A stretch of 64,000 nucleotides of DNA, from contig JAFAYE010000001.1 of NCBI GenBank assembly GCA_019240525.1, forward strand, positions 717,300 through 781,299. Reading direction: 5' to 3'. Shown in pieces: positions 1 through 64,000 of this stretch (its first letter is position 1; every line of letters begins with the position of its first letter). Origin of the DNA: Candidatus Eremiobacterota bacterium. Lineage in GTDB: Bacteria > Vulcanimicrobiota > Vulcanimicrobiia > Vulcanimicrobiales > Vulcanimicrobiaceae. The position numbers and the translations under genes were made by a program. The notes beneath the pieces are model-generated. The model was not told where the DNA came from. It ran no database searches and worked only from the letters and a program-made list of their open reading frames with translations.

Positions 1-1258
1 GCTTGCCCCGCGACGCTGAGTGCACGTCAATTCCGTACCAGCCGATTCCGCACGAGTCTGCAAAAAGATAGGCTCCTCGCGCCATCTCGTCGATATTAGA
101 AGGAGCCTCGATGTCGCTTTGAACCACAACTTCAGCGGGGCGCGCAAGGCGGCGGCTTTCCCGAATGTACGGCTGTGCCGCCGTACCATCGTCGCGGCCG
201 AGCGCGCCGGCAAGAAGCTTGATATTGAGGTACCCGGTCCCCTCACGGTCGTCGCGCGGACAGAAGTTTTGCAGCCAGTACAGGCAAGCTATCGAGACTT
301 CGCGAGCCTCCTCGATAACGCGACGATCTCCTTCGAGGGACCCAGTAGGAATTGCGGCTGCTTGATAGTCATTGCTGCCGTAGTTGATTGTTGTTCGGCT
401 AAGGGCGTGGTTTTTGTCCGAGAAATTTGCGGGATCGAGATACTGCCGGTAATTCCAGAGAGTATCCGCTCCCGGGGCTGGTTCGGTGAAAACGGTGCTG
501 ATATCGCCATCCTCGACGCTGAACTGTTGATTCGCGGCAATCGTATCGTAGTTTAGGGGCTTTGGAATGGGGTGCTCTTCCTCGGATCCTGTCAACTCGA
601 CGGCGATCGGGATAGTAATAGGCTGAATATGCTCGGAGTGGCGCTGCGCCGGCGCCGAACGCTCGCCGGTGTCACCTTGACTTTCGGCTCCGATGCGCCA
701 CGGAACCTCGCATACCTGAAGTAAGTCACCGAGGTCGGTCGCGTCGAGATAGAAGCTAGCATGAAACTCTTCGCCTTCCGCACTGCGTAAGAATCGCACC
801 ACTCCGTCGACTACCTCGGCCGTTTCGATTCGCACACCATGGCGGACGGTGATGAATCGCGAATGTTGCTGGAGCTTCTGCTGAAGGATCTCCGTCGCAA
901 CGTTCGGGTCGCAGCGAAAGGGGTTCGCACCGAGCGAGAAAGGTGGCCCCGCCTTCGCGAAGCCTGGGTTAAAAAAGCGTTGCTTGTATCCGTCGGCGGA
1001 GAGCGTCGCATGGGTCGCATACCAATCGCGGATCGCGTTTCGGAGGTCGCGATAGCTGCGATTGCTGCCGCTACTTTCGACGGGCATCGAGTCCGCCTCG
1101 TCCCACCGCGTTACGCCCTGAACCGTCGCTTGTCCGCCAATCCAATCGCTCTCCTCAAGCAGAAGTACACGAACCGAATCGAATGATGCGATAGACAGCG
1201 CTGCCGCAACGCCTCCAAAACTCGCACCAACAATGATTACGTCGTATTTATTTGTCAT
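1..1258 (-). CDS. FAD-dependent oxidoreductase, C-terminus beyond window
   Basis: Reading leftward from an ATG at 1258 the frame stays open for about 419 codons to the window edge, so the end of the gene is not seen. The N-terminus MTNKYDVIIVGASFGG is a Rossmann beta-alpha-beta with a GxSxGG variant of the dinucleotide-binding fingerprint. About residue 35, LEESDWIGGQAT is the acidic end of strand 2 plus the GGQ loop typical of the FAD_oxidored group (PF12831), and DATDLGDLL near residue 171 fits a second conserved block. Near the edge the protein reads GIDVHSASRGK. The product should bind FAD and oxidise a small molecule; the substrate cannot be told. No signal peptide is visible. The start lies 13 nt past a small ORF on the same strand. 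Confidence 0.8.
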   Translation of the reverse strand, partial: MTNKYDVIIVGASFGGVAAALSIASFDSVRVLLLEESDWIGGQATVQGVTRWDEADSMPVESSGSNRSYRDLRNAIRDWYATHATLSADGYKQRFFNPGFAKAGPPFSLGANPFRCDPNVATEILQQKLQQHSRFITVRHGVRIETAEVVDGVVRFLRSAEGEEFHASFYLDATDLGDLLQVCEVPWRIGAESQGDTGERSAPAQRHSEHIQPITIPIAVELTGSEEEHPIPKPLNYDTIAANQQFSVEDGDISTVFTEPAPGADTLWNYRQYLDPANFSDKNHALSRTTINYGSNDYQAAAIPTGSLEGDRRVIEEAREVSIACLYWLQNFCPRDDREGTGYLNIKLLAGALGRDDGTAAQPYIRESRRLARPAEVVVQSDIEAPSNIDEMARGAYLFADSCGIGWYGIDVHSASRGK

Positions 1259-1271
1259 TTAAACGTTAAAC

Positions 1272-1514
1272 CTATGCCTCTTCGACCAACGCGGACCGAA
1301 GCAAGCTTGCAGTCCTCTTAGCCAAGCGATCTAATCGATTGACGGAGGCGCCTGTATGATCGACGCTCATAGATTTCCACTCGCCGGGACGGGTACGCTT
1401 TCCTTGCATTGGCTCAAGCAGACGATAACGTAGCCAGAGGCTGCCCCCTAGAATCCAAGCGCAGCGCGTATTGCTATATGGCATGCAACCTTCCGGCGTT
1501 GTCGTCGTAGACAC
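1272..1514 (-). CDS. Small hypothetical protein (80 aa)
   Basis: An 80-codon GTG-started frame directly upstream of the FAD oxidoreductase and in the same direction. It is basic, has a few Trp/Cys residues (ILGGSLWLRYR) and shows no membrane segment, metal motif or recognisable domain. No clear Shine-Dalgarno sequence precedes the GTG; an internal ATG at residue 11 (MPYSN) is an alternative start. The only support is its size, strand and position between two same-strand genes, so it may not be a gene. Confidence 0.3.
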   Translation of the reverse strand: MSTTTTPEGCMPYSNTRCAWILGGSLWLRYRLLEPMQGKRTRPGEWKSMSVDHTGASVNRLDRLAKRTASLLRSALVEEA

Positions 1515-1555
1515 GGCGTGCCGTTATGCCAATGAATCGGGCGCAAGGAAACGCA

Positions 1556-2554
1556 CTAAGCGACCTGAACGCGCTCATCAAAGTGCACCGCTGCTACATC
1601 CCCCGTTACTTCAACGGTGTCGCCGCTCTTGATAGTCGTCCCCGCAAGTGGATTAGGAAACGTAGCAGTACCGGTTGTACCGTCATCCTTCCAATCAATT
1701 TTAGATGCAGCCACGCCATTAACTGCAATCGATCCGCTATTGAGGTTCTTTCCACCCAACGTAACGGCGATCGACGTTGGGACTGCCTTCACGGTCATGG
1801 TGTCGATCTCAGGCGGACTTGCCGAAACGAGCTTTCCTCCGATGTAGGCTCCCTGGCCAAGACCCATCAGTACCATTAACGCCGTGTCGATATCCGGGAA
1901 AGGTAGACAGTTGGGATCGTTCGGCTGACAGCCAACGTACGATTTAAAGTCAACGCCGAAACGATAGAGGAAGACTCCTATCGCAACGACCGTCCATGCG
2001 AGCATCTGCGCTTTTGTGAGATCAGGCAGACCTTGATCGGTCTGGACAAGATCGGCTAGATTGATAGGCGGCTCGACAGCCTTCCCAGTCCTGTCACTCA
2101 CCGTCAATAGGCTGGCTTTGCTTATCTTGTTGTTAGCGATGTAAGAAACGATGATTCCTTTTGCACCTACCATTGTCGATAGACTCAGGCCGAGCGCGAG
2201 CATTACGTTCATTGGCAAATTATAAATTGCCGGCAGCTTACCCCGCGCTAATGTCAAGTCGACGAAAACAAAGATAATCGGCAGGGTCCACAGCAAAAAT
2301 TGAAACTTGGACGAACTGAGTCGACCATCCTCACCTAGTGCAAGTCCGAATGGATTCCAAGACTTACCTATCCACGCATATGCGATGACCAAAAGAACTA
2401 TGAAAACGAACGCTGATCTACCAGGATGCCTATTGAAGTATGATGCCCAGCCAGCGAAAAACGCGTTCCACTGTGGGTAGTGCGGAAGAATAGTTACGAA
2501 AATTAAAGTAATAAACAGAAGGGCGATGCTCAATAAAACCCTTCCACTCATCAC
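1556..2554 (-). CDS. Membrane protein with C-terminal IPT/TIG-like domain
   Basis: A 332-aa protein with hydrophobic segments at about residues 7-25, 45-65, 86-104, 114-134, 185-203 and 222-242, then a polar tail of about 85 residues. The tail (MTVKAVPTSIAVTLGGKNL, SIAVNGVAASKIDW, GDTVEVTGDVAAVHF) has the spacing of an IPT/TIG immunoglobulin-like fold, in which an ordered 'G.nl' loop precedes a strand and a closing 'V.V' strand. A multi-span membrane region joined to one such domain suggests a surface or envelope role, but I recognise no named family. It is transcribed leftward with the small ORF and the FAD enzyme downstream. The region is visibly less GC-rich than the housekeeping part of the window. 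Confidence 0.65.
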   Translation of the reverse strand: MMSGRVLLSIALLFITLIFVTILPHYPQWNAFFAGWASYFNRHPGRSAFVFIVLLVIAYAWIGKSWNPFGLALGEDGRLSSSKFQFLLWTLPIIFVFVDLTLARGKLPAIYNLPMNVMLALGLSLSTMVGAKGIIVSYIANNKISKASLLTVSDRTGKAVEPPINLADLVQTDQGLPDLTKAQMLAWTVVAIGVFLYRFGVDFKSYVGCQPNDPNCLPFPDIDTALMVLMGLGQGAYIGGKLVSASPPEIDTMTVKAVPTSIAVTLGGKNLNSGSIAVNGVAASKIDWKDDGTTGTATFPNPLAGTTIKSGDTVEVTGDVAAVHFDERVQVA

Positions 2555-2738
2555 TGCCTCCCTAACCTACGAATGATAACTTAAAATGAAAGGAACCTCG
2601 GGTTGTCGCCGGCTTTGGGTCCCAAAAAGGGCTGCTCATTAGTTTATACGTTGTGATAAGTCAAGATGTCCTGAAACACCCGCGAGTTCTTTGAGCAATG
2701 TTTGAATCGCCTCGTGCGTGGGTCGAAACGCCCGGCTG

Positions 2739-2990
2739 CTATCCGTCAGGCGGCGTAAAGTTATGCTTCAGGGTGGTATGCACGCAATTTCCTCGTAGAC
2801 AAGGCCCGGACCAGTGCCCCTGCTTACCGAGGTAATCACCGCAGTCCCCTTCCGTACAGGGATATTTGGTTAGGGCAATGTTGTGACCGTCAGAACTGTG
2901 GCCGCAGCCTGCTCTCGGACAAGGTTCAATATCTTTGCCCTGATACTCGGGGCATCGGCAGGCTTCGACGCGACATTCAAAGTCAGCCAC
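2739..2990 (-). CDS. Cys/His-rich mini-protein with duplicated motif
   Basis: An 83-aa protein starting at GTG 2990; AAGGAG lies 8-13 nt upstream, which supports this start. It contains two copies of one pattern: C-x4-C, then Y-x-G-K, then P-C-x-R-x2-C-x-H-x4-H. Copy 1 runs from about residue 6 to 36 (PCPRAGCGHSSDGH) and copy 2 from about 45 to 76 (PCLRGNCVHTTLKH). Each copy offers four or five Cys and two His, enough for one zinc site per copy. There is no signal peptide or membrane segment. The family is unknown to me. It is the most upstream member of the leftward accessory cluster and is divergent from the large two-gene unit to its right. Confidence 0.6.
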   Translation of the reverse strand: MADFECRVEACRCPEYQGKDIEPCPRAGCGHSSDGHNIALTKYPCTEGDCGDYLGKQGHWSGPCLRGNCVHTTLKHNFTPPDG

Positions 2991-3511
2991 CGGAAATTCT
3001 CCTTCCGAATCAAACCGCGACGCTTAGTGGAGCGTACTCGCGCCTTCCATGTTAGCGAGCAGGCGGTCGTGGTGCAAGCAAGCTTAAGATAGCGCTTGCT
3101 TACTTTCTTATGCCCATTTAAATCAGCCAGGCTCTAGCCTTGGACCGGCGAGGAGGGCGGCAACAGATCGCTTACTGGCGCATGTAGTACCAAATCACTA
3201 CTGCGCGCACCTTAAAATAACAGTGCGGGCACCGCGCAAACGGGAGCCGCGCGTAACTTCACCAGCCGATAGGAAGGAAGGGGTCGTTCGGTTCGCTAAC
3301 GGCAGTGCCCCTCACGGCCCGGCGTCCTGGGGCTACTGCGACTCCACGCGATGCGTTTCGCGGTCCTGCGACATCGCTGCGGGCACCGAGTCGCGATCGG
3401 CGTTATCCCAGAACTCACTTACCACCAAAAACGAGCAGGAAGAGAGGCGCGCACGCTTATGACCGTATCTCACGCGTTGCACAGTCGCACACCGCTTCAC
3501 GGAATTCGATA
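2991..3511. other. Intergenic region between divergent accessory genes
   Basis: About 520 nt separate the Cys/His mini-protein (leftward) from the first large protein (rightward), so promoters for both should lie here. The only structured element I can point to is a 17-codon frame, ATG 3459 to TAG 3510-3512, whose stop overlaps the GTG at 3512 by one base. Other open frames here have the composition of chance ORFs. I see no tRNA, repeat or terminator. Confidence 0.4.
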
Positions 3512-6500
3512 GTGCCGGCGCCGCGCCCGACCGGGGAGCTCTTGAAGCGCGACGTTTATCGCCCAGACGATGGGTTTGTCGCTCGGCTAGAGTTTGACAA
3601 TCTCGAAGTCGTCGGCAGCGGCGCAACGCTGCAACCCAAGGATCCGGGCAAAGCCTCGAGCATTCGGCTCGTCCTGCCGCCCCAACACTTTGTCGACATC
3701 ATCGATCGCGGCGGCGGCGCACCGGCGACGCAGCCTCTCTACAGCTCGGGTCCTTCGGCGCTACTTTTTGCGTGGCCACCGACGCTCTCGATCGACTACA
3801 CTCTCGATGGACTACTTGACACGCTGAACCTTCTACCCGTCGTGCTTTTGCCCGCCGATGATACTTCCGTATCGAGCACCAGCGATTGGGCGTCATTCAT
3901 CGAATATCCGCTGGGCCTTCGCCTGCAGCCAACCGATGCGACTTTACGTGCATACAATCCGCATGTCGATAAAGCGGAGCTAAAAGGCAATGATACAGAG
4001 CTGGCGGGACAGCGCGAGCTCTGGCACTTACGATTTGTCGAACAGGCGGCGCTTAAGCGGTTGTCCGGGTGGTATGACGTGAGCAAACAAGCGGAAGCGG
4101 ACGAACCGCCGCTGACGTTACGCAGCGTACAAAGCCCTGTTCCCAACATCTCGCCGGTACTAGCCGCAGCTCAGTTCAATCCGGGATCGAGCCCAACTGA
4201 CCCACAGTCAGGTAAGTATCTCGTCATTGCGGGCGACGGACGTCAAGAAATATCCGACTACACCAACCACGCCGACCCTGACGTAATCAAGGCCACTACC
4301 TATGCGCTCACACCGCAAGGCATCGTGTCCGATCTGGCGTGGAGCACGCGGAGCGCACCTCAAGGCAACTACACGCCGTTGCTGGATGGCCTCGCGCAGC
4401 GCACCTATTTGGGCGTTGACAGCGAGTTCAAGGAGTCGATCGCTTGCACTGCGGTTCCCACCAATCACTGGATTTCGTACGAACGCCCGATCGTTCGAGC
4501 GGCTGATGAAACCGACGGCTTTGCTCGATTAGAAGCCCCGAAAGCATATCTTGTGCTGCGCAAACCACTCGAAGAGTATACTGGCGAGGTTGCCAAAAAA
4601 CTCGGCGCCAAAGCGATTCGACTGAAGGCGCCGCACCCAACGGATCCAGACCAACCGCTTAACGCGAGCCCGCCGATTTTCCCAATACAAATCGATGCCA
4701 GTACGCCGGACGCCTTTCGCGCATATCTGGACAAGAACGGCAAGAACGAATTCGTTTGGCAGGGCGAAAAACAGGGTTTTGACGGCAACTGGACACCGAC
4801 CGAGTACCGCTTCATTTACATCAAGAACGGTAAGCAGCTTACGACCCCTGGGTACGCAGCACAAATTAAGGCAAAGATCGCCACTACGTGGGACGCCGAC
4901 GCCTCGCTACGGTCGTGGACGTTTGAAGGTCGCCCGTATTGTATCACCGACTTTAATGCAGACCCTAGACTTCTCAAGAACGCAACAGTCAACCTCTTTG
5001 AGATGGCCCTCGCGCTTCCCGATATTCAAATAGACTCCTCAGTTCCGGCTATCACGCCCAAACTCGACTACTTCGTCGCAACCATCCCCCAAGTTCGCAA
5101 CGCGGCCGTCGGGGATCTCACCAAGGGCGCATTTCAAATCCTTACTGATCCGGCAATTATTGGACAGACGGCGCAGCAGTTTGCAAAGGCCATCGACATT
5201 GCGGGCCTACCAAAAATCTCTTTAGGCGGCATAACGCCGCCTGATGCAGTGACGGGTATGCTCAAAGGCTTGCCCAGCATCGGTCAGCTCGCGCTTGAGT
5301 ACGGCCCGATCTTCGGTGAACTAAAACAGGACGCTGACATCGCTAGCGCCTTTCTGGACGACGTGAAGATGTTCGGCGCTGACGTTACTCAGATTATCAA
5401 AGACGCGCTTATCGCTAAGCAAACCGCGATCCCCTACCTCAAAGAGTGGGTCAAACAGCAAGGCGAGGATGCGTTGCACCAGGCTGAACTCGCCATCACA
5501 ACGTATGCACTCGACCAGGAGAAAAAGCTTCCGATACCAGGCGAGGATTTCCTCCAGATCAAACTGCTGGCGGATACCGTCATCGACATTGCCGTGCAGA
5601 TTCTGCTGGCGATTAACGATCTCCCCAAGCTGACGAGAACGGTGACCTACACGCTTACCGGCAAGAATGGTTTGCCAGTCGTCGAGATCAAGTTGAGTCT
5701 TGCTGGAACAGACTACGTCACGTTCCAGTTCAAGTCGATCACAATCACTTGCGAGCTCGGTAAGTCGCCCCATGTTAGTGCGCCGCTCTATTCGGTTGAC
5801 TTGGGACCGGCGCTTAAAGCGCTCGAAGAAGCAGTCAGCAAACTGACCGCGGACGTAGCACCTACGATTACCTACGCGCTCGATTACCTTTATACGGGGC
5901 TTTCCATTCAGCTGCCCAACATCAACTCGGGCGCTTTCTCGCTGCGCAACTTTGTCCTAATCTCTTCCATCGGGCTGCCGATCGGTGACAAGCCTCCCGC
6001 GGCCAGTTTTTCCATCGGCACGCGGGCCAAGCCGCTCACGTTGGCGGTCGGCATCTATACTGGCCACGCCTTCTTTGAATACGACTCACCGGCAAACGTC
6101 CAATTCGAGCTCGATTTCGGGGTTAGTGCCGCACTGGAGTTCTTGGACATTGCGTCTGGGATGGTCGACGTTGCTGTCGGTTTTTACGTTGCGGTCATGG
6201 AGAACGATACGAAGATCGATCTTCACCTCCGAGCTTCGGGACATCTGAGCGTTTGCGGCATCGTCTCGATCGACGTCCTCTTCTACTTCGCCTTCGAAGC
6301 CGACAACAGCCATTACTATGGCGAGGGCGAGGTTGATGTTGACATCGACATCCTCTTCGTCATCAGCATTTCCGTGCAGCTCAAGATGCGCAAGGAGTTT
6401 AGCAGCCAAAACGCTGCTGCGGTAGGGACCATGCGTCCAGGCGATCGCACAGACTATCCATTACCCACATACGAAGACTTCATGACGCAACAGGATTGGA

Positions 6501-6523
6501 GCGACTACTGTGACTCTTTCTGA
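3512..6523 (+). CDS. Large protein of unknown function, first of a coupled pair
   Basis: The frame is open from 3305, but the first stretch is Arg/Pro-rich with no ATG, so I place the start at GTG 3512 (about 1003 aa; weak GGAA 8-11 nt upstream). The N-terminal half is mixed alpha/beta with many aromatic residues. Roughly residues 530-690 are helical (Ala/Lys/Gln-rich, no clear heptads). From about 760 to 960 it is strand-rich with alternating hydrophobics and acidic clusters (EVDVDIDILFVISISVQL). No signal peptide, membrane segment, P-loop or protease motif was found. It overlaps the next gene by 14 nt, so the two are probably translated together. I do not recognise the family. Confidence 0.75.
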   Translation: MPAPRPTGELLKRDVYRPDDGFVARLEFDNLEVVGSGATLQPKDPGKASSIRLVLPPQHFVDIIDRGGGAPATQPLYSSGPSALLFAWPPTLSIDYTLDGLLDTLNLLPVVLLPADDTSVSSTSDWASFIEYPLGLRLQPTDATLRAYNPHVDKAELKGNDTELAGQRELWHLRFVEQAALKRLSGWYDVSKQAEADEPPLTLRSVQSPVPNISPVLAAAQFNPGSSPTDPQSGKYLVIAGDGRQEISDYTNHADPDVIKATTYALTPQGIVSDLAWSTRSAPQGNYTPLLDGLAQRTYLGVDSEFKESIACTAVPTNHWISYERPIVRAADETDGFARLEAPKAYLVLRKPLEEYTGEVAKKLGAKAIRLKAPHPTDPDQPLNASPPIFPIQIDASTPDAFRAYLDKNGKNEFVWQGEKQGFDGNWTPTEYRFIYIKNGKQLTTPGYAAQIKAKIATTWDADASLRSWTFEGRPYCITDFNADPRLLKNATVNLFEMALALPDIQIDSSVPAITPKLDYFVATIPQVRNAAVGDLTKGAFQILTDPAIIGQTAQQFAKAIDIAGLPKISLGGITPPDAVTGMLKGLPSIGQLALEYGPIFGELKQDADIASAFLDDVKMFGADVTQIIKDALIAKQTAIPYLKEWVKQQGEDALHQAELAITTYALDQEKKLPIPGEDFLQIKLLADTVIDIAVQILLAINDLPKLTRTVTYTLTGKNGLPVVEIKLSLAGTDYVTFQFKSITITCELGKSPHVSAPLYSVDLGPALKALEEAVSKLTADVAPTITYALDYLYTGLSIQLPNINSGAFSLRNFVLISSIGLPIGDKPPAASFSIGTRAKPLTLAVGIYTGHAFFEYDSPANVQFELDFGVSAALEFLDIASGMVDVAVGFYVAVMENDTKIDLHLRASGHLSVCGIVSIDVLFYFAFEADNSHYYGEGEVDVDIDILFVISISVQLKMRKEFSSQNAAAVGTMRPGDRTDYPLPTYEDFMTQQDWSDYCDSF

Positions 6524-9500
6524 GCCGAGCTACCCGTGCCAGGTCATTCAATGGCTGGCAATTCCCCGGGGCCTTGAAAGCGGCAAGGGCAAACTCAACG
6601 TGTATGTGCTGCCGGACCTGTTGCCGGTTCCAGGGGGAACCGCGACGCTGGCCGATTTCCCAGACCTGCTCGACTGGCGGAACGCACTTGTCAACAAGAT
6701 CAAACTCAGCGTGAAGTTTGGACACGTGGACGGCACCACACGTCTGGTCGATCCTTCGGCACTAACATTGCGCCTGCGTGATGTGCCTGACGAGTTGGCC
6801 GACCTTTATTCTCTCGAGTTTAATCGCTCTACGAGCATTGACGCCCCCTCCGCAAGGCTGAACACGCGCAAACGCCGAGCACGCGCGGCTAGCCGTAAAA
6901 GCTTCGATCCTAAGGATGTCCACGACTACTTGGCAGCGTCATATCGGTGGGATGTACTGCGTCCACTCGGTGAAAAACAAGCACCGCGGCTGAACTCACC
7001 CAAATTCGAAAGTTGGCTGCGTGCACTGCACGACGACAAGAAGGTTCCGGCACAGAACGAAGCCAAAAAAGGCGACGCGGCTGCGGCAACAGCCTTCCGC
7101 CACATATTTGCTGGCAACAGTCGTTACCCGATTGCGTTGCAGCTCTTCGGCTATCTCTTCGAACTCGAGATCACCTTTGTTGAGGACTGGTTCCATCAGC
7201 ATCCTGTCAGCTGGGTTCAGGTCATTCCCACGTGGGTGCCGCAGACGCCCTTTTCCGCCGACGTATGCGTTCGAACGGCACTCAACAGGCGGTTTGAGCT
7301 CGACCCTGCGGTTAGGACGACCAAGAGCGGCCGGATGGAAATCGACGCTGACGATTATCGCGTGACGCAAAAAGATCTCGTAAGTGATTACGCCAAGACC
7401 GAAGCGATGCGTATGCGGGGCAACGATGATCTGAATATCCTTCACCCTACGAATTTCGGGATTACACTGCTGTGGGCCGGATTCGATGGAAGCGCCGGCA
7501 CCTACTTAGCTGACACAACCGGGGAAAACAGTCCGCAAGTAAAGTTGCACGACTATCTTGTCGGCGAACTCACGCACACGCCGTTGCCACAATACCAGCG
7601 AGTGACCTTCGACCACGGGGCACCGCCGCCGCCGGATACGGTAAACACGTTGCGGCGCGGCTGGGCCGTGCGGGTCGCTTGCAAGCACTACGACACGCCG
7701 CAGACGATTCTTCCAACCGCAGCTGGACTGAACTATCACAGTTTATGCGACCGCGTGACAACCGTCCAGGTCACAAATACTCCTGCGACCGTTACACATG
7801 TGCTCGGTCTCGAAGAGGGCTGGGTGTCTGTTAACGACATCACGCAAACCGGGAGTACGACACCGCTGCACTTTCCAGCGATTGGACACTGGTGTATGAC
7901 GGGCATGCTTGTGCAACCGCCCGTGTCCAAGAGTCCAGGTACCAACGGGTATCAACCTGGCAACAGCGACCAAAAGATCGACAACCTCCCACTGAGCTTT
8001 GCGCCGAGAGGCTTCTGGAAGTTTCCAGACGGCACTAGTGTCAAGGCGCGCACGATGCCGCAGCGCTTCGGCTTCGAGTATCATTTCAGTCTGGCCACGA
8101 TTCTGTACGACGGTTTGGCGGTAACCGGCGACGTCAAAGATGATGCGAACGCCGAGAACTACGATCTCGTCCCGAGCACCCCGGTCTTCAATCTGGTCAC
8201 GCACTTTTATCGTTACGAGCCGATCGACCCACCTGTCGTCTGGATGAAAATGGCCGGCAACGGCGAGACCACCGAGACGTTGGTCATTTTTGACGGAGAC
8301 GGGCAAAGCACGCGCTACAATTATCCACCCAGCGTCGGCCGCATCCTGGCGGAGCGACATGGCGCCGTCGATCTTCCGCCATCGGACGCGGACCTGCAGC
8401 TCTTTGGCAGCGGCAGACCCGACGAGCAAATGTATTCCGAAGTCCTGGTGCGCGAACACTTAGTACTACCCGAGTCCGGTAAGGGCAAAGATACGGCCAG
8501 GGAGGCCCCTTACATTCCCGACCCATTAGTCAATGGCTACCAAATCGTCGCCGTCACTGACGACCCCGCCATCCTTTCCGGAGAAAAATCCCTCCTGCTC
8601 TCCGACATTCGACAGCAACGATTTGCGGCAGCAAGCGAGGCAGCAGTCTACGCGCCGAAACCAGCGTGGCCGCACCTGGAGTACGCGACTTTTTCACTCA
8701 AAGCGGGCCCCGACGGCACGCCACTGCGCGTCGACCCCGATACCGTTTATCTAGCGCGGGGCAACGAAGCCATCGTCGCGATCGCGTCGTCATTGAACTG
8801 GGACCCGGATCCCACAAAAACGATTCGCTCAATGCGACCGCGCGACACACTTGCTGCCATACAAGTGACGCAAGAATATGCCGCAGCGGCCTCGGTGACC
8901 TCGCACGAGGACGCAGCGCTAGCCGATGCGCTGCTTTCGGCAACGACGTCTTCGAATAATCCGCTGATCACTCCACCTCGCATGCTGCGGCTAATCCATG
9001 CTGTCATGCAGCCCATCGGCGATCTCTCGCTGCAGGGTAGACTCGGCGTCGACATCTCCGCACGCAACCGCGGTGATCATGCGGCGTCGTTTACCTTCAT
9101 CGCTAACGTTCCGGGTAAAACCGCGAACGATTTCCGCATCACTGCCAACTGGACAGAGTGGACGGCCGGTTCCACTTTGCGCCCGCCGACCGCCGTACCC
9201 AAGCACGCCGTGCTCGTCAGCGTGCGGTTACGCCCAGAAGACGGCTGGGGCCATGGACTGATTGACGCTCAACTCTCGGACGTCGACCTCGCCGGCAACT
9301 TGGCTAGAGAGCGGACGTTCGATTTCGGCTCAGCGCGCGCGATCCGGCTCAGTGGCGTGCAGCTCCATGCAGCGTCTCGATTTTCCGCCTACTATCCGAC
9401 ATCGCCGCCAACTAAAGGTGACCGTCCCTTCGACCTAACACAGCCGCCCGATCCGACGGATCCGCTTCCCTACCCGGCCCCGCCGAAGCCCAATGACGTA

Positions 9501-10379
9501 ATCGTGCCGGCGACGGCGTCACCTCAGAAGGCACCGTTGGTGGCCTTTGCGCTTCCGGTGATCGACAGGGCGCAGCACCGCGATCTCCTGTCGGGTACGA
9601 TTGAGGCCAAGCATCTCGGATCGAGCTTCGTGCTCAACCTGGCGTCGTGGAACCTCAGCGGGGACGATGAGCAACTCCTCATCTACCGCGACCAAAGCAC
9701 GATTTACCGTAATCCCGCGACCGATGCGAAGGACGCGCCGGCGCTTCCACCGCTAACGGACGACGCCGAATGGGATTTCGGAACGACGACGCATCAAGAC
9801 GCGGCCACGGTACGATTTGCCGTCTCGCCGCCGCAGCGCCGGGGGGACTATTTCACGGCAATCATTACCTGTCGACCGAAGACCGATCGCGGCCGTGCCG
9901 TCTCGCCATGGCTTCGTTTGGCGCTAGCTAGCTACCAGCCGCATTGCATTGACGGTATTGCGCCGACGGGGCCAAAGATGCTTATGGACTTCGTTCAGCT
10001 GAGTGACGATCGGACGGCGATCCTGGAGATGCCTACGACAACCAAACCGGGATGCCTCACCGTGAGCTATCCCGCCACGCGCAATCGCATAGCCGTTCAG
10101 GTTCAACAATACCAGAGCCCCGGCAGCGACAAAGACAATGCCCTCTTCTGGCGAACGCTCGCTCACGCTGCTGATCCCGAAGAGAGTCCGAAGGGCACGT
10201 CAGTCTGGACCATCTACTACCAAGATCCCAATCCTCCAGGTCAACCGCCAGCGAGCTTCCGCGTTATCGTTGAAGAGTTCGAGACGGCGCTGGCCGGCAT
10301 TGAGTCCGACGGCGTCCACTTCGACCAAGACGTCGGTCGTCGCAAGTATTTCGACATCATTCCGCTGACCATGACCTAA
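6510..10379 (+). CDS. Very large protein of unknown function, second of a coupled pair
   Basis: A 1289-aa frame starting at GTG 6510, inside the last 14 nt of the preceding gene. It is rich in aromatic residues, Pro and Asp. It has a basic linker near residues 112-130 (NTRKRRARAASRKSF), a strand-rich middle (RFGFEYHFSLATILYDGLAV) and a Pro/Asp linker near residues 977-1000 (DLTQPPDPTDPLPYP). The C-terminal part resembles fibronectin-like strand patterns. I see no signal peptide, transmembrane helix or enzyme motif. The composition would suit a structural or carbohydrate/protein-binding protein, but that is inference. Its partner is always expected alongside because of the overlap. The family is not recognised. 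Confidence 0.75.
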   Translation: MTLSEPSYPCQVIQWLAIPRGLESGKGKLNVYVLPDLLPVPGGTATLADFPDLLDWRNALVNKIKLSVKFGHVDGTTRLVDPSALTLRLRDVPDELADLYSLEFNRSTSIDAPSARLNTRKRRARAASRKSFDPKDVHDYLAASYRWDVLRPLGEKQAPRLNSPKFESWLRALHDDKKVPAQNEAKKGDAAAATAFRHIFAGNSRYPIALQLFGYLFELEITFVEDWFHQHPVSWVQVIPTWVPQTPFSADVCVRTALNRRFELDPAVRTTKSGRMEIDADDYRVTQKDLVSDYAKTEAMRMRGNDDLNILHPTNFGITLLWAGFDGSAGTYLADTTGENSPQVKLHDYLVGELTHTPLPQYQRVTFDHGAPPPPDTVNTLRRGWAVRVACKHYDTPQTILPTAAGLNYHSLCDRVTTVQVTNTPATVTHVLGLEEGWVSVNDITQTGSTTPLHFPAIGHWCMTGMLVQPPVSKSPGTNGYQPGNSDQKIDNLPLSFAPRGFWKFPDGTSVKARTMPQRFGFEYHFSLATILYDGLAVTGDVKDDANAENYDLVPSTPVFNLVTHFYRYEPIDPPVVWMKMAGNGETTETLVIFDGDGQSTRYNYPPSVGRILAERHGAVDLPPSDADLQLFGSGRPDEQMYSEVLVREHLVLPESGKGKDTAREAPYIPDPLVNGYQIVAVTDDPAILSGEKSLLLSDIRQQRFAAASEAAVYAPKPAWPHLEYATFSLKAGPDGTPLRVDPDTVYLARGNEAIVAIASSLNWDPDPTKTIRSMRPRDTLAAIQVTQEYAAAASVTSHEDAALADALLSATTSSNNPLITPPRMLRLIHAVMQPIGDLSLQGRLGVDISARNRGDHAASFTFIANVPGKTANDFRITANWTEWTAGSTLRPPTAVPKHAVLVSVRLRPEDGWGHGLIDAQLSDVDLAGNLARERTFDFGSARAIRLSGVQLHAASRFSAYYPTSPPTKGDRPFDLTQPPDPTDPLPYPAPPKPNDVIVPATASPQKAPLVAFALPVIDRAQHRDLLSGTIEAKHLGSSFVLNLASWNLSGDDEQLLIYRDQSTIYRNPATDAKDAPALPPLTDDAEWDFGTTTHQDAATVRFAVSPPQRRGDYFTAIITCRPKTDRGRAVSPWLRLALASYQPHCIDGIAPTGPKMLMDFVQLSDDRTAILEMPTTTKPGCLTVSYPATRNRIAVQVQQYQSPGSDKDNALFWRTLAHAADPEESPKGTSVWTIYYQDPNPPGQPPASFRVIVEEFETALAGIESDGVHFDQDVGRRKYFDIIPLTMT

Positions 10380-10984
10380 AATAGGAAACGACACGGCTCG
10401 TCAACGTGCGGCGTCTCTGATGGCGGATCTCCCGCGTCGAGGAACCTAGGCGAGGCATTCTCGTGCGCCAATTGGCCTGGTTTCATGTTTTCAACGACGT
10501 GCGCTCGATTGACGACGCGGTTCGTTGGTCGAAAGAAACAACAGACGACGGGATGGAATCCCGAACATGTGGCCGCCTCTTTATTTCGTTTTTCTCTCAC
10601 CGCGCGAGAGCGGCTTACCCGGCGCAACCCCACTAATCTTCGTTACAAGCGATCCTTTCGGTGTGCCGAGGAGAAACTCACGGCGTCGATGCGAAAACAG
10701 TCCCCTCGCCGGCCCCGTACGGCGCGCCCTCCAACGCCGTCGTTCCGTAGAGCGCGCCCTTCACGTCGAGCAACTCTGCGCCCGGCCTTTCTCCATCGGA
10801 GCTGCCCGCAAAGCTATGAAGTACGGTCTCAGCGCCAGAAGTGCTCAAACGGTAAATGGCGAGCAAGCGGTGCTCCGAAGCCAAATTCGATTAGTAAATC
10901 TTCCGCCCAACGCGTTTCCGACCCGTCCACGCCAAAGCGTGACACGCTGGAATGTTTTATTTGAGCGACAATGAACCGCTCAAC
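10380..10984. other. Intergenic stretch with a gene fragment
   Basis: About 600 nt between the large accessory protein and the serine hydrolase. It holds a leftward remnant of a GloVer-repeat gene at 10678-10884 (listed separately). The overlapping rightward open frames at 10485-10974 have no recognisable motifs and look like chance ORFs on its opposite strand. No clear terminator or tRNA was seen. Confidence 0.4.
10678..10884 (-). pseudogene. Fragment of a GloVer (TIGR03803) repeat protein gene
   Basis: On the minus strand this stretch encodes about 68 residues containing STSGAETVLHSFAGSSDG, ELLDVKGALYGTT and GEGTVFAS. This is the repeat grammar of the choice-of-anchor GloVer family, in which each unit has a '(G)TVFSIS..G.E.VLHSF.GG.DG' part and an 'L.DV.GTLYGTT..GG' part. 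An intact copy lies at 39765-41084. Here only about one and a half repeats survive: there is no signal peptide, and a stop follows GTVFASTP. I read it as a decayed remnant of a formerly longer gene. Confidence 0.6.
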
Positions 10985-12121
10985 ATGACGCGACTTTCCA
11001 TAACGTGCACGGGCCTTTCTGTGCTGCTAATTCTCGTAATCCTCGGCTGGACGCCGGGGGCAGCAATGGAGGCGACAAACGATCTCTTCCCCGCACAAGT
11101 AGCGCAGCGGCTCGACACGCAACTCGCGGCGATCATGCAACGATACAATCTGCCGAGCGTCGCGGTCGCTGTCGAGGTTCCGGGCAAGGGGCGCTACACG
11201 TTCGTCGACGGCTTTGCCAACCTTCAAACGTCCGCGCGGCGGACACTGGACCAGCCGTTTCGGATCGCGAGCATTACGAAGCCCTTTGCGGCAACCGCGA
11301 TTTTGCTCTTGGTCGATCGCGGGTTGTTGCGAAAGAATGATGCCATCGCAAAGTGGTATCCATCCTTTCCAAACGCCGCGATCATCACGGTCGACGATCT
11401 GTTGCGGATGCGCAGCGGCATCCCGGCGCCCAACGACGACGAGGTTTTGGCGCAGGTATACGACGCGCCGCTTGCGCCGGCGCCGTCACTTGAAGCGGAA
11501 CTGGCGTCCTACGCGAAGCTCAAGAAGCAGTTCAAGCCGCCGAACACGTTCGGCGAGTATACAGATTTCAGTTACGACATTCTAGGGGGCATCGCCCAAC
11601 GAGTGACGGGCAAGGATATCGGCCAGCTCATGACCGAGAGCGTCATCGTGCCGCTTGGGCTGCGGTCTACCTGGTATCCGCGGACCACGGCGATCCCGAG
11701 CCCGCTGCGCGGATACGGCTGGAATCCCCACGCCAAACGGTTCGAAGATAAGACGATTTTCAACCCGCCGCTTGCAAGTGCATCCGGCGCGCTGGTGTCA
11801 ACAGTCTCCGACCTCTTGACGTTCTCGCGCGCATTGTGCCACGGTACACTGCTCAAGCCGCAAACGCATCGGGATCAGCTCACGGGGCAGTCTCTGCGAG
11901 AAACTAACACCGACTACGGCGAGGGCGTCGCGGTCGGCGATGGCGTCTGTGGCCACTCCGGCACGATCAACGGCTTTAATACCGATATGTACTACTTCAC
12001 GAAGTTCAATGCGTCGCTCGTCATCAACGTCAATCGGCTCGATCGTGACAACCGCCCCCAGACCACGCCGGTCCTCGAACTCATGACCAAAGCGATTCAG
12101 ACGGAGCTCACGGAGCGTTAG
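10985..12121 (+). CDS. Serine hydrolase, class C beta-lactamase-like
   Basis: A 378-aa protein of the beta-lactamase/D-aminopeptidase fold (PF00144). I start at ATG 10985, which gives an N-terminal hydrophobic export signal (LSVLLILVILGWTPGAA). The nucleophile motif S-x-x-K is ASITKPF (about residue 96). The position of the usual Y-x-N holds EYTDFSYDILGG, so Asn is replaced by Asp. The third motif is HSGTINGF near residue 323. Family members hydrolyse peptides, esters or beta-lactams in the periplasm; the Y-T-D variation makes true beta-lactamase activity less likely. It stands alone, upstream of a small exported protein on the same strand. Confidence 0.85.
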   Translation: MTRLSITCTGLSVLLILVILGWTPGAAMEATNDLFPAQVAQRLDTQLAAIMQRYNLPSVAVAVEVPGKGRYTFVDGFANLQTSARRTLDQPFRIASITKPFAATAILLLVDRGLLRKNDAIAKWYPSFPNAAIITVDDLLRMRSGIPAPNDDEVLAQVYDAPLAPAPSLEAELASYAKLKKQFKPPNTFGEYTDFSYDILGGIAQRVTGKDIGQLMTESVIVPLGLRSTWYPRTTAIPSPLRGYGWNPHAKRFEDKTIFNPPLASASGALVSTVSDLLTFSRALCHGTLLKPQTHRDQLTGQSLRETNTDYGEGVAVGDGVCGHSGTINGFNTDMYYFTKFNASLVINVNRLDRDNRPQTTPVLELMTKAIQTELTER

Positions 12122-12187
12122 GAGGCGAGCCCCAGGCTGCCGCCTAAGGCAAGCCTTACTCTGCTGAGCCTTTGGAGGTACGAATAA

Positions 12188-12706
12188 ATGAAGAGGCTTC
12201 TTTCGCTTGGCGCATTTGCAGCATTGTTGCTCTCGCCGTGCATCGCTGGGGCACAGTCGGCTATGGGCAGTTCTCAATATGGTGTCGGGCCGCACGGCTG
12301 GGACTACTGGATCGGAACCTGGACTTGCAAGAACTCTATGGCTTCGGACGTGAGCGGTCCCAGCACAACAACTATCACGGTCGGTCCAAGTTCTGCCGGA
12401 GCTTCGCTCTACTTCCGCGGGAAGGGGCAAGGCTTCGATGAGTTCGGCTATCTCTCGTATTCGGGCAAGACCAAAACATGGTGGAATCCCGACGCTTTCG
12501 CCGATGGCAGCTACAGCTTCGAATCTACGATGCAGACCGGCAAGAAAACGACTTGGACCGGCACGTATTATAACGCCGCTTCAGGAACGACCGCCCAGGA
12601 GCGCGACACCTATATGCTCTATCCCGGCCGTTTCACGGACCTGAACGAAACCAAGAGCGGCGGCGCCTGGAAGACAACCGGAAACACCACTTGCACTAAG
12701 TCGTAA
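12188..12706 (+). CDS. Small secreted protein, lipocalin/DUF1579-like beta-barrel
   Basis: A 172-aa protein with a clear signal peptide (MKRLLSLGAFAALLLSPC, cleavage probably after AGA-Q near residue 22); GGAGG lies about 12 nt before the ATG. The mature part starts with GWDYWIGTWTCKNSM, the 'W.GTW' opening of lipocalin-like and DUF1579-like barrels, then alternates short beta strands rich in Thr, Gly and aromatic residues. Two Cys (in WTC and NTTCTKS) could form a disulfide joining the ends. It is probably periplasmic or secreted and binds a small ligand; that is inference from the fold pattern only. Confidence 0.7.
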   Translation: MKRLLSLGAFAALLLSPCIAGAQSAMGSSQYGVGPHGWDYWIGTWTCKNSMASDVSGPSTTTITVGPSSAGASLYFRGKGQGFDEFGYLSYSGKTKTWWNPDAFADGSYSFESTMQTGKKTTWTGTYYNAASGTTAQERDTYMLYPGRFTDLNETKSGGAWKTTGNTTCTKS

Positions 12707-12735
12707 CGCTCTCTCGACGTCGCTCGTTGCGAGCA

Positions 12736-13800
12736 TTACCTGGTCGGGACGAAGAGCAGACCGGTTGGGCTTCCGAAGCCGGTGATGATGGGCGTGATGC
12801 TGCCGTATGACGTGTCCACTTTGCCGACAAATCCTCGGACGCCAGAATCATCGGGCGCTTCCGTATAGAGGCCGTTCGATTGAAAGCGCCCGGAGACCGT
12901 GTAAATCACGTCGCGCTTTGCATCGGCGACGTAGAGAAATCCCTGGCTTTGCGTTGCGTAGACCGTATCGTCGATCTGCGTACCGACGAGAAGCCGTGAA
13001 ACCGACTGCGACTTCGAGCCGGCTGAATGTACCCAGACGATCTCAGAGTCCGCTTGCGATACGAGCAGCACGTCGCCGTTGGGCGCCACCGTCATCGAAT
13101 CGGGATCGGTCAAATTTAGTTTTACCGTTTGCTTCGTCGGGACGTCAGTAGCCTGCGCATCGCCCATGAGTACGGGCGTCACCACGGCGACACTGCCTTT
13201 CAACACGACGCTAACCATCGCCGGGTGCTTGTTGATGCCTTTCTTCGAAAGTTTCGGATTAGAGGCGGCGATGAAGGCCATTCCGTTGCTAAACGCGAGA
13301 TCGTCGTATCCCCCACCGTGCTTTGCGGAGGAAAAAGAGTAGTGCACGATCGATCCGGAGGTTGGATCCCACGTGAAGAGCGAGCTATTCGCATCTTCGT
13401 TTACGGTGATCCACATGATATTCGTGTAGGGATTCCAGCGCATTCCGTCGCACCGCCCGGGCACTTTGATGGCCTGGATAGCGCTGCCTTTTCGGTTATA
13501 TTGAACGATCGTGCTGTCGCCGCCGGTTCCGGTGGGGCCGGTCGCGTTTTGGTACGCGACGAAGAGAAAGTCATTGACCCACACGATCGGATCGGGGTTA
13601 TAGCGTTTGTCGGTTCCACGCACGAAGACGCTCTTTGTATAGGAGCGGCGAGCTTCGCGTTTTAGCGGCGCGGCGACGGCCACAGAGCGTAGTTCTACAG
13701 ACGGCAAGGCCTGACCGGCGTTCGAAGGAACGCTTGGACCTTGAGAACACGAAGCCGTTGCAACGGCCAAGGCGATGACAAGAAGGCGCTTCTGCCGCAT
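12736..13800 (-). CDS. Beta-propeller lipoprotein
   Basis: A 354-aa protein. I choose ATG 13800 because GGAGGG sits 7-12 nt upstream; an upstream in-frame ATG would add ten residues without a signal. The start MRQKRLLVIALAVATASCSQ is a lipoprotein signal with the lipobox Cys at about residue 18. The rest repeats four-strand blades with NHL/SMP-like phrases (NPDPIVWVNDFLFVAYQN, DPDSMTVAPNGDVLLVSQ, GFLYVADAKRDVIYTVSG), so it should fold as a propeller anchored in a membrane. No catalytic residues stand out. It resembles the propeller lipoprotein at 16636-17634 in style. Confidence 0.75.
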   Translation of the reverse strand: MRQKRLLVIALAVATASCSQGPSVPSNAGQALPSVELRSVAVAAPLKREARRSYTKSVFVRGTDKRYNPDPIVWVNDFLFVAYQNATGPTGTGGDSTIVQYNRKGSAIQAIKVPGRCDGMRWNPYTNIMWITVNEDANSSLFTWDPTSGSIVHYSFSSAKHGGGYDDLAFSNGMAFIAASNPKLSKKGINKHPAMVSVVLKGSVAVVTPVLMGDAQATDVPTKQTVKLNLTDPDSMTVAPNGDVLLVSQADSEIVWVHSAGSKSQSVSRLLVGTQIDDTVYATQSQGFLYVADAKRDVIYTVSGRFQSNGLYTEAPDDSGVRGFVGKVDTSYGSITPIITGFGSPTGLLFVPTR

Positions 13801-14009
13801 GATCGTCCCTCCATATGGTGGCCGTTTCATTATAGGCAGCCTGCATTAAGGCTACGTAAATGCGATGTAGTCTTGTTGGGCGTTTACCTAGTGAGACTCC
13901 GCAGGGCGGCCGCCTCGGGCCGGTCCGTCGGTTTGATTGGTGGACCCGCCGTTCGAGGGCTTCGTGGCTAAGGAGGACGCCGAAAATCCAATTGCAATAA
14001 TGCGTAATT

Positions 14010-15107
14010 ATGCGAATCGCCGGTATTGAGGCGCGTCACGTGCGTTTTGGTTTTTCCGAAGCGCGGGAATGTTTGCGCGCCATCGCCGTCATGCTTTATC
14101 CCACGGCCCATGCAGAACAAATGCCGTGGGTGCGGGATGCCCGCCGCAGGCTACCTCGCGATTTGCGCAGCAGTATGGAGCATTTTCGGTTCTTCTTTTC
14201 GCCCACAGCCGAGCTATTTGCGCGCGCCTGGCGCGATTCTAAAACGCAGGGTTTCGATTTGGAACTCCGTGCGCTGCGCGCGAGTCCCGATGTTTTCCGG
14301 GACGCCGTGGTAAGGCGCTTGAGCGGCTCGCCGTTGGTAACCAAATCAGAACTCGAATCAATGCGCCGGCCGCAATCGTATGAGTCACTAGCCAATGCCC
14401 ACGTTAAGCGTCACCCAGAGACCCGATCGATGCTCCGCCAATTCGTTCAATCGCCCGACGTAAGCCTACGCCTTTTTTGCGACATGCTGTCTGCTTTCCA
14501 CGAACGGGTAGTGCAGCCGACATGGGGCTCCATCGACAAACGACTGCAGGAAGACATCGCCGCCCGTCGACACGTCTTGCGGACGCATGGTCTGGTCGCG
14601 CTTTTGCGCACGCTTGGCGCCGATATTAGCGTTGCCCACGAGCGGGACGGCGCCGTCATTGACCTTCCTTTTGGCGATGGCGCTTTGCGCCTAGACGCGC
14701 GCGCGCGTCTCGTACTTGTACCGTCTTTCTTTTGCTGGCCGCATGTAGAGCGCATCGTGATCAAACGGCCCGCCGGCGTGCGCACTATTCTAGCCTATCC
14801 GCTCCCGCCTCTTCCTAGAAAAGTAGCGAAGATTCCTGACGGCGAGCAGGTGGTCAAGTGCTGCGCGGCACTGGGAGATCCAATCCGTTTGCGCATTTTC
14901 GAGCTTTTGAACGGTCGCGAGCTTTCGACTCGGGAGCTCGCGGGCTTTTTACAACTCACCGAGCCGGCGACTTCGCGTCATCTTCAGCGACTGTTTGATG
15001 CGGGTCTCGTTACGCGTCGGCGAAACAGCTATTTCGTCATGTACGCGCTTTGCCGGGAAACGGTACGGCGTGTGATCGGCGCGCTTAGGGTTGCCTCGTC
15101 GCCGTAA
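14010..15107 (+). CDS. ArsR-family transcriptional regulator with DUF5937-like N-terminus
   Basis: A 365-aa protein. Residues about 280-360 form a winged helix of the ArsR/SmtB type: AALGDPIRLRIFELL, then LSTRELAGFLQLTEPATS as the recognition helix pair, then the wing GLVTRRRNSYFVMY. The long N-terminal part (FRFFFSPTAELFARAWRD and following) matches the general build of DUF5937-ArsR fusion regulators, where it is thought to sense a ligand. No metal-binding Cys pair of classical ArsR is present. Its last 23 nt overlap the end of the serine hydrolase on the other strand. A likely target is its own promoter or a nearby exported hydrolase. Confidence 0.8.
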   Translation: MRIAGIEARHVRFGFSEARECLRAIAVMLYPTAHAEQMPWVRDARRRLPRDLRSSMEHFRFFFSPTAELFARAWRDSKTQGFDLELRALRASPDVFRDAVVRRLSGSPLVTKSELESMRRPQSYESLANAHVKRHPETRSMLRQFVQSPDVSLRLFCDMLSAFHERVVQPTWGSIDKRLQEDIAARRHVLRTHGLVALLRTLGADISVAHERDGAVIDLPFGDGALRLDARARLVLVPSFFCWPHVERIVIKRPAGVRTILAYPLPPLPRKVAKIPDGEQVVKCCAALGDPIRLRIFELLNGRELSTRELAGFLQLTEPATSRHLQRLFDAGLVTRRRNSYFVMYALCRETVRRVIGALRVASSP

Positions 15108-16518
15108 CTGCGGGCACCGGTCCGAACCCGGTCGTTTTTAGCGCTGTCACCCGCCCGGTCGCGTCTTTTGTGAACGTAATACCTAGGGTCTGGTCTTCGG
15201 CGCCGACGAACTTCGTTGCCGATATCGGAACGAAATGAAAAGCAGGGCCCATGCCCGGGTCCACTCTGATCCCGTTGCCTTCATCGGTAATTGTGATCGG
15301 CGGCGGTATGATCCCGAGGCCCGGAGGGACGACCGGTAAATATTTTCCCTCTACCGCCTTGAGATCTTCGGTCGACAAGGTGAGAACTTGGGCCGGCGGC
15401 GCGTCGGTAATCGCGAGCCGAAGTTTATGGTCAACCTCCGAGGCGGCGTTATCGTAGTTGGCCAAAATTGAAACGACGTAACCGAGATCAGGATAGATAT
15501 CCAGGAAGCCTTGAATCCCGGGACCGCCGCCGGAATGTCCTACGATCCGAACTCCATTGATTGTCCTCTGCTCCATGCCGAATCCGTAGAGGACGCCTGG
15601 CCTGCCGGTGGCAACTTGCGGGGACAGTTCGAGCTTGGTGTACCGGTCGTTGAGGAGCTCGCGGTCTTGCAGCGCCTGTGCGAAACGAAACAAATCGCCC
15701 ACGGTCGAATAACCGCCGCCGGCCGAACCGCCACGCTGAAGGAAGAAGACGTTGGACTTGCGCGCCGCACCGTCTGTTCCCATGTTCGTGTAGCCGGCCG
15801 CACGGTTCGGGATCACTTCGTCCGCCGCCCAGTTGCCGGTGTCGCGCATCGATGCGGGCGTAAATATGTGGCGCTGTACGTAATCGTAATATGATTCACC
15901 GGAGAGATGGGCGACGACTAAACCGAGAACGATATACCCGGCATTGCTGTACTGCCACTGAGAGCCCGGCTTGAAAAGCAACGGGGCGTTAACGAAAAAG
16001 GGCAGCAGCGATTCCAAGGAATCGAACCTGTTCATATTTGCGGCCACGAACTTTGGGCCAAAGAAATCGCTCAGACCGGAAGTGTGGTTCAGCAGCTGAC
16101 GGATCGTTACGGCCTTTGCCACAGCGCGATTTGGGTAGCTAGGAAGATCCTTGCTAAGACGGTCGTCGAGCGCAAGTTTTCCGGCCTGAGCGAGCTGCAG
16201 AATCGCAACGCCGGTAAACATTTTCCCCATCGATCCAATGTTGAACTTCGTATCCACGGCGTTCTTTACACCGAACGAACGCTCCGCGTAACCGTACGCC
16301 CCTTGGAAAAGTATCGAATCACCTCTGGCGAGCAGTGCGGCTCCCGAAAATTTGTCAGCCGAGGCCAATGAGGACAGTGTAGATTGCATATCGCCGGCAA
16401 GCTGCTTGTCGGAAGTACCCTGAGCTCCGGCTGCGGCGCTCGCCGAGTGCCCCGTCTCGATAGATAGGGCGATCGCAAAAGTGACCCCGGCAAGATATTT
16501 CCTCGCTTTGCTTTTCAT
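15085..16518 (-). CDS. Serine hydrolase, class C beta-lactamase-like
   Basis: A 477-aa exported protein with a signal peptide (MKSKARKYLAGVTFAIAL, probable cleavage after SASA). All three active-site motifs of PF00144 are intact: S-x-x-K in IGSMGKMFTG (about residue 95), Y-x-N in QYSNAGYIVLG (about 195) and HSGG in VGHSGGGPG (about 325). A C-terminal domain of about 110 residues (VEGKYLPVVPPGLGIIPPPI) resembles the lipocalin-like extension found in many such periplasmic esterases/peptidases. It is convergent with the ArsR gene (23-nt overlap) and divergent from the propeller lipoprotein at 16636. Confidence 0.88.
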   Translation of the reverse strand: MKSKARKYLAGVTFAIALSIETGHSASAAAGAQGTSDKQLAGDMQSTLSSLASADKFSGAALLARGDSILFQGAYGYAERSFGVKNAVDTKFNIGSMGKMFTGVAILQLAQAGKLALDDRLSKDLPSYPNRAVAKAVTIRQLLNHTSGLSDFFGPKFVAANMNRFDSLESLLPFFVNAPLLFKPGSQWQYSNAGYIVLGLVVAHLSGESYYDYVQRHIFTPASMRDTGNWAADEVIPNRAAGYTNMGTDGAARKSNVFFLQRGGSAGGGYSTVGDLFRFAQALQDRELLNDRYTKLELSPQVATGRPGVLYGFGMEQRTINGVRIVGHSGGGPGIQGFLDIYPDLGYVVSILANYDNAASEVDHKLRLAITDAPPAQVLTLSTEDLKAVEGKYLPVVPPGLGIIPPPITITDEGNGIRVDPGMGPAFHFVPISATKFVGAEDQTLGITFTKDATGRVTALKTTGFGPVPAVTATRQP

Positions 16519-16635
16519 CGTTGCAATGCTAACATTGAGAGGAACGGAGATTCAACTGATTTCTAAATTCTACAATCATATCGAAATCGAGGCGCGAAAG
16601 GAAACGGAAGACGGCAAGGTCGACGTGGGTTCGTT

Positions 16636-17634
16636 ATGAAACTGCCGTATGTTTGGGCCTGGACGCTTTTGGTCTGCAGTGCGGCTCTAGCGCTCTCCGC
16701 TTGCAGCGGCTCCTCCTCGCCGCAACGCCAGCAAACGCAAGGCATGACGATGCCCGGGTACGTGCCGGTGTTGCGCGCAAGCTCTTTTTCGTTCTCATCA
16801 CCGGTCGTCTTCGGAAACGACACTTCGAACGGCGCGCTTCAATACTGGCCGGCTCGACACGGCGGAGGAGCGGCGCCCACGGTGATCGCGACCCTACCCG
16901 AATTGCAAAGCGCGTACGCAATGGCGGCAAACGGGAACGAGCTTATCATCACGACTCAACAACCGGCTTCGGTTATTCTTTACGATGCCACTACCGGCGA
17001 GAAAACAGAGCTGCCGGACCCGTACGGATACCCGACCGACATCGCGGTTGCCAAGGATGGCTCTATTTACGTCGTCGACACTTTCAAATATAAACAAGTC
17101 TGGAACGTTGCCATGTATTCCGGCGGTACGGGAAAGCCCCACGAACTTTCGTGCTCGCTGATCGGAAGACCTGAGTTCGTCGCGGTGGACGACAAAGGGA
17201 ACGTGTTCCTAAACGGCTGGTCCCGAAACAATGTCCTGGGAATTACGGAAATCCCGCAGGCCGGCAATTGTATGGAGCTCAACCTACGCGTCCGCGGTTA
17301 TCCCGGAGGCCTTGCGTTTGACCCCAAGAGCGGCGCGCTCCTAGTCATGGACAATCCGGATCAGTGCGCGGGCGGCGTTGAAGGCCGCCTAACGATCTAT
17401 CCGAAACCGTATAAGAACGAAACTGCCCGCTCGGTGGTTTTAGGCGCTAATTATTGCGCCTTCGGCTTGCGCCTGAACGCGTCCTCGACGTTGCTGTTGT
17501 ACGGGGATCTTGATTCAAACCTTGTGAACCGCATCGTTCAACAGCGCACGTACCCGAAGCTTGCGCCCGCGGGTCAGTATTCGGGCGGTTCGGTCGGAGG
17601 CTTTACAACGATTCCGAACACGCTTCCGAACTAG
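16636..17634 (+). CDS. NHL/SMP-like beta-propeller lipoprotein
   Basis: A 332-aa protein with a lipoprotein signal (MKLPYVWAWTLLVCSAALAL, lipobox Cys in LSACSG near residue 23). The body shows propeller blades with NHL-like phrases such as YPTDIAVAKDGSIYVVDT, EFVAVDDKGNVFLNGW and GGLAFDPKSGALLVMDNP. These domains bind proteins, sugars or ligands; no enzyme motif is seen. It begins 117 nt from the divergent serine hydrolase and ends 30 nt before the S9 peptidase on the same strand, so the two may be co-transcribed. Confidence 0.75.
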   Translation: MKLPYVWAWTLLVCSAALALSACSGSSSPQRQQTQGMTMPGYVPVLRASSFSFSSPVVFGNDTSNGALQYWPARHGGGAAPTVIATLPELQSAYAMAANGNELIITTQQPASVILYDATTGEKTELPDPYGYPTDIAVAKDGSIYVVDTFKYKQVWNVAMYSGGTGKPHELSCSLIGRPEFVAVDDKGNVFLNGWSRNNVLGITEIPQAGNCMELNLRVRGYPGGLAFDPKSGALLVMDNPDQCAGGVEGRLTIYPKPYKNETARSVVLGANYCAFGLRLNASSTLLLYGDLDSNLVNRIVQQRTYPKLAPAGQYSGGSVGGFTTIPNTLPN

Positions 17635-17664
17635 CAAAGGCTCAGGGTGCTTCCTGGAGTCAGA

Positions 17665-19524
17665 ATGAAAGCCTCAGACCACGTCCTCATACCCCGCGAT
17701 ATCTTGTTCGGCAGTCCAGAGAATAGTAACGCGTGTATCTCGCCGGATGGCGAATATGTCGCCTATCTTGCGCCCTTCGATAAGAAACTGAGCGTTTGGG
17801 TGCGGGGTGTTCGCGAAGGCACTGCACGAATGATTGCGCACGACCCCGCGCGTCCGATTTCGTGGGTTGCGTGGCAAGGCGACAGTCGTCACGTGCTCTA
17901 TCTCCAGGATGCCGGCGGCAACGAGAATTATCACCTTTTTCGAGCAGGGATCGATATTTCGCAGCCCCGCGATCTCACGCCAGGTGAAAACGTCCGAACC
18001 ATTCCGCTCTCCATCAAGCACCGGCATCCAGACGAAATGCTCGTCCAATTCAACCGGCGTAATCCGGAACTTTTTGATGTAGGGCGTATTCACTTCGAAA
18101 GCGGTACCGTGAAGATCGATACCGAGAACCCGGGCGACGTCATGACGTGGCTTGCCGATAACGATTATGTCGTTCGTGCGGCGCTTGCTCAAAGTGCGGA
18201 TGGCGCGACGATTATTCGCGTACGCGATAGCGCCGATGCGCCGTGGCGGGATCTGGACAGCATTCCTTCCAAAGATTTTGTTCCATCAATTGTATCGTTC
18301 TCGCCGGATAACACTCGACTGTATGCAATCAGCGCGAAAGATTCGAACGCCGCCCGGCTCATTTGTTACGATCTTGCAACGGGCAAGTCTGATGTTGCAC
18401 TCGAAGACGCGACCTATGACGTAAGCGGCGCCTTCGTTGACCCTTCAACGAATGAACTTGTTGCGGCAAGCATCTTACGCGATCGTCTAGAGTGGGTAGC
18501 GCTCGACGACCGGTTCGAGCGAACCTTGCTGACGTTGCGTTCAATCTTCGATGGCGACATGGTGATCGCTAACGGGACGCTGGACGGCACCACGTTTGCC
18601 GTGCGTTACACGACCGACGCCGGGCCTGCCCGGTACTATCTTTTTAACCGCGTAACCGAGGAGTCGTCGTTCTTGTTTTCAGACCGGCCTGCACTGCTCG
18701 ATTATTCGCTTGCGCCGATGCGCCCGATACAAGTCCCGGCTCGCGACGGATTGACGCTCCACGGATACCTAACGCTTCCGCAGGATGTTGAACCCAAAAA
18801 CTTGCCTGGCGTACTCTTTGTTCATGGTGGCCCATGGCACCGGGACCGATGGGGATACGATGACATGATTCAATGGTTAGCCAATCGAGGTTATGCGGTC
18901 ATCCAGGTCAACTTTCGCGGTTCGACGGGCTACGGTAAAGCGTTCCTAAACGCCGGAAACCGCGAATGGGCAGGAAAAATGCGGACGGATCTGCTCGACG
19001 CGCGCGATTGGGCAATCGCCCAAGGAATAGTCGATCCATCGCGTTTTGCGATCTTCGGTGGCAGTTATGGCGGCTATGCGGTATTGACGGCTCTTGCGTT
19101 TACGCCCGATGCTTTCACCTGCGGCGTCGACATCGTGGGACCCTCAAACTTGAACACGTTGTTATCATCAATTCCGCCATACTGGAAGCCGCTTATCCGC
19201 ATTTTTCACGAGCGAATGGGAGAAGATCCTCAGTTTCTCGCTTCGCACTCTCCACTTTTTAAGGCCGGCGAGATTCGAGCGCCGCTGCTTGTTGCGCAGG
19301 GCGCAAACGATCCCCGAGTGAAGCAGCAAGAGAGCGACCAAATCGTCGAAGCTTTGCGGAAAAATGGCGTTCCGGTCACGTATATTGTTTTTCCCGACGA
19401 GGGGCACGGCTTTGCTAATCCCCAAAACGCACAACGTTTTAGCGCTGCGACCGAAGCATTTCTAGCACAACACATTGGCGGATTCTTAGAGCCGGCGCAA
19501 CAGGCAGACGATTACGGCGAATAG
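17665..19524 (+). CDS. S9 family peptidase (prolyl oligopeptidase/acylaminoacyl-peptidase type)
   Basis: A 619-aa protein; ATG 17665 is preferred because GGAG lies 6-9 nt upstream. Residues about 20-340 form a beta-propeller with WD/TolB-like blades (CISPDGEYVAYLAP, SFSPDNTRLYAI). Residues about 360-610 are an alpha/beta hydrolase with the oxyanion/cap segment GVLFVHGGPWHRDRWGYDD, the nucleophile elbow FGGSYGGYAV, the acid GANDPRVKQQE and the catalytic His in PDEGHGF. There is no signal peptide, so it probably cleaves short peptides in the cytoplasm. It is one of two S9 peptidases in the window; the other is frameshifted. Confidence 0.92.
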   Translation: MKASDHVLIPRDILFGSPENSNACISPDGEYVAYLAPFDKKLSVWVRGVREGTARMIAHDPARPISWVAWQGDSRHVLYLQDAGGNENYHLFRAGIDISQPRDLTPGENVRTIPLSIKHRHPDEMLVQFNRRNPELFDVGRIHFESGTVKIDTENPGDVMTWLADNDYVVRAALAQSADGATIIRVRDSADAPWRDLDSIPSKDFVPSIVSFSPDNTRLYAISAKDSNAARLICYDLATGKSDVALEDATYDVSGAFVDPSTNELVAASILRDRLEWVALDDRFERTLLTLRSIFDGDMVIANGTLDGTTFAVRYTTDAGPARYYLFNRVTEESSFLFSDRPALLDYSLAPMRPIQVPARDGLTLHGYLTLPQDVEPKNLPGVLFVHGGPWHRDRWGYDDMIQWLANRGYAVIQVNFRGSTGYGKAFLNAGNREWAGKMRTDLLDARDWAIAQGIVDPSRFAIFGGSYGGYAVLTALAFTPDAFTCGVDIVGPSNLNTLLSSIPPYWKPLIRIFHERMGEDPQFLASHSPLFKAGEIRAPLLVAQGANDPRVKQQESDQIVEALRKNGVPVTYIVFPDEGHGFANPQNAQRFSAATEAFLAQHIGGFLEPAQQADDYGE

Positions 19525-19589
19525 ACAGAGCTTAGGACACGTGCATCCCCTAGCTGAAACATCGAACGCCCGCCGGGGCTAGATCCGTT

Positions 19590-20735
19590 ATGCATCTGCT
19601 GTTTCTCGCTTTGCTTTTGGCCGCTTCGATGGTTCCGGGGCTGTATCACAATCAGAACGGGCGCTCGCTTTACGCGGCGCTGGACGTTGAAGACGTGCCG
19701 GTCGTTGAATGGATCGATCCCGGCAACCAACACGACGGCGTGCTTACCGCGCTTCCCAAGACGTGGCGGCTGCGGCGACAGGTCTACCAGAAGCGTATTA
19801 CCGTCGAAGCGCCGCAAGGCCGGCTCGGCTTCTCGCTCTACTACGCCGATCGCGAGCGCCGAGCAACCGTTATACTCATTCATGGCAACGATAACGAAAC
19901 ACGCGACATGGGCTATCTGATTCCGATGTTTGCACTCAACGGCGTCAACGTGGTGTCCTACGATCAGCGAGGAACGGGCGAGTCAACCGGATCTTGGAGA
20001 GAGAACGGACCGGAGCAGCGTGCTACCGATGTGAGCGCAATCTACGACGCACTGCAGCGCGAGCCGCTGGTCGACGCCAAGCGCATCGGTTTGTGGGCCT
20101 TTAGCAATGGCGGCTGGAGCGCACCGATCGTATCGCTGCAACGGCCGATCGCATTTATGATGCTCGTGGGTGCGCCGGCATCGAGCATCGCAAATAACAT
20201 CTATTACGAAATTCGTCAGGAAGGGCCACATCGCGGATTCGACTCGGCCACAACAGACCAGGCGGTGGAAACGATGCGCGTCTTGCTCGACGCCGTGGCG
20301 GGGATCGGCTCGTGGGAGAACGCGGCGCGGCAGTATGATGCAGTGCGCAATCAGCCGTGGCTGGCCGCACTGAACCTTTCGCGCACAATGAAGATACCCC
20401 CGCCGCAGCGGCGCATTGACGCGCTTCGCAGGGCAGATATCTACGATCCCTCGCAGACGCTCGCGCGCGTAACCGTGCCGACGTTGGCGCTATACGGGGC
20501 ACTCGACCGCGCCGTCGATACGGCACACGATGCACCGGTGCTGCAGCGGGCCTTCAAAAAGGCGGGCATGACCGATTTCACGCTACACATCTACCCGCAC
20601 GCTGGACATTCGCTCTTCGTCTCGCAAACCGGTTACCCCGATCAAAGAAGCGTGCCGCGTCGTCGCGTGCCCGGTTACGTGCAAACGATGCTCGGCTGGC
20701 TGGAGACGCGAGGCTTTACGAAGAGCAGCTTATAA
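19590..20735 (+). CDS. Exported alpha/beta hydrolase
   Basis: A 381-aa protein with an N-terminal hydrophobic signal (MHLLFLALLLAASMVPG). The alpha/beta hydrolase fold shows VILIHGNDNETRDMG (oxyanion hole), YDQRGTGESTG, a nucleophile elbow GLWAFSNGGWSAP (A-F-S-N-G instead of the usual G-x-S-x-G), the acid LYGALDRAVD and the His PHAGHSLF. These fit an esterase, peptidase or other serine hydrolase acting outside the cytoplasm. It follows the S9 peptidase by 65 nt on the same strand. Confidence 0.85.
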   Translation: MHLLFLALLLAASMVPGLYHNQNGRSLYAALDVEDVPVVEWIDPGNQHDGVLTALPKTWRLRRQVYQKRITVEAPQGRLGFSLYYADRERRATVILIHGNDNETRDMGYLIPMFALNGVNVVSYDQRGTGESTGSWRENGPEQRATDVSAIYDALQREPLVDAKRIGLWAFSNGGWSAPIVSLQRPIAFMMLVGAPASSIANNIYYEIRQEGPHRGFDSATTDQAVETMRVLLDAVAGIGSWENAARQYDAVRNQPWLAALNLSRTMKIPPPQRRIDALRRADIYDPSQTLARVTVPTLALYGALDRAVDTAHDAPVLQRAFKKAGMTDFTLHIYPHAGHSLFVSQTGYPDQRSVPRRRVPGYVQTMLGWLETRGFTKSSL

Positions 20736-20754
20736 ACTTGCGCCGGAGTTTATC

Positions 20755-21171
20755 CTATTGCGAGCAGTTTTTTAGGTCTTTTTGGGCCTGAGCGGCAGTG
20801 GAGTCGTAGTAGCGAATCAGGAGCTGTAGAATGACGCCCCGGGGAACGCCTTTGGATTTCATACCACATGGCTCGATTATCGGTTTACCGTGAGCCAGGT
20901 TGCCCCAAGTTCCGTTGCGCTTGGTCCAGAGATCATCGGCACCAGCTCCGCAGGGATCGCTATAGAATGTTTCGACCATTGCGTATGAGTCAATGACCAC
21001 AATTCGATTCGCGTGCACCGCGCAGGCGCCGGCGGGGGAACGTATACTTTTGGGAACAGCTTTCCGAACAGCTGCTACATCGGTTGCGCTTCCGTAGTCG
21101 GCCGCCCAAGCGGGCGCAACCGAGACTAGGCATAACACGAGTACGAACCCTAGCCTAAAGCGTGAAATCAT
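20755..21171 (-). CDS. Small secreted hypothetical protein
   Basis: A 138-aa protein with a clear signal peptide (MISRFRLGFVLVLCLVSVAP, cleavage after AWA near residue 23). The mature part has four Cys (GACAV, SDPCG, EPCGM, LKNCSQ), suggesting two disulfides, and a central strand pair around NRIVVIDSYAMVETFY. I recognise no family. It lies between two hydrolase genes, convergent with the alpha/beta hydrolase (19-nt gap) and 54 nt downstream of the frameshifted S9 peptidase on the same strand. Confidence 0.65.
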   Translation of the reverse strand: MISRFRLGFVLVLCLVSVAPAWAADYGSATDVAAVRKAVPKSIRSPAGACAVHANRIVVIDSYAMVETFYSDPCGAGADDLWTKRNGTWGNLAHGKPIIEPCGMKSKGVPRGVILQLLIRYYDSTAAQAQKDLKNCSQ

Positions 21172-21225
21172 CGAACCAAGATTTATTTACAGAAAGCGCT
21201 CCCCCTGCGCTGAACGGCGTTCCGC

Positions 21226-23188
21226 TCAGGACGGCGGCGCTTTGGTGCTACGCTTTAGGTAGCGGTCGAACCACTCCACCGTTCGCTGCAGCGCATCAAT
21301 CTGGTCCTCTCGCTTGGCGAAGCCGTGCCCTTCGTTCGCATAGTAGTGCGCCTGGACGGTGCCACCATCGGCTCTTATGATCCGCACAACTTGTTGCGCC
21401 TCCTCCTTGGGCACTCGAATGTCGTTGTCGCCTTGGAGCACCAGCAACGGCGCCTTTTCGTTTCGTATGTACGTGATCGGCGAATCGGCGAGGTATATTG
21501 CGCGGTCCTTTACGGGATCGCCGAGAAGTCCGCGCTCGTACTGTTGCAAGAAAGGATCCTCGTGCTCGATCATCGTCAACCAGTTGATGATCCCGTATTC
21601 TTCTACGGCTGCCGCCCAGAGATTCGGCGTCTTGCCGATTGCCATCAGCGTCATATAGCCGCCGTACGATCCGCCCGTAATGCCGATCTTTCGCGCACTG
21701 ACGTAGCCAGTCGCTTCAAGGAATTTCACGGCGTAGACCTCGTCCTGCAAGTCGCCACCACCGAGATCTTTGACGTTGGCGGTTTGGAACGACATCCCGT
21801 AGCCCGTCGAACCCCGAACGTTTGGAGCGATACATACGTAGCCGCGCGATACGAGCGCGATCACCTCACGGTTGAAATGATCCTGCGTTTGGCCGGTAGG
21901 GCCGCCGTGCGGAAGCACGATCGCCGGGTTGGAGGCGTCGCGCTTCAAGTTATACGGCACCCACAGAAACGCACTGATGATCTTACCGTCGAAGCTACGG
22001 TAGTGCACCAGAGTCGATGCAGGAATCTTCGCTCCGGCCAAGCTTGGCGCGAGCGAAAGCGTCAACTGCTGCGATTGCGCCCGCGCGACGTCGTATGCCC
22101 AAAGATCGGCAGCCTGAGTCGAGCTCTCGTGAGAGACGAGCAGTCGATCGCCGTTGGGCGAAAAAGCGGAAGGCGACCCCGCGTAGGAGTTTAGTCCGGG
22201 CGCAAACGCAATCTTTGAACCGAGCCGCGTCGTAAAATCCGCTACGTAGGCATCGCTGCGACCGTCGGCGTTGATCGTATATGTGAACTGCTTGCCGTCG
22301 GGCGAAATATCGCCGGAGTTTGCCTCCCACTTCGTGTCGGTGACCCATATCAGCTGCTTGGTCGCGACGGCGAGCAGTGCGACATTTGGATAGCCGCCCG
22401 GCCGATCCGATGTGACCAACAACGTGCGTCCGTCAGGCGAGACCGATGAGGCGGCCGTGCGACGGTCACCGGAATGCGCCGTAAGGTTTTCTTTGGAACC
22501 GGCGTCGGCGGCGAGCCGGTAGACGTCAGAATCGGAGAAGCTTGAGTTCGAACGAGAAGCGTAGATTGCGGTACCGTCTGGGCTCCAGATCGGACTCTCC
22601 CAGACGTGATCCTTCGTCGTTTCGCGGGTCAGGTTGCGCACTCTATGGGTTTTCCAGTCCATAATTGCGATGTCGGTTGCCGATGCACTCTTGGGTTTGT
22701 AGGTGAAGGCAAGCCGAGTGCCGTCGGGCGACCAAACAGCGCCCATCTCTGAAATGGCCGGCGTACGGCTGATGTTGACCGCTTCACCCCCGGCGGCGGG
22801 GATAGCGAAGAGGTTATAAATTTCGGCTCCGCCGCGGTCCGAATCGAAAACGATCCAGTTTCCGTCCGGCGACCAGGCTGCATCGAATTGGGTCGTTTGA
22901 TTTGCTCAACTGTCGCGGCGCGCCCCCGTCCGTTCCCACCGCCCAGATATTGTACCGGCCGCTAGTATTCGCGCTAAAGACGATCTGCTTACCGTCGGGC
23001 GACCACCCGCCGCCCGCCGTGCCGCGGGTTTCAAACAAATCGGCGATCGGGACGGGTCCGGCACCGGGCTCCGAGAGCGAAACTACCGTCTGCGGATTGG
23101 TGATCTGACGCGTATCGAGCGAATCGGTAGCACCGACGACCGCGAGTAGAATCGTTGCAAAAACGATCGGCAGAAACACTTCTTTCAT
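21226..23188 (-). pseudogene. S9 family peptidase, interrupted by a frameshift
   Basis: The gene begins at ATG 23188 with a signal peptide (MKEVFLPIVFATILLAVVGA), continues into TolB-like propeller blades (GGWSPDGKQIVFSANTSGRY) and then leaves frame near 22890-22899. The next blade (QFDAAWSPDGNW) is in the neighbouring frame, which runs on to 21226 with the peptidase domain: LPHGGPTGQTQDHF, nucleophile ITGGSYGGYMT, acid LQGDNDIRVP, His NEGHGFAKRED. One extra base in AAACGACCC would explain the change. Joined, the product is about 650 aa, normal for the family, with all catalytic residues present. It is either a recent pseudogene or a sequencing/assembly error. Confidence 0.85.
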
Positions 23189-23963
23189 AACCTAACCTTA
23201 TCGCGAAGAATCCGGGGCATCAAGCACCGTTCAGACGTTGCGGCCACGCTCCGCTCATTGGGCGGTATTTCGACTACGGCGCTTCGCGCCTCGGCTCAGG
23301 ATGGCACGGGTGATTTGGAAGGGCCGGAAGTCGAACCCACGCTCGGGAATTCCAGCCGATGCCGTCCGTTACCGAAAAGTGTTATGCCGTCAGGCTTTTC
23401 CGCCGGCTCGTTCCCGAACCATCCCTCCCGATTCCTCGTTTCCGACCGGTCCGTGACAAAATGTGACACCGGATTCTATCAGCGACCTCACGCGTTCCGT
23501 CGGCGGTCGAGGCAAACGCCGACTGCCGGCCGCAAACGGCGTTGCCTCACAAAGCGCCTGCAGCTTCTTTCTTCCGGGTGAGCGCGATGCGCGCCAAAGG
23601 TGGGCCGGTTCCAAAGTTGCCCCCGCTGGCGCTGAATGGCTCCTTTATAGCTTTGCCAGTACGCCTATATCGCGCTGGCCACTCCAACGGACGCTGAAGG
23701 ATGAACGCGGTAAGAGAGCCGACAGATGAAGGCAACCGGGATTAAGTAGCCCACCTAGAACTCTTGCGTGCCGAACTCGTGACCGGCAATCAGGCTGACG
23801 AGGGTCGCACCGCAGCGCAACAGGTGACACGATGTCGTGAAAGGGCTAGGCTTATCTTACATTGGCAACGCAGACTGAATTCCTGTATGTTCCCCCAACC
23901 TTCTGTCAATACGCTGGCGGCTCGTGCGACCAGGATTTTGCCGAGATCAAAAAGGCCGATGCC
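23189..23963. other. Intergenic region at the left edge of the putative island
   Basis: About 770 nt without a convincing gene. At 23265-23310 there is a 'TTCGACTACGG...CGGCTCAGGATG' element of the same general type as the repeats beside tRNA-Leu at 32108. At 23317-23429 (minus) lies a tRNA-like structure. Its acceptor GGGAGGG/CCCTTCC pairs and GGTTCG-GGAA-CGAGCC forms a D-like arm, but the T-arm does not close properly and no normal anticodon arm can be drawn. The 24 nt at 23315-23338 match the 3' end of the tRNA-Leu gene at 21 positions. From 23430 to 23963 I see only chance frames. Confidence 0.45.
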
Positions 23964-26258
23964 GTGCTTTTGTATCCGTCTGAGCCGCAAATTATCTCGG
24001 ACGCGATCGAGGCGGCTCTTGAGCGCCTAAGCGAGCAGAGCCCTCAATTCACCTTTCGCTCGTGGCGCGACTTTAATGTGGCAGGGCGCATCATTTTCTG
24101 TGAGATTTGCAAAGCAATGCGCGGTGCGCGCGTCATCTTCGCAGATACGACGACCCTCAATTTCAATTTGCTTTTCGAGATCGGATTTGCCCTGGGTCTC
24201 GGGATTGCAGTCATCCCCATTCGTGACACGACATACAAGACTCACGAACGAGAATATGCCCAACTTGGTCTCTTGGATACGCTCGGCTACCTCGAGTTCC
24301 AAAACCACGCCACATTGGCGGCGAGAATTGCTGAGAACCTCGAAAAGACTGCGCTTTCCCTGCCTCAGGTACAGGTCAACCAAGAGCAGCCGCTGTTTCT
24401 CGTAAAGCATTCCGTCTCGAGCGAAGGCCAGATCCGTCTCGAGTCTGCCTTAGATAAGTCTGGGATAGCTTATCGCGTTTTCGACCCGCAAGAAACAGCG
24501 CGCATCTCGTTGTACGACGCCGTCAAAAGCGTCCTTCTCTCCCATGGCGTCGTGGCAAGCCTGAGTTCTACAAAGCGGTCCGCGTCCGCAAATGTCGACA
24601 ATGCTCGCGCCGCCCTGATTTCTGGCGTTGCGATGGCCTCCGGACGCGCTCTGCTGCTACTTCAGGAAGAGGACACCCCACAACCGATCGATTATCGCGA
24701 TGTCGTACGATCGTACGAGGCTGGCAGCAAGGTTCCAGGGCTTGTCGCGCCTTTCGTCAAGGAACTCATCAGGCGTTTGCAGGGAACGCGCTTTGTCCCG
24801 ACGACGATACCGCTCAAGCCGCTTGAGCAGCTTGACTTTGGCGATGTTGCGGCTGAGAACGAAATTCAAAATCTCCTCGCCTACTTTGTTCCAACCAGCG
24901 AATACGCTGATGTAAAGCGCGGACATGCGCGAATTGTTGTGGGCCGAAAAGGCGCCGGTAAAACTGCAATCTTCTACGGTATTGTTGAGGCATTCGCGCG
25001 GAGCAAGGACCTGACAGTTCTCGACCTGAAGCCTGACGCTCATCAGTTCACCGAACTGAAGGAGGTCGTGCTCAAGCAGCTTGAGCAAGGCGCGAAAGAA
25101 CACGTGCTAACCGCGTTTTGGCACTACGTTTTGCTAGTCGAGCTCGTTCACAAAATAATTGAGGTTGATGAGAATCTAGCTTCCAGAGATGCGGAAGTGG
25201 CGGCGTTGTATCAGAATCTCATCACTGTTTACGGTTACGAACCAGCCGTCGAAGAAGGCGACTTTTCAGAGCGCCTCTTAAATCTCCTGGATAACATCGT
25301 AGCAAGGGCTGCCGAAATCGGTGGAGTGACTCGGGCCAACGAGATTACGCAACTGATCTACGAAAAGAACATAGCTGATACTATCGCATCTCTTACAGCT
25401 TACCTGGGTCGCGTAAAAGATGGCGTGTGGATTCTCGTCGATAACCTGGACAAGGGTTGGCCAGTTGGCGGCCTTGAGGAGGAAGACGTATTAATCATAC
25501 GTGCGCTGTTAGAAGCAACTAGAAAGATTCAGCGACAGTTGTTTCGGCGCGACGTCAGCACGAACGCGGTGGTCTTCTTGCGAAATGACGTTGTAGAGGC
25601 GCTGCTGCCCGAAATTCGAGACCAGGGAAAAGAGACAACCGTTTATTTGGATTGGAACGATCCAGCTACCTTCCAGGAACTCGCCAGGCGACGCATGGCG
25701 GCGAGCCTTGCAGAGGATCGCGAGTTCCCGATACTGTGGCGGATGTTTTTCCCCAGCCACGTTGGCGCAGAGGACTCCTTTTCTTACGTGTTGAGTCGGA
25801 CGTTAATGCGACCGCGTGACCTTATTCGCCTATTGCGCGGCTGTGTTAATGTCGCGGTAAACCGAGGGCACGAGCGCGTAACGGAAGCAGACATTCTGTC
25901 GGCCGAAGGTGAGTACTCCGAGGACCAGCTTCAGGAGTTATCGTTTGAGCTCCGCCAGGTGTACCCTGAGTACGGAGACATGCTGTATGTCTTTCTCGGC
26001 GGACCTTCGACGTTGAGCGAGGATCTATTGTTGAGGACCCTTGACGAGGGCGGCATACAGGAGGAGGCGCTAGGGCGTTTCATTGACGTGTTGGTATGGT
26101 ACGGCTTCTTAGGGGTAATAGCGAGAGACGGAGAAGAGGCTTACGCATACCAATATCACTATGGACTTGAGCGCTTGTATCATGCCGCGCGCGCTCCGAG
26201 ACGATATGTGGTACATCCGGCGTTTCGCCGGGCGCTGGAGATTTCAACTATCGCCTAG
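23964..26258 (+). CDS. TIR-like domain fused to Sll1717-family P-loop ATPase; candidate defence protein
   Basis: I start at GTG 23964 (764 aa), which has AAAAAGG 8-14 nt upstream and begins with the first strand of a Rossmann-like domain; the frame is open back to a TTG at 23862 without an SD. Residues 1-150 carry the TIR-like/deoxyribosyltransferase-like pattern: VLLYPSEP, FRSWRDF, ARVIFADTT and NLLFEIGFALGLGIAVIPI, with a candidate catalytic Glu in the N-x3-E position. From about residue 290 comes a P-loop ATPase of the Sll1717 type: Walker A VVGRKGAGKTAIF and Walker B-like WILVDNLDKGW (about 505), then a winged-helix-like tail. Such fusions are typical of antiphage sensors, where the ATPase senses and the TIR-like domain acts. 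That role is inference. Confidence 0.75.
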   Translation: MLLYPSEPQIISDAIEAALERLSEQSPQFTFRSWRDFNVAGRIIFCEICKAMRGARVIFADTTTLNFNLLFEIGFALGLGIAVIPIRDTTYKTHEREYAQLGLLDTLGYLEFQNHATLAARIAENLEKTALSLPQVQVNQEQPLFLVKHSVSSEGQIRLESALDKSGIAYRVFDPQETARISLYDAVKSVLLSHGVVASLSSTKRSASANVDNARAALISGVAMASGRALLLLQEEDTPQPIDYRDVVRSYEAGSKVPGLVAPFVKELIRRLQGTRFVPTTIPLKPLEQLDFGDVAAENEIQNLLAYFVPTSEYADVKRGHARIVVGRKGAGKTAIFYGIVEAFARSKDLTVLDLKPDAHQFTELKEVVLKQLEQGAKEHVLTAFWHYVLLVELVHKIIEVDENLASRDAEVAALYQNLITVYGYEPAVEEGDFSERLLNLLDNIVARAAEIGGVTRANEITQLIYEKNIADTIASLTAYLGRVKDGVWILVDNLDKGWPVGGLEEEDVLIIRALLEATRKIQRQLFRRDVSTNAVVFLRNDVVEALLPEIRDQGKETTVYLDWNDPATFQELARRRMAASLAEDREFPILWRMFFPSHVGAEDSFSYVLSRTLMRPRDLIRLLRGCVNVAVNRGHERVTEADILSAEGEYSEDQLQELSFELRQVYPEYGDMLYVFLGGPSTLSEDLLLRTLDEGGIQEEALGRFIDVLVWYGFLGVIARDGEEAYAYQYHYGLERLYHAARAPRRYVVHPAFRRALEISTIA

Positions 26259-26355
26259 GGGGCAGAGGGGGTGTTGCGGGTTTCGCATTCACCTTTCCAG
26301 CGATGACTTCGCTTATTCGGTGTCTAGCCCCAACGGGGGCCATTCCACTTTTTCG

Positions 26356-26982
26356 CTACGGAGCAGCCGTGAGTGTATATCGGATCTCCCCTAGATGTGC
26401 GCGAACCAGCGCAATCGTCAGTCGGCCACTACGAGCGCGCTCGAACTCGTCCTCGGCGAAAAGATTGCTGCAGAAATGCCACCAGTACCCGCCGGGCTTG
26501 TACTCGATCGTCGACCAGGTGCGATTCGGCTTGAGTCGTGACCCGTCAGGATCCACGACTATTTTCCATGTTTCAAGGTCGTGCCTGAGATCTGAATCGC
26601 TAAAACTGTAGATGATGACCGGATCGGTCATATTACTAATCTCGTTGAGATCCACGTCTTCATAGTCAAGCCGCTTGCTTAGGGCAAACAACACAGCCTG
26701 CCTAAATGGTGTGCTTACCAACATGTTTGGAATCGGTCCGGTTGAATGCCCCACCGATCGGGCCTCCCATCGCCTGTCCGCAAGGAGTGCCTCTAGGGTA
26801 GAGTACTCCGTGGAAGCCTCGACGGCGTCAACAAGCCACGAGGGTGGGCCATCCCAACTGCGCGTGTTCGGTGCCTGAGACTTCAGAACAGAGCCGCCAG
26901 TCCGGCCGATCGCTTTTCCGCACTCGGGGCAAAATTTGAATTCCGCACTCAAGGGCGCACCGCAAGCCTCGCAAGGTGTCAT
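26356..26982 (-). CDS. Zinc-ribbon protein of unknown function
   Basis: A 208-aa protein. ATG 26982 is preferred over an upstream in-frame start because it begins directly with the zinc ribbon and has AGGA upstream. Residues 3-30 hold a double-psi-like zinc ribbon, CEACGAPLSAEFKFCPECG (two C-x2-C knuckles). The rest is a mixed domain with ILSDA-free aromatic-rich strands (VIIYSFSDSDLRHDLETW, EYKPGGYWWHF) and no recognised motif. It is the last gene of the leftward unit led by the 60-aa protein and the helicase-nuclease (about 100-nt gap), and it is convergent with the TIR-like/ATPase gene. It could be an accessory subunit of the helicase-nuclease. Confidence 0.65.
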   Translation of the reverse strand: MTPCEACGAPLSAEFKFCPECGKAIGRTGGSVLKSQAPNTRSWDGPPSWLVDAVEASTEYSTLEALLADRRWEARSVGHSTGPIPNMLVSTPFRQAVLFALSKRLDYEDVDLNEISNMTDPVIIYSFSDSDLRHDLETWKIVVDPDGSRLKPNRTWSTIEYKPGGYWWHFCSNLFAEDEFERARSGRLTIALVRAHLGEIRYTLTAAP

Positions 26983-27082
26983 CGCGAGTCCTGTGATGCA
27001 ACCAGGGTCAACTCCCACGACTGGCCCACGGATAATTCATGCAACGCTGAGCTCCCTCGGCCGTCGGCGCAGGGCCAGCGCA

Positions 27083-30000
27083 TTACGGATGCCGCCCGCG
27101 GTCGTTCTGCGACCTGCCGCCCAGAGTTCCGGTACCCTGTCGGCGGTAATTTGCGATTACCGACTGCAGCCTTTGCACGATTCGGTGGCCTTTTCGTGAA
27201 TAGTCGAGCTCCTTTGTAATTTCATCGAGAAGCTCGTCGTCCGTCCGCAATAGGCCGTCGCTTTCAATCCAGGCAATTAGTCTATCGAGGTCCCAGCCCT
27301 GATACTCATCAATTGGAAGACGACGGCGTATCGGCGGCCTCGCACGGTTGCGCTTCACGATACCGACAGGTGGGCTCGGTAGAGCAAGGTCTCTGCGTGT
27401 GGCCCTGCGCTCTTCTTTTTCGCCGTTGATGCTCTGCTCATAGCGTGCGACGGCTCGCGCAATCTCCTCGTCGCGGTGATAAAACCATTCTGTCGACCAA
27501 ATCCGGTGAAATCTCCAGCCCAAAGCCTCGAGGTGTTGCTGCCGCAGTCGGTCACGATTCCGCGCAGTAGGAGCGCTGTGATAAGCCGCGCCGTCGCACT
27601 CTATCGCCAAGACAAACCGCCCGGGCTCATCAGGGTGCTTGACAGCGAGATCTATTCTATATTGTGACACGCCATATTGCGGAACGATTTGAAGGCCACG
27701 GTGAGCCAAGGCATCCATTATATCTTGTTCGAAATCATTCAGTTCGACCGAGGTATCTAATCCCTCTCGGCCCAGGTTGGCGCCTCCCGTTTCCGCGTAG
27801 CCAACGAACGCGCCGATAAGTTTTGCGCCTTGTGACCGTAGGCGCTCTGGATCGAGCTCGTTTCGTCGAAAGGAAGACACAACGGTCATCCTATTCCGAG
27901 CGCGTGTTATCGCGACGTTTAACCGACGCTCGCCGCCGAGCTGGTTGATCGGACCAAATCGATAGACCATTTTACCGGAGCGGTCGGGCCCATAACCGAT
28001 CGATAGAATGATCGCATCGCGCTCGTCTCCCTGAACGCGTTCAAGGTTTTTCACGAAAAACCGATCGTCGCGATCCTCAGAGAAGAACTCATCGAGCTCT
28101 GGCCGTGAGGCTCGAGCCTTAGAAAGCGCTTCCTCGATGCGACGAGCGTGCTTAATACCCATGGCAATCACGCCCAGCGATTCTTCCGGGTGGGTCTCGG
28201 CATGCTGCAAAACAAGCTCCACGACGCGCGTGACCTCCGCTGGCGCGCTGCTTTCCTGGCCGTCCACGAGCTGGGGTGGCACGTATTCATGGGCGACGAC
28301 AGCGCCATCTTTGCCCGTGCCCGGCAGAGTTAGAAGACGATCCGCGTAGATATGCGTGTTACTAAAGGCGATTAAGCGCTCGTCATTAGAACGATAGTGC
28401 CACGTTAGCGCGCGAGGTTCGACAAAAGGCGTAAGTAGGTCGAGTATGCTTTCTATCCCGGAAGTAGCAAGGCTGTTCTCCTCTTCTTCCTCGTCGTCGG
28501 CTTCGCTTGAGGCGAAAAACGTCGTTGGGGGTAACTGACGGGGGTCGCCAGCCACAACGGTGTGCTTGCCCCGGATAATGGCCGGCACGGCGTCTTCGGG
28601 CAAGACCTGGCTGCCCTCGTCAAAAATCACAACATCAAATAGCTCTTGTGCCGGGAGCAACTGACTGACCGAGAGCGGACTTGCCATGAAGCAAGGGCAT
28701 ATCGCGGACAGCACGTTCGGAGCATTCAGCATTAGCTTCCGAAAAGGCATGTGCTTGATCTTCTTTTGCAACTCTAAACGGACTGTTGCCCGCTGTTGTG
28801 GATACTCGTTCATTGCCCAAATGTAGCACTCGGCGGCGCTACGGCAGATACGTCTAGCCATGAGCTCCATGCGCGTTTGATCGAGACCACGGAAGTGCTC
28901 GACGACGTCATCGTGCGCGGACCCCTTAAACGACGCCAGTACCGTTTCTCGCCCGACGATAGTGTCTAAAACAGAGCTCAGCCATGTTTTTTGAAAGAGA
29001 CGACGCCAGGTCGCTGCTTCAACGCCTGCCGTAAACATCTCGTCAACAAGGGCATCGCAGTCCAGGTGCGTCCGCAATTGCGACTCGGCAAAGCGCAGCC
29101 CCGGAACGATGGACGCGTTGCGCGAGTTGCGATCAAGCTTATCGAGCTCGTCAGCCAGCCCCTCAAGCGCCCCTGGCAGTTCAACGAGAAGTATCTTCGA
29201 AAGCTCCCGATGCTTTTCTATGACTGTTCGAGCAGCCGTGAGCAGCTTCGCTGCGCCAAAGCTTTCGAAACGGCGGGCTAGCACTTCACCTCGCCAAGCA
29301 GCAGGCAACGCCGCGAGATTGTGGATGGACCTTGCCGCGCTCGCTGCCCCTGGCCACCTCGTGCCGCTCAGCGAGTGCAGCTGCCTGAGGTGTTCCCTGA
29401 ATGGCCTGTTCAGGTATGCAAAGATTCGTTGGAAAACGTTTCCTCGGGCAGGTGCCAAGGCGGCATCAAAGTCCTCGAAATCGAGCGCAAAGAGTCCAGC
29501 TCCAAAACTCGCAATCGCTGAGCTCAGAGCTTCGACCTTGGGGATTGTCTCTCGAAGCTCTACGAGCGACCGAGGCGAGCTAGCCAGAGGCGGTGAAATT
29601 GCGGAGAATTCATTACGCAAAGCAGCTAGCGATTGCTGGAGTTCGCCAAGTGCCGTTAATGCTGCGGCTGCGCCATCAACATTGAACGTCGCGGTTGACC
29701 AAGGAACTCCGGGGACACGCTTCGCCAACTCGGGATGCGCTGAGAGCACTTCGATCTGCGCACGCGCATCGGCCGCCCGCTCTGCGGTAAACTCCTCAAT
29801 TGCCTTTCCGCGCCAACGCGTTCGCGCCTCGACGTCACCGAGCGCAACCAGCCGTGAGAAGACTTCAAAAGCGGATAGTTTGAACGGGTCCTGCTTTCGA
29901 TGAAGGGCCGCATCATAGGAATTGAGCGCGGTGCGCAGCTCTTCAAATCTGCGCTCCTCTTCGGCTCCATCGACAACGGTCGTCTTACGCGCGACCTCGT

Positions 30001-31111
30001 CGCTTCGCAATAAGCGTTCATAAATGGTCTTACGCTTTACGTCGCCGCCATGCAGGTCCAGGACCAAGTGACCCAGGCCGACCTGGTCGAGCCGCTTGTA
30101 GACAACTTCAAGCGCGGCCCGCTTTTCAGCGACAAATAAAACCGATTTCCCCCGCGCGATGAACGCGGCAATCATGTTCGAAATGGTCTGCGACTTGCCG
30201 GTTCCCGGAGGGCCAATGATCACTCTGTGTGTCGGGTGCCGTATTGCGGAATGCAAGACGACTTGCTGGCTGCCGTCAGCGCCGAGGACAAAAGGCTCAT
30301 CCCGCGGAGGGATACTGTCAAGCTCGCGCGCATCGATACTTCTTTGTGAGGCGGCTATCTGGGCGCGCGCCTGCTCATCGCCGGCGATCGCAGCGACCAG
30401 CTCATGCTCGGCCAGCATTGCTTCGTTAGTCCGAAGGTCTTCGACCATTGCCATCTTTTGGTAATCAAAATTACCTAAAACGCACTTCGGAGACGGAGTG
30501 AAGCCGGGTACAGCGGCGAGCTCGACAGTAGCTATTCGATCATACAATCCGTGTACGTTGTCACGCGCTTCCTCTTCGTCAAAGAAAGAAGTATTAACTT
30601 TGATATTATATTCATCGTCAAGCTTAGCCAGCATCACGCGATTAATAATCAGATCACCGGACCGCTTGAGCGATATTTGCCCAGTTCGCTCGTTGGCCGC
30701 GATGGAAACAGGCATGAGGAAAATCGGAGCATTCGCAGGACTTCCATCGTCGCTAGCTTTCCAATTCGCGAAGCCTAAGGCAACAAATAGCGTCTGAAGC
30801 CCACGCTCTTCTTCGTTGCTCTTGGCAACCGAACGGATTTCTTTTGCTTTTGCATTCTCCGTCGTGGTAAGGTCATCGCCGAAGAAGTCAGCGAGCGTGC
30901 GCGTTTCGCCTGCAACGAGCCTGGTAACTGGTTCATGCGACAGGTTTGAAGAAAGCTGGAGTGTTCCGCGTTTGAGCTCGCGATAATAGATGAGGCGGTT
31001 GCGTCGGCTGAAGTCCATAAGGCGCCTGACCCAGGCGTCGCGCTGAGCTAGTAACTGTGGCGAGGGCGGCGCCTCCGAAACTGGGACGTCCAGTGACTTC
31101 GCTTCTATCAT
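27083..31111 (-). CDS. DUF4011 / SF1 helicase / MTES_1575-type nuclease; candidate antiphage protein
   Basis: A 1342-aa multidomain protein. Residues about 20-150 match DUF4011 (WVRRLMDFSRRNRLIYY). An SF1 helicase core follows: Walker A GPPGTGKSQTISNM (about 300), Walker B VVIFDEGSQVLPEDA (about 835), motif III VVAGDPRQLPPTTFF, motif IV LTWHYRSNDERL, motif V/VI RVQGDERDAIILSIG and LNVAITRARNRM. Near 1160-1260 is a restriction-endonuclease fold of the DUF559/MTES_1575 kind (YRIDLAVKHPDEPGRFVLAI, ECDGAAYHS, WRFHRIWSTEWF). The C-terminus (about 1290-1330) resembles DUF3320. This order is known from helicase-nuclease defence proteins. All core residues look intact. Confidence 0.88.
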   Translation of the reverse strand: MIEAKSLDVPVSEAPPSPQLLAQRDAWVRRLMDFSRRNRLIYYRELKRGTLQLSSNLSHEPVTRLVAGETRTLADFFGDDLTTTENAKAKEIRSVAKSNEEERGLQTLFVALGFANWKASDDGSPANAPIFLMPVSIAANERTGQISLKRSGDLIINRVMLAKLDDEYNIKVNTSFFDEEEARDNVHGLYDRIATVELAAVPGFTPSPKCVLGNFDYQKMAMVEDLRTNEAMLAEHELVAAIAGDEQARAQIAASQRSIDARELDSIPPRDEPFVLGADGSQQVVLHSAIRHPTHRVIIGPPGTGKSQTISNMIAAFIARGKSVLFVAEKRAALEVVYKRLDQVGLGHLVLDLHGGDVKRKTIYERLLRSDEVARKTTVVDGAEEERRFEELRTALNSYDAALHRKQDPFKLSAFEVFSRLVALGDVEARTRWRGKAIEEFTAERAADARAQIEVLSAHPELAKRVPGVPWSTATFNVDGAAAALTALGELQQSLAALRNEFSAISPPLASSPRSLVELRETIPKVEALSSAIASFGAGLFALDFEDFDAALAPARGNVFQRIFAYLNRPFREHLRQLHSLSGTRWPGAASAARSIHNLAALPAAWRGEVLARRFESFGAAKLLTAARTVIEKHRELSKILLVELPGALEGLADELDKLDRNSRNASIVPGLRFAESQLRTHLDCDALVDEMFTAGVEAATWRRLFQKTWLSSVLDTIVGRETVLASFKGSAHDDVVEHFRGLDQTRMELMARRICRSAAECYIWAMNEYPQQRATVRLELQKKIKHMPFRKLMLNAPNVLSAICPCFMASPLSVSQLLPAQELFDVVIFDEGSQVLPEDAVPAIIRGKHTVVAGDPRQLPPTTFFASSEADDEEEEENSLATSGIESILDLLTPFVEPRALTWHYRSNDERLIAFSNTHIYADRLLTLPGTGKDGAVVAHEYVPPQLVDGQESSAPAEVTRVVELVLQHAETHPEESLGVIAMGIKHARRIEEALSKARASRPELDEFFSEDRDDRFFVKNLERVQGDERDAIILSIGYGPDRSGKMVYRFGPINQLGGERRLNVAITRARNRMTVVSSFRRNELDPERLRSQGAKLIGAFVGYAETGGANLGREGLDTSVELNDFEQDIMDALAHRGLQIVPQYGVSQYRIDLAVKHPDEPGRFVLAIECDGAAYHSAPTARNRDRLRQQHLEALGWRFHRIWSTEWFYHRDEEIARAVARYEQSINGEKEERRATRRDLALPSPPVGIVKRNRARPPIRRRLPIDEYQGWDLDRLIAWIESDGLLRTDDELLDEITKELDYSRKGHRIVQRLQSVIANYRRQGTGTLGGRSQNDRGRHP

Positions 31112-31154
31112 ACTGCCCGGACCAACCGCGCATCTGGCGCTGTACTCATTGCGA

Positions 31155-31337
31155 CTAACCGCGAAGCTCGACGCGTACGATGTGCGCAGTGTTCACGAGA
31201 CTACGTGCGCCTGTATTGTCACGGAGCGTGACGACGCGCGCTCCTTTGGAAAGGGCGTCGCTAAGCTCGGCTTCGTGTAGATGACTCAGGGTCAATGTCG
31301 TTCCGTCGGAAAAGTGCACGACGATCTCGCGGGCCAA
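31155..31337 (-). CDS. Small beta-rich protein upstream of the helicase-nuclease
   Basis: A 60-aa protein that begins with TTG at 31337; GGAGGAC sits 5-11 nt upstream, which supports this rare start. The sequence MAREIVVHFSDGTTLTLSHL, then ARVVTLRDN and TAHIVRVEL, predicts a small beta barrel or sheet with one helix. It could bind DNA or a partner protein, but there is no recognised family. Its stop is 43 nt from the start of the 1342-aa helicase-nuclease on the same strand, so they are probably co-transcribed. Confidence 0.6.
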   Translation of the reverse strand: MAREIVVHFSDGTTLTLSHLHEAELSDALSKGARVVTLRDNTGARSLVNTAHIVRVELRG

Positions 31338-32107
31338 CGTGTCCTCCAGCTGCCAAAGAGGCTGCCCGCCCCACTAGCAACTCGGGCTCGCCTACTACGA
31401 GTGTTGAGCGCCCTAAGCAACCGTGAGGCCGAGAGCCGGGTTCCTAAGCTCGGATTCGAGCCCAACCCCTCGGTTTGCTGCTTGGACCGTAATTGGCTCC
31501 GGTCGACGTGATCAGCCGGTCCGCATGGTCGCTTAAGCCCAGTTGCTAGGGCGAAGGTAACACCGATCACGGCGCACTGCTTGCGCGATACGCACGCATC
31601 GTTCTGGCGAAAGGGCCCTGGCGCCGAAACTGGTGAACAAACGTCTGGGCCATGCCAACATTAGCATCACGGCCGGGTGCTACTTACAAGTTATTGGGAA
31701 AGAGATGCTAAGGGCCCGCGTGTTAGACTGGCGCGACGTCTCGGCATCGACGTCTTCAGGGCCAAGTTCGTCGAAGGCTACGGACGCCATACTTTGACTG
31801 CCTGCTGGAGCGCTCGGGAAACGATACTATGAGAGTGATACTTCGAGCAGGTTGATACCTCACACGACTCGGCCGAGATCGAAGACATCCTCGCCCAGTT
31901 AAGGGCAAGCCTCAACTAGGCACGACCGATACGGACCCGACTACTTCGTTATAACGTACCGGCCGGCGCCGTGCTCGATGCTTTCGTCAAACGCTTAGAC
32001 GAGGGCGAGGATCAGAGCACGTGGCCCTGGGAACTCAGCTGCCGCAAAAGATGAACGCGCAGATACAATCACTCTCCGTGACGATTCTGCGATAAATTGC
32101 GGCCCTG
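31338..32107. other. Gene-poor decayed stretch at the right side of the island
   Basis: About 770 nt with no intact gene. The part at 31575-31715 is a tyrosine recombinase remnant (listed separately). The rest contains many stop codons in all frames and no recognisable motif. An apparent TTCGAG tRNA-loop sequence near 31450 does not fold as a tRNA. Confidence 0.4.
31566..31715 (+). pseudogene. Tyrosine recombinase (phage integrase) C-terminal remnant
   Basis: Translation of 31566-31610 gives ITAHCLRDTHASFW, the box 'H-x-L-R-H-T-H-A-S' of tyrosine recombinases with the second His changed to Asp. After a +1 shift, 31627-31715 gives KLVNKRLGHANISITAG and then CYLQVIGKEMLR. These are the 'LGH' box and the catalytic-Tyr segment of the same family in the correct order and spacing. 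No N-terminal or core-binding part is present, and the frame is broken, so the gene is dead. Its place some 500 nt from the 3' end of a tRNA gene fits an integrase beside its attachment site. Confidence 0.65.
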
Positions 32108-32208
32108 CCACCCTTCGAAACAAGCTCAGGGAGACACGCATAAATCGCCCTTCGACAGGCTCTGGGTGAGACGCATGAATCACCCTTCGACAAGCTCAGG
32201 GTGACACG
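32108..32208. repeat. Three tandem copies of a CCCTTCGACAAGCTCAGGG-type palindromic repeat
   Basis: Three units follow one another at about 32108-32145, 32146-32180 and 32181-32208. The third is closest to a perfect palindrome (CACCCTTCGACAAGCTCAGG + GTG); the others carry changes such as GAAACAAGCTCAGGGA and GACAGGCTCTGGGTG. The spacers share ACACGCAT(A/G)AAT. Elements of this sequence are scattered in many bacterial genomes as small intergenic hairpins. Here they sit directly 3' of the tRNA-Leu gene, where the hairpin could help 3'-end formation. A related element lies at 23265-23310. Confidence 0.75.
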
Positions 32209-32214
32209 TTAGAT

Positions 32215-32524
32215 TGGGATGGCCGGGAGTCGAACCCGGACGCCCTTTCGGGCTGCAGATTTTCGCACCACTATGACTTTCGCCACCGCGCGATCGCGTT
32301 TGTGGTCCGGACTGTGCCTTGACCGTATGAGATGTTGCGTCTCACTTAGGCCGCGCCCATCCAGTCTCTACACCTTCTTCGACTCATCGAAGCTTGGCTC
32401 GGCGTTGTCACGTCGCAAAACAGAGAGTTCGCCGAATTTGAGCGCATCCCGTAAGCCGTTTCCATGCTTACGGCTCAACGGATCTCGTTAAGTCTGCTGT
32501 GTCTGCCTATTCCACCACCATCCC
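32215..32524 (-). tRNA. tRNA-Leu(UAA) interrupted by a group I intron
   Basis: The two exons are 32490-32524 (35 nt) and 32215-32263 (49 nt). Joined they give an 84-nt class II tRNA. The acceptor GGGATGG pairs with CCATCCC and the discriminator is A. The D-stem is GTG/CAC, and the anticodon stem is GCAGA/TCTGC with loop CTTAAAA and anticodon UAA. The long variable arm is GCCC-GAAA-GGGC, and the T-arm is CCGGG-TTCGACT-CCCGG. CCA is not encoded. The intron lies after the first anticodon base (U34). The 5' exon overlaps the end of the ppx reading frame. The 3' end probably served as an integration site for the neighbouring island. Confidence 0.93.
32264..32489 (-). ncRNA. Group I intron (tRNA-Leu(UAA) type, 226 nt)
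   Basis: The four conserved core strings occur in order on the minus strand: P (AAATTCGGCGAAC, near 32439-32427), Q (AACGCCGAGCCAAG, 32406-32393), R (GTGTAGAGACTGGATG, 32373-32358) and S (AAGGCACAGTCC, 32320-32309). CGGCG of P pairs with CGCCG of Q (P4), CTTCGA pairs with TCGAAG (P6), and GACTG of R pairs with CAGTC of S (P7). CCGTAAGC pairs with GCTTACGG (P2) around an ATGGAAAC loop. The intron ends in G and the 5' exon ends in U, as expected for self-splicing. It carries no endonuclease gene. Overall it resembles the intron of cyanobacterial and plastid tRNA-Leu(UAA). Confidence 0.9.
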
Positions 32525-33455
32525 AAAGCGAGCGAGGTCCTGCGGCGTCGCGTTCCTGCAAGAGAATGCCGAGCAGTAAGTCGGCAGTCGTCGCGATCGC
32601 CCGATCGCGGCCGATGAGTTCGAGTGCGGTGTCGAGCACGATGATCCCCGCCGGAAGAATGTCGGCGCGCTGGCGTTTCATGCCGGCGACGCGTTTACGC
32701 TCGTCGAGCGTCATCGCCAGCAAACGCTCGAGCCAGCGCTGAAGATCCGCGCGCGTCAGCGACGACGAGCCGTGGGGCGACGGCCGGCCGCGGACGATTG
32801 CGGCGGTCGTCGTCGCACTCCCGCCGACGAATGCGAGTTGGTCGACGGCGGCGCAATCGGTCAGCGGTTTGAGCGCGTCGCGAGCGATCGCTCGTGCTTT
32901 TTCAACGGCCGAAGTATCGGGCGCGCCGTCGCGGCCTGCGAGCGACGGGACGGCTTCGGTCAAACGTACGGCGCCGATCTCGCACGAAACCACGCTCTCG
33001 GGCTCCAAGGAATCGCCCGTTGCATACTCGGTGCTGCCGCCGCCCATATCGAGCACGCCAACACGTTCGCCGCGCAGTTTTTCAAAGGCCGTGAGCGCTC
33101 CGCGATACGATGCTTTCGCTTCTTCTTCGCCCGAGAGTACGCGCAAGGAAACGCCGGTTAACGCCGTAACGCGCTGCGCGAACTCGTCGCCGTTCTCGGC
33201 GCGGCGAAGCGCGCTCGTGCCGACGGCAAACAGCCGCACGTAGTGGCCGCGCACCGCACGCGTCAGTTGCGCAAGCGCGTCGAGCGTGCGCTGCATCGGC
33301 TCGTCACCGAGCCGGCCACGCTCGCCCAATCCCTCGCCGATGCGCGTGCCGATGCTGCGGGCGACCTCAATCCGGGGGTTTTCCGGATCAATATCGGCAA
33401 GTAGCAGACGAGTGGAGTTCGTGCCGATCGAGACGATCGCGTATCGCTTGCTCAT
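32475..33455 (-). CDS. Ppx/GppA family phosphatase (exopolyphosphatase/pppGpp hydrolase)
   Basis: A 326-aa protein of the ASKHA fold. The N-terminal phosphate loop is AIVSIGTNSTRLLLADID (residues 6-23), and the second loop is GVLDMGGGSTEYATG (about residue 140). A conserved E appears in VVSCEIGAVRLTE. It should release phosphate from polyphosphate or from pppGpp, affecting the stringent response. It starts 21 nt after the S1-domain gene. Its last 17 codons, WDGGGIGRHSRLNEIR and the stop at 32475-32477, are read from the tRNA-Leu 5' exon and the start of the group I intron, so the natural C-terminus is shared with an RNA gene on the same strand. Confidence 0.88.
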   Translation of the reverse strand: MSKRYAIVSIGTNSTRLLLADIDPENPRIEVARSIGTRIGEGLGERGRLGDEPMQRTLDALAQLTRAVRGHYVRLFAVGTSALRRAENGDEFAQRVTALTGVSLRVLSGEEEAKASYRGALTAFEKLRGERVGVLDMGGGSTEYATGDSLEPESVVSCEIGAVRLTEAVPSLAGRDGAPDTSAVEKARAIARDALKPLTDCAAVDQLAFVGGSATTTAAIVRGRPSPHGSSSLTRADLQRWLERLLAMTLDERKRVAGMKRQRADILPAGIIVLDTALELIGRDRAIATTADLLLGILLQERDAAGPRSLWDGGGIGRHSRLNEIR

Positions 33456-33476
33456 GCGCGGGCTTCGAAGACGCGA

Positions 33477-33836
33477 CTACTCGGTGCGATGCTTGGACTC
33501 GAAGAGTGCCGCGCGGCGTTTCTTTCGCAAGAAATGGCGCTCGGCCGCCGGCGGCCGATCGGGCGGTTCCCACTCTTCGGTGCTTTTGAGATACGACGAA
33601 ATTTTCTCTTCGAGGCTTTCGTCGCGGATTTGCGGCGCGAGCGACACGGCGTAACGGCGGCCGTCGCGCCGCACTTCGAAGGCGAGGCGCTGGCGGCTGG
33701 TCAGCGAGCGTTCGTATTGAACGCGATGGCTCTCCACATCGGCGGCGCTGGCGGTGGCGAGATCGCCGTGGTCGAGGCGAACGGTTGCGCCGTAGGCGTT
33801 GAGATTGATGACGATGCCGTTCGACGAATCGCTCAC
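33477..33836 (-). CDS. S1 RNA-binding domain protein, YabR-like
   Basis: The frame is open further upstream, but that part is antisense-like to ftsB. I place the start at GTG 33836, whose GTGA overlaps the ftsB stop by 4 nt, giving 119 aa. Residues about 5-65 read as an S1/OB fold: GIVINLNAYGATVRLDHGDL, then YERSLTSRQRLAFEVRRDG and RRYAVSLAPQ. A basic tail follows (AERHFLRKKRRAALF). In Bacillus the gene after divIC is yabR, an S1-domain protein, so both the order and the domain agree. It probably binds RNA or ribosomes. Confidence 0.7.
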   Translation of the reverse strand: MSDSSNGIVINLNAYGATVRLDHGDLATASAADVESHRVQYERSLTSRQRLAFEVRRDGRRYAVSLAPQIRDESLEEKISSYLKSTEEWEPPDRPPAAERHFLRKKRRAALFESKHRTE

Positions 33837-34195
33837 TGCGGCGTTTGCGGCGCTTCGGGCTGCGGCGAAACGAAGATCAAGGCTTCGTTCGGCCGCACCA
33901 GACGCAGGCGATCGTGAATTTCGGGTATCGCGCCCTGCGGATCGGCCAAGCGCCGGAGCTCGCGCTCCTGTTCGCTGCGACGCCGTTGTAGCGCCACAAT
34001 GTCGGAGTGAATCGAAGAGAGTTCGCGCGCGGTCGTCAAATTTTCGCCGATCGCGCGGGCAAACTGAATTGCGACCAGGGTGATGACGAGCACGGCGAGG
34101 GCGGCAGCGGTCATGCGTCCGGCAAAACGAAGAACGGGCGAAGCGCGACGGCTTACTGGACTTTTCGTAGAGACCCCGATCCTTCGGCTTGCCAT
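33833..34195 (-). CDS. ftsB: Septum formation initiator, FtsB/DivIC family
   Basis: A 120-aa protein with a short basic cytoplasmic start, one membrane helix (about residues 29-46, TAAALAVLVITLVAIQF) and a periplasmic coiled coil (ENLTTARELSSIHSDIVALQ, then RRRSEQERELRRLAD). This is the build of FtsB/DivIC, which bridges FtsL and FtsQ in the divisome. The tail LVRPNEALIFV matches the conserved 'lV.pgE.vy.v' end. Its start lies 43 nt inside accA; a later start would remove the basic arm. The end is coupled to the S1-domain gene by a GTGA overlap. Confidence 0.8.
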   Translation of the reverse strand: MASRRIGVSTKSPVSRRASPVLRFAGRMTAAALAVLVITLVAIQFARAIGENLTTARELSSIHSDIVALQRRRSEQERELRRLADPQGAIPEIHDRLRLVRPNEALIFVSPQPEAPQTPQ

Positions 34196-35139
34196 TCACC
34201 GACGCGGCGATACTTTTGATAGCGCTCGTCGAGGAGCCGTTCTGGCGAGAGCGGCGCTAAACGCGTTAGCGCGAGGGCAATCGCATCGAGCGTGGCGGTC
34301 ACCACTGTGTCGGCGTCGCGGTGCGCGCCGCCGATCGGCTCGGCGATGATTTCGTCGACGACACCGAAGCGGTGCAAATCATCGGCGGTTAACTTCAACC
34401 GCGATGCGGCTTCTTCCGCTTTGCTCGCATCGGACCAGAGGATCGCGGCACAGCCTTCGGGCGATGCCACCGAATAGGTGCTGTGCTGCAACATCACGAC
34501 ATGGTCGGCGATTGCCAGCGCCAGGGCGCCGCCGGAACCGCCTTCGCCAATGACGACCGCGACGATCGGCACGCGCGCCGTGGCAAAGACTTGCAAACAC
34601 GCCGCGATCGCTTCGGACTGCGCGTGCTCCTCGGAAGAGATGCCGGGATCGGCGCCCTTCGTATCGACGAAGGTTACGATCGGCAGCCTCAAGTGCGCCG
34701 CCAGGCGCGCCAACCTGCTGGTCTTGCGATAGCCTTCGGGAGTGGGCATGCCGAAGTTGCGGCGCAGATTCTCGCGCGTGTCGCGGCCCCGCTGCTGACC
34801 GATCACCATCACGGGACGCCCGCGCAAGCGCGCGAAGCCGCCAACAATGGATGGGTCGTCGCGGAAATGGCGATCGCCGTGCAGCTCGTCGAAACGGTCG
34901 AAGCGCGCGATGTAATCCAAGGTGGTGGGCCGCGCCGGATGGCGGGCCATGTGCACCTTCTCCCAGGGCGAGAGCGAGCCGAAGAGCTCGCGGAGAATCG
35001 CTTGGTACTTCGCTTCGAGCGCGGCGATCTCGGCCGACATATCGAGCGGCTGAGCGGCGGAGGCCTCGCGCAGCTCGGCGATGCGCCGCTCGAGTTCGAC
35101 CAAGCCCTTCTCGCGCTCGACGATGACGTTATTGCTCAT
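34153..35139 (-). CDS. accA: Acetyl-CoA carboxylase carboxyltransferase subunit alpha
   Basis: A 328-aa protein of normal length. Helical N-terminus (VELERRIAELREASAAQP), then the crotonase-like carboxyltransferase fold: ARHPARPTTLDYI, DELHGDRHFRDDPSIVGG, VMVIGQQRGRDTRENLRRNF, TPEGYRKTSRL, DTKGADPGISSEEHAQSEAI and the oxyanion loop IGEGGSGGALALAIAD. With AccD it transfers carboxyl from carboxybiotin to acetyl-CoA, the first step of fatty acid synthesis. The start overlaps the end of accD by 11 nt, so the two subunits are made together. Biotin carboxylase and AccB are not in the window. Confidence 0.96.
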   Translation of the reverse strand: MSNNVIVEREKGLVELERRIAELREASAAQPLDMSAEIAALEAKYQAILRELFGSLSPWEKVHMARHPARPTTLDYIARFDRFDELHGDRHFRDDPSIVGGFARLRGRPVMVIGQQRGRDTRENLRRNFGMPTPEGYRKTSRLARLAAHLRLPIVTFVDTKGADPGISSEEHAQSEAIAACLQVFATARVPIVAVVIGEGGSGGALALAIADHVVMLQHSTYSVASPEGCAAILWSDASKAEEAASRLKLTADDLHRFGVVDEIIAEPIGGAHRDADTVVTATLDAIALALTRLAPLSPERLLDERYQKYRRVGEWQAEGSGSLRKVQ

Positions 35140-35977
35140 GCACCACGTACTCGAGCAGGCGCACCACGGTCTCCTTGAGCTTGCGCCGATCGACGACCAT
35201 ATCGATGGCGCCTTTTTCCAACAGAAACTCGGCGGTTTGGAATTGATCGGGGAGCCGCTGGCGAATCGTTTGTTCGATCACGCGCCGTCCGGCGAAGCCG
35301 ATCATCGCTTTCGATTCGGCCACGATCACGTCGGCTTGAAAGGCAAACGATGCGGCGACGCCGCCGGTCGTCGGATCGGTGAGCACCGCTAAGAAAAAGT
35401 TTCCGTCTTCCATGAATCGCGCGACGGCCGACGTCGTCTTTGCCATCTGCATGAGCGCGAGCATTCCTTCTTCCATGCGCGCACCACCCGACGCGGTGAA
35501 GAGCACGCATGGCACCCGTCGCCGGCGCGCCTCTTCGAACAAGAGCGTGATGCGCTCGCCGGTGACGCGGCCCATCGTTCCGCCGCGAAAATGAAAGTCC
35601 ATCACACCCAACGCGACCGCGAAACCGCCGATCGCGCCGAATCCGCAGACGACCGATTCGCTGAGGCCGCTTTGCTCGCGATCGCCTTTGAGCTTTGCCT
35701 GATAGCTTTTTTTGTCGGTCCAACCCAGCGGATCGTTCGATACGACCTCGCCGCCGATCTCCTCGAAATCGCCGTCAACCAGCGAGGCGATGCGCGCGTA
35801 TGCGCCCATGCGAAAGTGATAGCCGCAGCGCGTGCAGACATCGAGATTGGCGGTGAGGTCGCGCCGATAGAGCACCTCGCCGCACTTCGGACACTTGCTC
35901 CAGAGCGCCGAATCGTTGTTCGCCGTTGCCTTGCCGCGACGGTTTTCGCCGCTGCGCATTCCGCGCCACTCGGGCAT
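35129..35977 (-). CDS. accD: Acetyl-CoA carboxylase carboxyltransferase subunit beta
   Basis: The reading frame extends upstream into an Arg-rich shadow of the glycosyltransferase; the natural start is ATG 35977 (282 aa, normal length). Near residues 25-50 is the four-Cys zinc ribbon, CPKCGEVLYRRDLTANLDVC followed by TRCGYHF. The carboxyltransferase fold follows, with VVCGFGAIGGFAVALGVMDF, FHFRGGTMGRVTGERI, TASGGARMEEGMLALMQM and LTDPTTGGVAASFAF. It forms the alpha2beta2 enzyme with AccA. It begins 2 nt after the glycosyltransferase stop and overlaps accA by 11 nt. Confidence 0.96.
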   Translation of the reverse strand: MPEWRGMRSGENRRGKATANNDSALWSKCPKCGEVLYRRDLTANLDVCTRCGYHFRMGAYARIASLVDGDFEEIGGEVVSNDPLGWTDKKSYQAKLKGDREQSGLSESVVCGFGAIGGFAVALGVMDFHFRGGTMGRVTGERITLLFEEARRRRVPCVLFTASGGARMEEGMLALMQMAKTTSAVARFMEDGNFFLAVLTDPTTGGVAASFAFQADVIVAESKAMIGFAGRRVIEQTIRQRLPDQFQTAEFLLEKGAIDMVVDRRKLKETVVRLLEYVVHEQ

Positions 35978-35979
35978 CG

Positions 35980-36711
35980 CTACGACGCCTTGCGCGACTT
36001 GGCCGGTTGCGAGAGCCACGACGCGGCATAGAGCCGGCGAAGCTGGCGCAAGTAGTTGAAAATTTCGCGCTGATTGAGCTTCGACTCGCCGGCGACGCGA
36101 TCGGTGAAGACGTATGGAATTTCGATGGCGCGTCCGTAATGCGCCTTGGCGATGACTTCGAGACCGATCTTGAAGCCGATCGGATCGAGGGTGACACCGT
36201 CGAGTGCGTCGCGCCGGACCAAGAAGTAGCCGCTGGTGACGTCTTTGACGCGGGTGAGCGGACGCGCGAGCCAACAAGCGACGCGCGACGTAATCACGCG
36301 GCGCGCCGGCCAATTGGCGATGCCGCCACCGTGAACGTAGCGGCTTCCGACCGCGAGTCCATATTCGCCCGATTCCAGCGCCGCAGCCATGTTCGGCAAC
36401 GCGCGAACGTCGTGACTAAAATCGGCATCCATCGCTCCGAGCAACACCGATTGCGGGCGCGCAATTCTCCAGCCCTCGATGACGGCGCTCGACAATCCCA
36501 GCTTGCCGCTGCGATGTAGAGCGCGAACCGGTAACCGCTTTGAGAGTTCGTCGACGATGGCGCCCGTGCCGTCGGGGGAGTTGTCGTCAACGACGATGAT
36601 CTCGCCATCGAGCGCGTTTGCGCGAAAGGTCGCATCGAGCGTACCGACCAGCTTTTCAATGCCGGCGGCCTCGTTATAGGTTGGAATGACGATCGAGAAC
36701 GGGAGGGGCAT
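35980..36711 (-). CDS. GT2 glycosyltransferase, polyprenol-phosphate mannose/glucose synthase type
   Basis: A 243-aa GT-A fold enzyme. FSIVIPTYNEAAGIEKLV opens the nucleotide-sugar site, IIVVDDNSPDGTGAIV gives the first Asp cluster, and GAMDADFSHDVRALPNM holds the DxD metal site. LAVGSRYVHGGG and TSGYFLVRRDALDG match the DPM1/DPMS family. There is no C-terminal membrane domain, so it is the short soluble form. It should move a sugar from GDP or UDP to a polyprenyl phosphate carrier for envelope glycan or lipid glycosylation. It sits between rsmE (14-nt gap) and accD (2-nt gap). Confidence 0.88.
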   Translation of the reverse strand: MPLPFSIVIPTYNEAAGIEKLVGTLDATFRANALDGEIIVVDDNSPDGTGAIVDELSKRLPVRALHRSGKLGLSSAVIEGWRIARPQSVLLGAMDADFSHDVRALPNMAAALESGEYGLAVGSRYVHGGGIANWPARRVITSRVACWLARPLTRVKDVTSGYFLVRRDALDGVTLDPIGFKIGLEVIAKAHYGRAIEIPYVFTDRVAGESKLNQREIFNYLRQLRRLYAASWLSQPAKSRKAS

Positions 36712-36725
36712 GCGAACCGCTGCTT

Positions 36726-37463
36726 CTACGACGTCAAGGCTCCTATCACCGCCAACAGCGCCAGCGCGGCGGTATCGGTGCGGAGAATTCGCGAACCCAG
36801 CGAGACCGCCAGCGCACCATGCTGCGACGCCGCCTCGGCTTCCGCATGGGTGAAACCGCCCTCGGGACCGATGACGACCAGCGCGCGTCCGGATGCCGGC
36901 AGCGCTTGGCGCAACGCGTCAACCAATGGCCGCGAGGGCGCGAGCTCCCATGCAAAAACGACGATTTGATAGGCGGAAAATCGTTCGAGCAACCGCTCGA
37001 AGCGTAACGGAGCCTCGATAGCGGGAACCTCGCGCCGGCCGCATTGCTGCGCCGCGGTTCGCGCCAAGCGGCGCCAGCGCGCCAGCTTCTCGGCGCCGAC
37101 CGTGCGCGCCACGTTGCGCTCGCTATAAAACGGAAGAAACGCGCTTGCGCCAAGCTCGGTGCCCTTTTCGATGACGAAGTCCATTCGCCGCGCCTTGGGG
37201 ACCGCTTGCGCGACGTCAATTGCGAGAGCGGCGCGAGTGTCGGATTCGGAATCGAGCCGCTGCTGCACCGTCGCGCGCACGACCGTTCCCACCGCTTCGA
37301 TGCTTGCGGTGAAAGCGTTCGCGGAGGAATCGATTAGCTCGATTCGTTCGCCGGGCTGCAAACGGAGAACGCGCGCAATCTTGTGCGCGTCGCTTTCACG
37401 GATCTCCACGACATCGCCGGCTTCGTGAGTTCCTTCGACGAAGAAGCGGCGCGCCGATACCAA
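36726..37463 (-). CDS. rsmE: 16S rRNA (uracil(1498)-N3)-methyltransferase
   Basis: A 245-aa protein with an N-terminal PUA-like barrel (ARRFFVEGTHEAGDVVEIRE, DAHKIARVLRLQPGERIELI) and a C-terminal SPOUT trefoil knot (ALVVIGPEGGFTHAEAEA, SLGSRILRTDTAALALLA), the two hallmark parts of RsmE. KARRMDFVIEKGTELG is the conserved linker. It methylates U1498 in the decoding centre of 16S rRNA. It follows dnaJ by 4 nt; the dnaJ-rsmE order is common in Gram-positive and related genomes. Confidence 0.95.
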   Translation of the reverse strand: MVSARRFFVEGTHEAGDVVEIRESDAHKIARVLRLQPGERIELIDSSANAFTASIEAVGTVVRATVQQRLDSESDTRAALAIDVAQAVPKARRMDFVIEKGTELGASAFLPFYSERNVARTVGAEKLARWRRLARTAAQQCGRREVPAIEAPLRFERLLERFSAYQIVVFAWELAPSRPLVDALRQALPASGRALVVIGPEGGFTHAEAEAASQHGALAVSLGSRILRTDTAALALLAVIGALTS

Positions 37464-37467
37464 TGGT

Positions 37468-38589
37468 TTACTCGGGACGGAAGGCGTCTTTCACGCGATC
37501 GAAAAACGTGCGCTCCTCGATCGCGTCGCCGCCGGCACGAGCGTACTCTTCGAGCAGATTGCGCTGTCGTTTGTTCAGCTTCGCTGGAACGATGACGTGC
37601 ACGGTGACGTGATGGTCGCCGCGATGCGCTGCACGCAGGCCGGGCATGCCGTGTCCGCGCAGCCGAAAGGTCGCGGCCGACTGGGTTCCCGGCGCTAAGG
37701 TCAACTCGACGTCACCACCGAGCGACGGAACCTCGATCGTCGAGCCGAGCGCGGCTTCGGTAAAGCTGATCGGAACGTCAACGTAAGTGTCGCGCCCCTC
37801 CCGCTTAAAGACGCGATGCGCGGCTATGCTCAAATAGACGTAGAGATCGCCAGACGGGCCGCCGCGGGCTCCGCCTTCGCCTTTTCCCGCAATGCGAATT
37901 CGCGAGCCGTCGTCGACGCCGGGCGGCACGTTCACCGTCAAGCGCGTCTCTTGTTGGAGGCGTCCGCGCCCGGCGCAAGTTTCGCATGGCTGCGCGATCG
38001 TATGGCCTTCGCCGGCGCAGCGCGGGCATGTCGTCTGCGTAACGATTTGCCCGAGCGGCGTCTGTCGCGCGGCGCGAACCGCGCCGCTGCCACCGCATCG
38101 CTCGCAAGGAACGATGATCGTTCCCGGTCGCGCGCCGCTTCCATTACACGTTTCACATTGCGCCTGGCGATCGAAGACGATCTCGCGCGAGGTTCCGTGG
38201 AATGCTTCTTCGAGCGTGATCTCCACGTCGTAGCGCAGGTCGGATCCGCGCTCGGGGCCGGCGCGCCGTGTTTGCGCCGCGCCGCGCGCGTTGCCGAAAA
38301 AGACATCGAAGATATCGCCGAAACCGGCAGCGCCGAAGCCGAAATCTCCCGCACCGGCCGACGCGCCGTTGCCGACGTAGCCGAAGCGATCGTACTGCGA
38401 TCGTTTCTTGGGATCGGAGAGCACCTCGTAGGCTTCGTTGATCTCTTTGAAGTGGTGTTCGGCCTTCGACTTATCTTCAGCGACGTCGGGATGGTGCCGA
38501 CGCGCCAGTGCGCGATAGGCTTGCTTTATCTCATCCCCCGAGGCTTCTCGCGAAACGCCGAGGATCTCGTAGTAATCCGTGGTGGGCAT
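37468..38589 (-). CDS. dnaJ: Molecular chaperone DnaJ
   Basis: A 373-aa protein with the full type I build. The J domain ([20 protein letters not shown]) has HPD at about residue 34. The Gly/Phe region ([20 protein letters not shown]) covers about 80-105. The zinc centre has four C-x-x-C-x-G-x-G repeats ([32 protein letters not shown]) between about 145 and 210. The C-terminal substrate domains follow ([19 protein letters not shown]). It stimulates the DnaK ATPase and delivers substrates. It starts one base after the hrcA stop; dnaK and grpE are not in the window. Confidence 0.97.
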
Positions 38590-39645
38590 CTATGCGCGTG
38601 GTATGTCGTCGACGTCGGAGAGCCGTTCGCTCAAGGTTTGCGCGGTGCCGGAGGCGAGTGCCAGCAGACGCGCGTAGGGCATCCGCCTCGGGCCGAGGAT
38701 TGAGAGCATTCCCAACGCGTGCGATCCGAAATGATACGGCACGGTGACGATCGAGAAGTCGGCGAGCTCTTCGCTACCCAGCTCGCGTCCGATTTTGACA
38801 CTGGCGGCGTCGTCGTTCACGGCGTCGGCGACGAGTTGATAGAGCGTCTTCTGTTCTTCGACGATCCGGAGAATGGAGCGCAGCTTGCGGAGATCTTGAA
38901 ACTCGGGCTGATCGAGCAGATTCTGCGCGCCGGCCGCGGCGATGGCCGGCTGCTCGTTCGGACGCGCCGAAGCGGCGGCGTTGAGCACCGCGCCGCGCAG
39001 GTCGTCGGAGACGCGCGCTTCTTGCGCGGCTTGCGCGATCTCGGCGTCGGTGACGTCGCCGAGTGGGCGATTGGCAAATCGCAGATTGAGCGCATTCGAA
39101 AAGCGAGTGAGGTCGTCGGGATGCACTTCCGCGCCGAGCTCAAAGAGACTCTGCGCGGCGACACCAAGCGAGGTTACGACGATTGCGACGCCGGTATGCG
39201 GCGAGAGCCAGATGAGTTGAATGTGTTTGAAGACTTGCGCATCTTGCTGCGGCTTGGTAACGAACGCTAAGTTATTCGAAAGGCGTCCGAGTAAGCGCGT
39301 CGTGTGATCGATGATCTCGTCGAGCTCGCGCGTCGCGTCACCCAACTCGTCGTGAATCCGGCGCCGCTCGGCTTCGGTGAGCTCTTCGGGCAACATCAAG
39401 CGATCGACGTACGTGCGATAGCCCGCGTCGGAGGGAATGCGCCCGGCCGACGTATGCGGCTGCACGAGGTAACCGCCGGCTTCGAGCTCGGCCATCTCGT
39501 TGCGCACCGTGGCCGAACTGATGCCGAGGTTATATTTTTGCGTCAGCGCCTGCGAGCCCACCGGCTCGGCGGTGGCGATATACTCGTAGACGACGGTCGC
39601 GAGGATATAAGCCTTGCGTTTATCGAGGCCGGGGCTATTGATCAC
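38590..39645 (-). CDS. hrcA: Heat-inducible transcription repressor HrcA
   Basis: A 351-aa protein. Winged helix at the N-terminus (KAYILATVVYEYIATAEPVG then SQALTQKYNLGISSATVRNE), followed by the conserved LEAGGYLVQPHTSAGRIPSD and AGYRTYVDRLM. The C-terminal GAF-like/dimer part includes NLAFVTKPQQDAQVFKHIQL and VTVPYHFGSHALGMLSILGP. HrcA binds CIRCE operators and represses chaperone genes; it is itself folded by GroEL. A CIRCE-like inverted repeat lies 11 nt upstream of its start, so the operon should be self-repressed. Confidence 0.96.
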   Translation of the reverse strand: MINSPGLDKRKAYILATVVYEYIATAEPVGSQALTQKYNLGISSATVRNEMAELEAGGYLVQPHTSAGRIPSDAGYRTYVDRLMLPEELTEAERRRIHDELGDATRELDEIIDHTTRLLGRLSNNLAFVTKPQQDAQVFKHIQLIWLSPHTGVAIVVTSLGVAAQSLFELGAEVHPDDLTRFSNALNLRFANRPLGDVTDAEIAQAAQEARVSDDLRGAVLNAAASARPNEQPAIAAAGAQNLLDQPEFQDLRKLRSILRIVEEQKTLYQLVADAVNDDAASVKIGRELGSEELADFSIVTVPYHFGSHALGMLSILGPRRMPYARLLALASGTAQTLSERLSDVDDIPRA

Positions 39646-39655
39646 GCCCTCTACT

Positions 39656-39682
39656 GTAGCACTCTGGCGGCGCGAGTGCCAG
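39656..39682. promoter_or_regulatory. CIRCE-like operator
   Basis: Two 9-nt half sites, GTAGCACTC (39656-39664) and GAGTGCCAG (39674-39682), are separated by exactly 9 nt. The consensus is TTAGCACTC-N9-GAGTGCTAA; the left half matches at 8 of 9 positions and the right half at 7 of 9. It lies just upstream of hrcA, whose product is the known CIRCE-binding repressor. Confidence 0.85.
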
Positions 39683-39764
39683 CGGTGGGCACCCGCTAAG
39701 GCTTTGCAAGCGAGGCCTTCCTGCTGCTCGCGGGGCCAAGCCGCAGCAAGCCGAATGTTTCCGC

Positions 39765-41084
39765 ATGGCTACCTTGGTTATTACCCGTTGCGCGCTTTGC
39801 ATCAGCGCGGTTGTTGCATTTCTTGCAGGATGCGGCGGAGCGCAGCCGCCGATCGGCGCGCCGGGCACGACGGCCAACGCGGCGACGTCCTCTTCTTATA
39901 ATGTGCTCCTGAGGTTCGGATCGACGCCACATAGGCTTTCGCAAGGGAGACGTCCGGGCGGCTTGCTCAACGTCGCCGGGACGTTCTACGGCACGACCCT
40001 CGGGGGCGGCGGATTTGACGAGGGAACTGCCTATAGCCTGACTCCGTCGGGCAAGGATAAGATACTGTATCGCTTTCGCGGCGGCTCCGACGCGGCGCAC
40101 CCGGGGGCTGCGTTGATCGACGTCGGCGGTACATTGTACGGCACGTCGGCCTTCGGCGGCGGGGGATGTTTCAATACGTATGACGCCGGCTGTGGGACGG
40201 TGTACAGCATAACGACGGCGGGCGTGGAGACGGTGTTGCACCGCTTCACCGGCGGATGCCAGGGCTGCACCGATGGAGCAAATCCGTACGCGAGCCTCCT
40301 CGACGTGAACGGCACACTGTACGGCACGACATCCGGCGGCGGCGTCGGCAGCACAAGTTCATACTATTGTTGCGGAACAATTTTCACGATCAGCAAGGGC
40401 GGCAAATATAACGTGCTCTACCGCTTTTGCAGCGCGTCCAGCGGTTCCAATTGTCCCGATGGAGACTCCCCAACCGCGGGCCTGATCGACGTCAACGGCA
40501 CATTGTACGGCGCGACCGTGGGGGGTGGCGAGTATGGCGCCGGGACGGTCTTCAGCATCAGCACGACCGGCAAAGAAAACGTTCTGTACAGCTTTACCGG
40601 CGGCGCCGACGGGTTGTGGCCGGAAGGGACCTTGATCGAGCTCAACGGCACGTTGTACGGCACGACGTACGCGGGTGGCTCGCAGAGCTGCCACCTGCAC
40701 TTTTCGAATGGTTGCGGAACCGTTTACAGCGTAAGCATCTCCCGCGCGGAGAACGTGCTGCACGCCTTCACCGGCGGCTCCGACGGGGCGCGTCCGTTTG
40801 CAGGCTTGACGAACGTGAATGGTGCGCTCTTCGGCACAGCGCAGCTTGGAGGGAGCGGCGATTGCAGGACATCGTCTCGCACGACCGGTTGCGGAATCGT
40901 CTACGAAATTACGACCGCCGGCTCCGAGTCGATACTGCACACGTTCACCAGCGGCAGCGACGGCGCGTACCCAAATGCGAGCTTAGTGAATGTTAGCGGA
41001 ACACTCTACGGCACAACGCCTTACGGCGGCGTCGCCGATTGCAGAGACGACGGATGTGGGACCGTTTTTTCGCTAAAGCCGTAA
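39765..41084 (+). CDS. GloVer (TIGR03803) tandem-repeat lipoprotein
   Basis: A 439-aa protein with a lipoprotein signal (lipobox Cys in VAFLAGCGG, about residue 23). The body is about eight repeats, each with a '(G)TVYSI..G.E.VLH.F.GG.DG' strand pair and an 'L.D.NGTLYGTT..GG' strand pair, for example VNGTLYGATVGGGEYGAGTV. This is the choice-of-anchor GloVer family, which folds as a beta-propeller-like or solenoid structure on the cell surface; the ligand is unknown. It diverges from hrcA and overlaps the TlpA gene by 12 nt at the 3' end. A remnant of a second copy lies at 10678-10884. Confidence 0.88.
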   Translation: MATLVITRCALCISAVVAFLAGCGGAQPPIGAPGTTANAATSSSYNVLLRFGSTPHRLSQGRRPGGLLNVAGTFYGTTLGGGGFDEGTAYSLTPSGKDKILYRFRGGSDAAHPGAALIDVGGTLYGTSAFGGGGCFNTYDAGCGTVYSITTAGVETVLHRFTGGCQGCTDGANPYASLLDVNGTLYGTTSGGGVGSTSSYYCCGTIFTISKGGKYNVLYRFCSASSGSNCPDGDSPTAGLIDVNGTLYGATVGGGEYGAGTVFSISTTGKENVLYSFTGGADGLWPEGTLIELNGTLYGTTYAGGSQSCHLHFSNGCGTVYSVSISRAENVLHAFTGGSDGARPFAGLTNVNGALFGTAQLGGSGDCRTSSRTTGCGIVYEITTAGSESILHTFTSGSDGAYPNASLVNVSGTLYGTTPYGGVADCRDDGCGTVFSLKP

Positions 41085-41597
41085 CCTTCGGTTCGAAAGC
41101 TTGGCGCTTCGTTCAGTGCTGGGGTTGACACTTGGGAGAGCGTGCTCGACTGCTTGTGACAGCTCCGGCCAGCTCAGGGCACCAACCGAAACGTAGGAGA
41201 CGTTGCCATTGGGCGCGAGCACGAGCGTTACCGGAATCGCCGAGACCGAATAGATTCTAAAGACGGTGCCCGCGATGTCTTCAACGAGCGGCAGGGTGAT
41301 GTTCGAACCGTGCAAATAGTTGGCAGCGACGTCGGAAGGTTCTTGGGAGATCGTGACGACCGCGACCCGATTGCCGTAGGTTTCGCGCGCGCGCACGAAC
41401 TCGTCGAGCTCGGCGGTGCAGACGTGACACCAGGTTGCCCAAAAATCGATGATGACGACCCTGCCGCGAAAATCGGAGAGGGACTCGGTGCCGCGCGGAG
41501 TCGGGAAGGCAAAGTTCGGCGCGGGCGCATCGTAACGGATAGTTTCGAGCCCCGTTGACGAGGCCGTCAGTGCCGCGAAGACGATTGCAGCGAACAT
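41073..41597 (-). CDS. TlpA-like thiol-disulfide oxidoreductase
   Basis: A 174-aa exported thioredoxin-fold protein with a short signal (MFAAIVFAALTASSTG). The family phrases are APNFAFPTPRGTESLSDFRG, VVIIDFWATWCHVCTAELDE (active site C-x-x-C about residue 57) and the cis-Pro loop SAIPVTLVLAPNG. It should reduce or make disulfides in exported proteins, for example for cytochrome c maturation. It is divergent from the acetyl-CoA synthetase gene (58-nt gap) and convergent with the GloVer gene. Confidence 0.88.
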   Translation of the reverse strand: MFAAIVFAALTASSTGLETIRYDAPAPNFAFPTPRGTESLSDFRGRVVIIDFWATWCHVCTAELDEFVRARETYGNRVAVVTISQEPSDVAANYLHGSNITLPLVEDIAGTVFRIYSVSAIPVTLVLAPNGNVSYVSVGALSWPELSQAVEHALPSVNPSTERSAKLSNRRLRL

Positions 41598-41655
41598 TTT
41601 CTGACGCGTTTATCTTCGGCAGGCATGGCTCGTGCGCCTCGGTAACGCTTGCGTG

Positions 41656-43611
41656 ATGACGGACTCTGCGATTGAGGCGCTCCTCGAGGAGAGCCGGCGC
41701 TTCCCGCCCTCAGCCGAATTCGCGGCGCAGGCCAATGCGACGGCCGAAATCTATGCCGAGGCGGAGCGGGATTACGCCGAATTTTGGGCCACGTGGGCGC
41801 GCAAGCTCGAATGGATGAAGCCCTTTAGCGTTGCGCTGGAGTGGAACGAGCCGTACGCGCGCTGGTTCGCCGACGGGCAGCTCAACGTTTCGGTTAATTG
41901 CCTCGATCGCCACGTGCGCGCCGGCCGCGGCGAAAAGATCGCCTATTACTATGAAGGCGAGCCGGGCGATCGGCGCACGATCACCTATCGCGAGCTGTTG
42001 GCCGACGTCAACCGCTTTGCCAACGCATTGCGCCGTATCGGAGTTCGGCGCGGCGATCGCGTGGCGATTTACATGCCGATGATTCCGGAACTGCCGGTGG
42101 CAATGCTCGCGTGCGCGCGGATCGGCGCCGCGCATTCGGTCATCTTCGGCGGATTCTCGCCCGAATCGATCGTGGACCGCGTAAACGACGCGCAGTGCGT
42201 TGCCTTGATCACCGCCGATTACGGCTGGCGGCGCGGCAACAAGGTTGCGCTCAAGCGCAACTGCGACATCGCGATGGAGCAGACGCCGTCGGTACGACAT
42301 TGCATCGTGGCGCGCCGCGTCGGTGACGAGGTTTTTATGCGCGAAGGCCGCGACCATTGGTGGCACGAGCTGGTTGCCGGTGAGGCGAGCGAGTGCGAGC
42401 CCGAAGCGATGAACGGCGAAGATCTTCTCTTTCTTCTCTACACCAGCGGCACCACGGCCAAGCCGAAAGGCATCAAGCACACGACGGCCGGCTATTTGAC
42501 GCACGTGACCATGACGCACAAACTCGTTTTCGATTTGAAGGAAGAGCGCGACGTCTATTGGTGCACCGCCGACATCGGCTGGGTGACCGGCCACTCGTAC
42601 ATCGTTTACGGACCGCTGGCAAACGGCGCGACCAGCATGATCTACGAAGGCACGCCTGATTTTCCCGATAAGGATCGCTTTTGGAAGATCGTCGAGCGTT
42701 ACGGCGTGACGATTCTGTACACCGCGCCGACGGCGATTCGCACGTTTATGAAGTGGGGTCCGGAGTATCCGGCGCGACACGACCTCTCCTCGCTGCGTTT
42801 GCTGGGAAGCGTCGGGGAGCCGATCAATCCCGAAGCGTGGATTTGGTATCTCGAGTGGATCGGCGGTAATCGCACGCCGATCGTCGACACGTGGTGGCAG
42901 ACGGAGACCGGCGGCATCATGATCTCACCGCTGCCCGGCGTGACCACGACATTGCCCGGCAGCGCGACCAAGCCGTTGCCCGGAATCGGCGCCGACATCG
43001 TGAACGATAACGGCGAATCGGCGCCGCGCGGCGGCGGCGGTTACGTGGTGCTGACGCGGCCGTGGCCCGGTATGCTGCGCGGCATTTGGGGCGACGACGA
43101 ACGATATGTGAGCACGTATTGGTCGCGCTTTGCGCATCGCTATTTCGCCGGCGACGGCGCGCGCCGCGACGCCGAAGGCAACTATTGGTTCATGGGCCGG
43201 ATTGACGACGTGATGAACGTCAGCGGGCACCGCATCTCGACGACCGAAATTGAGAGCGCGCTGGTGGATCATCCGCGGGTCGCCGAGTCCGCGGTTTGCG
43301 GCAAGCTCGACGAGACAACGGGGCAGGCCGTCTACGCCTTCGTTTCGCTCAAGGGCGCCGAGACCGGCACGCCGGAACTCGCCGACGAGCTGCGCGATCA
43401 CGTCGCCGCAAAGCTGGGCAAGTTCACGCGACCGAAGTACGTGACGTTCACGCAAGAACTTCCGAAGACTCGCAGCGGAAAGATCATGCGCCGGCTGCTG
43501 CGGGACATCGCCGAAGGCCGCACGCTCGGCGACACGACGACGCTCGCCGATTCGACGATTGTCAAAGAACTTCAGGAACGCGCCCAGGCCGAAGTTACGC
43601 GCGACGAATAG
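41656..43611 (+). CDS. acs: Acetyl-CoA synthetase (acetate--CoA ligase)
   Basis: A 651-aa ANL-superfamily enzyme; ATG 41656 is preferred over upstream GTGs. The AMP-binding core has LLYTSGTTAKPKGIKHTTAG (about 262-281), DIGWVTGHSYIVYGPLANG typical of acetyl-CoA synthetases, and VDTWWQTETGGIMISPLPG with the Trp of the small acetate pocket. ATGD-like Asp appears in YFAGDGARRDAEGNYW, and the C-terminal acetylation site in LPKTRSGKIMRR. It makes acetyl-CoA from acetate and ATP and could feed the carboxylase encoded nearby. The active Lys is in a context that CobB/Pat systems usually control. Confidence 0.95.
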   Translation: MTDSAIEALLEESRRFPPSAEFAAQANATAEIYAEAERDYAEFWATWARKLEWMKPFSVALEWNEPYARWFADGQLNVSVNCLDRHVRAGRGEKIAYYYEGEPGDRRTITYRELLADVNRFANALRRIGVRRGDRVAIYMPMIPELPVAMLACARIGAAHSVIFGGFSPESIVDRVNDAQCVALITADYGWRRGNKVALKRNCDIAMEQTPSVRHCIVARRVGDEVFMREGRDHWWHELVAGEASECEPEAMNGEDLLFLLYTSGTTAKPKGIKHTTAGYLTHVTMTHKLVFDLKEERDVYWCTADIGWVTGHSYIVYGPLANGATSMIYEGTPDFPDKDRFWKIVERYGVTILYTAPTAIRTFMKWGPEYPARHDLSSLRLLGSVGEPINPEAWIWYLEWIGGNRTPIVDTWWQTETGGIMISPLPGVTTTLPGSATKPLPGIGADIVNDNGESAPRGGGGYVVLTRPWPGMLRGIWGDDERYVSTYWSRFAHRYFAGDGARRDAEGNYWFMGRIDDVMNVSGHRISTTEIESALVDHPRVAESAVCGKLDETTGQAVYAFVSLKGAETGTPELADELRDHVAAKLGKFTRPKYVTFTQELPKTRSGKIMRRLLRDIAEGRTLGDTTTLADSTIVKELQERAQAEVTRDE

Positions 43612-43690
43612 CCGGCGATTCATCCGAAGAGGCGACGGGCGACGTTCTTCTAGCGGATGACGAGGCGGTCGGCGTCGAAGCCTGAGCTCG

Positions 43691-44254
43691 ATGATTCCGG
43701 CGCCGGAGGGAGATGAGGCTTTGGCTGCGGCGTTTGCGGCACACCATGCCTGGGCGTTCGGCGAGGCGTATCGCCGCCATGCCTCGCTCCTCTACTCGGC
43801 CGCCTACAACGTGCTCGGCAACGCGGACGACGCAAAAGATTGCGTCGGCGACGCGGTCGCGCGGCTCTGGCGTTCGCCCGGATCGTACACGGCGCAACGG
43901 GGGAACTTGCGCAATTTTTTAGTCGTCTGCGTTCGCAACGAGGCGATCTCGCGGCGGCGTCGTCAGGCGCGCCAGACGCGCGTCGAGGAACGGCTCACCA
44001 GCATGGCGCCGCAATTTGAGGAGATGCACCTCGAGGATCCGATCGAGCGCGATCGCGTTCGGCGCGCGCTGCTGGCGCTTCCGGCAGAGCAACGCACCGC
44101 GATTGCCCTTGCCTATTACGACGGAAAGACGCAGAGCGAAATTGCGGCGGAGCTGCGCGAACCGCTGGGCACGATCAAGAGCCGGATCAAGCTCGGTTTG
44201 CGTAAACTTGCATTGGCGCTCGAGGTTGCGCCGGCGGAAAGCGAACGCGCGTGA
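43691..44254 (+). CDS. ECF RNA polymerase sigma factor
   Basis: A 187-aa sigma-70 family protein. Region 2: AFGEAYRRHASLLYSAAYNV, then GNADDAKDCVGDAVARLWRS. Region 4: ALLALPAEQRTAIALAYYDG, then KTQSEIAAELREPLGTIKSR. There is no region 3, so it is of the extracytoplasmic-function class. Its TGA overlaps the ATG of the anti-sigma gene by one base (TGATG), so the pair is translationally coupled. A paralogous pair on the opposite strand lies at 49327-50437. Confidence 0.93.
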   Translation: MIPAPEGDEALAAAFAAHHAWAFGEAYRRHASLLYSAAYNVLGNADDAKDCVGDAVARLWRSPGSYTAQRGNLRNFLVVCVRNEAISRRRRQARQTRVEERLTSMAPQFEEMHLEDPIERDRVRRALLALPAEQRTAIALAYYDGKTQSEIAAELREPLGTIKSRIKLGLRKLALALEVAPAESERA

Positions 44255-44943
44255 TGCCGTTCCACGTTGACGACGTCGCAGAACTCTACGCTTTAGGTTC
44301 GCTCGAGGATCGCGAGCGCGAAGCGGTTGACGTGCATTTGCGACGGTGCTCGCAGTGCACGCAAGCGATTGCCGATGCCGAACGCGACGTTGCGACGATC
44401 GCTTCGATGGAACCGCGGCACGAAGCGCCAGCCGAGCTCGGCTCGCGAATCGAACGCGTGCTCGAAGTTCGACCGTTCGCGCGCGCTCCTCGAGCCGTTG
44501 CGCACACGTGGATGATTCCGGCGGCGATGGCGGCGGTGCTGCTGCTCGGACTGCTTCCCACGGCCTATTTCGCGGCGGAGAGTCGCGCGATGCACGATGC
44601 GATGATCGCCCAAAACTCGGCGATAACCCGGCTCGCATCGCAACCCTATCGCGTCGCCAACTTCAACGCGGCGCGGGCGCGCGTCGTTTATGGCGTTGAC
44701 GGATCGTGGTATGTCGTCATCGTGCCCAGCGCGCCGAAAAAACTCGCGGTAGCGTGGATGCACGACGGCGGAAGGACGATGCTGGGCGAAGCAGTTCCGC
44801 ACGGCGACGTTGCGACGCTCTATTTGCCCAAGAGCCATCGGATGGATCGGCTCGCCCTGATGGACGGCGAACGAATCGTCGCCGAAGCGAAGCTTACGTG
44901 GCAAAGAACGGCTCCAAATCGTCAAGCCGTTCGATCCGTGTAG
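44254..44943 (+). CDS. Anti-sigma factor with zinc-binding N-terminus (RskA-like)
   Basis: A 229-aa membrane protein. The N-terminal domain has H-x3-C-x2-C (VDVHLRRCSQCTQAI) typical of ZAS anti-sigma domains, preceded by AELYALGSLEDREREAV. One membrane helix spans about residues 85-105 (AAMAAVLLLGLLPTAYFAA). The outer domain (VVYGVDGSWYVVIVPSAPKK) resembles the RskA C-terminal domain. It should hold the ECF sigma factor until a signal acts on the outer domain. A GTG three bases upstream is a possible alternative start. Its last 50 nt overlap dinG on the other strand. Confidence 0.88.
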   Translation: MPFHVDDVAELYALGSLEDREREAVDVHLRRCSQCTQAIADAERDVATIASMEPRHEAPAELGSRIERVLEVRPFARAPRAVAHTWMIPAAMAAVLLLGLLPTAYFAAESRAMHDAMIAQNSAITRLASQPYRVANFNAARARVVYGVDGSWYVVIVPSAPKKLAVAWMHDGGRTMLGEAVPHGDVATLYLPKSHRMDRLALMDGERIVAEAKLTWQRTAPNRQAVRSV

Positions 44944-46792
44944 CCGGCGGCAGCGCCGAGAGAATCGTCGCGCCGTAGCGCGTTGAAGCCGCGCGGCCAT
45001 CGAGCAGCGCAACGAGTCCGCGATCGGTCGTGCTGCGAATGAGCCGCCCAAATCCTTGCTTGAGCCGAACGGTCGCGGCAGGAATCATGTAGTGCTCGAA
45101 ACCGTCGAGGCCGCGCGCCTCCAACGCGCGCACTCGCGCCATGACGAGCGGATCGCTCGGCGACGGAAACGGCAGGCGATCGATGATAACGCACGAGAGC
45201 GAGTCGCCGACGACGTCGATGCCTTCCCAAAACGTCGCCGTGGCAAAGAGCACCGCGCCGGGCGTGCGACGGAACCATTCGAGCAGATGCGCGCGCGGTA
45301 AATCGCCTTGCAGCTTCACCGGAAAGGCGAGCCGGTCGCCGACCAGCGCGTAGACTTCACGCAGCCGCGCATACGACGTGAAGAGCACGAAGGCGCGACC
45401 CTTCGAGCGATCGAGGCACTCCTCGACGAGCGGCGCGGCGCGGCGAGCAAAGTGCGCCGACTTTGGATTGAGTTCGGGCGGCGCGACGAAGAGCCGCGCC
45501 TGACGCGCGAAATCGAAGGGCGATCGAGCGATGAGCTCCTGCGCGTCGTCGATGCCGAGGGTTCGCTTGACGAACTCGAACGACCGATTCGTTGCCAACG
45601 TCGCACTGGTGAGGATGACGCTCTGCGCGCGCGTAAAGAGCGACATGCGTAGGAACTCGGCGACGTCGTGCGGCGCGCAATAGACGCCGCGACGCCCGTC
45701 CAATTCGTTGCGTTCGACCCACGAGATCGTTTCGGGAACGCCGGTTTCAACGCGATCGATGACGTTGACGTGGGCCATCACGACGCGTAACGCGAGATCG
45801 CGCCGCCGTTCGGCCTCGCTGGGATCGTCGACGCGCTTTTTGAGCGCTGCCGCCGAATCGGCCAGCAGCCAGTTTTCGAGGCGATAGAACGCCGCGCGAA
45901 GCTCCTCCAGCGGCGGCCACGCCTCCTCGTTTGCGGCAAGCGGATAACGGTCGGCGCCGATGCGCGCGAGCGCCGACTCGAGCCGCCGAACCGCCGTTTC
46001 CAACTCGATTTCGAAGACGGACGGCAGCTCGTAGTGACGGCGAAGCTTGCGCAGCATTCGGCCGACGCTCGAAGCGGATACGGCGCCGGTAAGCGCGTCG
46101 GTCGCCCAGCGTTCGCATTGATGGGCTTCGTCGAGCACCACGACGTCGTACGGCGGCAGCAGGCCGCCGCCCATCGCCAAATCGAGAAAAAAGAGCGCGT
46201 GATTGACGACGACGAGATCGGCGTACTTTGCGTCGTCGCGCTTGTTGAAGAAAAAGCACCGTCGGAAATGCTCGCACGATTCGCCGATGCATTCATCGGC
46301 ATCGGCATCGACTTCTTCCCACTCTGCCGGCGGCGGCACGAACGGTAACTCGGCGCGGTCGCCGCTCGTGGTGCGCTCCGACCACTCCCAGATCTTCTGC
46401 ATCGAGCGCGACGGCGCGAGCAGCCGATTTTCCCGCATCCGCGCAAGCTTCAGCCGGCAAAGATAGTGCGTCCGCCCTTTAAGCAAGGTGACGCGCAGGG
46501 GAAGATCGAGGGCCGATTGCACCAGCGGGATGTCTTTGTTGACGAGCTGCTCTTGCAGCGCAATCGTGCCCGTCGAAAGCACGACCTTTTTTCCGCTGCG
46601 CGCGGCAGGCACGAGATACGCAAGCGACTTACCGACACCCGTGCCGGCTTCGATGATGCTGTGCATTTCTTCCATGATGCCACGCTCGACGAGCTGCGCC
46701 ATCTGCAGCTGTCCGGCGCGCGGCTCGTAGCCCGGCAGGACGCGCGAAAACGCGCCGGCGCTGCCGAAAATCTCCTCGAGCGATCGAGTCAC
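44894..46792 (-). CDS. dinG: DinG/XPD-family ATP-dependent helicase
   Basis: The frame extends upstream in an Arg-rich shadow of the rhomboid gene; I place the start at GTG 46792, which shares one base with the rhomboid stop (TAGTG), giving 632 aa. Walker A is EAGTGVGKSLAYLVPA (about residue 46) and the DEAH box is VVVLDEAHQCE (about 225). Between them, Cys in YLCRLK, CIGESC and RRCFFF form the four-Cys set expected for an XPD-like Fe-S cluster. Motif VI is RLKQGFGRLIRS. It unwinds DNA 5' to 3', often at R-loops or damage. It overlaps the anti-sigma gene by 50 nt, tail to tail. Confidence 0.92.
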   Translation of the reverse strand: MTRSLEEIFGSAGAFSRVLPGYEPRAGQLQMAQLVERGIMEEMHSIIEAGTGVGKSLAYLVPAARSGKKVVLSTGTIALQEQLVNKDIPLVQSALDLPLRVTLLKGRTHYLCRLKLARMRENRLLAPSRSMQKIWEWSERTTSGDRAELPFVPPPAEWEEVDADADECIGESCEHFRRCFFFNKRDDAKYADLVVVNHALFFLDLAMGGGLLPPYDVVVLDEAHQCERWATDALTGAVSASSVGRMLRKLRRHYELPSVFEIELETAVRRLESALARIGADRYPLAANEEAWPPLEELRAAFYRLENWLLADSAAALKKRVDDPSEAERRRDLALRVVMAHVNVIDRVETGVPETISWVERNELDGRRGVYCAPHDVAEFLRMSLFTRAQSVILTSATLATNRSFEFVKRTLGIDDAQELIARSPFDFARQARLFVAPPELNPKSAHFARRAAPLVEECLDRSKGRAFVLFTSYARLREVYALVGDRLAFPVKLQGDLPRAHLLEWFRRTPGAVLFATATFWEGIDVVGDSLSCVIIDRLPFPSPSDPLVMARVRALEARGLDGFEHYMIPAATVRLKQGFGRLIRSTTDRGLVALLDGRAASTRYGATILSALPPATRIERLDDLEPFFAT

Positions 46793-47460
46793 TAGGCGCG
46801 CTGATGCGGATCGAGCGGCGCTTCGTACTCGGTTTCGAGCTCGCGGCCGGTTCGAGCATCCACGACGACCGGCGCCAAGCGCCGCGGCGGAAAATAAATG
46901 GCGTACGTCAACACGAAGCCGGCGAGTAAGCCGGCGACGTGCGCTTGCCACGAAATCGCCGGCACGGTGAACGTGATGATCAAATTGACGACGAGAATGC
47001 CGATGTTGGAGCGCACCAGATCCATGCCCGGTTTTCCAAGCTTGAATCCAATCGCGAAGAGCGCACCAAAGAGGCCAAAGATCGCACCGCTCGCACCGAC
47101 GGTCGGCACCATCGGATTGGCGCTGAAGTAGACGACGCCGAGACCGGCGGCGACGAGCGAGACCATATACACCACGAGCATGCGCCACGGACCCAGCGCG
47201 TACTCGATGAATCGCCCCAAAAACCACAACGACATCATGTTGACGCCGATGTGCAACAGACTGCCGTGCATAAATGCGCCAGTAATAATGCGCCACCACT
47301 GTCCGTATTGCAACACGTATGCGGGAATCAATGCGCCGGCGACGAGGACGCGCGCCATTCCGCTGCCCTCGCCCATACCCGACAGCATCCCCGATCCACC
47401 GGCCGCGATTTCCCACAGAAAGCCGATGACGTTGAGGACGATGAGAAAGCGCGTGATCAC
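46792..47460 (-). CDS. Rhomboid family intramembrane serine protease
   Basis: I start at GTG 47460, whose GTGA overlaps the mntR stop, giving 222 aa; the upstream open frame is Arg/Ser-rich and not plausible. The six-helix rhomboid core has GAFMHGSLLHIGVNMMSLWF (H-x3-N of helix 2), the nucleophile GASGAIFGLFGAL (G-x-S) and the catalytic His SWQAHVAGLLAGF. A C-terminal cytoplasmic tail follows (RELETEYEAPLDPHQRA). It cleaves membrane proteins in the inner membrane. It is translationally coupled on both sides, to mntR and dinG. Confidence 0.92.
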   Translation of the reverse strand: MITRFLIVLNVIGFLWEIAAGGSGMLSGMGEGSGMARVLVAGALIPAYVLQYGQWWRIITGAFMHGSLLHIGVNMMSLWFLGRFIEYALGPWRMLVVYMVSLVAAGLGVVYFSANPMVPTVGASGAIFGLFGALFAIGFKLGKPGMDLVRSNIGILVVNLIITFTVPAISWQAHVAGLLAGFVLTYAIYFPPRRLAPVVVDARTGRELETEYEAPLDPHQRA

Positions 47461-48125
47461 GCGATCATCACCGTGCGCGCGAGCTCGAGCGATATTGCGT
47501 GACGTTCGCCGGCGACGTCGATCGTTAGGGGACCGCCGAGCGGAGCTTTTTCGAGCACGTGCAAACGCATGCCGGGACGTACGCCGACTTGGCCGAGATA
47601 GCGCAGAATTTCGGGCATCTGCTCGGTGACGCCGGCGACGGTGACGGTTCGTCCGGGCTCGACCTGCGCGAGCGGAGTTCCGACGCGCACGGGCTCGGTG
47701 AGATCGGCGGGCGGAATCGGATGGCCGTGCGGACACGTTTGCGGATTGCCGAGCGCGGCGATCAAGCGTTCCTCGACGCGCGGCGTGATGGCGTGTTCGA
47801 GGATGCAGGCTTCGGAATACACTTCGTCCCACGGCATTCCGAGAACGTCGGTGAGCAGCCGCTCGGCCAGGCGGTTTCGGCGCACGACGCCGACGGCAAC
47901 TTCGAGCCCCTTGCGCGTCAGCTTGATGTCGCCGCGAACTTCGTGTTCGACATATCCGTCGTTGACGAGCTTCTTGAGCATTCCGGAGACCGATGCGGGC
48001 GCGACGCCCAACTCGGTTGCGAGCGCCGAGGTCGTTACGCCGGGACCTTCACGTTCGAGGCGATAGACCGCCTTCATATACATTTCGAAGGATTCAGCGA
48101 AGTGCGAATGCGAGTGGCCCGGCAT
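47457..48125 (-). CDS. DtxR/MntR-family metal-dependent repressor with FeoA-like domain
   Basis: A 222-aa protein; ATG 48125 (MPGHSHSHFAESFEMYMKAV) is preferred, 8 nt after the adenosine deaminase stop, with GAGCAGG upstream. The winged helix is VTTSALATELGVAPASVSGM followed by VEHEVRGDIKLTRKG. Metal-site and dimer residues lie in YSEACILEHAITPRVEERLI and CPHGHPIP. The C-terminal SH3-like FeoA domain is GVRPGMRLHVLEKAPLGGP. It should repress metal uptake genes when Fe or Mn is plentiful. The His-rich start may add a metal site. It overlaps the rhomboid gene by 4 nt. Confidence 0.88.
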   Translation of the reverse strand: MPGHSHSHFAESFEMYMKAVYRLEREGPGVTTSALATELGVAPASVSGMLKKLVNDGYVEHEVRGDIKLTRKGLEVAVGVVRRNRLAERLLTDVLGMPWDEVYSEACILEHAITPRVEERLIAALGNPQTCPHGHPIPPADLTEPVRVGTPLAQVEPGRTVTVAGVTEQMPEILRYLGQVGVRPGMRLHVLEKAPLGGPLTIDVAGERHAISLELARTVMIA

Positions 48126-48132
48126 ACCTGCT

Positions 48133-49185
48133 CTAACTTCGCTGCGCGACGGGAAGTTCCGCAACCGCAGCGGTCAGCCGCTGCTCCATCGCTTCCTTTT
48201 CTTGCGGGGAGGCAAAACTCGCGCGGATCGCATTGCGCACGTACCGCTCGAGCGCGGTTGCGCCGGCGACGCGTTCGACGAGCGCGTATTCGTTCTGAAT
48301 CGAGCTTCGAAAAATCGCGGGATCGTCGCAATCGATCGTGACGACGCAGCCACGTAGGTCGAAATCGAGAAATGCATTTGGATGCGCGGCCAATTCCGAG
48401 CCCGTGAGGCGATTGGAGGTCGGGCAAATCTCGAGCGCGATTTCGCGCGCTGCGAGAAGTTCGACGCACTGCGGATCGTCGAGAGCATGAATTCCGTGGC
48501 CGATGCGCTGCGCGTGCAAAAGCTCGACGGCATCCCGCACGCTCTGCGCCCCTGCCGCCTCGCCCGCATGGGCCACGCAATGCAGTCCGCACGCGCGTGC
48601 GTAATCGAAAGCATCGGCAAAGAGCGCCGCCGGGAAGCGGCATTCGTCGCCGCCCAGACCGATGCCGATCACATCCAGCTCGGTCATTTCGGCCATCGAT
48701 CGCGCCGTCGCCATGGCACTCTGCGCGCCGAAGTTTCGCGTGAGATCCGCGAGCAGCTTGAAACTCGCTTTGGGGCGCGCCGCGCGCAAGGTGACCGCGA
48801 TCGCCTCGATCGTTTCGCGAACGTCGAGCTGCGGATGGAAAAACGTCCACACCGACGGTGAGACGAACAACTCGCCATAGATCACATTTTGCGCCAGCGC
48901 GTCTTCGACGAACTCTCGCGCCAAACGCGCGTAGTCTTCGGGCTGCTGCAACGAACGACTGACCGCGGCAAAGAGGTAGAGAAACTCTTGCAGACCCGTG
49001 AAGCGGTAGGGCTCGGCTCGGTCTATGTCATGCAAAGCCGAGTCGGAGGCCGGCCGATATCGCAAGGGGACGCCGTGTTTCTCCGCCAGCTCGACAAAGG
49101 TCGCGGCGCGCAAGCATCCTTCAAGATGACAATGCAAATGAATCTTGGGAATGCGCGGCGCAAGCAAGCCCGACGTCATGCCCAT
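48133..49185 (-). CDS. add: Adenosine deaminase family protein
   Basis: A 350-aa TIM-barrel metal hydrolase. PKIHLHCHLEGCLRAATFVE carries the H-x-H zinc ligands and the start of the purine site. IGLGGDECRFP, VAHAGEAAGAQS (catalytic E next to zinc His), QRIGHGIHALDD and ICPTSNRLTG, then VVTIDCDDPAIF with the zinc Asp, all match adenosine deaminases. The usual 'SDDP' reads CDDP. It converts adenosine to inosine (or a related 6-aminopurine). It heads a leftward group with mntR, rhomboid and dinG, and it is divergent from the tRNA-fMet gene. Confidence 0.93.
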   Translation of the reverse strand: MGMTSGLLAPRIPKIHLHCHLEGCLRAATFVELAEKHGVPLRYRPASDSALHDIDRAEPYRFTGLQEFLYLFAAVSRSLQQPEDYARLAREFVEDALAQNVIYGELFVSPSVWTFFHPQLDVRETIEAIAVTLRAARPKASFKLLADLTRNFGAQSAMATARSMAEMTELDVIGIGLGGDECRFPAALFADAFDYARACGLHCVAHAGEAAGAQSVRDAVELLHAQRIGHGIHALDDPQCVELLAAREIALEICPTSNRLTGSELAAHPNAFLDFDLRGCVVTIDCDDPAIFRSSIQNEYALVERVAGATALERYVRNAIRASFASPQEKEAMEQRLTAAVAELPVAQRS

Positions 49186-49239
49186 CGCTTCGGGCAGGCA
49201 GGGGCGAAACCCGGCGCGTCGTACTCTTCTCGCTGCTAT

Positions 49240-49316
<77 letters not shown>

Positions 49317-49326
49317 ATCGCCAGTG

Positions 49327-49914
49327 CTAACGAATCGCGGCCGCCTCGACGAGAGCGCCGCGACTACGCAGTTCCAGTCGATCGAAGGCTGCGCGCGCGG
49401 TCGTAAAGAGGTCGCTCGCTTTGCCCTCGGGACGCAACGCTCCCAGCGATGCAGCATGACCGTCCACGACGCCGTACACGTCGTAGCGATAGCTGCCGCG
49501 CACGATCACGTAGTACCACGAGCGATCCCGCGCGTACACCACTTTTGCGAGCGGACCCGACCCGACAAACTGTGCGTGGGAAAAGTGGCTCTGTATCATT
49601 GCCAAGGTCGCCGCGTCGTGTTGCGACGAGGCGCGCGGGACGATCATGCCGAGAACGAACGCCGCGGCCGCCGCAGCAACGATCCACCACATCGACGCCC
49701 CGCGCCGTTCGAAAGGCAGCAATTTGCCGCGCGTCGGAACTTGCCCGCGGGCCGCCGGCTCGAGGGCAAGCACGGTCTCTTCGGCTTCGCCGACGCGGCG
49801 TAGACACTGCGTGCAATGAGCGATGTGCGACTCGACTGCAGCGCGCTCGCCGGCTTCGAGCGCTCCAATCGCGTAAAGCTCGGCCGATTCGCCGATGTGT
49901 TTTTCAGCGTCCAT
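49327..49914 (-). CDS. Anti-sigma factor with zinc-binding N-terminus (paralogue)
   Basis: A 195-aa membrane protein with the same build as the anti-sigma factor at 44254-44943: AELYAIGALEAGERAAVESH, zinc motif H-x3-C-x2-C (SHIAHCTQCLRRV), one membrane helix (about residues 75-93, WWIVAAAAAAFVLGMIVP) and an outer domain with KVVYARDRSWYYVIVRGSYR. The phrase 'VVY..D.SWY.VIV' is shared by both proteins, so the pairs are paralogous. Its start overlaps the sigma gene by 11 nt. Confidence 0.88.
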   Translation of the reverse strand: MDAEKHIGESAELYAIGALEAGERAAVESHIAHCTQCLRRVGEAEETVLALEPAARGQVPTRGKLLPFERRGASMWWIVAAAAAAFVLGMIVPRASSQHDAATLAMIQSHFSHAQFVGSGPLAKVVYARDRSWYYVIVRGSYRYDVYGVVDGHAASLGALRPEGKASDLFTTARAAFDRLELRSRGALVEAAAIR

Positions 49915-50437
49915 TCATCTCTCCCGTTACCAAGGAACGGCGCAGCGACTGAAGGGCCGTGCTGAGCCGGCCTTTGACGGTACCCACTGGTATCTCGAGT
50001 TGCGATGCGACCTCGGTGAGCGTCATTCCACCGTAGTAGGCAAGCCGTACGACGTCGGATTGGGCGCGCGTGAGTTGCGAAAGCGCGCGTTGCACCTTCT
50101 GCCGTTCAACCGGATCGAGATCGAGCTCGTACGTTGCTTCAACGTTCAACTTCGAGACCGCGTTGTGGCGACGGCGAAGGTCACGCAAGCGCGTCAAAGC
50201 TTGATTTCGCACGCAGGCCACGAGAAACGCCTCCAAACTTCCTCGCGCGCAGGAGTACGCGTTTTGGCGGCGCCACAGATGAAGAAAGACATCGTGCACG
50301 CACTCTGCCGCGGCGTCGCCGTCATGGAGAATTCGCACGGCAGTTGCCTGCATGCGCGCGCCATGCCAGCGGTACGCCGTTTCATAGGCCCCAGCTTCAC
50401 GCCGGGCGAACGCGCGCTCCAGGTCGTCGTGCCGCAC
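49904..50437 (-). CDS. ECF RNA polymerase sigma factor (paralogue)
   Basis: I start at GTG 50437 (177 aa), one base after the phosphoesterase stop, because it aligns with the start of the paralogue at 43691; an ATG at 50482 would add 15 residues within the upstream gene. Region 2: AYETAYRWHGARMQATAVRI then CVHDVFLHLWRRQNAY. Region 4: ALSQLTRAQSDVVRLAYYGG then MTLTEVASQLEIPVGTVKGR. It is co-transcribed with its anti-sigma factor and with the cupredoxin and phosphoesterase genes upstream, which are its likely targets or signal parts. Confidence 0.92.
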   Translation of the reverse strand: MRHDDLERAFARREAGAYETAYRWHGARMQATAVRILHDGDAAAECVHDVFLHLWRRQNAYSCARGSLEAFLVACVRNQALTRLRDLRRRHNAVSKLNVEATYELDLDPVERQKVQRALSQLTRAQSDVVRLAYYGGMTLTEVASQLEIPVGTVKGRLSTALQSLRRSLVTGEMNGR

Positions 50438-50438
50438 G

Positions 50439-51326
50439 CTAGGCCAGCGGGTGATCCTCGGTACGTACGTCGCGATCGTCAATCTCCACCGTTCTGTAGC
50501 CGATGGCGTGGAGCAGTTGGTCGCGCGGCAAGGTGACCGGCCCCGGCTTGGGCGCCGCGCCGGGCTTGGGTTGCGGATACGCCGTTGCAGCGGCGCTCGC
50601 GAATCGAATGTTGCCCTCCTCGTGCGTGACGACTTGGTGGATGTGTCCGTTCAAGATCGTTACGCGCTCAAACCTCTGCAGCATCGCGAGGGCCTTGGTG
50701 CCGTCTTCGGTCGTCCAACCCCATTGCGCGAAGAGCGCGTAGAGGGGCACGTGTGTGAAGACGACGACGGGCCTCGAAGCCGGCAACGCGGCGAGATCGC
50801 GCCGCAGCCAGTCGAGTTGCTCGGCACCCAGCAAGCCCATCTTTTCGAAGCTGAAAACGTTGAGGAGCGCGATGTAGTGTACGGCCTTGGATTCCCACGA
50901 AGCCCAGCCGCCGGGCGCCGACCCGGTCATCCGAAAGTTGCTGAGATAGAGCGCGAAGTCGTTGCCGAGGACGTCGTGTTCACCGGGCAACGCAATGAGA
51001 GGCGCTCGCAACTGCGAGAGAATCGCGCGCGCGTCGTCGAACTGCTGCGGCGTCGACAGGTGGGTGATATCGCCGGTGTGCACGACGAATGAAGGTTGCG
51101 ACGGCATCGCGTTGATTGCGTCGACCGCCATGCGCAACGTGCCGGCGACGTCGGGGTTTGCCGCTTGATGAAACCCGATATGACTGTCGCTGATTTGAAC
51201 GAATTCGGTTGCCGCGGTGGCATCGCCGGCCACGGCGCGACCGGTCAGCAAGCCGCCGGCGCTCACGGAGTAAGCGATTCCGGCACCAGTCCAGGCGACG
51301 TGCTCCAGAAACGAGACGCGCTTCAT
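50439..51326 (-). CDS. Exported calcineurin-like metallophosphoesterase
   Basis: A 295-aa protein starting at ATG 51326 (overlapping the cupredoxin stop, ATGA). The N-terminus MKRVSFLEHVAWTGAGIAYS has Tat-like or simple export character. The five metallophosphoesterase blocks are present: QISDSHIGFHQ, HTGDITHL, LPGEHDVLG (D/H in place of GNHD), FTHVPLYAL and LNGHIHQVV. It should bind two metal ions and cleave a phosphoester in the periplasm; the substrate is unknown. It sits between the cupredoxin and the ECF sigma gene. Confidence 0.88.
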   Translation of the reverse strand: MKRVSFLEHVAWTGAGIAYSVSAGGLLTGRAVAGDATAATEFVQISDSHIGFHQAANPDVAGTLRMAVDAINAMPSQPSFVVHTGDITHLSTPQQFDDARAILSQLRAPLIALPGEHDVLGNDFALYLSNFRMTGSAPGGWASWESKAVHYIALLNVFSFEKMGLLGAEQLDWLRRDLAALPASRPVVVFTHVPLYALFAQWGWTTEDGTKALAMLQRFERVTILNGHIHQVVTHEEGNIRFASAAATAYPQPKPGAAPKPGPVTLPRDQLLHAIGYRTVEIDDRDVRTEDHPLA

Positions 51327-51649
51327 CGCGTCGCCTCGGTGACCACGATCGTGCCTTTCATGAACGGATGCAGCTCGCAGAAATACGCGTACCTTCCCGC
51401 TCTGGTGAACGTATGGTGCCAAACGTCATTGGTGTCGAGACCTTTTGAGTCGAAGGTTCCGTCGACGGCGGTCACCGTGTGAGCATCGTCGTCGTCATTG
51501 GTGAAGGTCACGCTCTGACCCACGCCGATGGTAAGCGTTCGTGGGGCATAGGCGTCTCCCCGAATCTGCACCGCGGGGGACGCCCCGAGCGCCTCAGCCG
51601 AAGGCGCGAGGAAGAGCGTGGCCAGACCGGCGATGAATAACTCTCTCAT
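51323..51649 (-). CDS. Cupredoxin-like blue copper protein
   Basis: A 108-aa exported protein; I start at ATG 51649 (signal MRELFIAGLATLFLAPSAEA). Another ATG three codons upstream is possible. The cupredoxin barrel has VQIRGDAYAPRTLTIGVGQS, the first copper His in DDDDAHTVTAV and the C-x3-H-x2-M cluster in AYFCELHPFMKGTIVV. This gives the His-Cys-His-Met set of a type 1 copper site. It could carry electrons in the periplasm. Its end overlaps the phosphoesterase start, and it is divergent from the GH16 gene with a 40-nt gap. Confidence 0.88.
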   Translation of the reverse strand: MRELFIAGLATLFLAPSAEALGASPAVQIRGDAYAPRTLTIGVGQSVTFTNDDDDAHTVTAVDGTFDSKGLDTNDVWHHTFTRAGRYAYFCELHPFMKGTIVVTEATR

Positions 51650-51689
51650 GCCATCCATATGCCGCAGATCGCGAAACGGTTGGGGGACG

Positions 51690-52526
51690 ATGGCCCTGAC
51701 CTTGGCACTGGTCGCTTGTGGAAGCAATGGTTCGAGCCTTCCCCCGCAAGCAACCACCGCCGCCGTTTTCGGGCCGCCGCGGCTGCTCTTCGAAGACGAC
51801 TTTACGGGCACGAAACTCGATACGAAGAAATGGTTTTGGTGTTATCCGTACGGCAGCGCAGACAACTGCACGAACGGTCAGAGCGGCATTCCGTATCGAG
51901 AGCGCGAGCAGTACCGGCGAACGCAGCTGCTCGTGAGCGGCGGCCAACTTCACTTAATCGCGGTTCATCACTCCGTCAAACCGCACTTTGCGTGGACTTC
52001 GGGAATGGTCACGACCGGCGGACCCTTCGAACGCAGGGCGCCGCATCCAACTTTTGCCTTCAAGTACGGCTTTGCCGAGATTCGCGCGAAGTTGCCCGCA
52101 GGTCACGGGTTCTGGCCTGCTTTCTGGTTGCTGCCGGCGAGCGGCGCATGGCCGCCCGAAATCGACGTCATGGAAGAGCAGGGCGCACAGCCGCACCGCG
52201 ACTACATGACCGTGCATTTCTCGACTCCGCGAAAGCTGGACGATTCCATCGGCGGCAGCTTTGACGGACCGAATCTCGCAATGGGCTTCCATACGTACGC
52301 GATCGACTGGCAACCCACTTCGCTCACGTGGTATCTCGACGGCACGCCACGTTTCGTCGTAACCGCCCAGCAAATCGAGGCGCGCCACGGAAAATTTCCG
52401 AGCACGCCGATGTACGTTCTGATGAATCTGGCACTCGGAGGTTGGGTGAGTCCGCCGAACAAGCATACGCCGTCGCCGGCGTCGATGACGATCGATTACA
52501 TTCGCATCTGGGATCGCCGGCCTTAG
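51690..52526 (+). CDS. Glycoside hydrolase family 16 lipoprotein
   Basis: A 278-aa protein starting at ATG 51690, with GGGGGA 3-8 nt upstream. A lipoprotein signal (MALTLALVACGSNGSS, lipobox Cys about residue 10) precedes the GH16 jelly-roll. The catalytic motif E-x-D-x2-E is PEIDVMEEQG (about residue 158), flanked by FWPAFWLLPAS and YMTVHF. LTWYLDGTPRFVV and MYVLMNLALGGW are typical of laminarinase/beta-glucanase members. It probably cuts beta-1,3/1,4-glucans or related polymers at the cell surface. A GH130 gene lies 4 nt beyond its end on the other strand. Confidence 0.93.
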   Translation: MALTLALVACGSNGSSLPPQATTAAVFGPPRLLFEDDFTGTKLDTKKWFWCYPYGSADNCTNGQSGIPYREREQYRRTQLLVSGGQLHLIAVHHSVKPHFAWTSGMVTTGGPFERRAPHPTFAFKYGFAEIRAKLPAGHGFWPAFWLLPASGAWPPEIDVMEEQGAQPHRDYMTVHFSTPRKLDDSIGGSFDGPNLAMGFHTYAIDWQPTSLTWYLDGTPRFVVTAQQIEARHGKFPSTPMYVLMNLALGGWVSPPNKHTPSPASMTIDYIRIWDRRP

Positions 52527-52530
52527 CGTT

Positions 52531-53535
52531 TCAATCGTCGAGCGTCAGGCGACCGCAACCGCTCTCATAGTCGGCCATGCCGTAATAAATATCGAACTCG
52601 CGCTCACCGATGCGATCGATACCGGTTGGAAAGACAACGTGGCCGACCGCTCCTTGAAGCTCGGCGCCGGATTCCGGAACGAAGAGGGGCTCCTGCGAAC
52701 GGAAAACGACGTCCTCGAGATGACGCAAATCGTGAATGATGACGCCCGCGCAGTAACGTAGCAACGTGCCGCCGTCCGGATGCGCTAAACGGTCGACGCC
52801 ATGGATAATCGAGAGCCAGCCTTCTGCGATGCGAATCGGGGGAGCGCCGGCTCCGACCTTGATCGCGCCCCAGTTGGCCGGCGGCATCGTCAGGCGATGC
52901 GTTTCGCTCACGTTACAGAGCGCCGACAAATCTTTGCGAACGTTCTCGAGCGGAACGTACGCGATGGAGATGCCCTCGCGGCGTTCCGGCGGGAGCGCCT
53001 CGATTTCCGCGATCGCGGCGTTCGCATCGGTCGCCGAAAGTTGCAACGTCGGCCGGTGATAGAGTGCTAAGGACTCGACCCCCGCACCTGAGAGCACGGG
53101 CTCTGGGAAGAAGGCCGCGTCTTTGTCGGCAAATGGTAGGTCGCTGCCTTCAAACTGCACCAAACCCAAACGGTTCCAGCGAAGGCCGTCTTCGGAAGCG
53201 GCCACTGCGACTTCCGGGCCACGCGGTCCGAATGCGACGTAGGCCATGACATAACGATCGATGGCGGGAACGAACGTCACGCGGGGATCCTCGCAGCCGT
53301 AGCCCTGAGAACCATCGCGCAACTCATACGGCACCTCGGGTTCGAGTGCGAAACCTTCGAACTCGACGGTCGGCGCACCGTCGACCGACTCGCGCGCGCC
53401 GAACGAACCGATTCGCGAAATGTTTCCCGGCGCCACCATGCGCGGATAGAGCTGCAGCGTGTTGTCACGCAAGCGCGCACAGGCCGGATTCAAAATGCCA
53501 GAAGCACCGAGATTCGCACTCGGCTTGAGGACCAC
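52531..53535 (-). CDS. Glycoside hydrolase family 130 (mannoside phosphorylase-like)
   Basis: A 334-aa protein from GTG 53535. The five-bladed propeller of GH130 is indicated by ILNPACARLRDNTLQLYPR, YGCEDPRVTFVPAIDRYVMA (the GCEDPR motif), DAAFFPEPVLSGAG and KVGAGAPPIRIAEGWLSIIH, then IDRIGEREFDIYYGMADY at the end. The family cuts beta-mannosides by phosphorolysis, or by hydrolysis in some members. There is no signal peptide, so it acts inside the cell. It starts 17 nt after kbl and may be in the tdh-kbl unit. Confidence 0.88.
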   Translation of the reverse strand: MVLKPSANLGASGILNPACARLRDNTLQLYPRMVAPGNISRIGSFGARESVDGAPTVEFEGFALEPEVPYELRDGSQGYGCEDPRVTFVPAIDRYVMAYVAFGPRGPEVAVAASEDGLRWNRLGLVQFEGSDLPFADKDAAFFPEPVLSGAGVESLALYHRPTLQLSATDANAAIAEIEALPPERREGISIAYVPLENVRKDLSALCNVSETHRLTMPPANWGAIKVGAGAPPIRIAEGWLSIIHGVDRLAHPDGGTLLRYCAGVIIHDLRHLEDVVFRSQEPLFVPESGAELQGAVGHVVFPTGIDRIGEREFDIYYGMADYESGCGRLTLDD

Positions 53536-53552
53536 GCCCTTGCGGGTAAACC

Positions 53553-54743
53553 TCAGAGTATTCCGGTCTCCTTGCCGACACGCTCGAATGCCGCAAGCGC
53601 GCGATCCATCTCGTCCTTCGTGAGAGCGGCGCTGATCTGTACGCGAATGCGCGCCGCGCCTTCGGGAACGACCGGATAACCGAAACCGGTGACAAAGACG
53701 CCGGCCTTCAAGAGCTTGTCGCTCATGGCAATGGCAAAGGCCGTTTCGCCCACGATGATGGGAACGATTGCGCTCTCGCTTTCAAGCGGCTTGTAACCGA
53801 TGCGTCGAAGCCCATCGCGAAAGTAGGCGGTCTTCTCGCGTAGATCGCCCACCAGGCTCGGATGCGTTTCGAGGTATTCGATTGCGGCCAGCGAGCTGCA
53901 GGCCACGGTTGCCGGGAGGGCGTTTGAGAAGAGTTGTGGGCGCGAGCGTTGGATGAGCGTATCGATGAGCGCGGCGCTTCCCGCAACGAAACCGCCGGCC
54001 GCTCCACCGAGCGCCTTTCCGAGCGTACCGGTGATAACATCGATCTGTCCGGTGAGGCCGTAATGCTCGACGGTTCCGCGTCCGGTTTCCCCCATTACCC
54101 CCGTACCGTGCGAATCGTCAACGACGACGATCGCGCCGTAGCGTTTGGCCAGCGCGGCAATCTCGGGAAGTTTCGCAAGATCGCCTTCCATCGAAAAGAC
54201 GCCGTCGGTAACGATGACGATCGGAAGCGCTCCTTGCACGCTCACGAGCTTCTCTTCGAGCTCGCGCATGTCGGAATGCTTATAGCGCTCGCGTCGCGAC
54301 TTGGAGGCGAGCCGCACGCCGTCGATGATCGACGCGTGGTTGAGCTCGTCGGAAATAATCGCCGACCCCGCGTCGCAAATTGTGGGGAAGAGTCCCGTGT
54401 TCGCATTCCAACACGAGACGTACGTCAGCGCGGCTTCCGTTCCCAAAAAAGCCGCGATTTTTTCTTCCAGCACGCGATGAACGTCGAACGTCCCGCAGAT
54501 AAATCGCACCGACGCTGTGCCCGCGCCATATCGATCGAGGCCGCGCTTTCCCGCGTCGATCAGTTCGGGCCTATCGGAAAGGCCGAGATAGTTATTGCTC
54601 GAGAGCACGATAACGTCGCCGGCCTCTTCCATGTGCACTTCAGGCGCCATCGGCGTCGTCAAGTGACGAAGATGTTTGTAGGTTCCGGCTTGTTTGAGCC
54701 TATCGAGGTCGCTGCGTAGCTTCGCTTCAAACGTCTGGTTCAT
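53553..54743 (-). CDS. kbl: Glycine C-acetyltransferase (2-amino-3-ketobutyrate CoA ligase)
   Basis: A 396-aa PLP enzyme of the alpha-oxoamine synthase family; ATG 54743 is taken as start, with an ATG 3 codons earlier possible. Key parts: SSNNYLGLSDRPELIDAGKR, GAGTASVRFICGTFDVHRVL, DELNHASIIDGVRL, VVVDDSHGTGVMGETGRGTV (PLP Asp/His) and the PLP Lys in ITGTLGKALGGAAGG. It splits 2-amino-3-ketobutyrate with CoA into glycine and acetyl-CoA. It overlaps the end of tdh by 17 nt; the two form the threonine-to-glycine pathway. Confidence 0.95.
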   Translation of the reverse strand: MNQTFEAKLRSDLDRLKQAGTYKHLRHLTTPMAPEVHMEEAGDVIVLSSNNYLGLSDRPELIDAGKRGLDRYGAGTASVRFICGTFDVHRVLEEKIAAFLGTEAALTYVSCWNANTGLFPTICDAGSAIISDELNHASIIDGVRLASKSRRERYKHSDMRELEEKLVSVQGALPIVIVTDGVFSMEGDLAKLPEIAALAKRYGAIVVVDDSHGTGVMGETGRGTVEHYGLTGQIDVITGTLGKALGGAAGGFVAGSAALIDTLIQRSRPQLFSNALPATVACSSLAAIEYLETHPSLVGDLREKTAYFRDGLRRIGYKPLESESAIVPIIVGETAFAIAMSDKLLKAGVFVTGFGYPVVPEGAARIRVQISAALTKDEMDRALAAFERVGKETGIL

Positions 54744-55788
54744 GCTTCGCAATGTCTCCCTTAAAGTCGAGAACGATCTTCACCGCTTCCCCGTGCTCCA
54801 TCAGTTCGAACGCTCGATCGAACGCCGTATAGGGAAGGACGTGGGTAACGATTGGGCGCGGGTCGACTCGGCCGCTCTTCACGAGCGCCTCGGTTTGATA
54901 CCACGTCTCGAACATCCGTCGGCCGTTGATGCCGAGCAGCGTCAGGCCTTTGAAAATGACGCGATTGGCCAAATCGAGGGCGACGGCATTGGCCGGAATT
55001 CCGAGCAGGGCGGCGGTGGCCCCGTTTCGCAAGAGCTGCAGCCCCAGGTCGATAGCAGCACCACTTCCCGACATCTCCAGCAGCACGTCGGCGCCGTCAC
55101 CGCGCGTGCGCCGCTTGATCTCCTCGACGAGGCCCGCTTGTGACGAAAGAAAGGTCGCGTCTGCGCCGAGCCGCTGCGCGAGCTCGAGTTTCGCCGGATT
55201 GACGTCGATGGCAGTAATCGAAAGCGCGCCGGCGGCTCGCGCGACCGGAATCGCCATCAAGCCGATCGATCCGACACCGGTGATAACCACGTTCTTCACG
55301 CTCACGTTCGCGGCCATCACGGTATGAACGGCATTGCCGAGCGGGTCGAAGATCGCGGCGCAAACATCGGGAATATCCGAATCGAGCCGCCAGACGTTGT
55401 ACTCCGGAATCGCGACGTACTGCGCGAACGCGCCGTCGCGATCGACGCCGATGATCTCGACGTGCTCGCAAATGTGTGCCTGACCCGTTCGGCAGAGCAG
55501 ACACGTAAGGTCGGCGATGTGCCCTTCGGCCGCGACCCGTTCGCCGACGCGTATCGAACGTACGGCATTGCCGATGGCCACGACCGTTCCCATGAACTCA
55601 TGCCCGACGACGAGCGGCGGCTTGACCCGGCCTTGCGCCCAGGCATCCCAAGAGTAAATATGGTGATCGGTGCCGCACAGGCCGGCTTTCTCCACCGCGA
55701 TCAAGACGTCGCTCGGACCGATCGCGGGGACCGGTACCTCAGCCAAGACGAAGCCTGGCTGGGGGCTCGATTTAACGAGGGCCCTCAT
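54727..55788 (-). CDS. tdh: L-threonine 3-dehydrogenase
   Basis: A zinc-dependent medium-chain dehydrogenase. ATG 55788 (MRALVKSSPQPG, 353 aa) aligns with known Tdh starts; in-frame ATGs at 55800 and 55812 are possible. Catalytic zinc: CGTDHHIYSWDAW and GHEFMGTVVAIGN. Structural-zinc lobe: CLLCRTGQAHICEHVEIIGV (three Cys in this stretch). FDPLGNAVHTVMAAN and the cofactor site ITGVGSIGLMAIPVARAAGA are typical, and GINGRRMFETWY is a Tdh signature. It oxidises threonine to 2-amino-3-ketobutyrate with NAD. A strong hairpin covers the start region. Confidence 0.95.
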   Translation of the reverse strand: MRALVKSSPQPGFVLAEVPVPAIGPSDVLIAVEKAGLCGTDHHIYSWDAWAQGRVKPPLVVGHEFMGTVVAIGNAVRSIRVGERVAAEGHIADLTCLLCRTGQAHICEHVEIIGVDRDGAFAQYVAIPEYNVWRLDSDIPDVCAAIFDPLGNAVHTVMAANVSVKNVVITGVGSIGLMAIPVARAAGALSITAIDVNPAKLELAQRLGADATFLSSQAGLVEEIKRRTRGDGADVLLEMSGSGAAIDLGLQLLRNGATAALLGIPANAVALDLANRVIFKGLTLLGINGRRMFETWYQTEALVKSGRVDPRPIVTHVLPYTAFDRAFELMEHGEAVKIVLDFKGDIAKHEPDV

Positions 55789-55808
55789 TGTCGAAGACAT
55801 GAGGGCCC
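55779..55808. repeat. Inverted repeat over the tdh start
   Basis: The arms GGGCCCTCAT (55779-55788) and ATGAGGGCCC (55799-55808) are perfect complements over 10 bp. The 10-nt spacer can add three more pairs (GTC/GAC) around a GAA loop with one bulged T. On the tdh strand the hairpin would enclose the ATG at 55788 and the one at 55800. It could limit translation of tdh, or serve as an operator. Confidence 0.7.
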
Positions 55809-55851
55809 CCATTTCACTCGCGCGGAGCCAAAACCCCGCGCTTACCGGTGC

Positions 55852-57954
55852 TTAGAAATCGTACTCGAGTTGAGCGCGATTGTACTTGAAGAGCGGCAGG
55901 CCGCCGAACTCCGATGCGCCGAGTGTCGAGCCCGCGGGACAGCTGGTCGTTCCGGCTGCACCACAGAACGTGTTCGTAAGCGAGCGCTGAATGTACCGGT
56001 CGCGCAGCACCAGACCGTGGTACGGTCCTTTTCCAACGTGACCGAAACGATAGCGCCCGTCGAGCGACCAAATGTTCGTCATCTCGGGAGCCAGCGCATT
56101 GCCGTAGTTATACCACGCGTCGGCGGCGATGAAAATGAACTTCTGGTTGGTCGACGTGTATTGGAGTCCAACTTTATACGACGAGCCCGGCGCGCGCCGG
56201 TCAACCTGGCCTTGAGTCACACTCGTCGTAAAGAGCGGGTCGCTATCGTAGTTATCGGTGTACGGACTCGCCCAGCCGCCGTAGTAAATGTTGGTCGTCC
56301 CGTTCGGATTCGTGAAGCACTGGGCCGTGTTGAGCGGAAGGAAGTACGCGAGGGTCGCACCCTTCGCCGTCACTTGATAGTTGGAGTTGCTGCAGGTTAC
56401 GTCTTTCGGAAGAAAGATCGAATCGGTTTTCCATGGAATTTGATCGTAGCCGACCGTCAAGAGAATGTTCTTGGTGACGTTGGCGCCGATCTGAGCGCCG
56501 AAAACCTGGCTATCGACCTTCCCGATATAAGAGACGCCGGCATTGCTCTCGGTGCCACCCTGCAGCGCGATATAGGGTGCCGCCGGGCCGTTAAACGTAT
56601 ACTTGCCGTCGCCCCACCACATATTGACGAGGTCGCTGACGCCGTAAAAGTATCCGTCGGCCGAAAATCCCGGACCCGTCGGTTTCCCATAGCCAAGCTT
56701 GCCCATCGCGAAGCCGTTGGTATTGATGCCCACGCCGCCGGGATTGTAGATGTTGGGCGCCATGCCGTTGTTGCCCGCCGGAAAACTCGTCAGCAACGTT
56801 TGCTGCGTGAACGACGAGCTCGTGCGGTTCTCGAACGTGAACATGTCGGCGCCTTCGATGGTCCAGTTCGACGGTGTCGTATAGCTCAGATAAGCGCCTT
56901 GAAACGCCGCCGGCTTCAAACGCGAATCCGCGGGGTTCGCCCACGGAGAAACAAAGAGCACGTTACCGGCTTCGCCGTTAAAACCGTGAGCGTTGTATCC
57001 GAAATAACCTTCGTAGAACGTGCTCAAGGCAAACGGGGGCAGCGTCTCGTCCTGATTGGTGTTGGGAGGAACCTGCGAAACGCATTCGGCGCCCTTGGCG
57101 TTGTTTGCCGGAACTGCGCACGAACCAAACGACGTGGAGTAGAGATACGTGCCGCCGACGTGCCACCCGGTATCGGGCCACGCATAGTCTCCATGCAAGG
57201 CGATCGCGTTTGCCCACGTCGCCTGATTGACGCCGTTTGAGTTGTATTTCGCACCGGGTGCGAAGTCGAACTGGGTACCTGGATTGTTCGTTGCGTTCTG
57301 GCGCGTGAAATAGTACGAACGGAAATAGCCGCCAAGCGTGAGCGGATTGGGAGTTGGGGGCGGAGGCGGCGCGACCGTCGCTTCGGGAACCGGCGGCGGT
57401 GGCGGCGGCGGAGCTTCGGTCGGCGGCGGCGTCGCCGCAAGGTAGCGCACCACCACAATATGGCGGTCCGGCACCCACTGCACGTAGCCGCCCATACCTT
57501 CGGAGATCACGCGAATCGGAACGAGAACGTCGCCGTGATAGATGATCGGTGGGACGTCGAGCGGCCGCGACTCGCCGTTGATCACGACTTCGGGCTTGCC
57601 GACGGTTACGACCACTTCCGCCCCGGCTTTCGAGACGGTAGCGGTCTTGCTGCCGGGATCGTATGACACCGTGGCGCCCATTTGCTCGAACATCGAGCGC
57701 AGCGGGACGTAGATCGTTCCGCCGCGGGCCAGCGCGGCGAGCACTCGACCTTGCTTGAGCACGTCCGGATTGGCGTAGACGTGCCGGTCGTTGTAAAGGA
57801 TGGGAATCTGACCTGAGGGAGGCGCGCCGAAGTCGGCGGCCGGGGGCGAGCTCGTCTGCGCGACTGGTGTTGCCTGCGTTTCCGCCAGCGCGACCGACGT
57901 GCCGCCAAGAGCCATCGCCGCTATGATCAGCGCGGCGCTTGCTAGCCTTAGCAT
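55852..57954 (-). CDS. Outer-membrane porin with copper-amine-oxidase-N stalk domain
   Basis: A 700-aa protein with a signal peptide (MLRLASAALIIAAMALGGTS, cleavage after ALA near residue 24). Residues about 50-170 form the copper amine oxidase N-terminal/stalk domain: DGRHV-like YNDRHVYANPD, GTIYVPLRSMFEQMGATVSY and DVLVPIRVISEGMGGYVQWV. A Pro-rich linker (about 175-202) leads to a beta-barrel of about 490 residues with alternating strands and acidic/aromatic turns, ending in YNRAQLEYDF with C-terminal Phe. The stalk may hold peptidoglycan while the barrel sits in the outer membrane. A candidate Pho box upstream and the phoB-phoR-pstB neighbours suggest a role in phosphate uptake. Confidence 0.85.
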   Translation of the reverse strand: MLRLASAALIIAAMALGGTSVALAETQATPVAQTSSPPAADFGAPPSGQIPILYNDRHVYANPDVLKQGRVLAALARGGTIYVPLRSMFEQMGATVSYDPGSKTATVSKAGAEVVVTVGKPEVVINGESRPLDVPPIIYHGDVLVPIRVISEGMGGYVQWVPDRHIVVVRYLAATPPPTEAPPPPPPPVPEATVAPPPPPTPNPLTLGGYFRSYYFTRQNATNNPGTQFDFAPGAKYNSNGVNQATWANAIALHGDYAWPDTGWHVGGTYLYSTSFGSCAVPANNAKGAECVSQVPPNTNQDETLPPFALSTFYEGYFGYNAHGFNGEAGNVLFVSPWANPADSRLKPAAFQGAYLSYTTPSNWTIEGADMFTFENRTSSSFTQQTLLTSFPAGNNGMAPNIYNPGGVGINTNGFAMGKLGYGKPTGPGFSADGYFYGVSDLVNMWWGDGKYTFNGPAAPYIALQGGTESNAGVSYIGKVDSQVFGAQIGANVTKNILLTVGYDQIPWKTDSIFLPKDVTCSNSNYQVTAKGATLAYFLPLNTAQCFTNPNGTTNIYYGGWASPYTDNYDSDPLFTTSVTQGQVDRRAPGSSYKVGLQYTSTNQKFIFIAADAWYNYGNALAPEMTNIWSLDGRYRFGHVGKGPYHGLVLRDRYIQRSLTNTFCGAAGTTSCPAGSTLGASEFGGLPLFKYNRAQLEYDF

Positions 57955-58161
57955 ACTAGTAGGACACTCCTCTCTTCTAAAGGGGCTCAGAAGCTGTTCG
58001 CTCGGTAGGAAAAGAAACCCTAGTTATTGACACAAGTTGACAATTAGGCAAGCTCGGCTCCCTGCTCCGGGAGCCTCGCTTCCCACGTGGTCTCGGGCGA
58101 ACGCGATTGCGTTCTCCTTCGGCGACTGAAAAGGGCTCTGCCAATCAGTCTATCGCCCGGT

Positions 58162-58190
58162 GATTAAGGGCGACTTAACGATCGTTTAAG
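58162..58190. promoter_or_regulatory. Candidate Pho box (three TTAA repeats, 11-bp period)
   Basis: Three 7-mers, GATTAAG (58162-58168), ACTTAAC (58173-58179) and GTTTAAG (58184-58190), follow each other with a period of exactly 11 bp and 4-bp spacers. Direct repeats of this form are the usual binding sites of PhoB/PhoP-type regulators in several phyla. The site is 28 nt past the pstB stop and about 210 nt upstream of the porin start. A second pair of TGTCAA repeats with 10-bp spacing (minus strand, about 58031-58048) lies closer to the porin. Confidence 0.45.
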
Positions 58191-58217
58191 CCCGTTGCTT
58201 ACTCCACGCGGCAATCG

Positions 58218-59009
58218 CTACCCGAAACGGCCGGTAATGTAGTCTTCGGTACGCTTATCTCGGGGTTTGGTAAAGATCGTTGCGGTGGTGCCGGCCTCCA
58301 CGAGTTCGCCGAGCAGAAAGAAGGCCGTGTTGTCGCTAATCCGGGCCGCCTGTTGCATCGAATGCGTGACGATCACCACGGTATAGAGGCGTTTGAGATC
58401 CTCGATCAGATCTTCGATCTTCCCCGTTGCAATCGGATCCAGCGCCGAGGCGGGCTCGTCCATGAGGATTACTTCAGGATCGATCGCCAGGCACCGGGCG
58501 ATGCAAAGCCGCTGCTGTTGGCCGCCCGAGAGCGCGAGGGCCGACCGATCCAAGCGATCTTTGACTTCCTCCCAGAGCGCGGCCTGACGCAGACTGCGTT
58601 CGCAAGTTTCCATCAGCGCCTTCGACTCGCGCTCGCCGTGGAGGCGCGGCCCGTAGACAACGTTATCGAAGATTGATTTGGGAAACGGATTCGGTCGTTG
58701 GAAGACCATTCCAATACGATAGCGGATCGTCACCGGATCGATATCGGGGGCATAGATGTCTTGATCGTCGAGCATCACCTTGCCCTCGACGCGAGCGCCA
58801 GGCGTCAGGTCGTGCATCCGATTGAGAGCGCGGATGAACGTGGACTTCCCGCAACCCGAGGGACCGATGAGCGCCATCACGCGATGCGCCGGCACGTCGA
58901 GCGACGCATTTCTGATTGCGTGAAACGCGCCATAATACACGTCGAGGCGGTCGACGTTGATCTTCGTCTGCGTCGAGAGGGCAGGCGGCTCTGCGGCGTC
59001 TGCAAACAT
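58218..59009 (-). CDS. pstB: Phosphate ABC transporter ATP-binding protein PstB
   Basis: A 263-aa ABC ATPase. Walker [22 protein letters not shown]-loop [20 protein letters not shown], signature [13 protein letters not shown], Walker [15 protein letters not shown] and switch His [29 protein letters not shown] and the N-R-M-H-D segment are typical of PstB. It powers high-affinity phosphate import with PstS, PstC and PstA, which are not next to it here. It lies 43 nt downstream of phoR on the same strand. Confidence 0.96.
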
Positions 59010-59052
59010 CGCTCACGTCGTCTTCGTCGCGCCGGTTCCGATGCCCGTCTTT

Positions 59053-60240
59053 CTACGCGGTTTCTCGTTTAATGCGCATGATCGGTAGACGAATCGTGAA
59101 TGCGGTGCCGCGCCCCAACATCGATTCTGCGGAAATCGCTCCCCCGTGCGCATCGACGATGCCCTTCACGATGGCCAAGCCTAAACCGGCGCCGCCGCTG
59201 CCGCGCGTTCGGGAGCGGTCGACGACGTAAAAGCGTTCGAAAATATGGGGTAGATCGCGATACGGAATTCCGTCGCCGGTATCGCGAACGCGTAGTACGG
59301 CGTCGCTATCGCGCGCGTCGAGCTCGACACGGATGCGACCGCCTCCCGGGGTATGGCGAAGTGCGTTGTCAATCAGATTGACGAAGACTTGGGCCAGCCG
59401 ATCGGGATCGGCTTCGACGCGCACCGGTCGCAACGCCGAGAACTCGAGGTTGACGCCTTTGTTCGATGCCTGCTGGTCGAACGAGGCGACGATCGGTCGC
59501 GCCACCTCTTCAAGATCGACGTCGCGTATGTTGAGCTGGAGTTGCCCCGACTCGGCCCGGGCCTGTTCGAGCAGCTGGCCAACGAGCGCGGCGAGCCGGT
59601 CGACCTGGGTAAGCGCCTGCGGCACAAAAAGATCGCGCGCTTCTTCTTCGGGGGCTTCGAGGACGGTCTCGAGCATCAGTTTGATCGACGAAAGCGGCGT
59701 GCGCAACTCGTGGGAAACGTTTGAAAGGAACTCCTTGCGGGCTCGATCGAGCGCAAGCAATGCGGTCTGATCGTCGGCAAATACGACGACGCGCCCAGCA
59801 TCCTCGTTCTCTTCGGTGAGCGGGTAAACCGAGACGCGATAGGTCCGCTGACCCGACGCACTCGTGAGCATGACCGGCGCAACCGAGGCTTCGCCGCGCA
59901 AGGCGTCGCCGATTCGTCGCTCCAACTCCACATTGGGTATCGCTTGGATGACGTGCACGTTCGTCGCGCGCCCCGGATCGAAGCCGAAAATCGTGCCGGC
60001 AGCAACGTTCGCAAACTCGACTCGACACGAGCGGTCGACGAGCACGACGCCGAGCGGAAGGGCGCGAACGATTCGCGCCAGGCCGCTATCGACGCCGGCG
60101 TGGGGCGCGGGTGCTTCCCGTGCCGGCGGTGGCTCTGCAACGGGGGCGATCGCCTCGGTTCCTTTGGAAAGACGCGACAGCGCGAAACCGAGCGCCGCGC
60201 CTACGAGCAACGCCAGCAGCGACCACTCGAGCGACGTCAA
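59053..60240 (-). CDS. phoR: PhoR-like sensor histidine kinase
   Basis: A 395-aa kinase. One N-terminal membrane helix (SLLALLVGAALGFAL) is followed by a PAS domain (about 50-160, GVVLVDRSCRVEFANVAAG after IVRALPL). The dimer/phosphoacceptor helix is EFLSNVSHELRTPLSSIKLM (His about residue 184), and the ATP-binding domain has VNLIDNALRHTPGG (N box), VRDTGDGIPYRDLP (G1) and GGAGLGLAIVKGIV (G2). With a cytoplasmic PAS and no large periplasmic domain it matches PhoR. It overlaps phoB by 4 nt (ATGA) and lies upstream of pstB, which supports phosphate sensing. Confidence 0.93.
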   Translation of the reverse strand: MTSLEWSLLALLVGAALGFALSRLSKGTEAIAPVAEPPPAREAPAPHAGVDSGLARIVRALPLGVVLVDRSCRVEFANVAAGTIFGFDPGRATNVHVIQAIPNVELERRIGDALRGEASVAPVMLTSASGQRTYRVSVYPLTEENEDAGRVVVFADDQTALLALDRARKEFLSNVSHELRTPLSSIKLMLETVLEAPEEEARDLFVPQALTQVDRLAALVGQLLEQARAESGQLQLNIRDVDLEEVARPIVASFDQQASNKGVNLEFSALRPVRVEADPDRLAQVFVNLIDNALRHTPGGGRIRVELDARDSDAVLRVRDTGDGIPYRDLPHIFERFYVVDRSRTRGSGGAGLGLAIVKGIVDAHGGAISAESMLGRGTAFTIRLPIMRIKRETA

Positions 60241-60977
60241 GCCTTGAACATGTATCCGCGGCTGCGCACCGTCAAAATATGCCGTGGCGTGCGCGAGTCT
60301 TCTTCGATCTTCTCACGCAGCCAGCGAATATGGACGCTGACGGTCTGCTGCTCGCCCTCAAAATCATAGCCCCAGACTTTGTCGAGCAGCGTCTGGCGGG
60401 TCACGACGCGCCCGGGGTTCTCCATGAGCACGCGCAGCAAGCCGAACTCTTTGGGCGCAAGCGAAACGTCCCGGCCGCGCACGGTGAGCTGTTGCCTCGA
60501 CGGATCGAGCACGATCGCGCCAAGCGCGATGGCTTCCTCGTGTCCGGAATGGATTGAGGTTTGCCGGCGCAGCCGCGCTTTCACTCGGGCCAGGAACTCG
60601 TGCAGCGCGAACGGCTTGGTGACGTAGTCGTCGGCGCCGAGTTCAAGCGCCAAGACTTTGTCAATCTCTTGATCCTTCGCCGTGAGCATAATGATCGGAA
60701 CCGGGCTGAACTTGCGGATCTCCTTGCAGGCTTCGACCCCGTCGAGAATTGGCAGCATAATGTCCAGCACGATCAAATCGGGTTGCTCGCGCTGGGCCAT
60801 CGCGATCGCACTGCGGCCGTCGCCGGCCGTTACGACCGCATATCCGCTGCGCTCCAAGTTGAAGCGCAACGTCTGCAGGATCGCGGACTCGTCGTCCACG
60901 ACCAGAATCTTTTTATTGAACTCCGGCGTCTTGCCCAGCGGCGTACGCGGGGGTTTTGCCTCTTGCGTTAGATTCAT
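60237..60977 (-). CDS. phoB: PhoB-like response regulator (OmpR family)
   Basis: A 246-aa regulator. Receiver domain: KKILVVDDESAILQTLRFNL, phosphorylation site DLIVLDIMLPILDG (Asp about residue 71), IIMLTAKDQEIDKVLALELG and the Lys in DDYVTKPFALHEF. Winged helix: LTVRGRDVSLAPKEFGLLRV, VVTRQTLLDKVWGYDFEGEQ and VSVHIRWLREKIEEDSRTPR, with an end ILTVRSRGYMFKA. It should bind Pho boxes. Its start overlaps the end of the dehydrogenase by 65 nt and its end overlaps phoR. Confidence 0.94.
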   Translation of the reverse strand: MNLTQEAKPPRTPLGKTPEFNKKILVVDDESAILQTLRFNLERSGYAVVTAGDGRSAIAMAQREQPDLIVLDIMLPILDGVEACKEIRKFSPVPIIMLTAKDQEIDKVLALELGADDYVTKPFALHEFLARVKARLRRQTSIHSGHEEAIALGAIVLDPSRQQLTVRGRDVSLAPKEFGLLRVLMENPGRVVTRQTLLDKVWGYDFEGEQQTVSVHIRWLREKIEEDSRTPRHILTVRSRGYMFKA

Positions 60978-61836
60978 AAACTCTCACTATCGCGCTGTAA
61001 TCCAACGCGCCGTCCCCTTTTGCGGAGCGAGTGGTATAGAGTTGGTAGGCCAGCCCCGTCGCCGGCATCGGGTAATCGATTGCGCGCGCCGCGTCGAGCG
61101 CGGCGGCGAGGTCTTTACGCAGAAGATCGAGGGCGAATCCTCCCTCAAAGGTACCGGCGAGCCAGGTCTTGGGCAACCATTGTTCGAGGATATAATTTGA
61201 AGCGGTCGCCGACGCGAGCACGCCTTGCACCGCGGCGAGATTGGCACCGGCTCGCTTCGCGAAGACAAGCGCCTCGGCATTGGCGATCATCACATTGGCG
61301 ATGATGATCTGATTGACTAGTTTAACGGTTTCACCCATCCCCACCGGACCAAGGTGATGCGCCGTGCCCAGCGCGCGCAGTAGGGGCTGCGAGCGGGAGA
61401 AGACACTCGACGAAGCCCCGACCATGATCGTCAGTGTGCCGGCCGCCGCGCGGACCGGCCCACCGCTCACCGGAGCGTCGGCGAAATCGATGCCACGCTC
61501 GGCCAAGCGGCCGGCGACGTGCCGTGAGGCTACGGGAGAAATCGTCGACGTATCGATCACCAGAAGCCCCGGCTTGGCTCCCGCCGCGACGCCGTGCAAT
61601 CCGAAGATCGCATCTTCGACGTCGGGCGCGTCGGGGACCGAGAGAATTACCGCGTCGGCATCTTCGGCGACCGCAGCAGGGTTCGCCGCTTCGCGGACGC
61701 CATGCGATCGCAAACGGTCGAGTGCGTCGCGCCGGCGGTGCGCGCTGGCGATGACGTCGAATCCGGCCCGCCGCAATGCCGCAGCCATTGGCTCGCCCAT
61801 CGTACCCAGTCCGATGAACCCGATGCGCGCAATCAC
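60913..61836 (-). CDS. NAD(P)-dependent oxidoreductase, 3-hydroxyisobutyrate dehydrogenase family
   Basis: A 307-aa protein. I choose GTG 61836 because AAAGGG lies 7-12 nt upstream and it directly precedes the Rossmann strand ARIGFIGLGTMGEPMAAALR (GxGxxG). The upstream open frame covers the divergent aldolase start and has no family match. DADAVILSVPDAPDVEDAIF, FADAPVSGGPVRAAAGTLTI and GPVGMGETVKLVNQIIIANV (catalytic Lys in the 'G.G...K..N' motif) are diagnostic. It oxidises or reduces a beta-hydroxyacid such as 3-hydroxyisobutyrate, tartronate semialdehyde or succinic semialdehyde; the exact substrate cannot be told. Confidence 0.9.
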   Translation of the reverse strand: MIARIGFIGLGTMGEPMAAALRRAGFDVIASAHRRRDALDRLRSHGVREAANPAAVAEDADAVILSVPDAPDVEDAIFGLHGVAAGAKPGLLVIDTSTISPVASRHVAGRLAERGIDFADAPVSGGPVRAAAGTLTIMVGASSSVFSRSQPLLRALGTAHHLGPVGMGETVKLVNQIIIANVMIANAEALVFAKRAGANLAAVQGVLASATASNYILEQWLPKTWLAGTFEGGFALDLLRKDLAAALDAARAIDYPMPATGLAYQLYTTRSAKGDGALDYSAIVRVYESNARGKTPAYAAGQDAGVQ

Positions 61837-61897
61837 GAGCGGCCCTTTGGGCGTGGGCTCAGGATAACCTTCGGAGTTCGGCGAAGGCGGCGCCATC

Positions 61898-62824
61898 ATG
61901 ACAGCAACTGCCGCTCCGACGATCGCGCGCCCCACATTCAACGAGATGAACCTCTCGACGGGTAAGCGTACGCGCCTGCACCGATTGATGTACGAGCACG
62001 GCCCTGCGAACGGCACCTTGATGATGCTGCCAATCGACCAAGGGCTCGAACACGGGCCGGTCGACTTCTTCGACAACCCCGATGCGATTGATACGGATTG
62101 GATCTATCGGCTCGCCGTCGAGGGAAACTTTTCGGGAATCGCGCTCCACATTGGGCTAGCGGAGAAATATCAGCAGCAGTACGCGGGCCGCGTGCCGCTC
62201 TTGCTGAAGGTCAACGGAAAGACGAACATCCCGCCCGACGACGAGGCCTTCAGCCCCCTAACTTCTTCGGTCGAAGACGCCGTTCGGCTCGGTGCCGACG
62301 CCGTCGGCTATACGCTGTACGTCGGCAGCCCAGCGCAAGAGCTCGACCTCGCGCAATGCAACGACGTGCGGCGCGAGTGCGACCGTTACGGCATGCCGCT
62401 CGTCGTCTGGGCCTACCCGCGCGGCTCGGCCGTGCGGTCAAAAGGCGGAATCGAGTCGCTCTACGCTGTCGATTATGCGGCGCGTGTCGCGTGCGAGTTG
62501 GGAGCCGACGTTATCAAGCTCAACGAGCCGGTTTGGAAATCGGACGATGCCGCGAAACTGCCAAAGCCATACAACACGCTCGAATTTACCGATGTGGAAG
62601 GACTGCGCAGAGTCGTCAAGTCGGCGGGGCGCAGCCTCGTGCTCGTCTCAGGCGGCAGCAAGATGGGCGACGACGCGACGATTCACAAGGCCCACGTCGC
62701 GATGGCTGCCGGCTGCGTCGGGCTGATCTTCGGCCGCAACATGTGGCAGCGCAACTGGGACCAGGCGCTCTCCATGGCATCGAGCATCCACGACGTCATG
62801 AAAGGCTACGGCCAACAACAGTAA
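61898..62824 (+). CDS. Fructose-bisphosphate aldolase class I (FbaB/DhnA family)
   Basis: A 308-aa TIM-barrel aldolase. MLPIDQGLEHGPVDFFDN marks the archaeal/bacterial DhnA type; PLLLKVNGKTNIPPDDE, VGYTLYVGSPAQELDLAQCN, VVWAYPRGSAV and the Schiff-base Lys in ADVIKLNEPVWK follow, ending with SGGSKMGDDATIHKAHVAMA and GLIFGRNMWQRN. It splits fructose 1,6-bisphosphate (or a related ketose) in the cytoplasm without a metal ion. It is divergent from the dehydrogenase gene, with 61 nt between the starts. Confidence 0.92.
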   Translation: MTATAAPTIARPTFNEMNLSTGKRTRLHRLMYEHGPANGTLMMLPIDQGLEHGPVDFFDNPDAIDTDWIYRLAVEGNFSGIALHIGLAEKYQQQYAGRVPLLLKVNGKTNIPPDDEAFSPLTSSVEDAVRLGADAVGYTLYVGSPAQELDLAQCNDVRRECDRYGMPLVVWAYPRGSAVRSKGGIESLYAVDYAARVACELGADVIKLNEPVWKSDDAAKLPKPYNTLEFTDVEGLRRVVKSAGRSLVLVSGGSKMGDDATIHKAHVAMAAGCVGLIFGRNMWQRNWDQALSMASSIHDVMKGYGQQQ

Positions 62825-62849
62825 GGTCGCGCCACCGTAGTAACGTCGC

Positions 62850-63116
62850 TTAGTGTGCTGTCGCGGGGGATGCCGACGCGCAGTGCGCGCATTGATAGCC
62901 GGTCGCGCCGGGATGATGCTGCGGGACCATCTGTTCGAGCGGCCCGCGCCGTCCACAGACTGCGCAAGCGTACGTCGTTTGCGCGCTTGCCGTCGGCCGA
63001 GAACGAGATTCGTGGCGCTTAGCGACATAGAACGCCGCGTAAATCGCCGCGCCCACGAGCCACGGTGCCCAGGCGAAGAACGAGTCGAAAGCGTGGCTCG
63101 AGAGCTCGGCGATCAT
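62850..63116 (-). CDS. Small membrane protein with C-terminal zinc ribbon
   Basis: An 88-aa protein starting at ATG 63116, whose ATGA overlaps the ferredoxin stop. One membrane helix (about residues 13-31, FAWAPWLVGAAIYAAFYVAK) is followed by a short basic linker and a zinc ribbon with two knuckles, CAVCGRRG and CAHCAS, spaced about 25 residues apart. The four Cys could bind zinc. The function is unknown; the coupling suggests it works with the ferredoxin. Confidence 0.7.
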   Translation of the reverse strand: MIAELSSHAFDSFFAWAPWLVGAAIYAAFYVAKRHESRSRPTASAQTTYACAVCGRRGPLEQMVPQHHPGATGYQCAHCASASPATAH

Positions 63117-63355
63117 TTCTTGAAATATTCGGCGTTGATGCCCGTGTAATTTTGCCACTTCTCGGGGACGTCCGAATCGGCAAAAATTGCCTCTACCGGA
63201 CACGCCGAAACGCAAGCGCCACAGTCGATACAGACTTCCGGGTCGATGTAGAGCATCTCGTCGTCATCCTTGCCGTGAATGCAATCGACCGGACAGACGT
63301 CGACGCACGATTTATCTTTAGTGCCGATGCACGGCTCGGTGATGACGTAGGCCAT
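63113..63355 (-). CDS. Ferredoxin (two Fe-S clusters)
   Basis: An 80-aa ferredoxin. The first site is CIGTKDKSCVDVCPVDCIHG, where C-x7-C-x3-C-P points to a 3Fe-4S or variant cluster; the second is VCIDCGACVSACPVEAIFA, a classical 4Fe-4S site. The tail (PEKWQNYTGINAEYFKK) matches FdxA-type seven-iron ferredoxins. It carries electrons at low potential in the cytoplasm. A small zinc-ribbon membrane protein is coupled to its 3' end. Confidence 0.93.
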   Translation of the reverse strand: MAYVITEPCIGTKDKSCVDVCPVDCIHGKDDDEMLYIDPEVCIDCGACVSACPVEAIFADSDVPEKWQNYTGINAEYFKK

Positions 63356-63390
63356 GGCGTTTCAGCTTCCGCGCCGGAGAGCGCCGCCCT

Positions 63391-63651
63391 TCAGACCGCT
63401 GGACGGCCTCGAATCGCGCGCAACAACCAGAGCAGAACTATTGCGCCAATGAGCGCGCAGACCATGCTCGGCAGATTGAATCCCGTCACACCGACGTGGC
63501 CGAACAAGCCATACAGCCACCCGCCGACCACCGCGCCGATAACTCCGACGACGATGTCGACAAGGATGCCGCCGGGCGCTTCGCCGGGGACGAGCCAGCG
63601 AGCGACGAGGCCGACGATCAGGCCAAAAATGATCCAGGCAAGAATTCCCAT
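63391..63651 (-). CDS. GlsB/YeaQ/YmgE family membrane protein
   Basis: An 86-aa protein starting at ATG 63651, with AAGGAGG 7-13 nt upstream; the longer upstream frame is a shadow of the SIMPL gene. Three membrane helices: ILAWIIFGLIVGLVARWLVP, LVDIVVGVIGAVVGGWLYGL and SMVCALIGAIVLLWLLRAI. GEAPGGILVDIVVGVIGA is the Gly-rich block of transglycosylase-associated proteins (PF04226). The members are stress-related; the role is unknown. Confidence 0.9.
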   Translation of the reverse strand: MGILAWIIFGLIVGLVARWLVPGEAPGGILVDIVVGVIGAVVGGWLYGLFGHVGVTGFNLPSMVCALIGAIVLLWLLRAIRGRPAV

Positions 63652-63714
63652 CAACTCCTCCTTACCGCGGGCGCGAAGGGAGCAAACCTCCCAGCGTTGG
63701 ACCTTAATCGTATT

Positions 63715-64000
63715 ATGAAGCGAACTCTCATTTGCCTGCTCGTCGCGTTCTCGGCGCTCGGTTCGGCCGCGGCCGCCGCCCCACCATCCGCGACTGAAAT
63801 CACCGCTTCTGGAAGCGGCAGCATCGCGCTGGCCCCCGATATGGCGACGGTGAACGCGAGCGTCGAAACTAACGCGGCGCAAGCGCAAGATGCAATCGCC
63901 GACAATAACGCGCGCTACGACCGCGTCGTGGCGGCGCTGGTGAAAATCGGAATCGCGCGCGCGGATATTTCTCTTTCGTACTACAACGTCAATTACAATC
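63715..64000 (+). CDS. SIMPL-domain (DUF541) exported protein, 5' part only
   Basis: From ATG 63715 the frame is open to the window edge (about 95 codons). It starts with a signal peptide (MKRTLICLLVAFSALGSAAA) followed by ITASGSGSIALAPDMATVNA and KIGIARADISLSYYNVNYN, the start of the SIMPL/DUF541 domain ('V.G.G.v...PD.a.....V' and 'gi...di.ts.y.v.p.y'). These proteins are periplasmic or outer-membrane associated and are linked with stress tolerance. The remainder lies beyond the window. The start is 63 nt from the divergent GlsB-type gene. Confidence 0.85.
   Translation, partial: MKRTLICLLVAFSALGSAAAAAPPSATEITASGSGSIALAPDMATVNASVETNAAQAQDAIADNNARYDRVVAALVKIGIARADISLSYYNVNYN

What the first reader, a model, noticed from the sequence alone, without database searches (positions are those of the whole stretch)
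32215..32524. Group I intron inside tRNA-Leu(UAA)
The two halves of a good class II tRNA-Leu are split after U34 by 226 nt. This insert has P, Q, R and S core strings in order, P2/P4/P6/P7 pairings, a U before the 5' splice site and G at the end. Introns at this exact site are established in cyanobacteria and plastids. The rest of this window (HrcA/CIRCE, stalk-porin, GloVer proteins) does not look cyanobacterial, so this points to old shared inheritance or transfer. I do not know of a description in this lineage.
Basis: partly seen in the sequence, partly recalled or inferred. Interest (0 to 1): 0.8.

Follow-up and report, generated by a model that had tools for sequence, protein, structure and literature searches.

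The report
Self-splicing intron in a leucine tRNA
The only tRNA gene for the leucine codon UUA in this uncultured bacterium (phylum Vulcanimicrobiota) is interrupted by a 226-base RNA that looks able to cut itself out; such introns are well known at this spot in cyanobacteria, and we find them common in this bacterium's class, in many alphaproteobacteria and in phages.

Summary
Confirmed to the base. On the minus strand, tRNA-Leu(UAA) 32524-32215 is split after U34 by a 226-nt group I intron (32489-32264). Rfam RF00028: E 6.8e-10, 44.6 bits (below the 50-bit cut-off). It is the genome's only tRNA-Leu(UAA) found. The lineage is Vulcanimicrobiota (Eremiobacterota/WPS-2). A model built from this intron finds it at the same site in 50 of 149 genomes of the phylum, all in one class; 39 others carry an intact tRNA-Leu(UAA), none both. 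Across 40 introns, 31 of 68 helix pairs show compensatory changes while P3, P7 and the P1 U.G pair are invariant, so catalysis looks conserved. The ppx-trnL neighbourhood is shared with and without the intron; the introns form one clade (100/100), with at least six gains or losses on a host-gene tree. Best reading: an endonuclease-free tRNA-type intron, old in this class and repeatedly lost precisely. Cyanobacterial sequences could not be fetched, so common descent with them is untested; splicing is inferred. New members of a known kind.

The parts
32490..32524 (-). 5' exon of tRNA-Leu(UAA), 35 nt, ending at U34 (...GCAGACTT)
   Evidence: ARAGORN with introns
32264..32489 (-). group I intron, 226 nt, tRNA type; no endonuclease ORF; last base G
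   Evidence: RF00028 E 6.8e-10; model R1 and covariation over 40 relatives
32215..32263 (-). 3' exon of tRNA-Leu(UAA), 49 nt (A35 to acceptor), CCA not encoded
32474..32492 (-). P1: CUUAAC / GUUGAG, with the U.G wobble at the 5' splice site
   Evidence: U.G in 38/38 aligned relatives with letters there, neighbouring pairs covary
32449..32473 (-). P2 hairpin CCGUAAGC...GCUUACGG with a GGAAAC loop
   Evidence: 6 of 8 pairs with double changes
32353..32445 (-). P3 (GCGCUC / GGGCGC) enclosing P4, P5, P6 and P6a
   Evidence: P3 and P4 100% paired in 40 sequences, P6a covaries at all 6 pairs
32310..32366 (-). P7 (GACUG / CAGUC, guanosine-binding helix) with the 3' strand of P3 and P8 between its strands
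   Evidence: P7 invariant in 40/40; P8 extension covaries
32267..32306 (-). P9 (ACCAC / GUGGU) with P9a and P9b (GAAA loop)
   Evidence: P9a and P9b covary
32475..33455 (-). ppx/gppA phosphatase gene directly upstream; its ORF has no stop before the tRNA and ends inside the intron
   Evidence: PF02541 E 4.4e-48; synteny; stop position

Best explanation
[quoted passage not shown] The transcript folds so that the internal guide pairs with the end of the 5' exon (P1, U.G); guanosine bound in P7 attacks after U34, then the freed U34 3'-OH attacks after the terminal G of the intron, joining the halves into a functional tRNA. The intron carries no homing endonuclease. It has resided in this class for a long time and has been lost precisely many times, with intronless alleles at the same ppx-linked locus. 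Shown: anatomy, single copy, conserved covarying core, distribution, one clade. Inferred: splicing chemistry, subgroup, and loss rather than regain.
For: Rfam match; exact exon halves giving a proper tRNA; no other tRNA-Leu(UAA) in the genome, so removal is needed to read UUA; same site and CTT|...G|AAAAT boundaries in 40/40 inspected introns; covariation 311 double-change cells against 93 in shuffles, P3 and P7 invariant; 50 genomes with the intron, 39 with an intact gene, none with both; ppx-trnL synteny with and without the intron; nearest host relative G009 has the empty site, its tRNA differing from the spliced exons at two bases; intron clade 100/100 in two alignments; intron and host-gene distances correlate, rho 0.48, p 0.003; the related tRNA-Arg(CCU) intron of Bartonella self-splices in vitro and splices in vivo (PMC7717549).
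Against: No RNA data for this organism. Rfam score is below the curated cut-off. Minimum free energy is only mildly better than shuffles (z -1.47). The intron trees rest on 135-233 columns and many forks are open. Presence and absence scattered at this density could also include regain.
Confidence: 0.9

Rival explanations
1. The intron is spread horizontally within the class (by phages or by recombination of the whole tRNA locus) rather than inherited and lost; the scatter reflects repeated gain at the same site.
For: Host tree needs at least 6 (10 by parsimony) changes; phage genomes carry trnL introns at the same site, some with HNH endonuclease ORFs; four viral introns are nearest in the full-intron tree (98/92).
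Against: Intron and host-gene distances correlate; the seven introns of the second family (f3) group together, though below the star threshold (86/84); no endonuclease ORF in the trnL introns inspected in this class; conserved ppx synteny; long stem branch to the viral introns.
Confidence: 0.25
2. The intron descends from the same ancestral tRNA-Leu(UAA) intron as that of cyanobacteria, through common ancestry of the phyla.
For: Same gene and same site, and group I in both (literature; recalled cyanobacterial sequences were not used as evidence).
Against: Not detected in the 32 sampled genomes of the phylum outside this class; the same site is occupied in Alphaproteobacteria and phages, so the site alone says nothing about common descent. 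No cyanobacterial sequence could be fetched for the tree.
Confidence: 0.08
3. A broken tRNA pseudogene with a chance insert.
For: Score below the Rfam cut-off; not called by standard tRNA finders.
Against: Only tRNA-Leu(UAA) in the genome; strong covariation and mutual exclusion with intact genes.
Confidence: 0.01

Closest known systems
[quoted passage not shown]
   Same: Same tRNA, insertion in the UAA anticodon, group I, scattered presence among relatives (PMC5733544, PMC4033280)
   Different: Different phylum; sequence relation not tested because no cyanobacterial sequence could be fetched here
Alphaproteobacterial tRNA-Leu(UAA) and tRNA-Arg(CCU) group I introns (Agrobacterium/Bartonella type)
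   Same: Same core motif and alignable along the whole intron; the tRNA-Arg form self-splices (PMC7717549); the alphaproteobacterial tRNA-Leu introns sit at the same site
   Different: The introns of this class form a separate clade with 100/100 support
Azoarcus tRNA-Ile(CAU) intron (IC3, crystal structure)
   Same: Small tRNA intron with GAAA loops in P2 and P9 and similar core strings (from memory, a lead only)
   Different: Other tRNA and site; not compared with tools
tRNA-fMet group I intron with I-Ssp6803I endonuclease
   Same: Present in five relatives of the same class, one of which also carries the trnL intron
   Different: Other tRNA, other site (U33|C34), an endonuclease ORF in three of five, distinct clade

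Membership tests
Group I catalytic intron | Covariance-model match to RF00028 | tested here: inconclusive
   E 6.8e-10 over the full model, but 44.6 bits against a cut-off of 50
Group I catalytic intron | P4-P6 and P3-P9 domains with the P3/P7 pseudoknot, supported by covariation | tested here: met
   93.9% of cells paired, 31 of 68 pairs with double changes, P3 and P7 invariant in 40 sequences
Group I catalytic intron | U.G pair at the 5' splice site and terminal intron G | tested here: met
   U.G 38/38, terminal G 40/40
Group I catalytic intron | Guanosine-dependent self-splicing | not testable with these tools
   Needs an in vitro transcript or cellular RNA
tRNA-Leu(UAA) intron at U34|A35 | Host gene and exact site | tested here: met
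   ARAGORN i(37,226); spliced exons give tRNA-Leu(taa)
Cyanobacterial tRNA-Leu(UAA) intron lineage | Common descent with cyanobacterial introns | not tested
   No cyanobacterial intron could be retrieved
Subgroup IC3 | Match to an IC3-specific model | not tested
   No subgroup models here; nearest tested relatives are alphaproteobacterial and phage tRNA introns

The most novel reading that the evidence does not exclude
Probability: 0.25. Interest if true: 0.7.

Novelty: new member of a known kind. Interest (0 to 1): 0.42.

Why it matters
It extends a classic 'ancient' bacterial intron to a whole class of uncultured bacteria, where standard tools miss an essential tRNA, and gives a dense natural series of intron-bearing and empty alleles at one locus for measuring intron loss. 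Together with the phage and plasmid copies it shows that occupancy of this site is not by itself evidence of descent from cyanobacteria.

Tried and rejected
Default Rfam and ARAGORN runs on the window miss the gene. Cyanobacterial introns were sought with motif scans of viral contigs (none), with a sequence recalled from memory against plasmids (only a Pontibacillus plasmid, L344, which gave no match to the model at E <= 0.001) and by naming a control genome as a handle (not accepted); so no cyanobacterial row is in the trees. L103, L097 and L099 were dropped from the second and third trees as long or truncated rows. Genomes with neither intron nor intact gene were probed with a 3'-exon query and gave little; they may be assembly gaps or divergent genes. 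A search of Alphaproteobacteria centred on L106 was not accepted. A protein-spliced (bulge-helix-bulge) intron was rejected because the insert has the group I core.

Full report
Observation. The minus strand at 32524-32215 holds a class II tRNA-Leu whose halves are separated after U34 by 226 nt. Standard ARAGORN and Rfam at its gathering score report nothing there. With a permissive threshold RF00028 matches 32289-32499 (-) over the whole model with 44.6 bits and E 6.8e-10, and the same hit is the only one in the 2.8-Mb genome. ARAGORN with introns allowed returns tRNA-Leu(taa) with an intron of 226 nt, and the spliced 84-mer folds as tRNA-Leu(taa).

Only copy. The genome (97% complete) has 45 other detected tRNAs. 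All were fetched and typed: leucine anticodons UAG, CAA, GAG and CAG are intact; UAA exists only in the interrupted gene. To read UUA the cell therefore needs the insert removed.

Lineage. Loci found by a motif scan with named records include contigs whose lengths equal those of the unnamed relatives: QHBJ01000015.1 (149,392 bases, 'Vulcanimicrobiota bacterium') equals G021:C19; JAFANA010000097.1 (71,701) equals G090:C67 and DAIDHQ010000030.1 (289,492) equals G091:C30, both titled Candidatus Eremiobacterota. The window has the same family code as these (f1), so its phylum is Vulcanimicrobiota (Eremiobacterota/WPS-2).

Distribution in the phylum. A covariance model of the core (P3 to the start of P9, 144 positions, from three introns) matches 54 of 149 genomes at E <= 1e-4, all in families f1 and f3 of one class; none of 32 genomes outside the class matches. 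Host genes were assigned from flanks: 50 genomes have it in tRNA-Leu(UAA); five have a group I intron in tRNA-fMet, one of them in addition to the trnL intron. A pattern for an uninterrupted tRNA-Leu(UAA) hits 39 genomes. The two sets do not overlap (hypergeometric p about 3e-13 for the 117 genomes of the class, ignoring relatedness). Both states occur inside single genera (for example g1, g42, g43, g46, g48).

Conserved catalytic structure. In 40 introns the 5' exon ends in CTT and the intron ends in G before AAAAT in every case (these boundaries were located by searching for such strings near the core). On a sequence-only MAFFT alignment (A4) the window-derived structure of 68 pairs is formed in 93.9% of cells; sliding partners by 1-3 columns gives 32-41%. 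31 pairs have compensatory double changes and 311 cells carry them against a shuffled mean of 93 (0 of 500 shuffles reach it). P3, P7 and the splice-site U.G never vary, P4 varies only on one side. Relatedness inflates such counts, but the slid controls, which keep relatedness, stay low.

Same locus, with and without. The gene upstream is ppx/gppA (PF02541). It lies beside trnL in intron-bearing and intronless relatives alike. The nearest relative of the window by Ppx is G009, which is intronless and whose tRNA-Leu equals the window's spliced exons except for two bases in the variable arm. On a Ppx tree of 39 genomes presence and absence need 10 changes, at least 6 forced by well supported branches; a single-gene tree is an imperfect host tree.

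Origin. In a tree of 96 introns (40 from this class in tRNA-Leu, 5 in tRNA-fMet, 19 alphaproteobacterial tRNA-Leu, 7 tRNA-Arg, others from phages and plasmids) the tRNA-Leu introns of this class are one clade with 100/100 support, both on the model-fitted core alignment and on an independent MAFFT alignment of nearly whole introns. Intron distances and Ppx distances correlate (Spearman 0.48, permutation p 0.003; one row per genus 0.42, p 0.017). This favours long residence with repeated precise loss; some lateral spread inside the class is not excluded. The nearest outside rows are four phage introns (98/92), but the stem is long (about 1.1 changes per column) and the core tree does not resolve it. 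Cyanobacterial introns could not be obtained, so nothing is claimed about them.

How it works. No step of splicing was observed. [quoted passage not shown] By established group I chemistry, exogenous guanosine bound in P7 attacks the phosphate after U34 in P1, and the new 3' end attacks after the terminal G of the intron. The 40 aligned trnL introns of this class are 206-285 nt, too short for an endonuclease gene of usual size; two longer ones, L097 and L099, show no convincing endonuclease ORF by eye.

Novelty. Reviews list tRNA group I introns in cyanobacteria and some alpha- and betaproteobacteria (PMC4033280), and in cyanobacterial tRNA-Leu and tRNA-fMet (PMC5733544). No open-access paper held mentions both group I introns and Eremiobacter...; subscription papers are not covered. 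The finding is a new set of members of a known kind. The occurrence in phage tRNA genes is at odds with a 2014 review that saw phage introns only in protein genes (PMC3984707), a statement that may since have been updated elsewhere.

Noticed in passing
L103, L105 (LR756511.1, LR756501.1), L104 (Gordonia phage Daredevil), L224-L343: Phage genomes and viral contigs carry group I introns in tRNA genes, many in tRNA-Leu(UAA) at the same site; three read through (L103, L287, L333) hold an ORF in the intron, two of them tested and matching HNH endonuclease.
   Followed up: partly
L101, L102 (NC_004464.2, CP142574.1); 1259 plasmid records match in all: Enterobacterial plasmids carry an unannotated tRNA-Leu(UAA) with this kind of intron next to an AAA ATPase gene and aac(3)-II (seen in the two records opened); the intron groups with Enterovirga and Bradyrhizobiaceae, suggesting an alphaproteobacterial source of that segment.
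   Followed up: partly
L008, L017, L094, L095, L096: Group I intron in tRNA-fMet (U33|C34) of five relatives; L094-L096 have similar ORFs inside, and the L094 ORF matches PDB 2ost (E 6.9e-56) and PF11645, i.e. the I-Ssp6803I type.
   Followed up: partly
L002-L007, L009, L010, L013-L016, L018-L023: Frequent group I introns in what looks, from flanking sequence, like the 23S rRNA gene in other genomes of the class; the window's genome has no such hit.
   Followed up: no
window 32149-32165 and 32184-32200; L057, L058, L093: REP-like palindrome CCTTCGACNRGCTCWGG: 121 copies in the genome (reversed control 0); also inserted in peripheral loops (P5, P6a, P9a) of three relatives' introns.
   Followed up: partly
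window 32475-33455 (-): ppx has no stop before trnL: the ORF runs through the 5' exon and ends at a TGA inside the intron; in most relatives checked a stop lies before the tRNA, though the frame was chosen automatically.
   Followed up: partly
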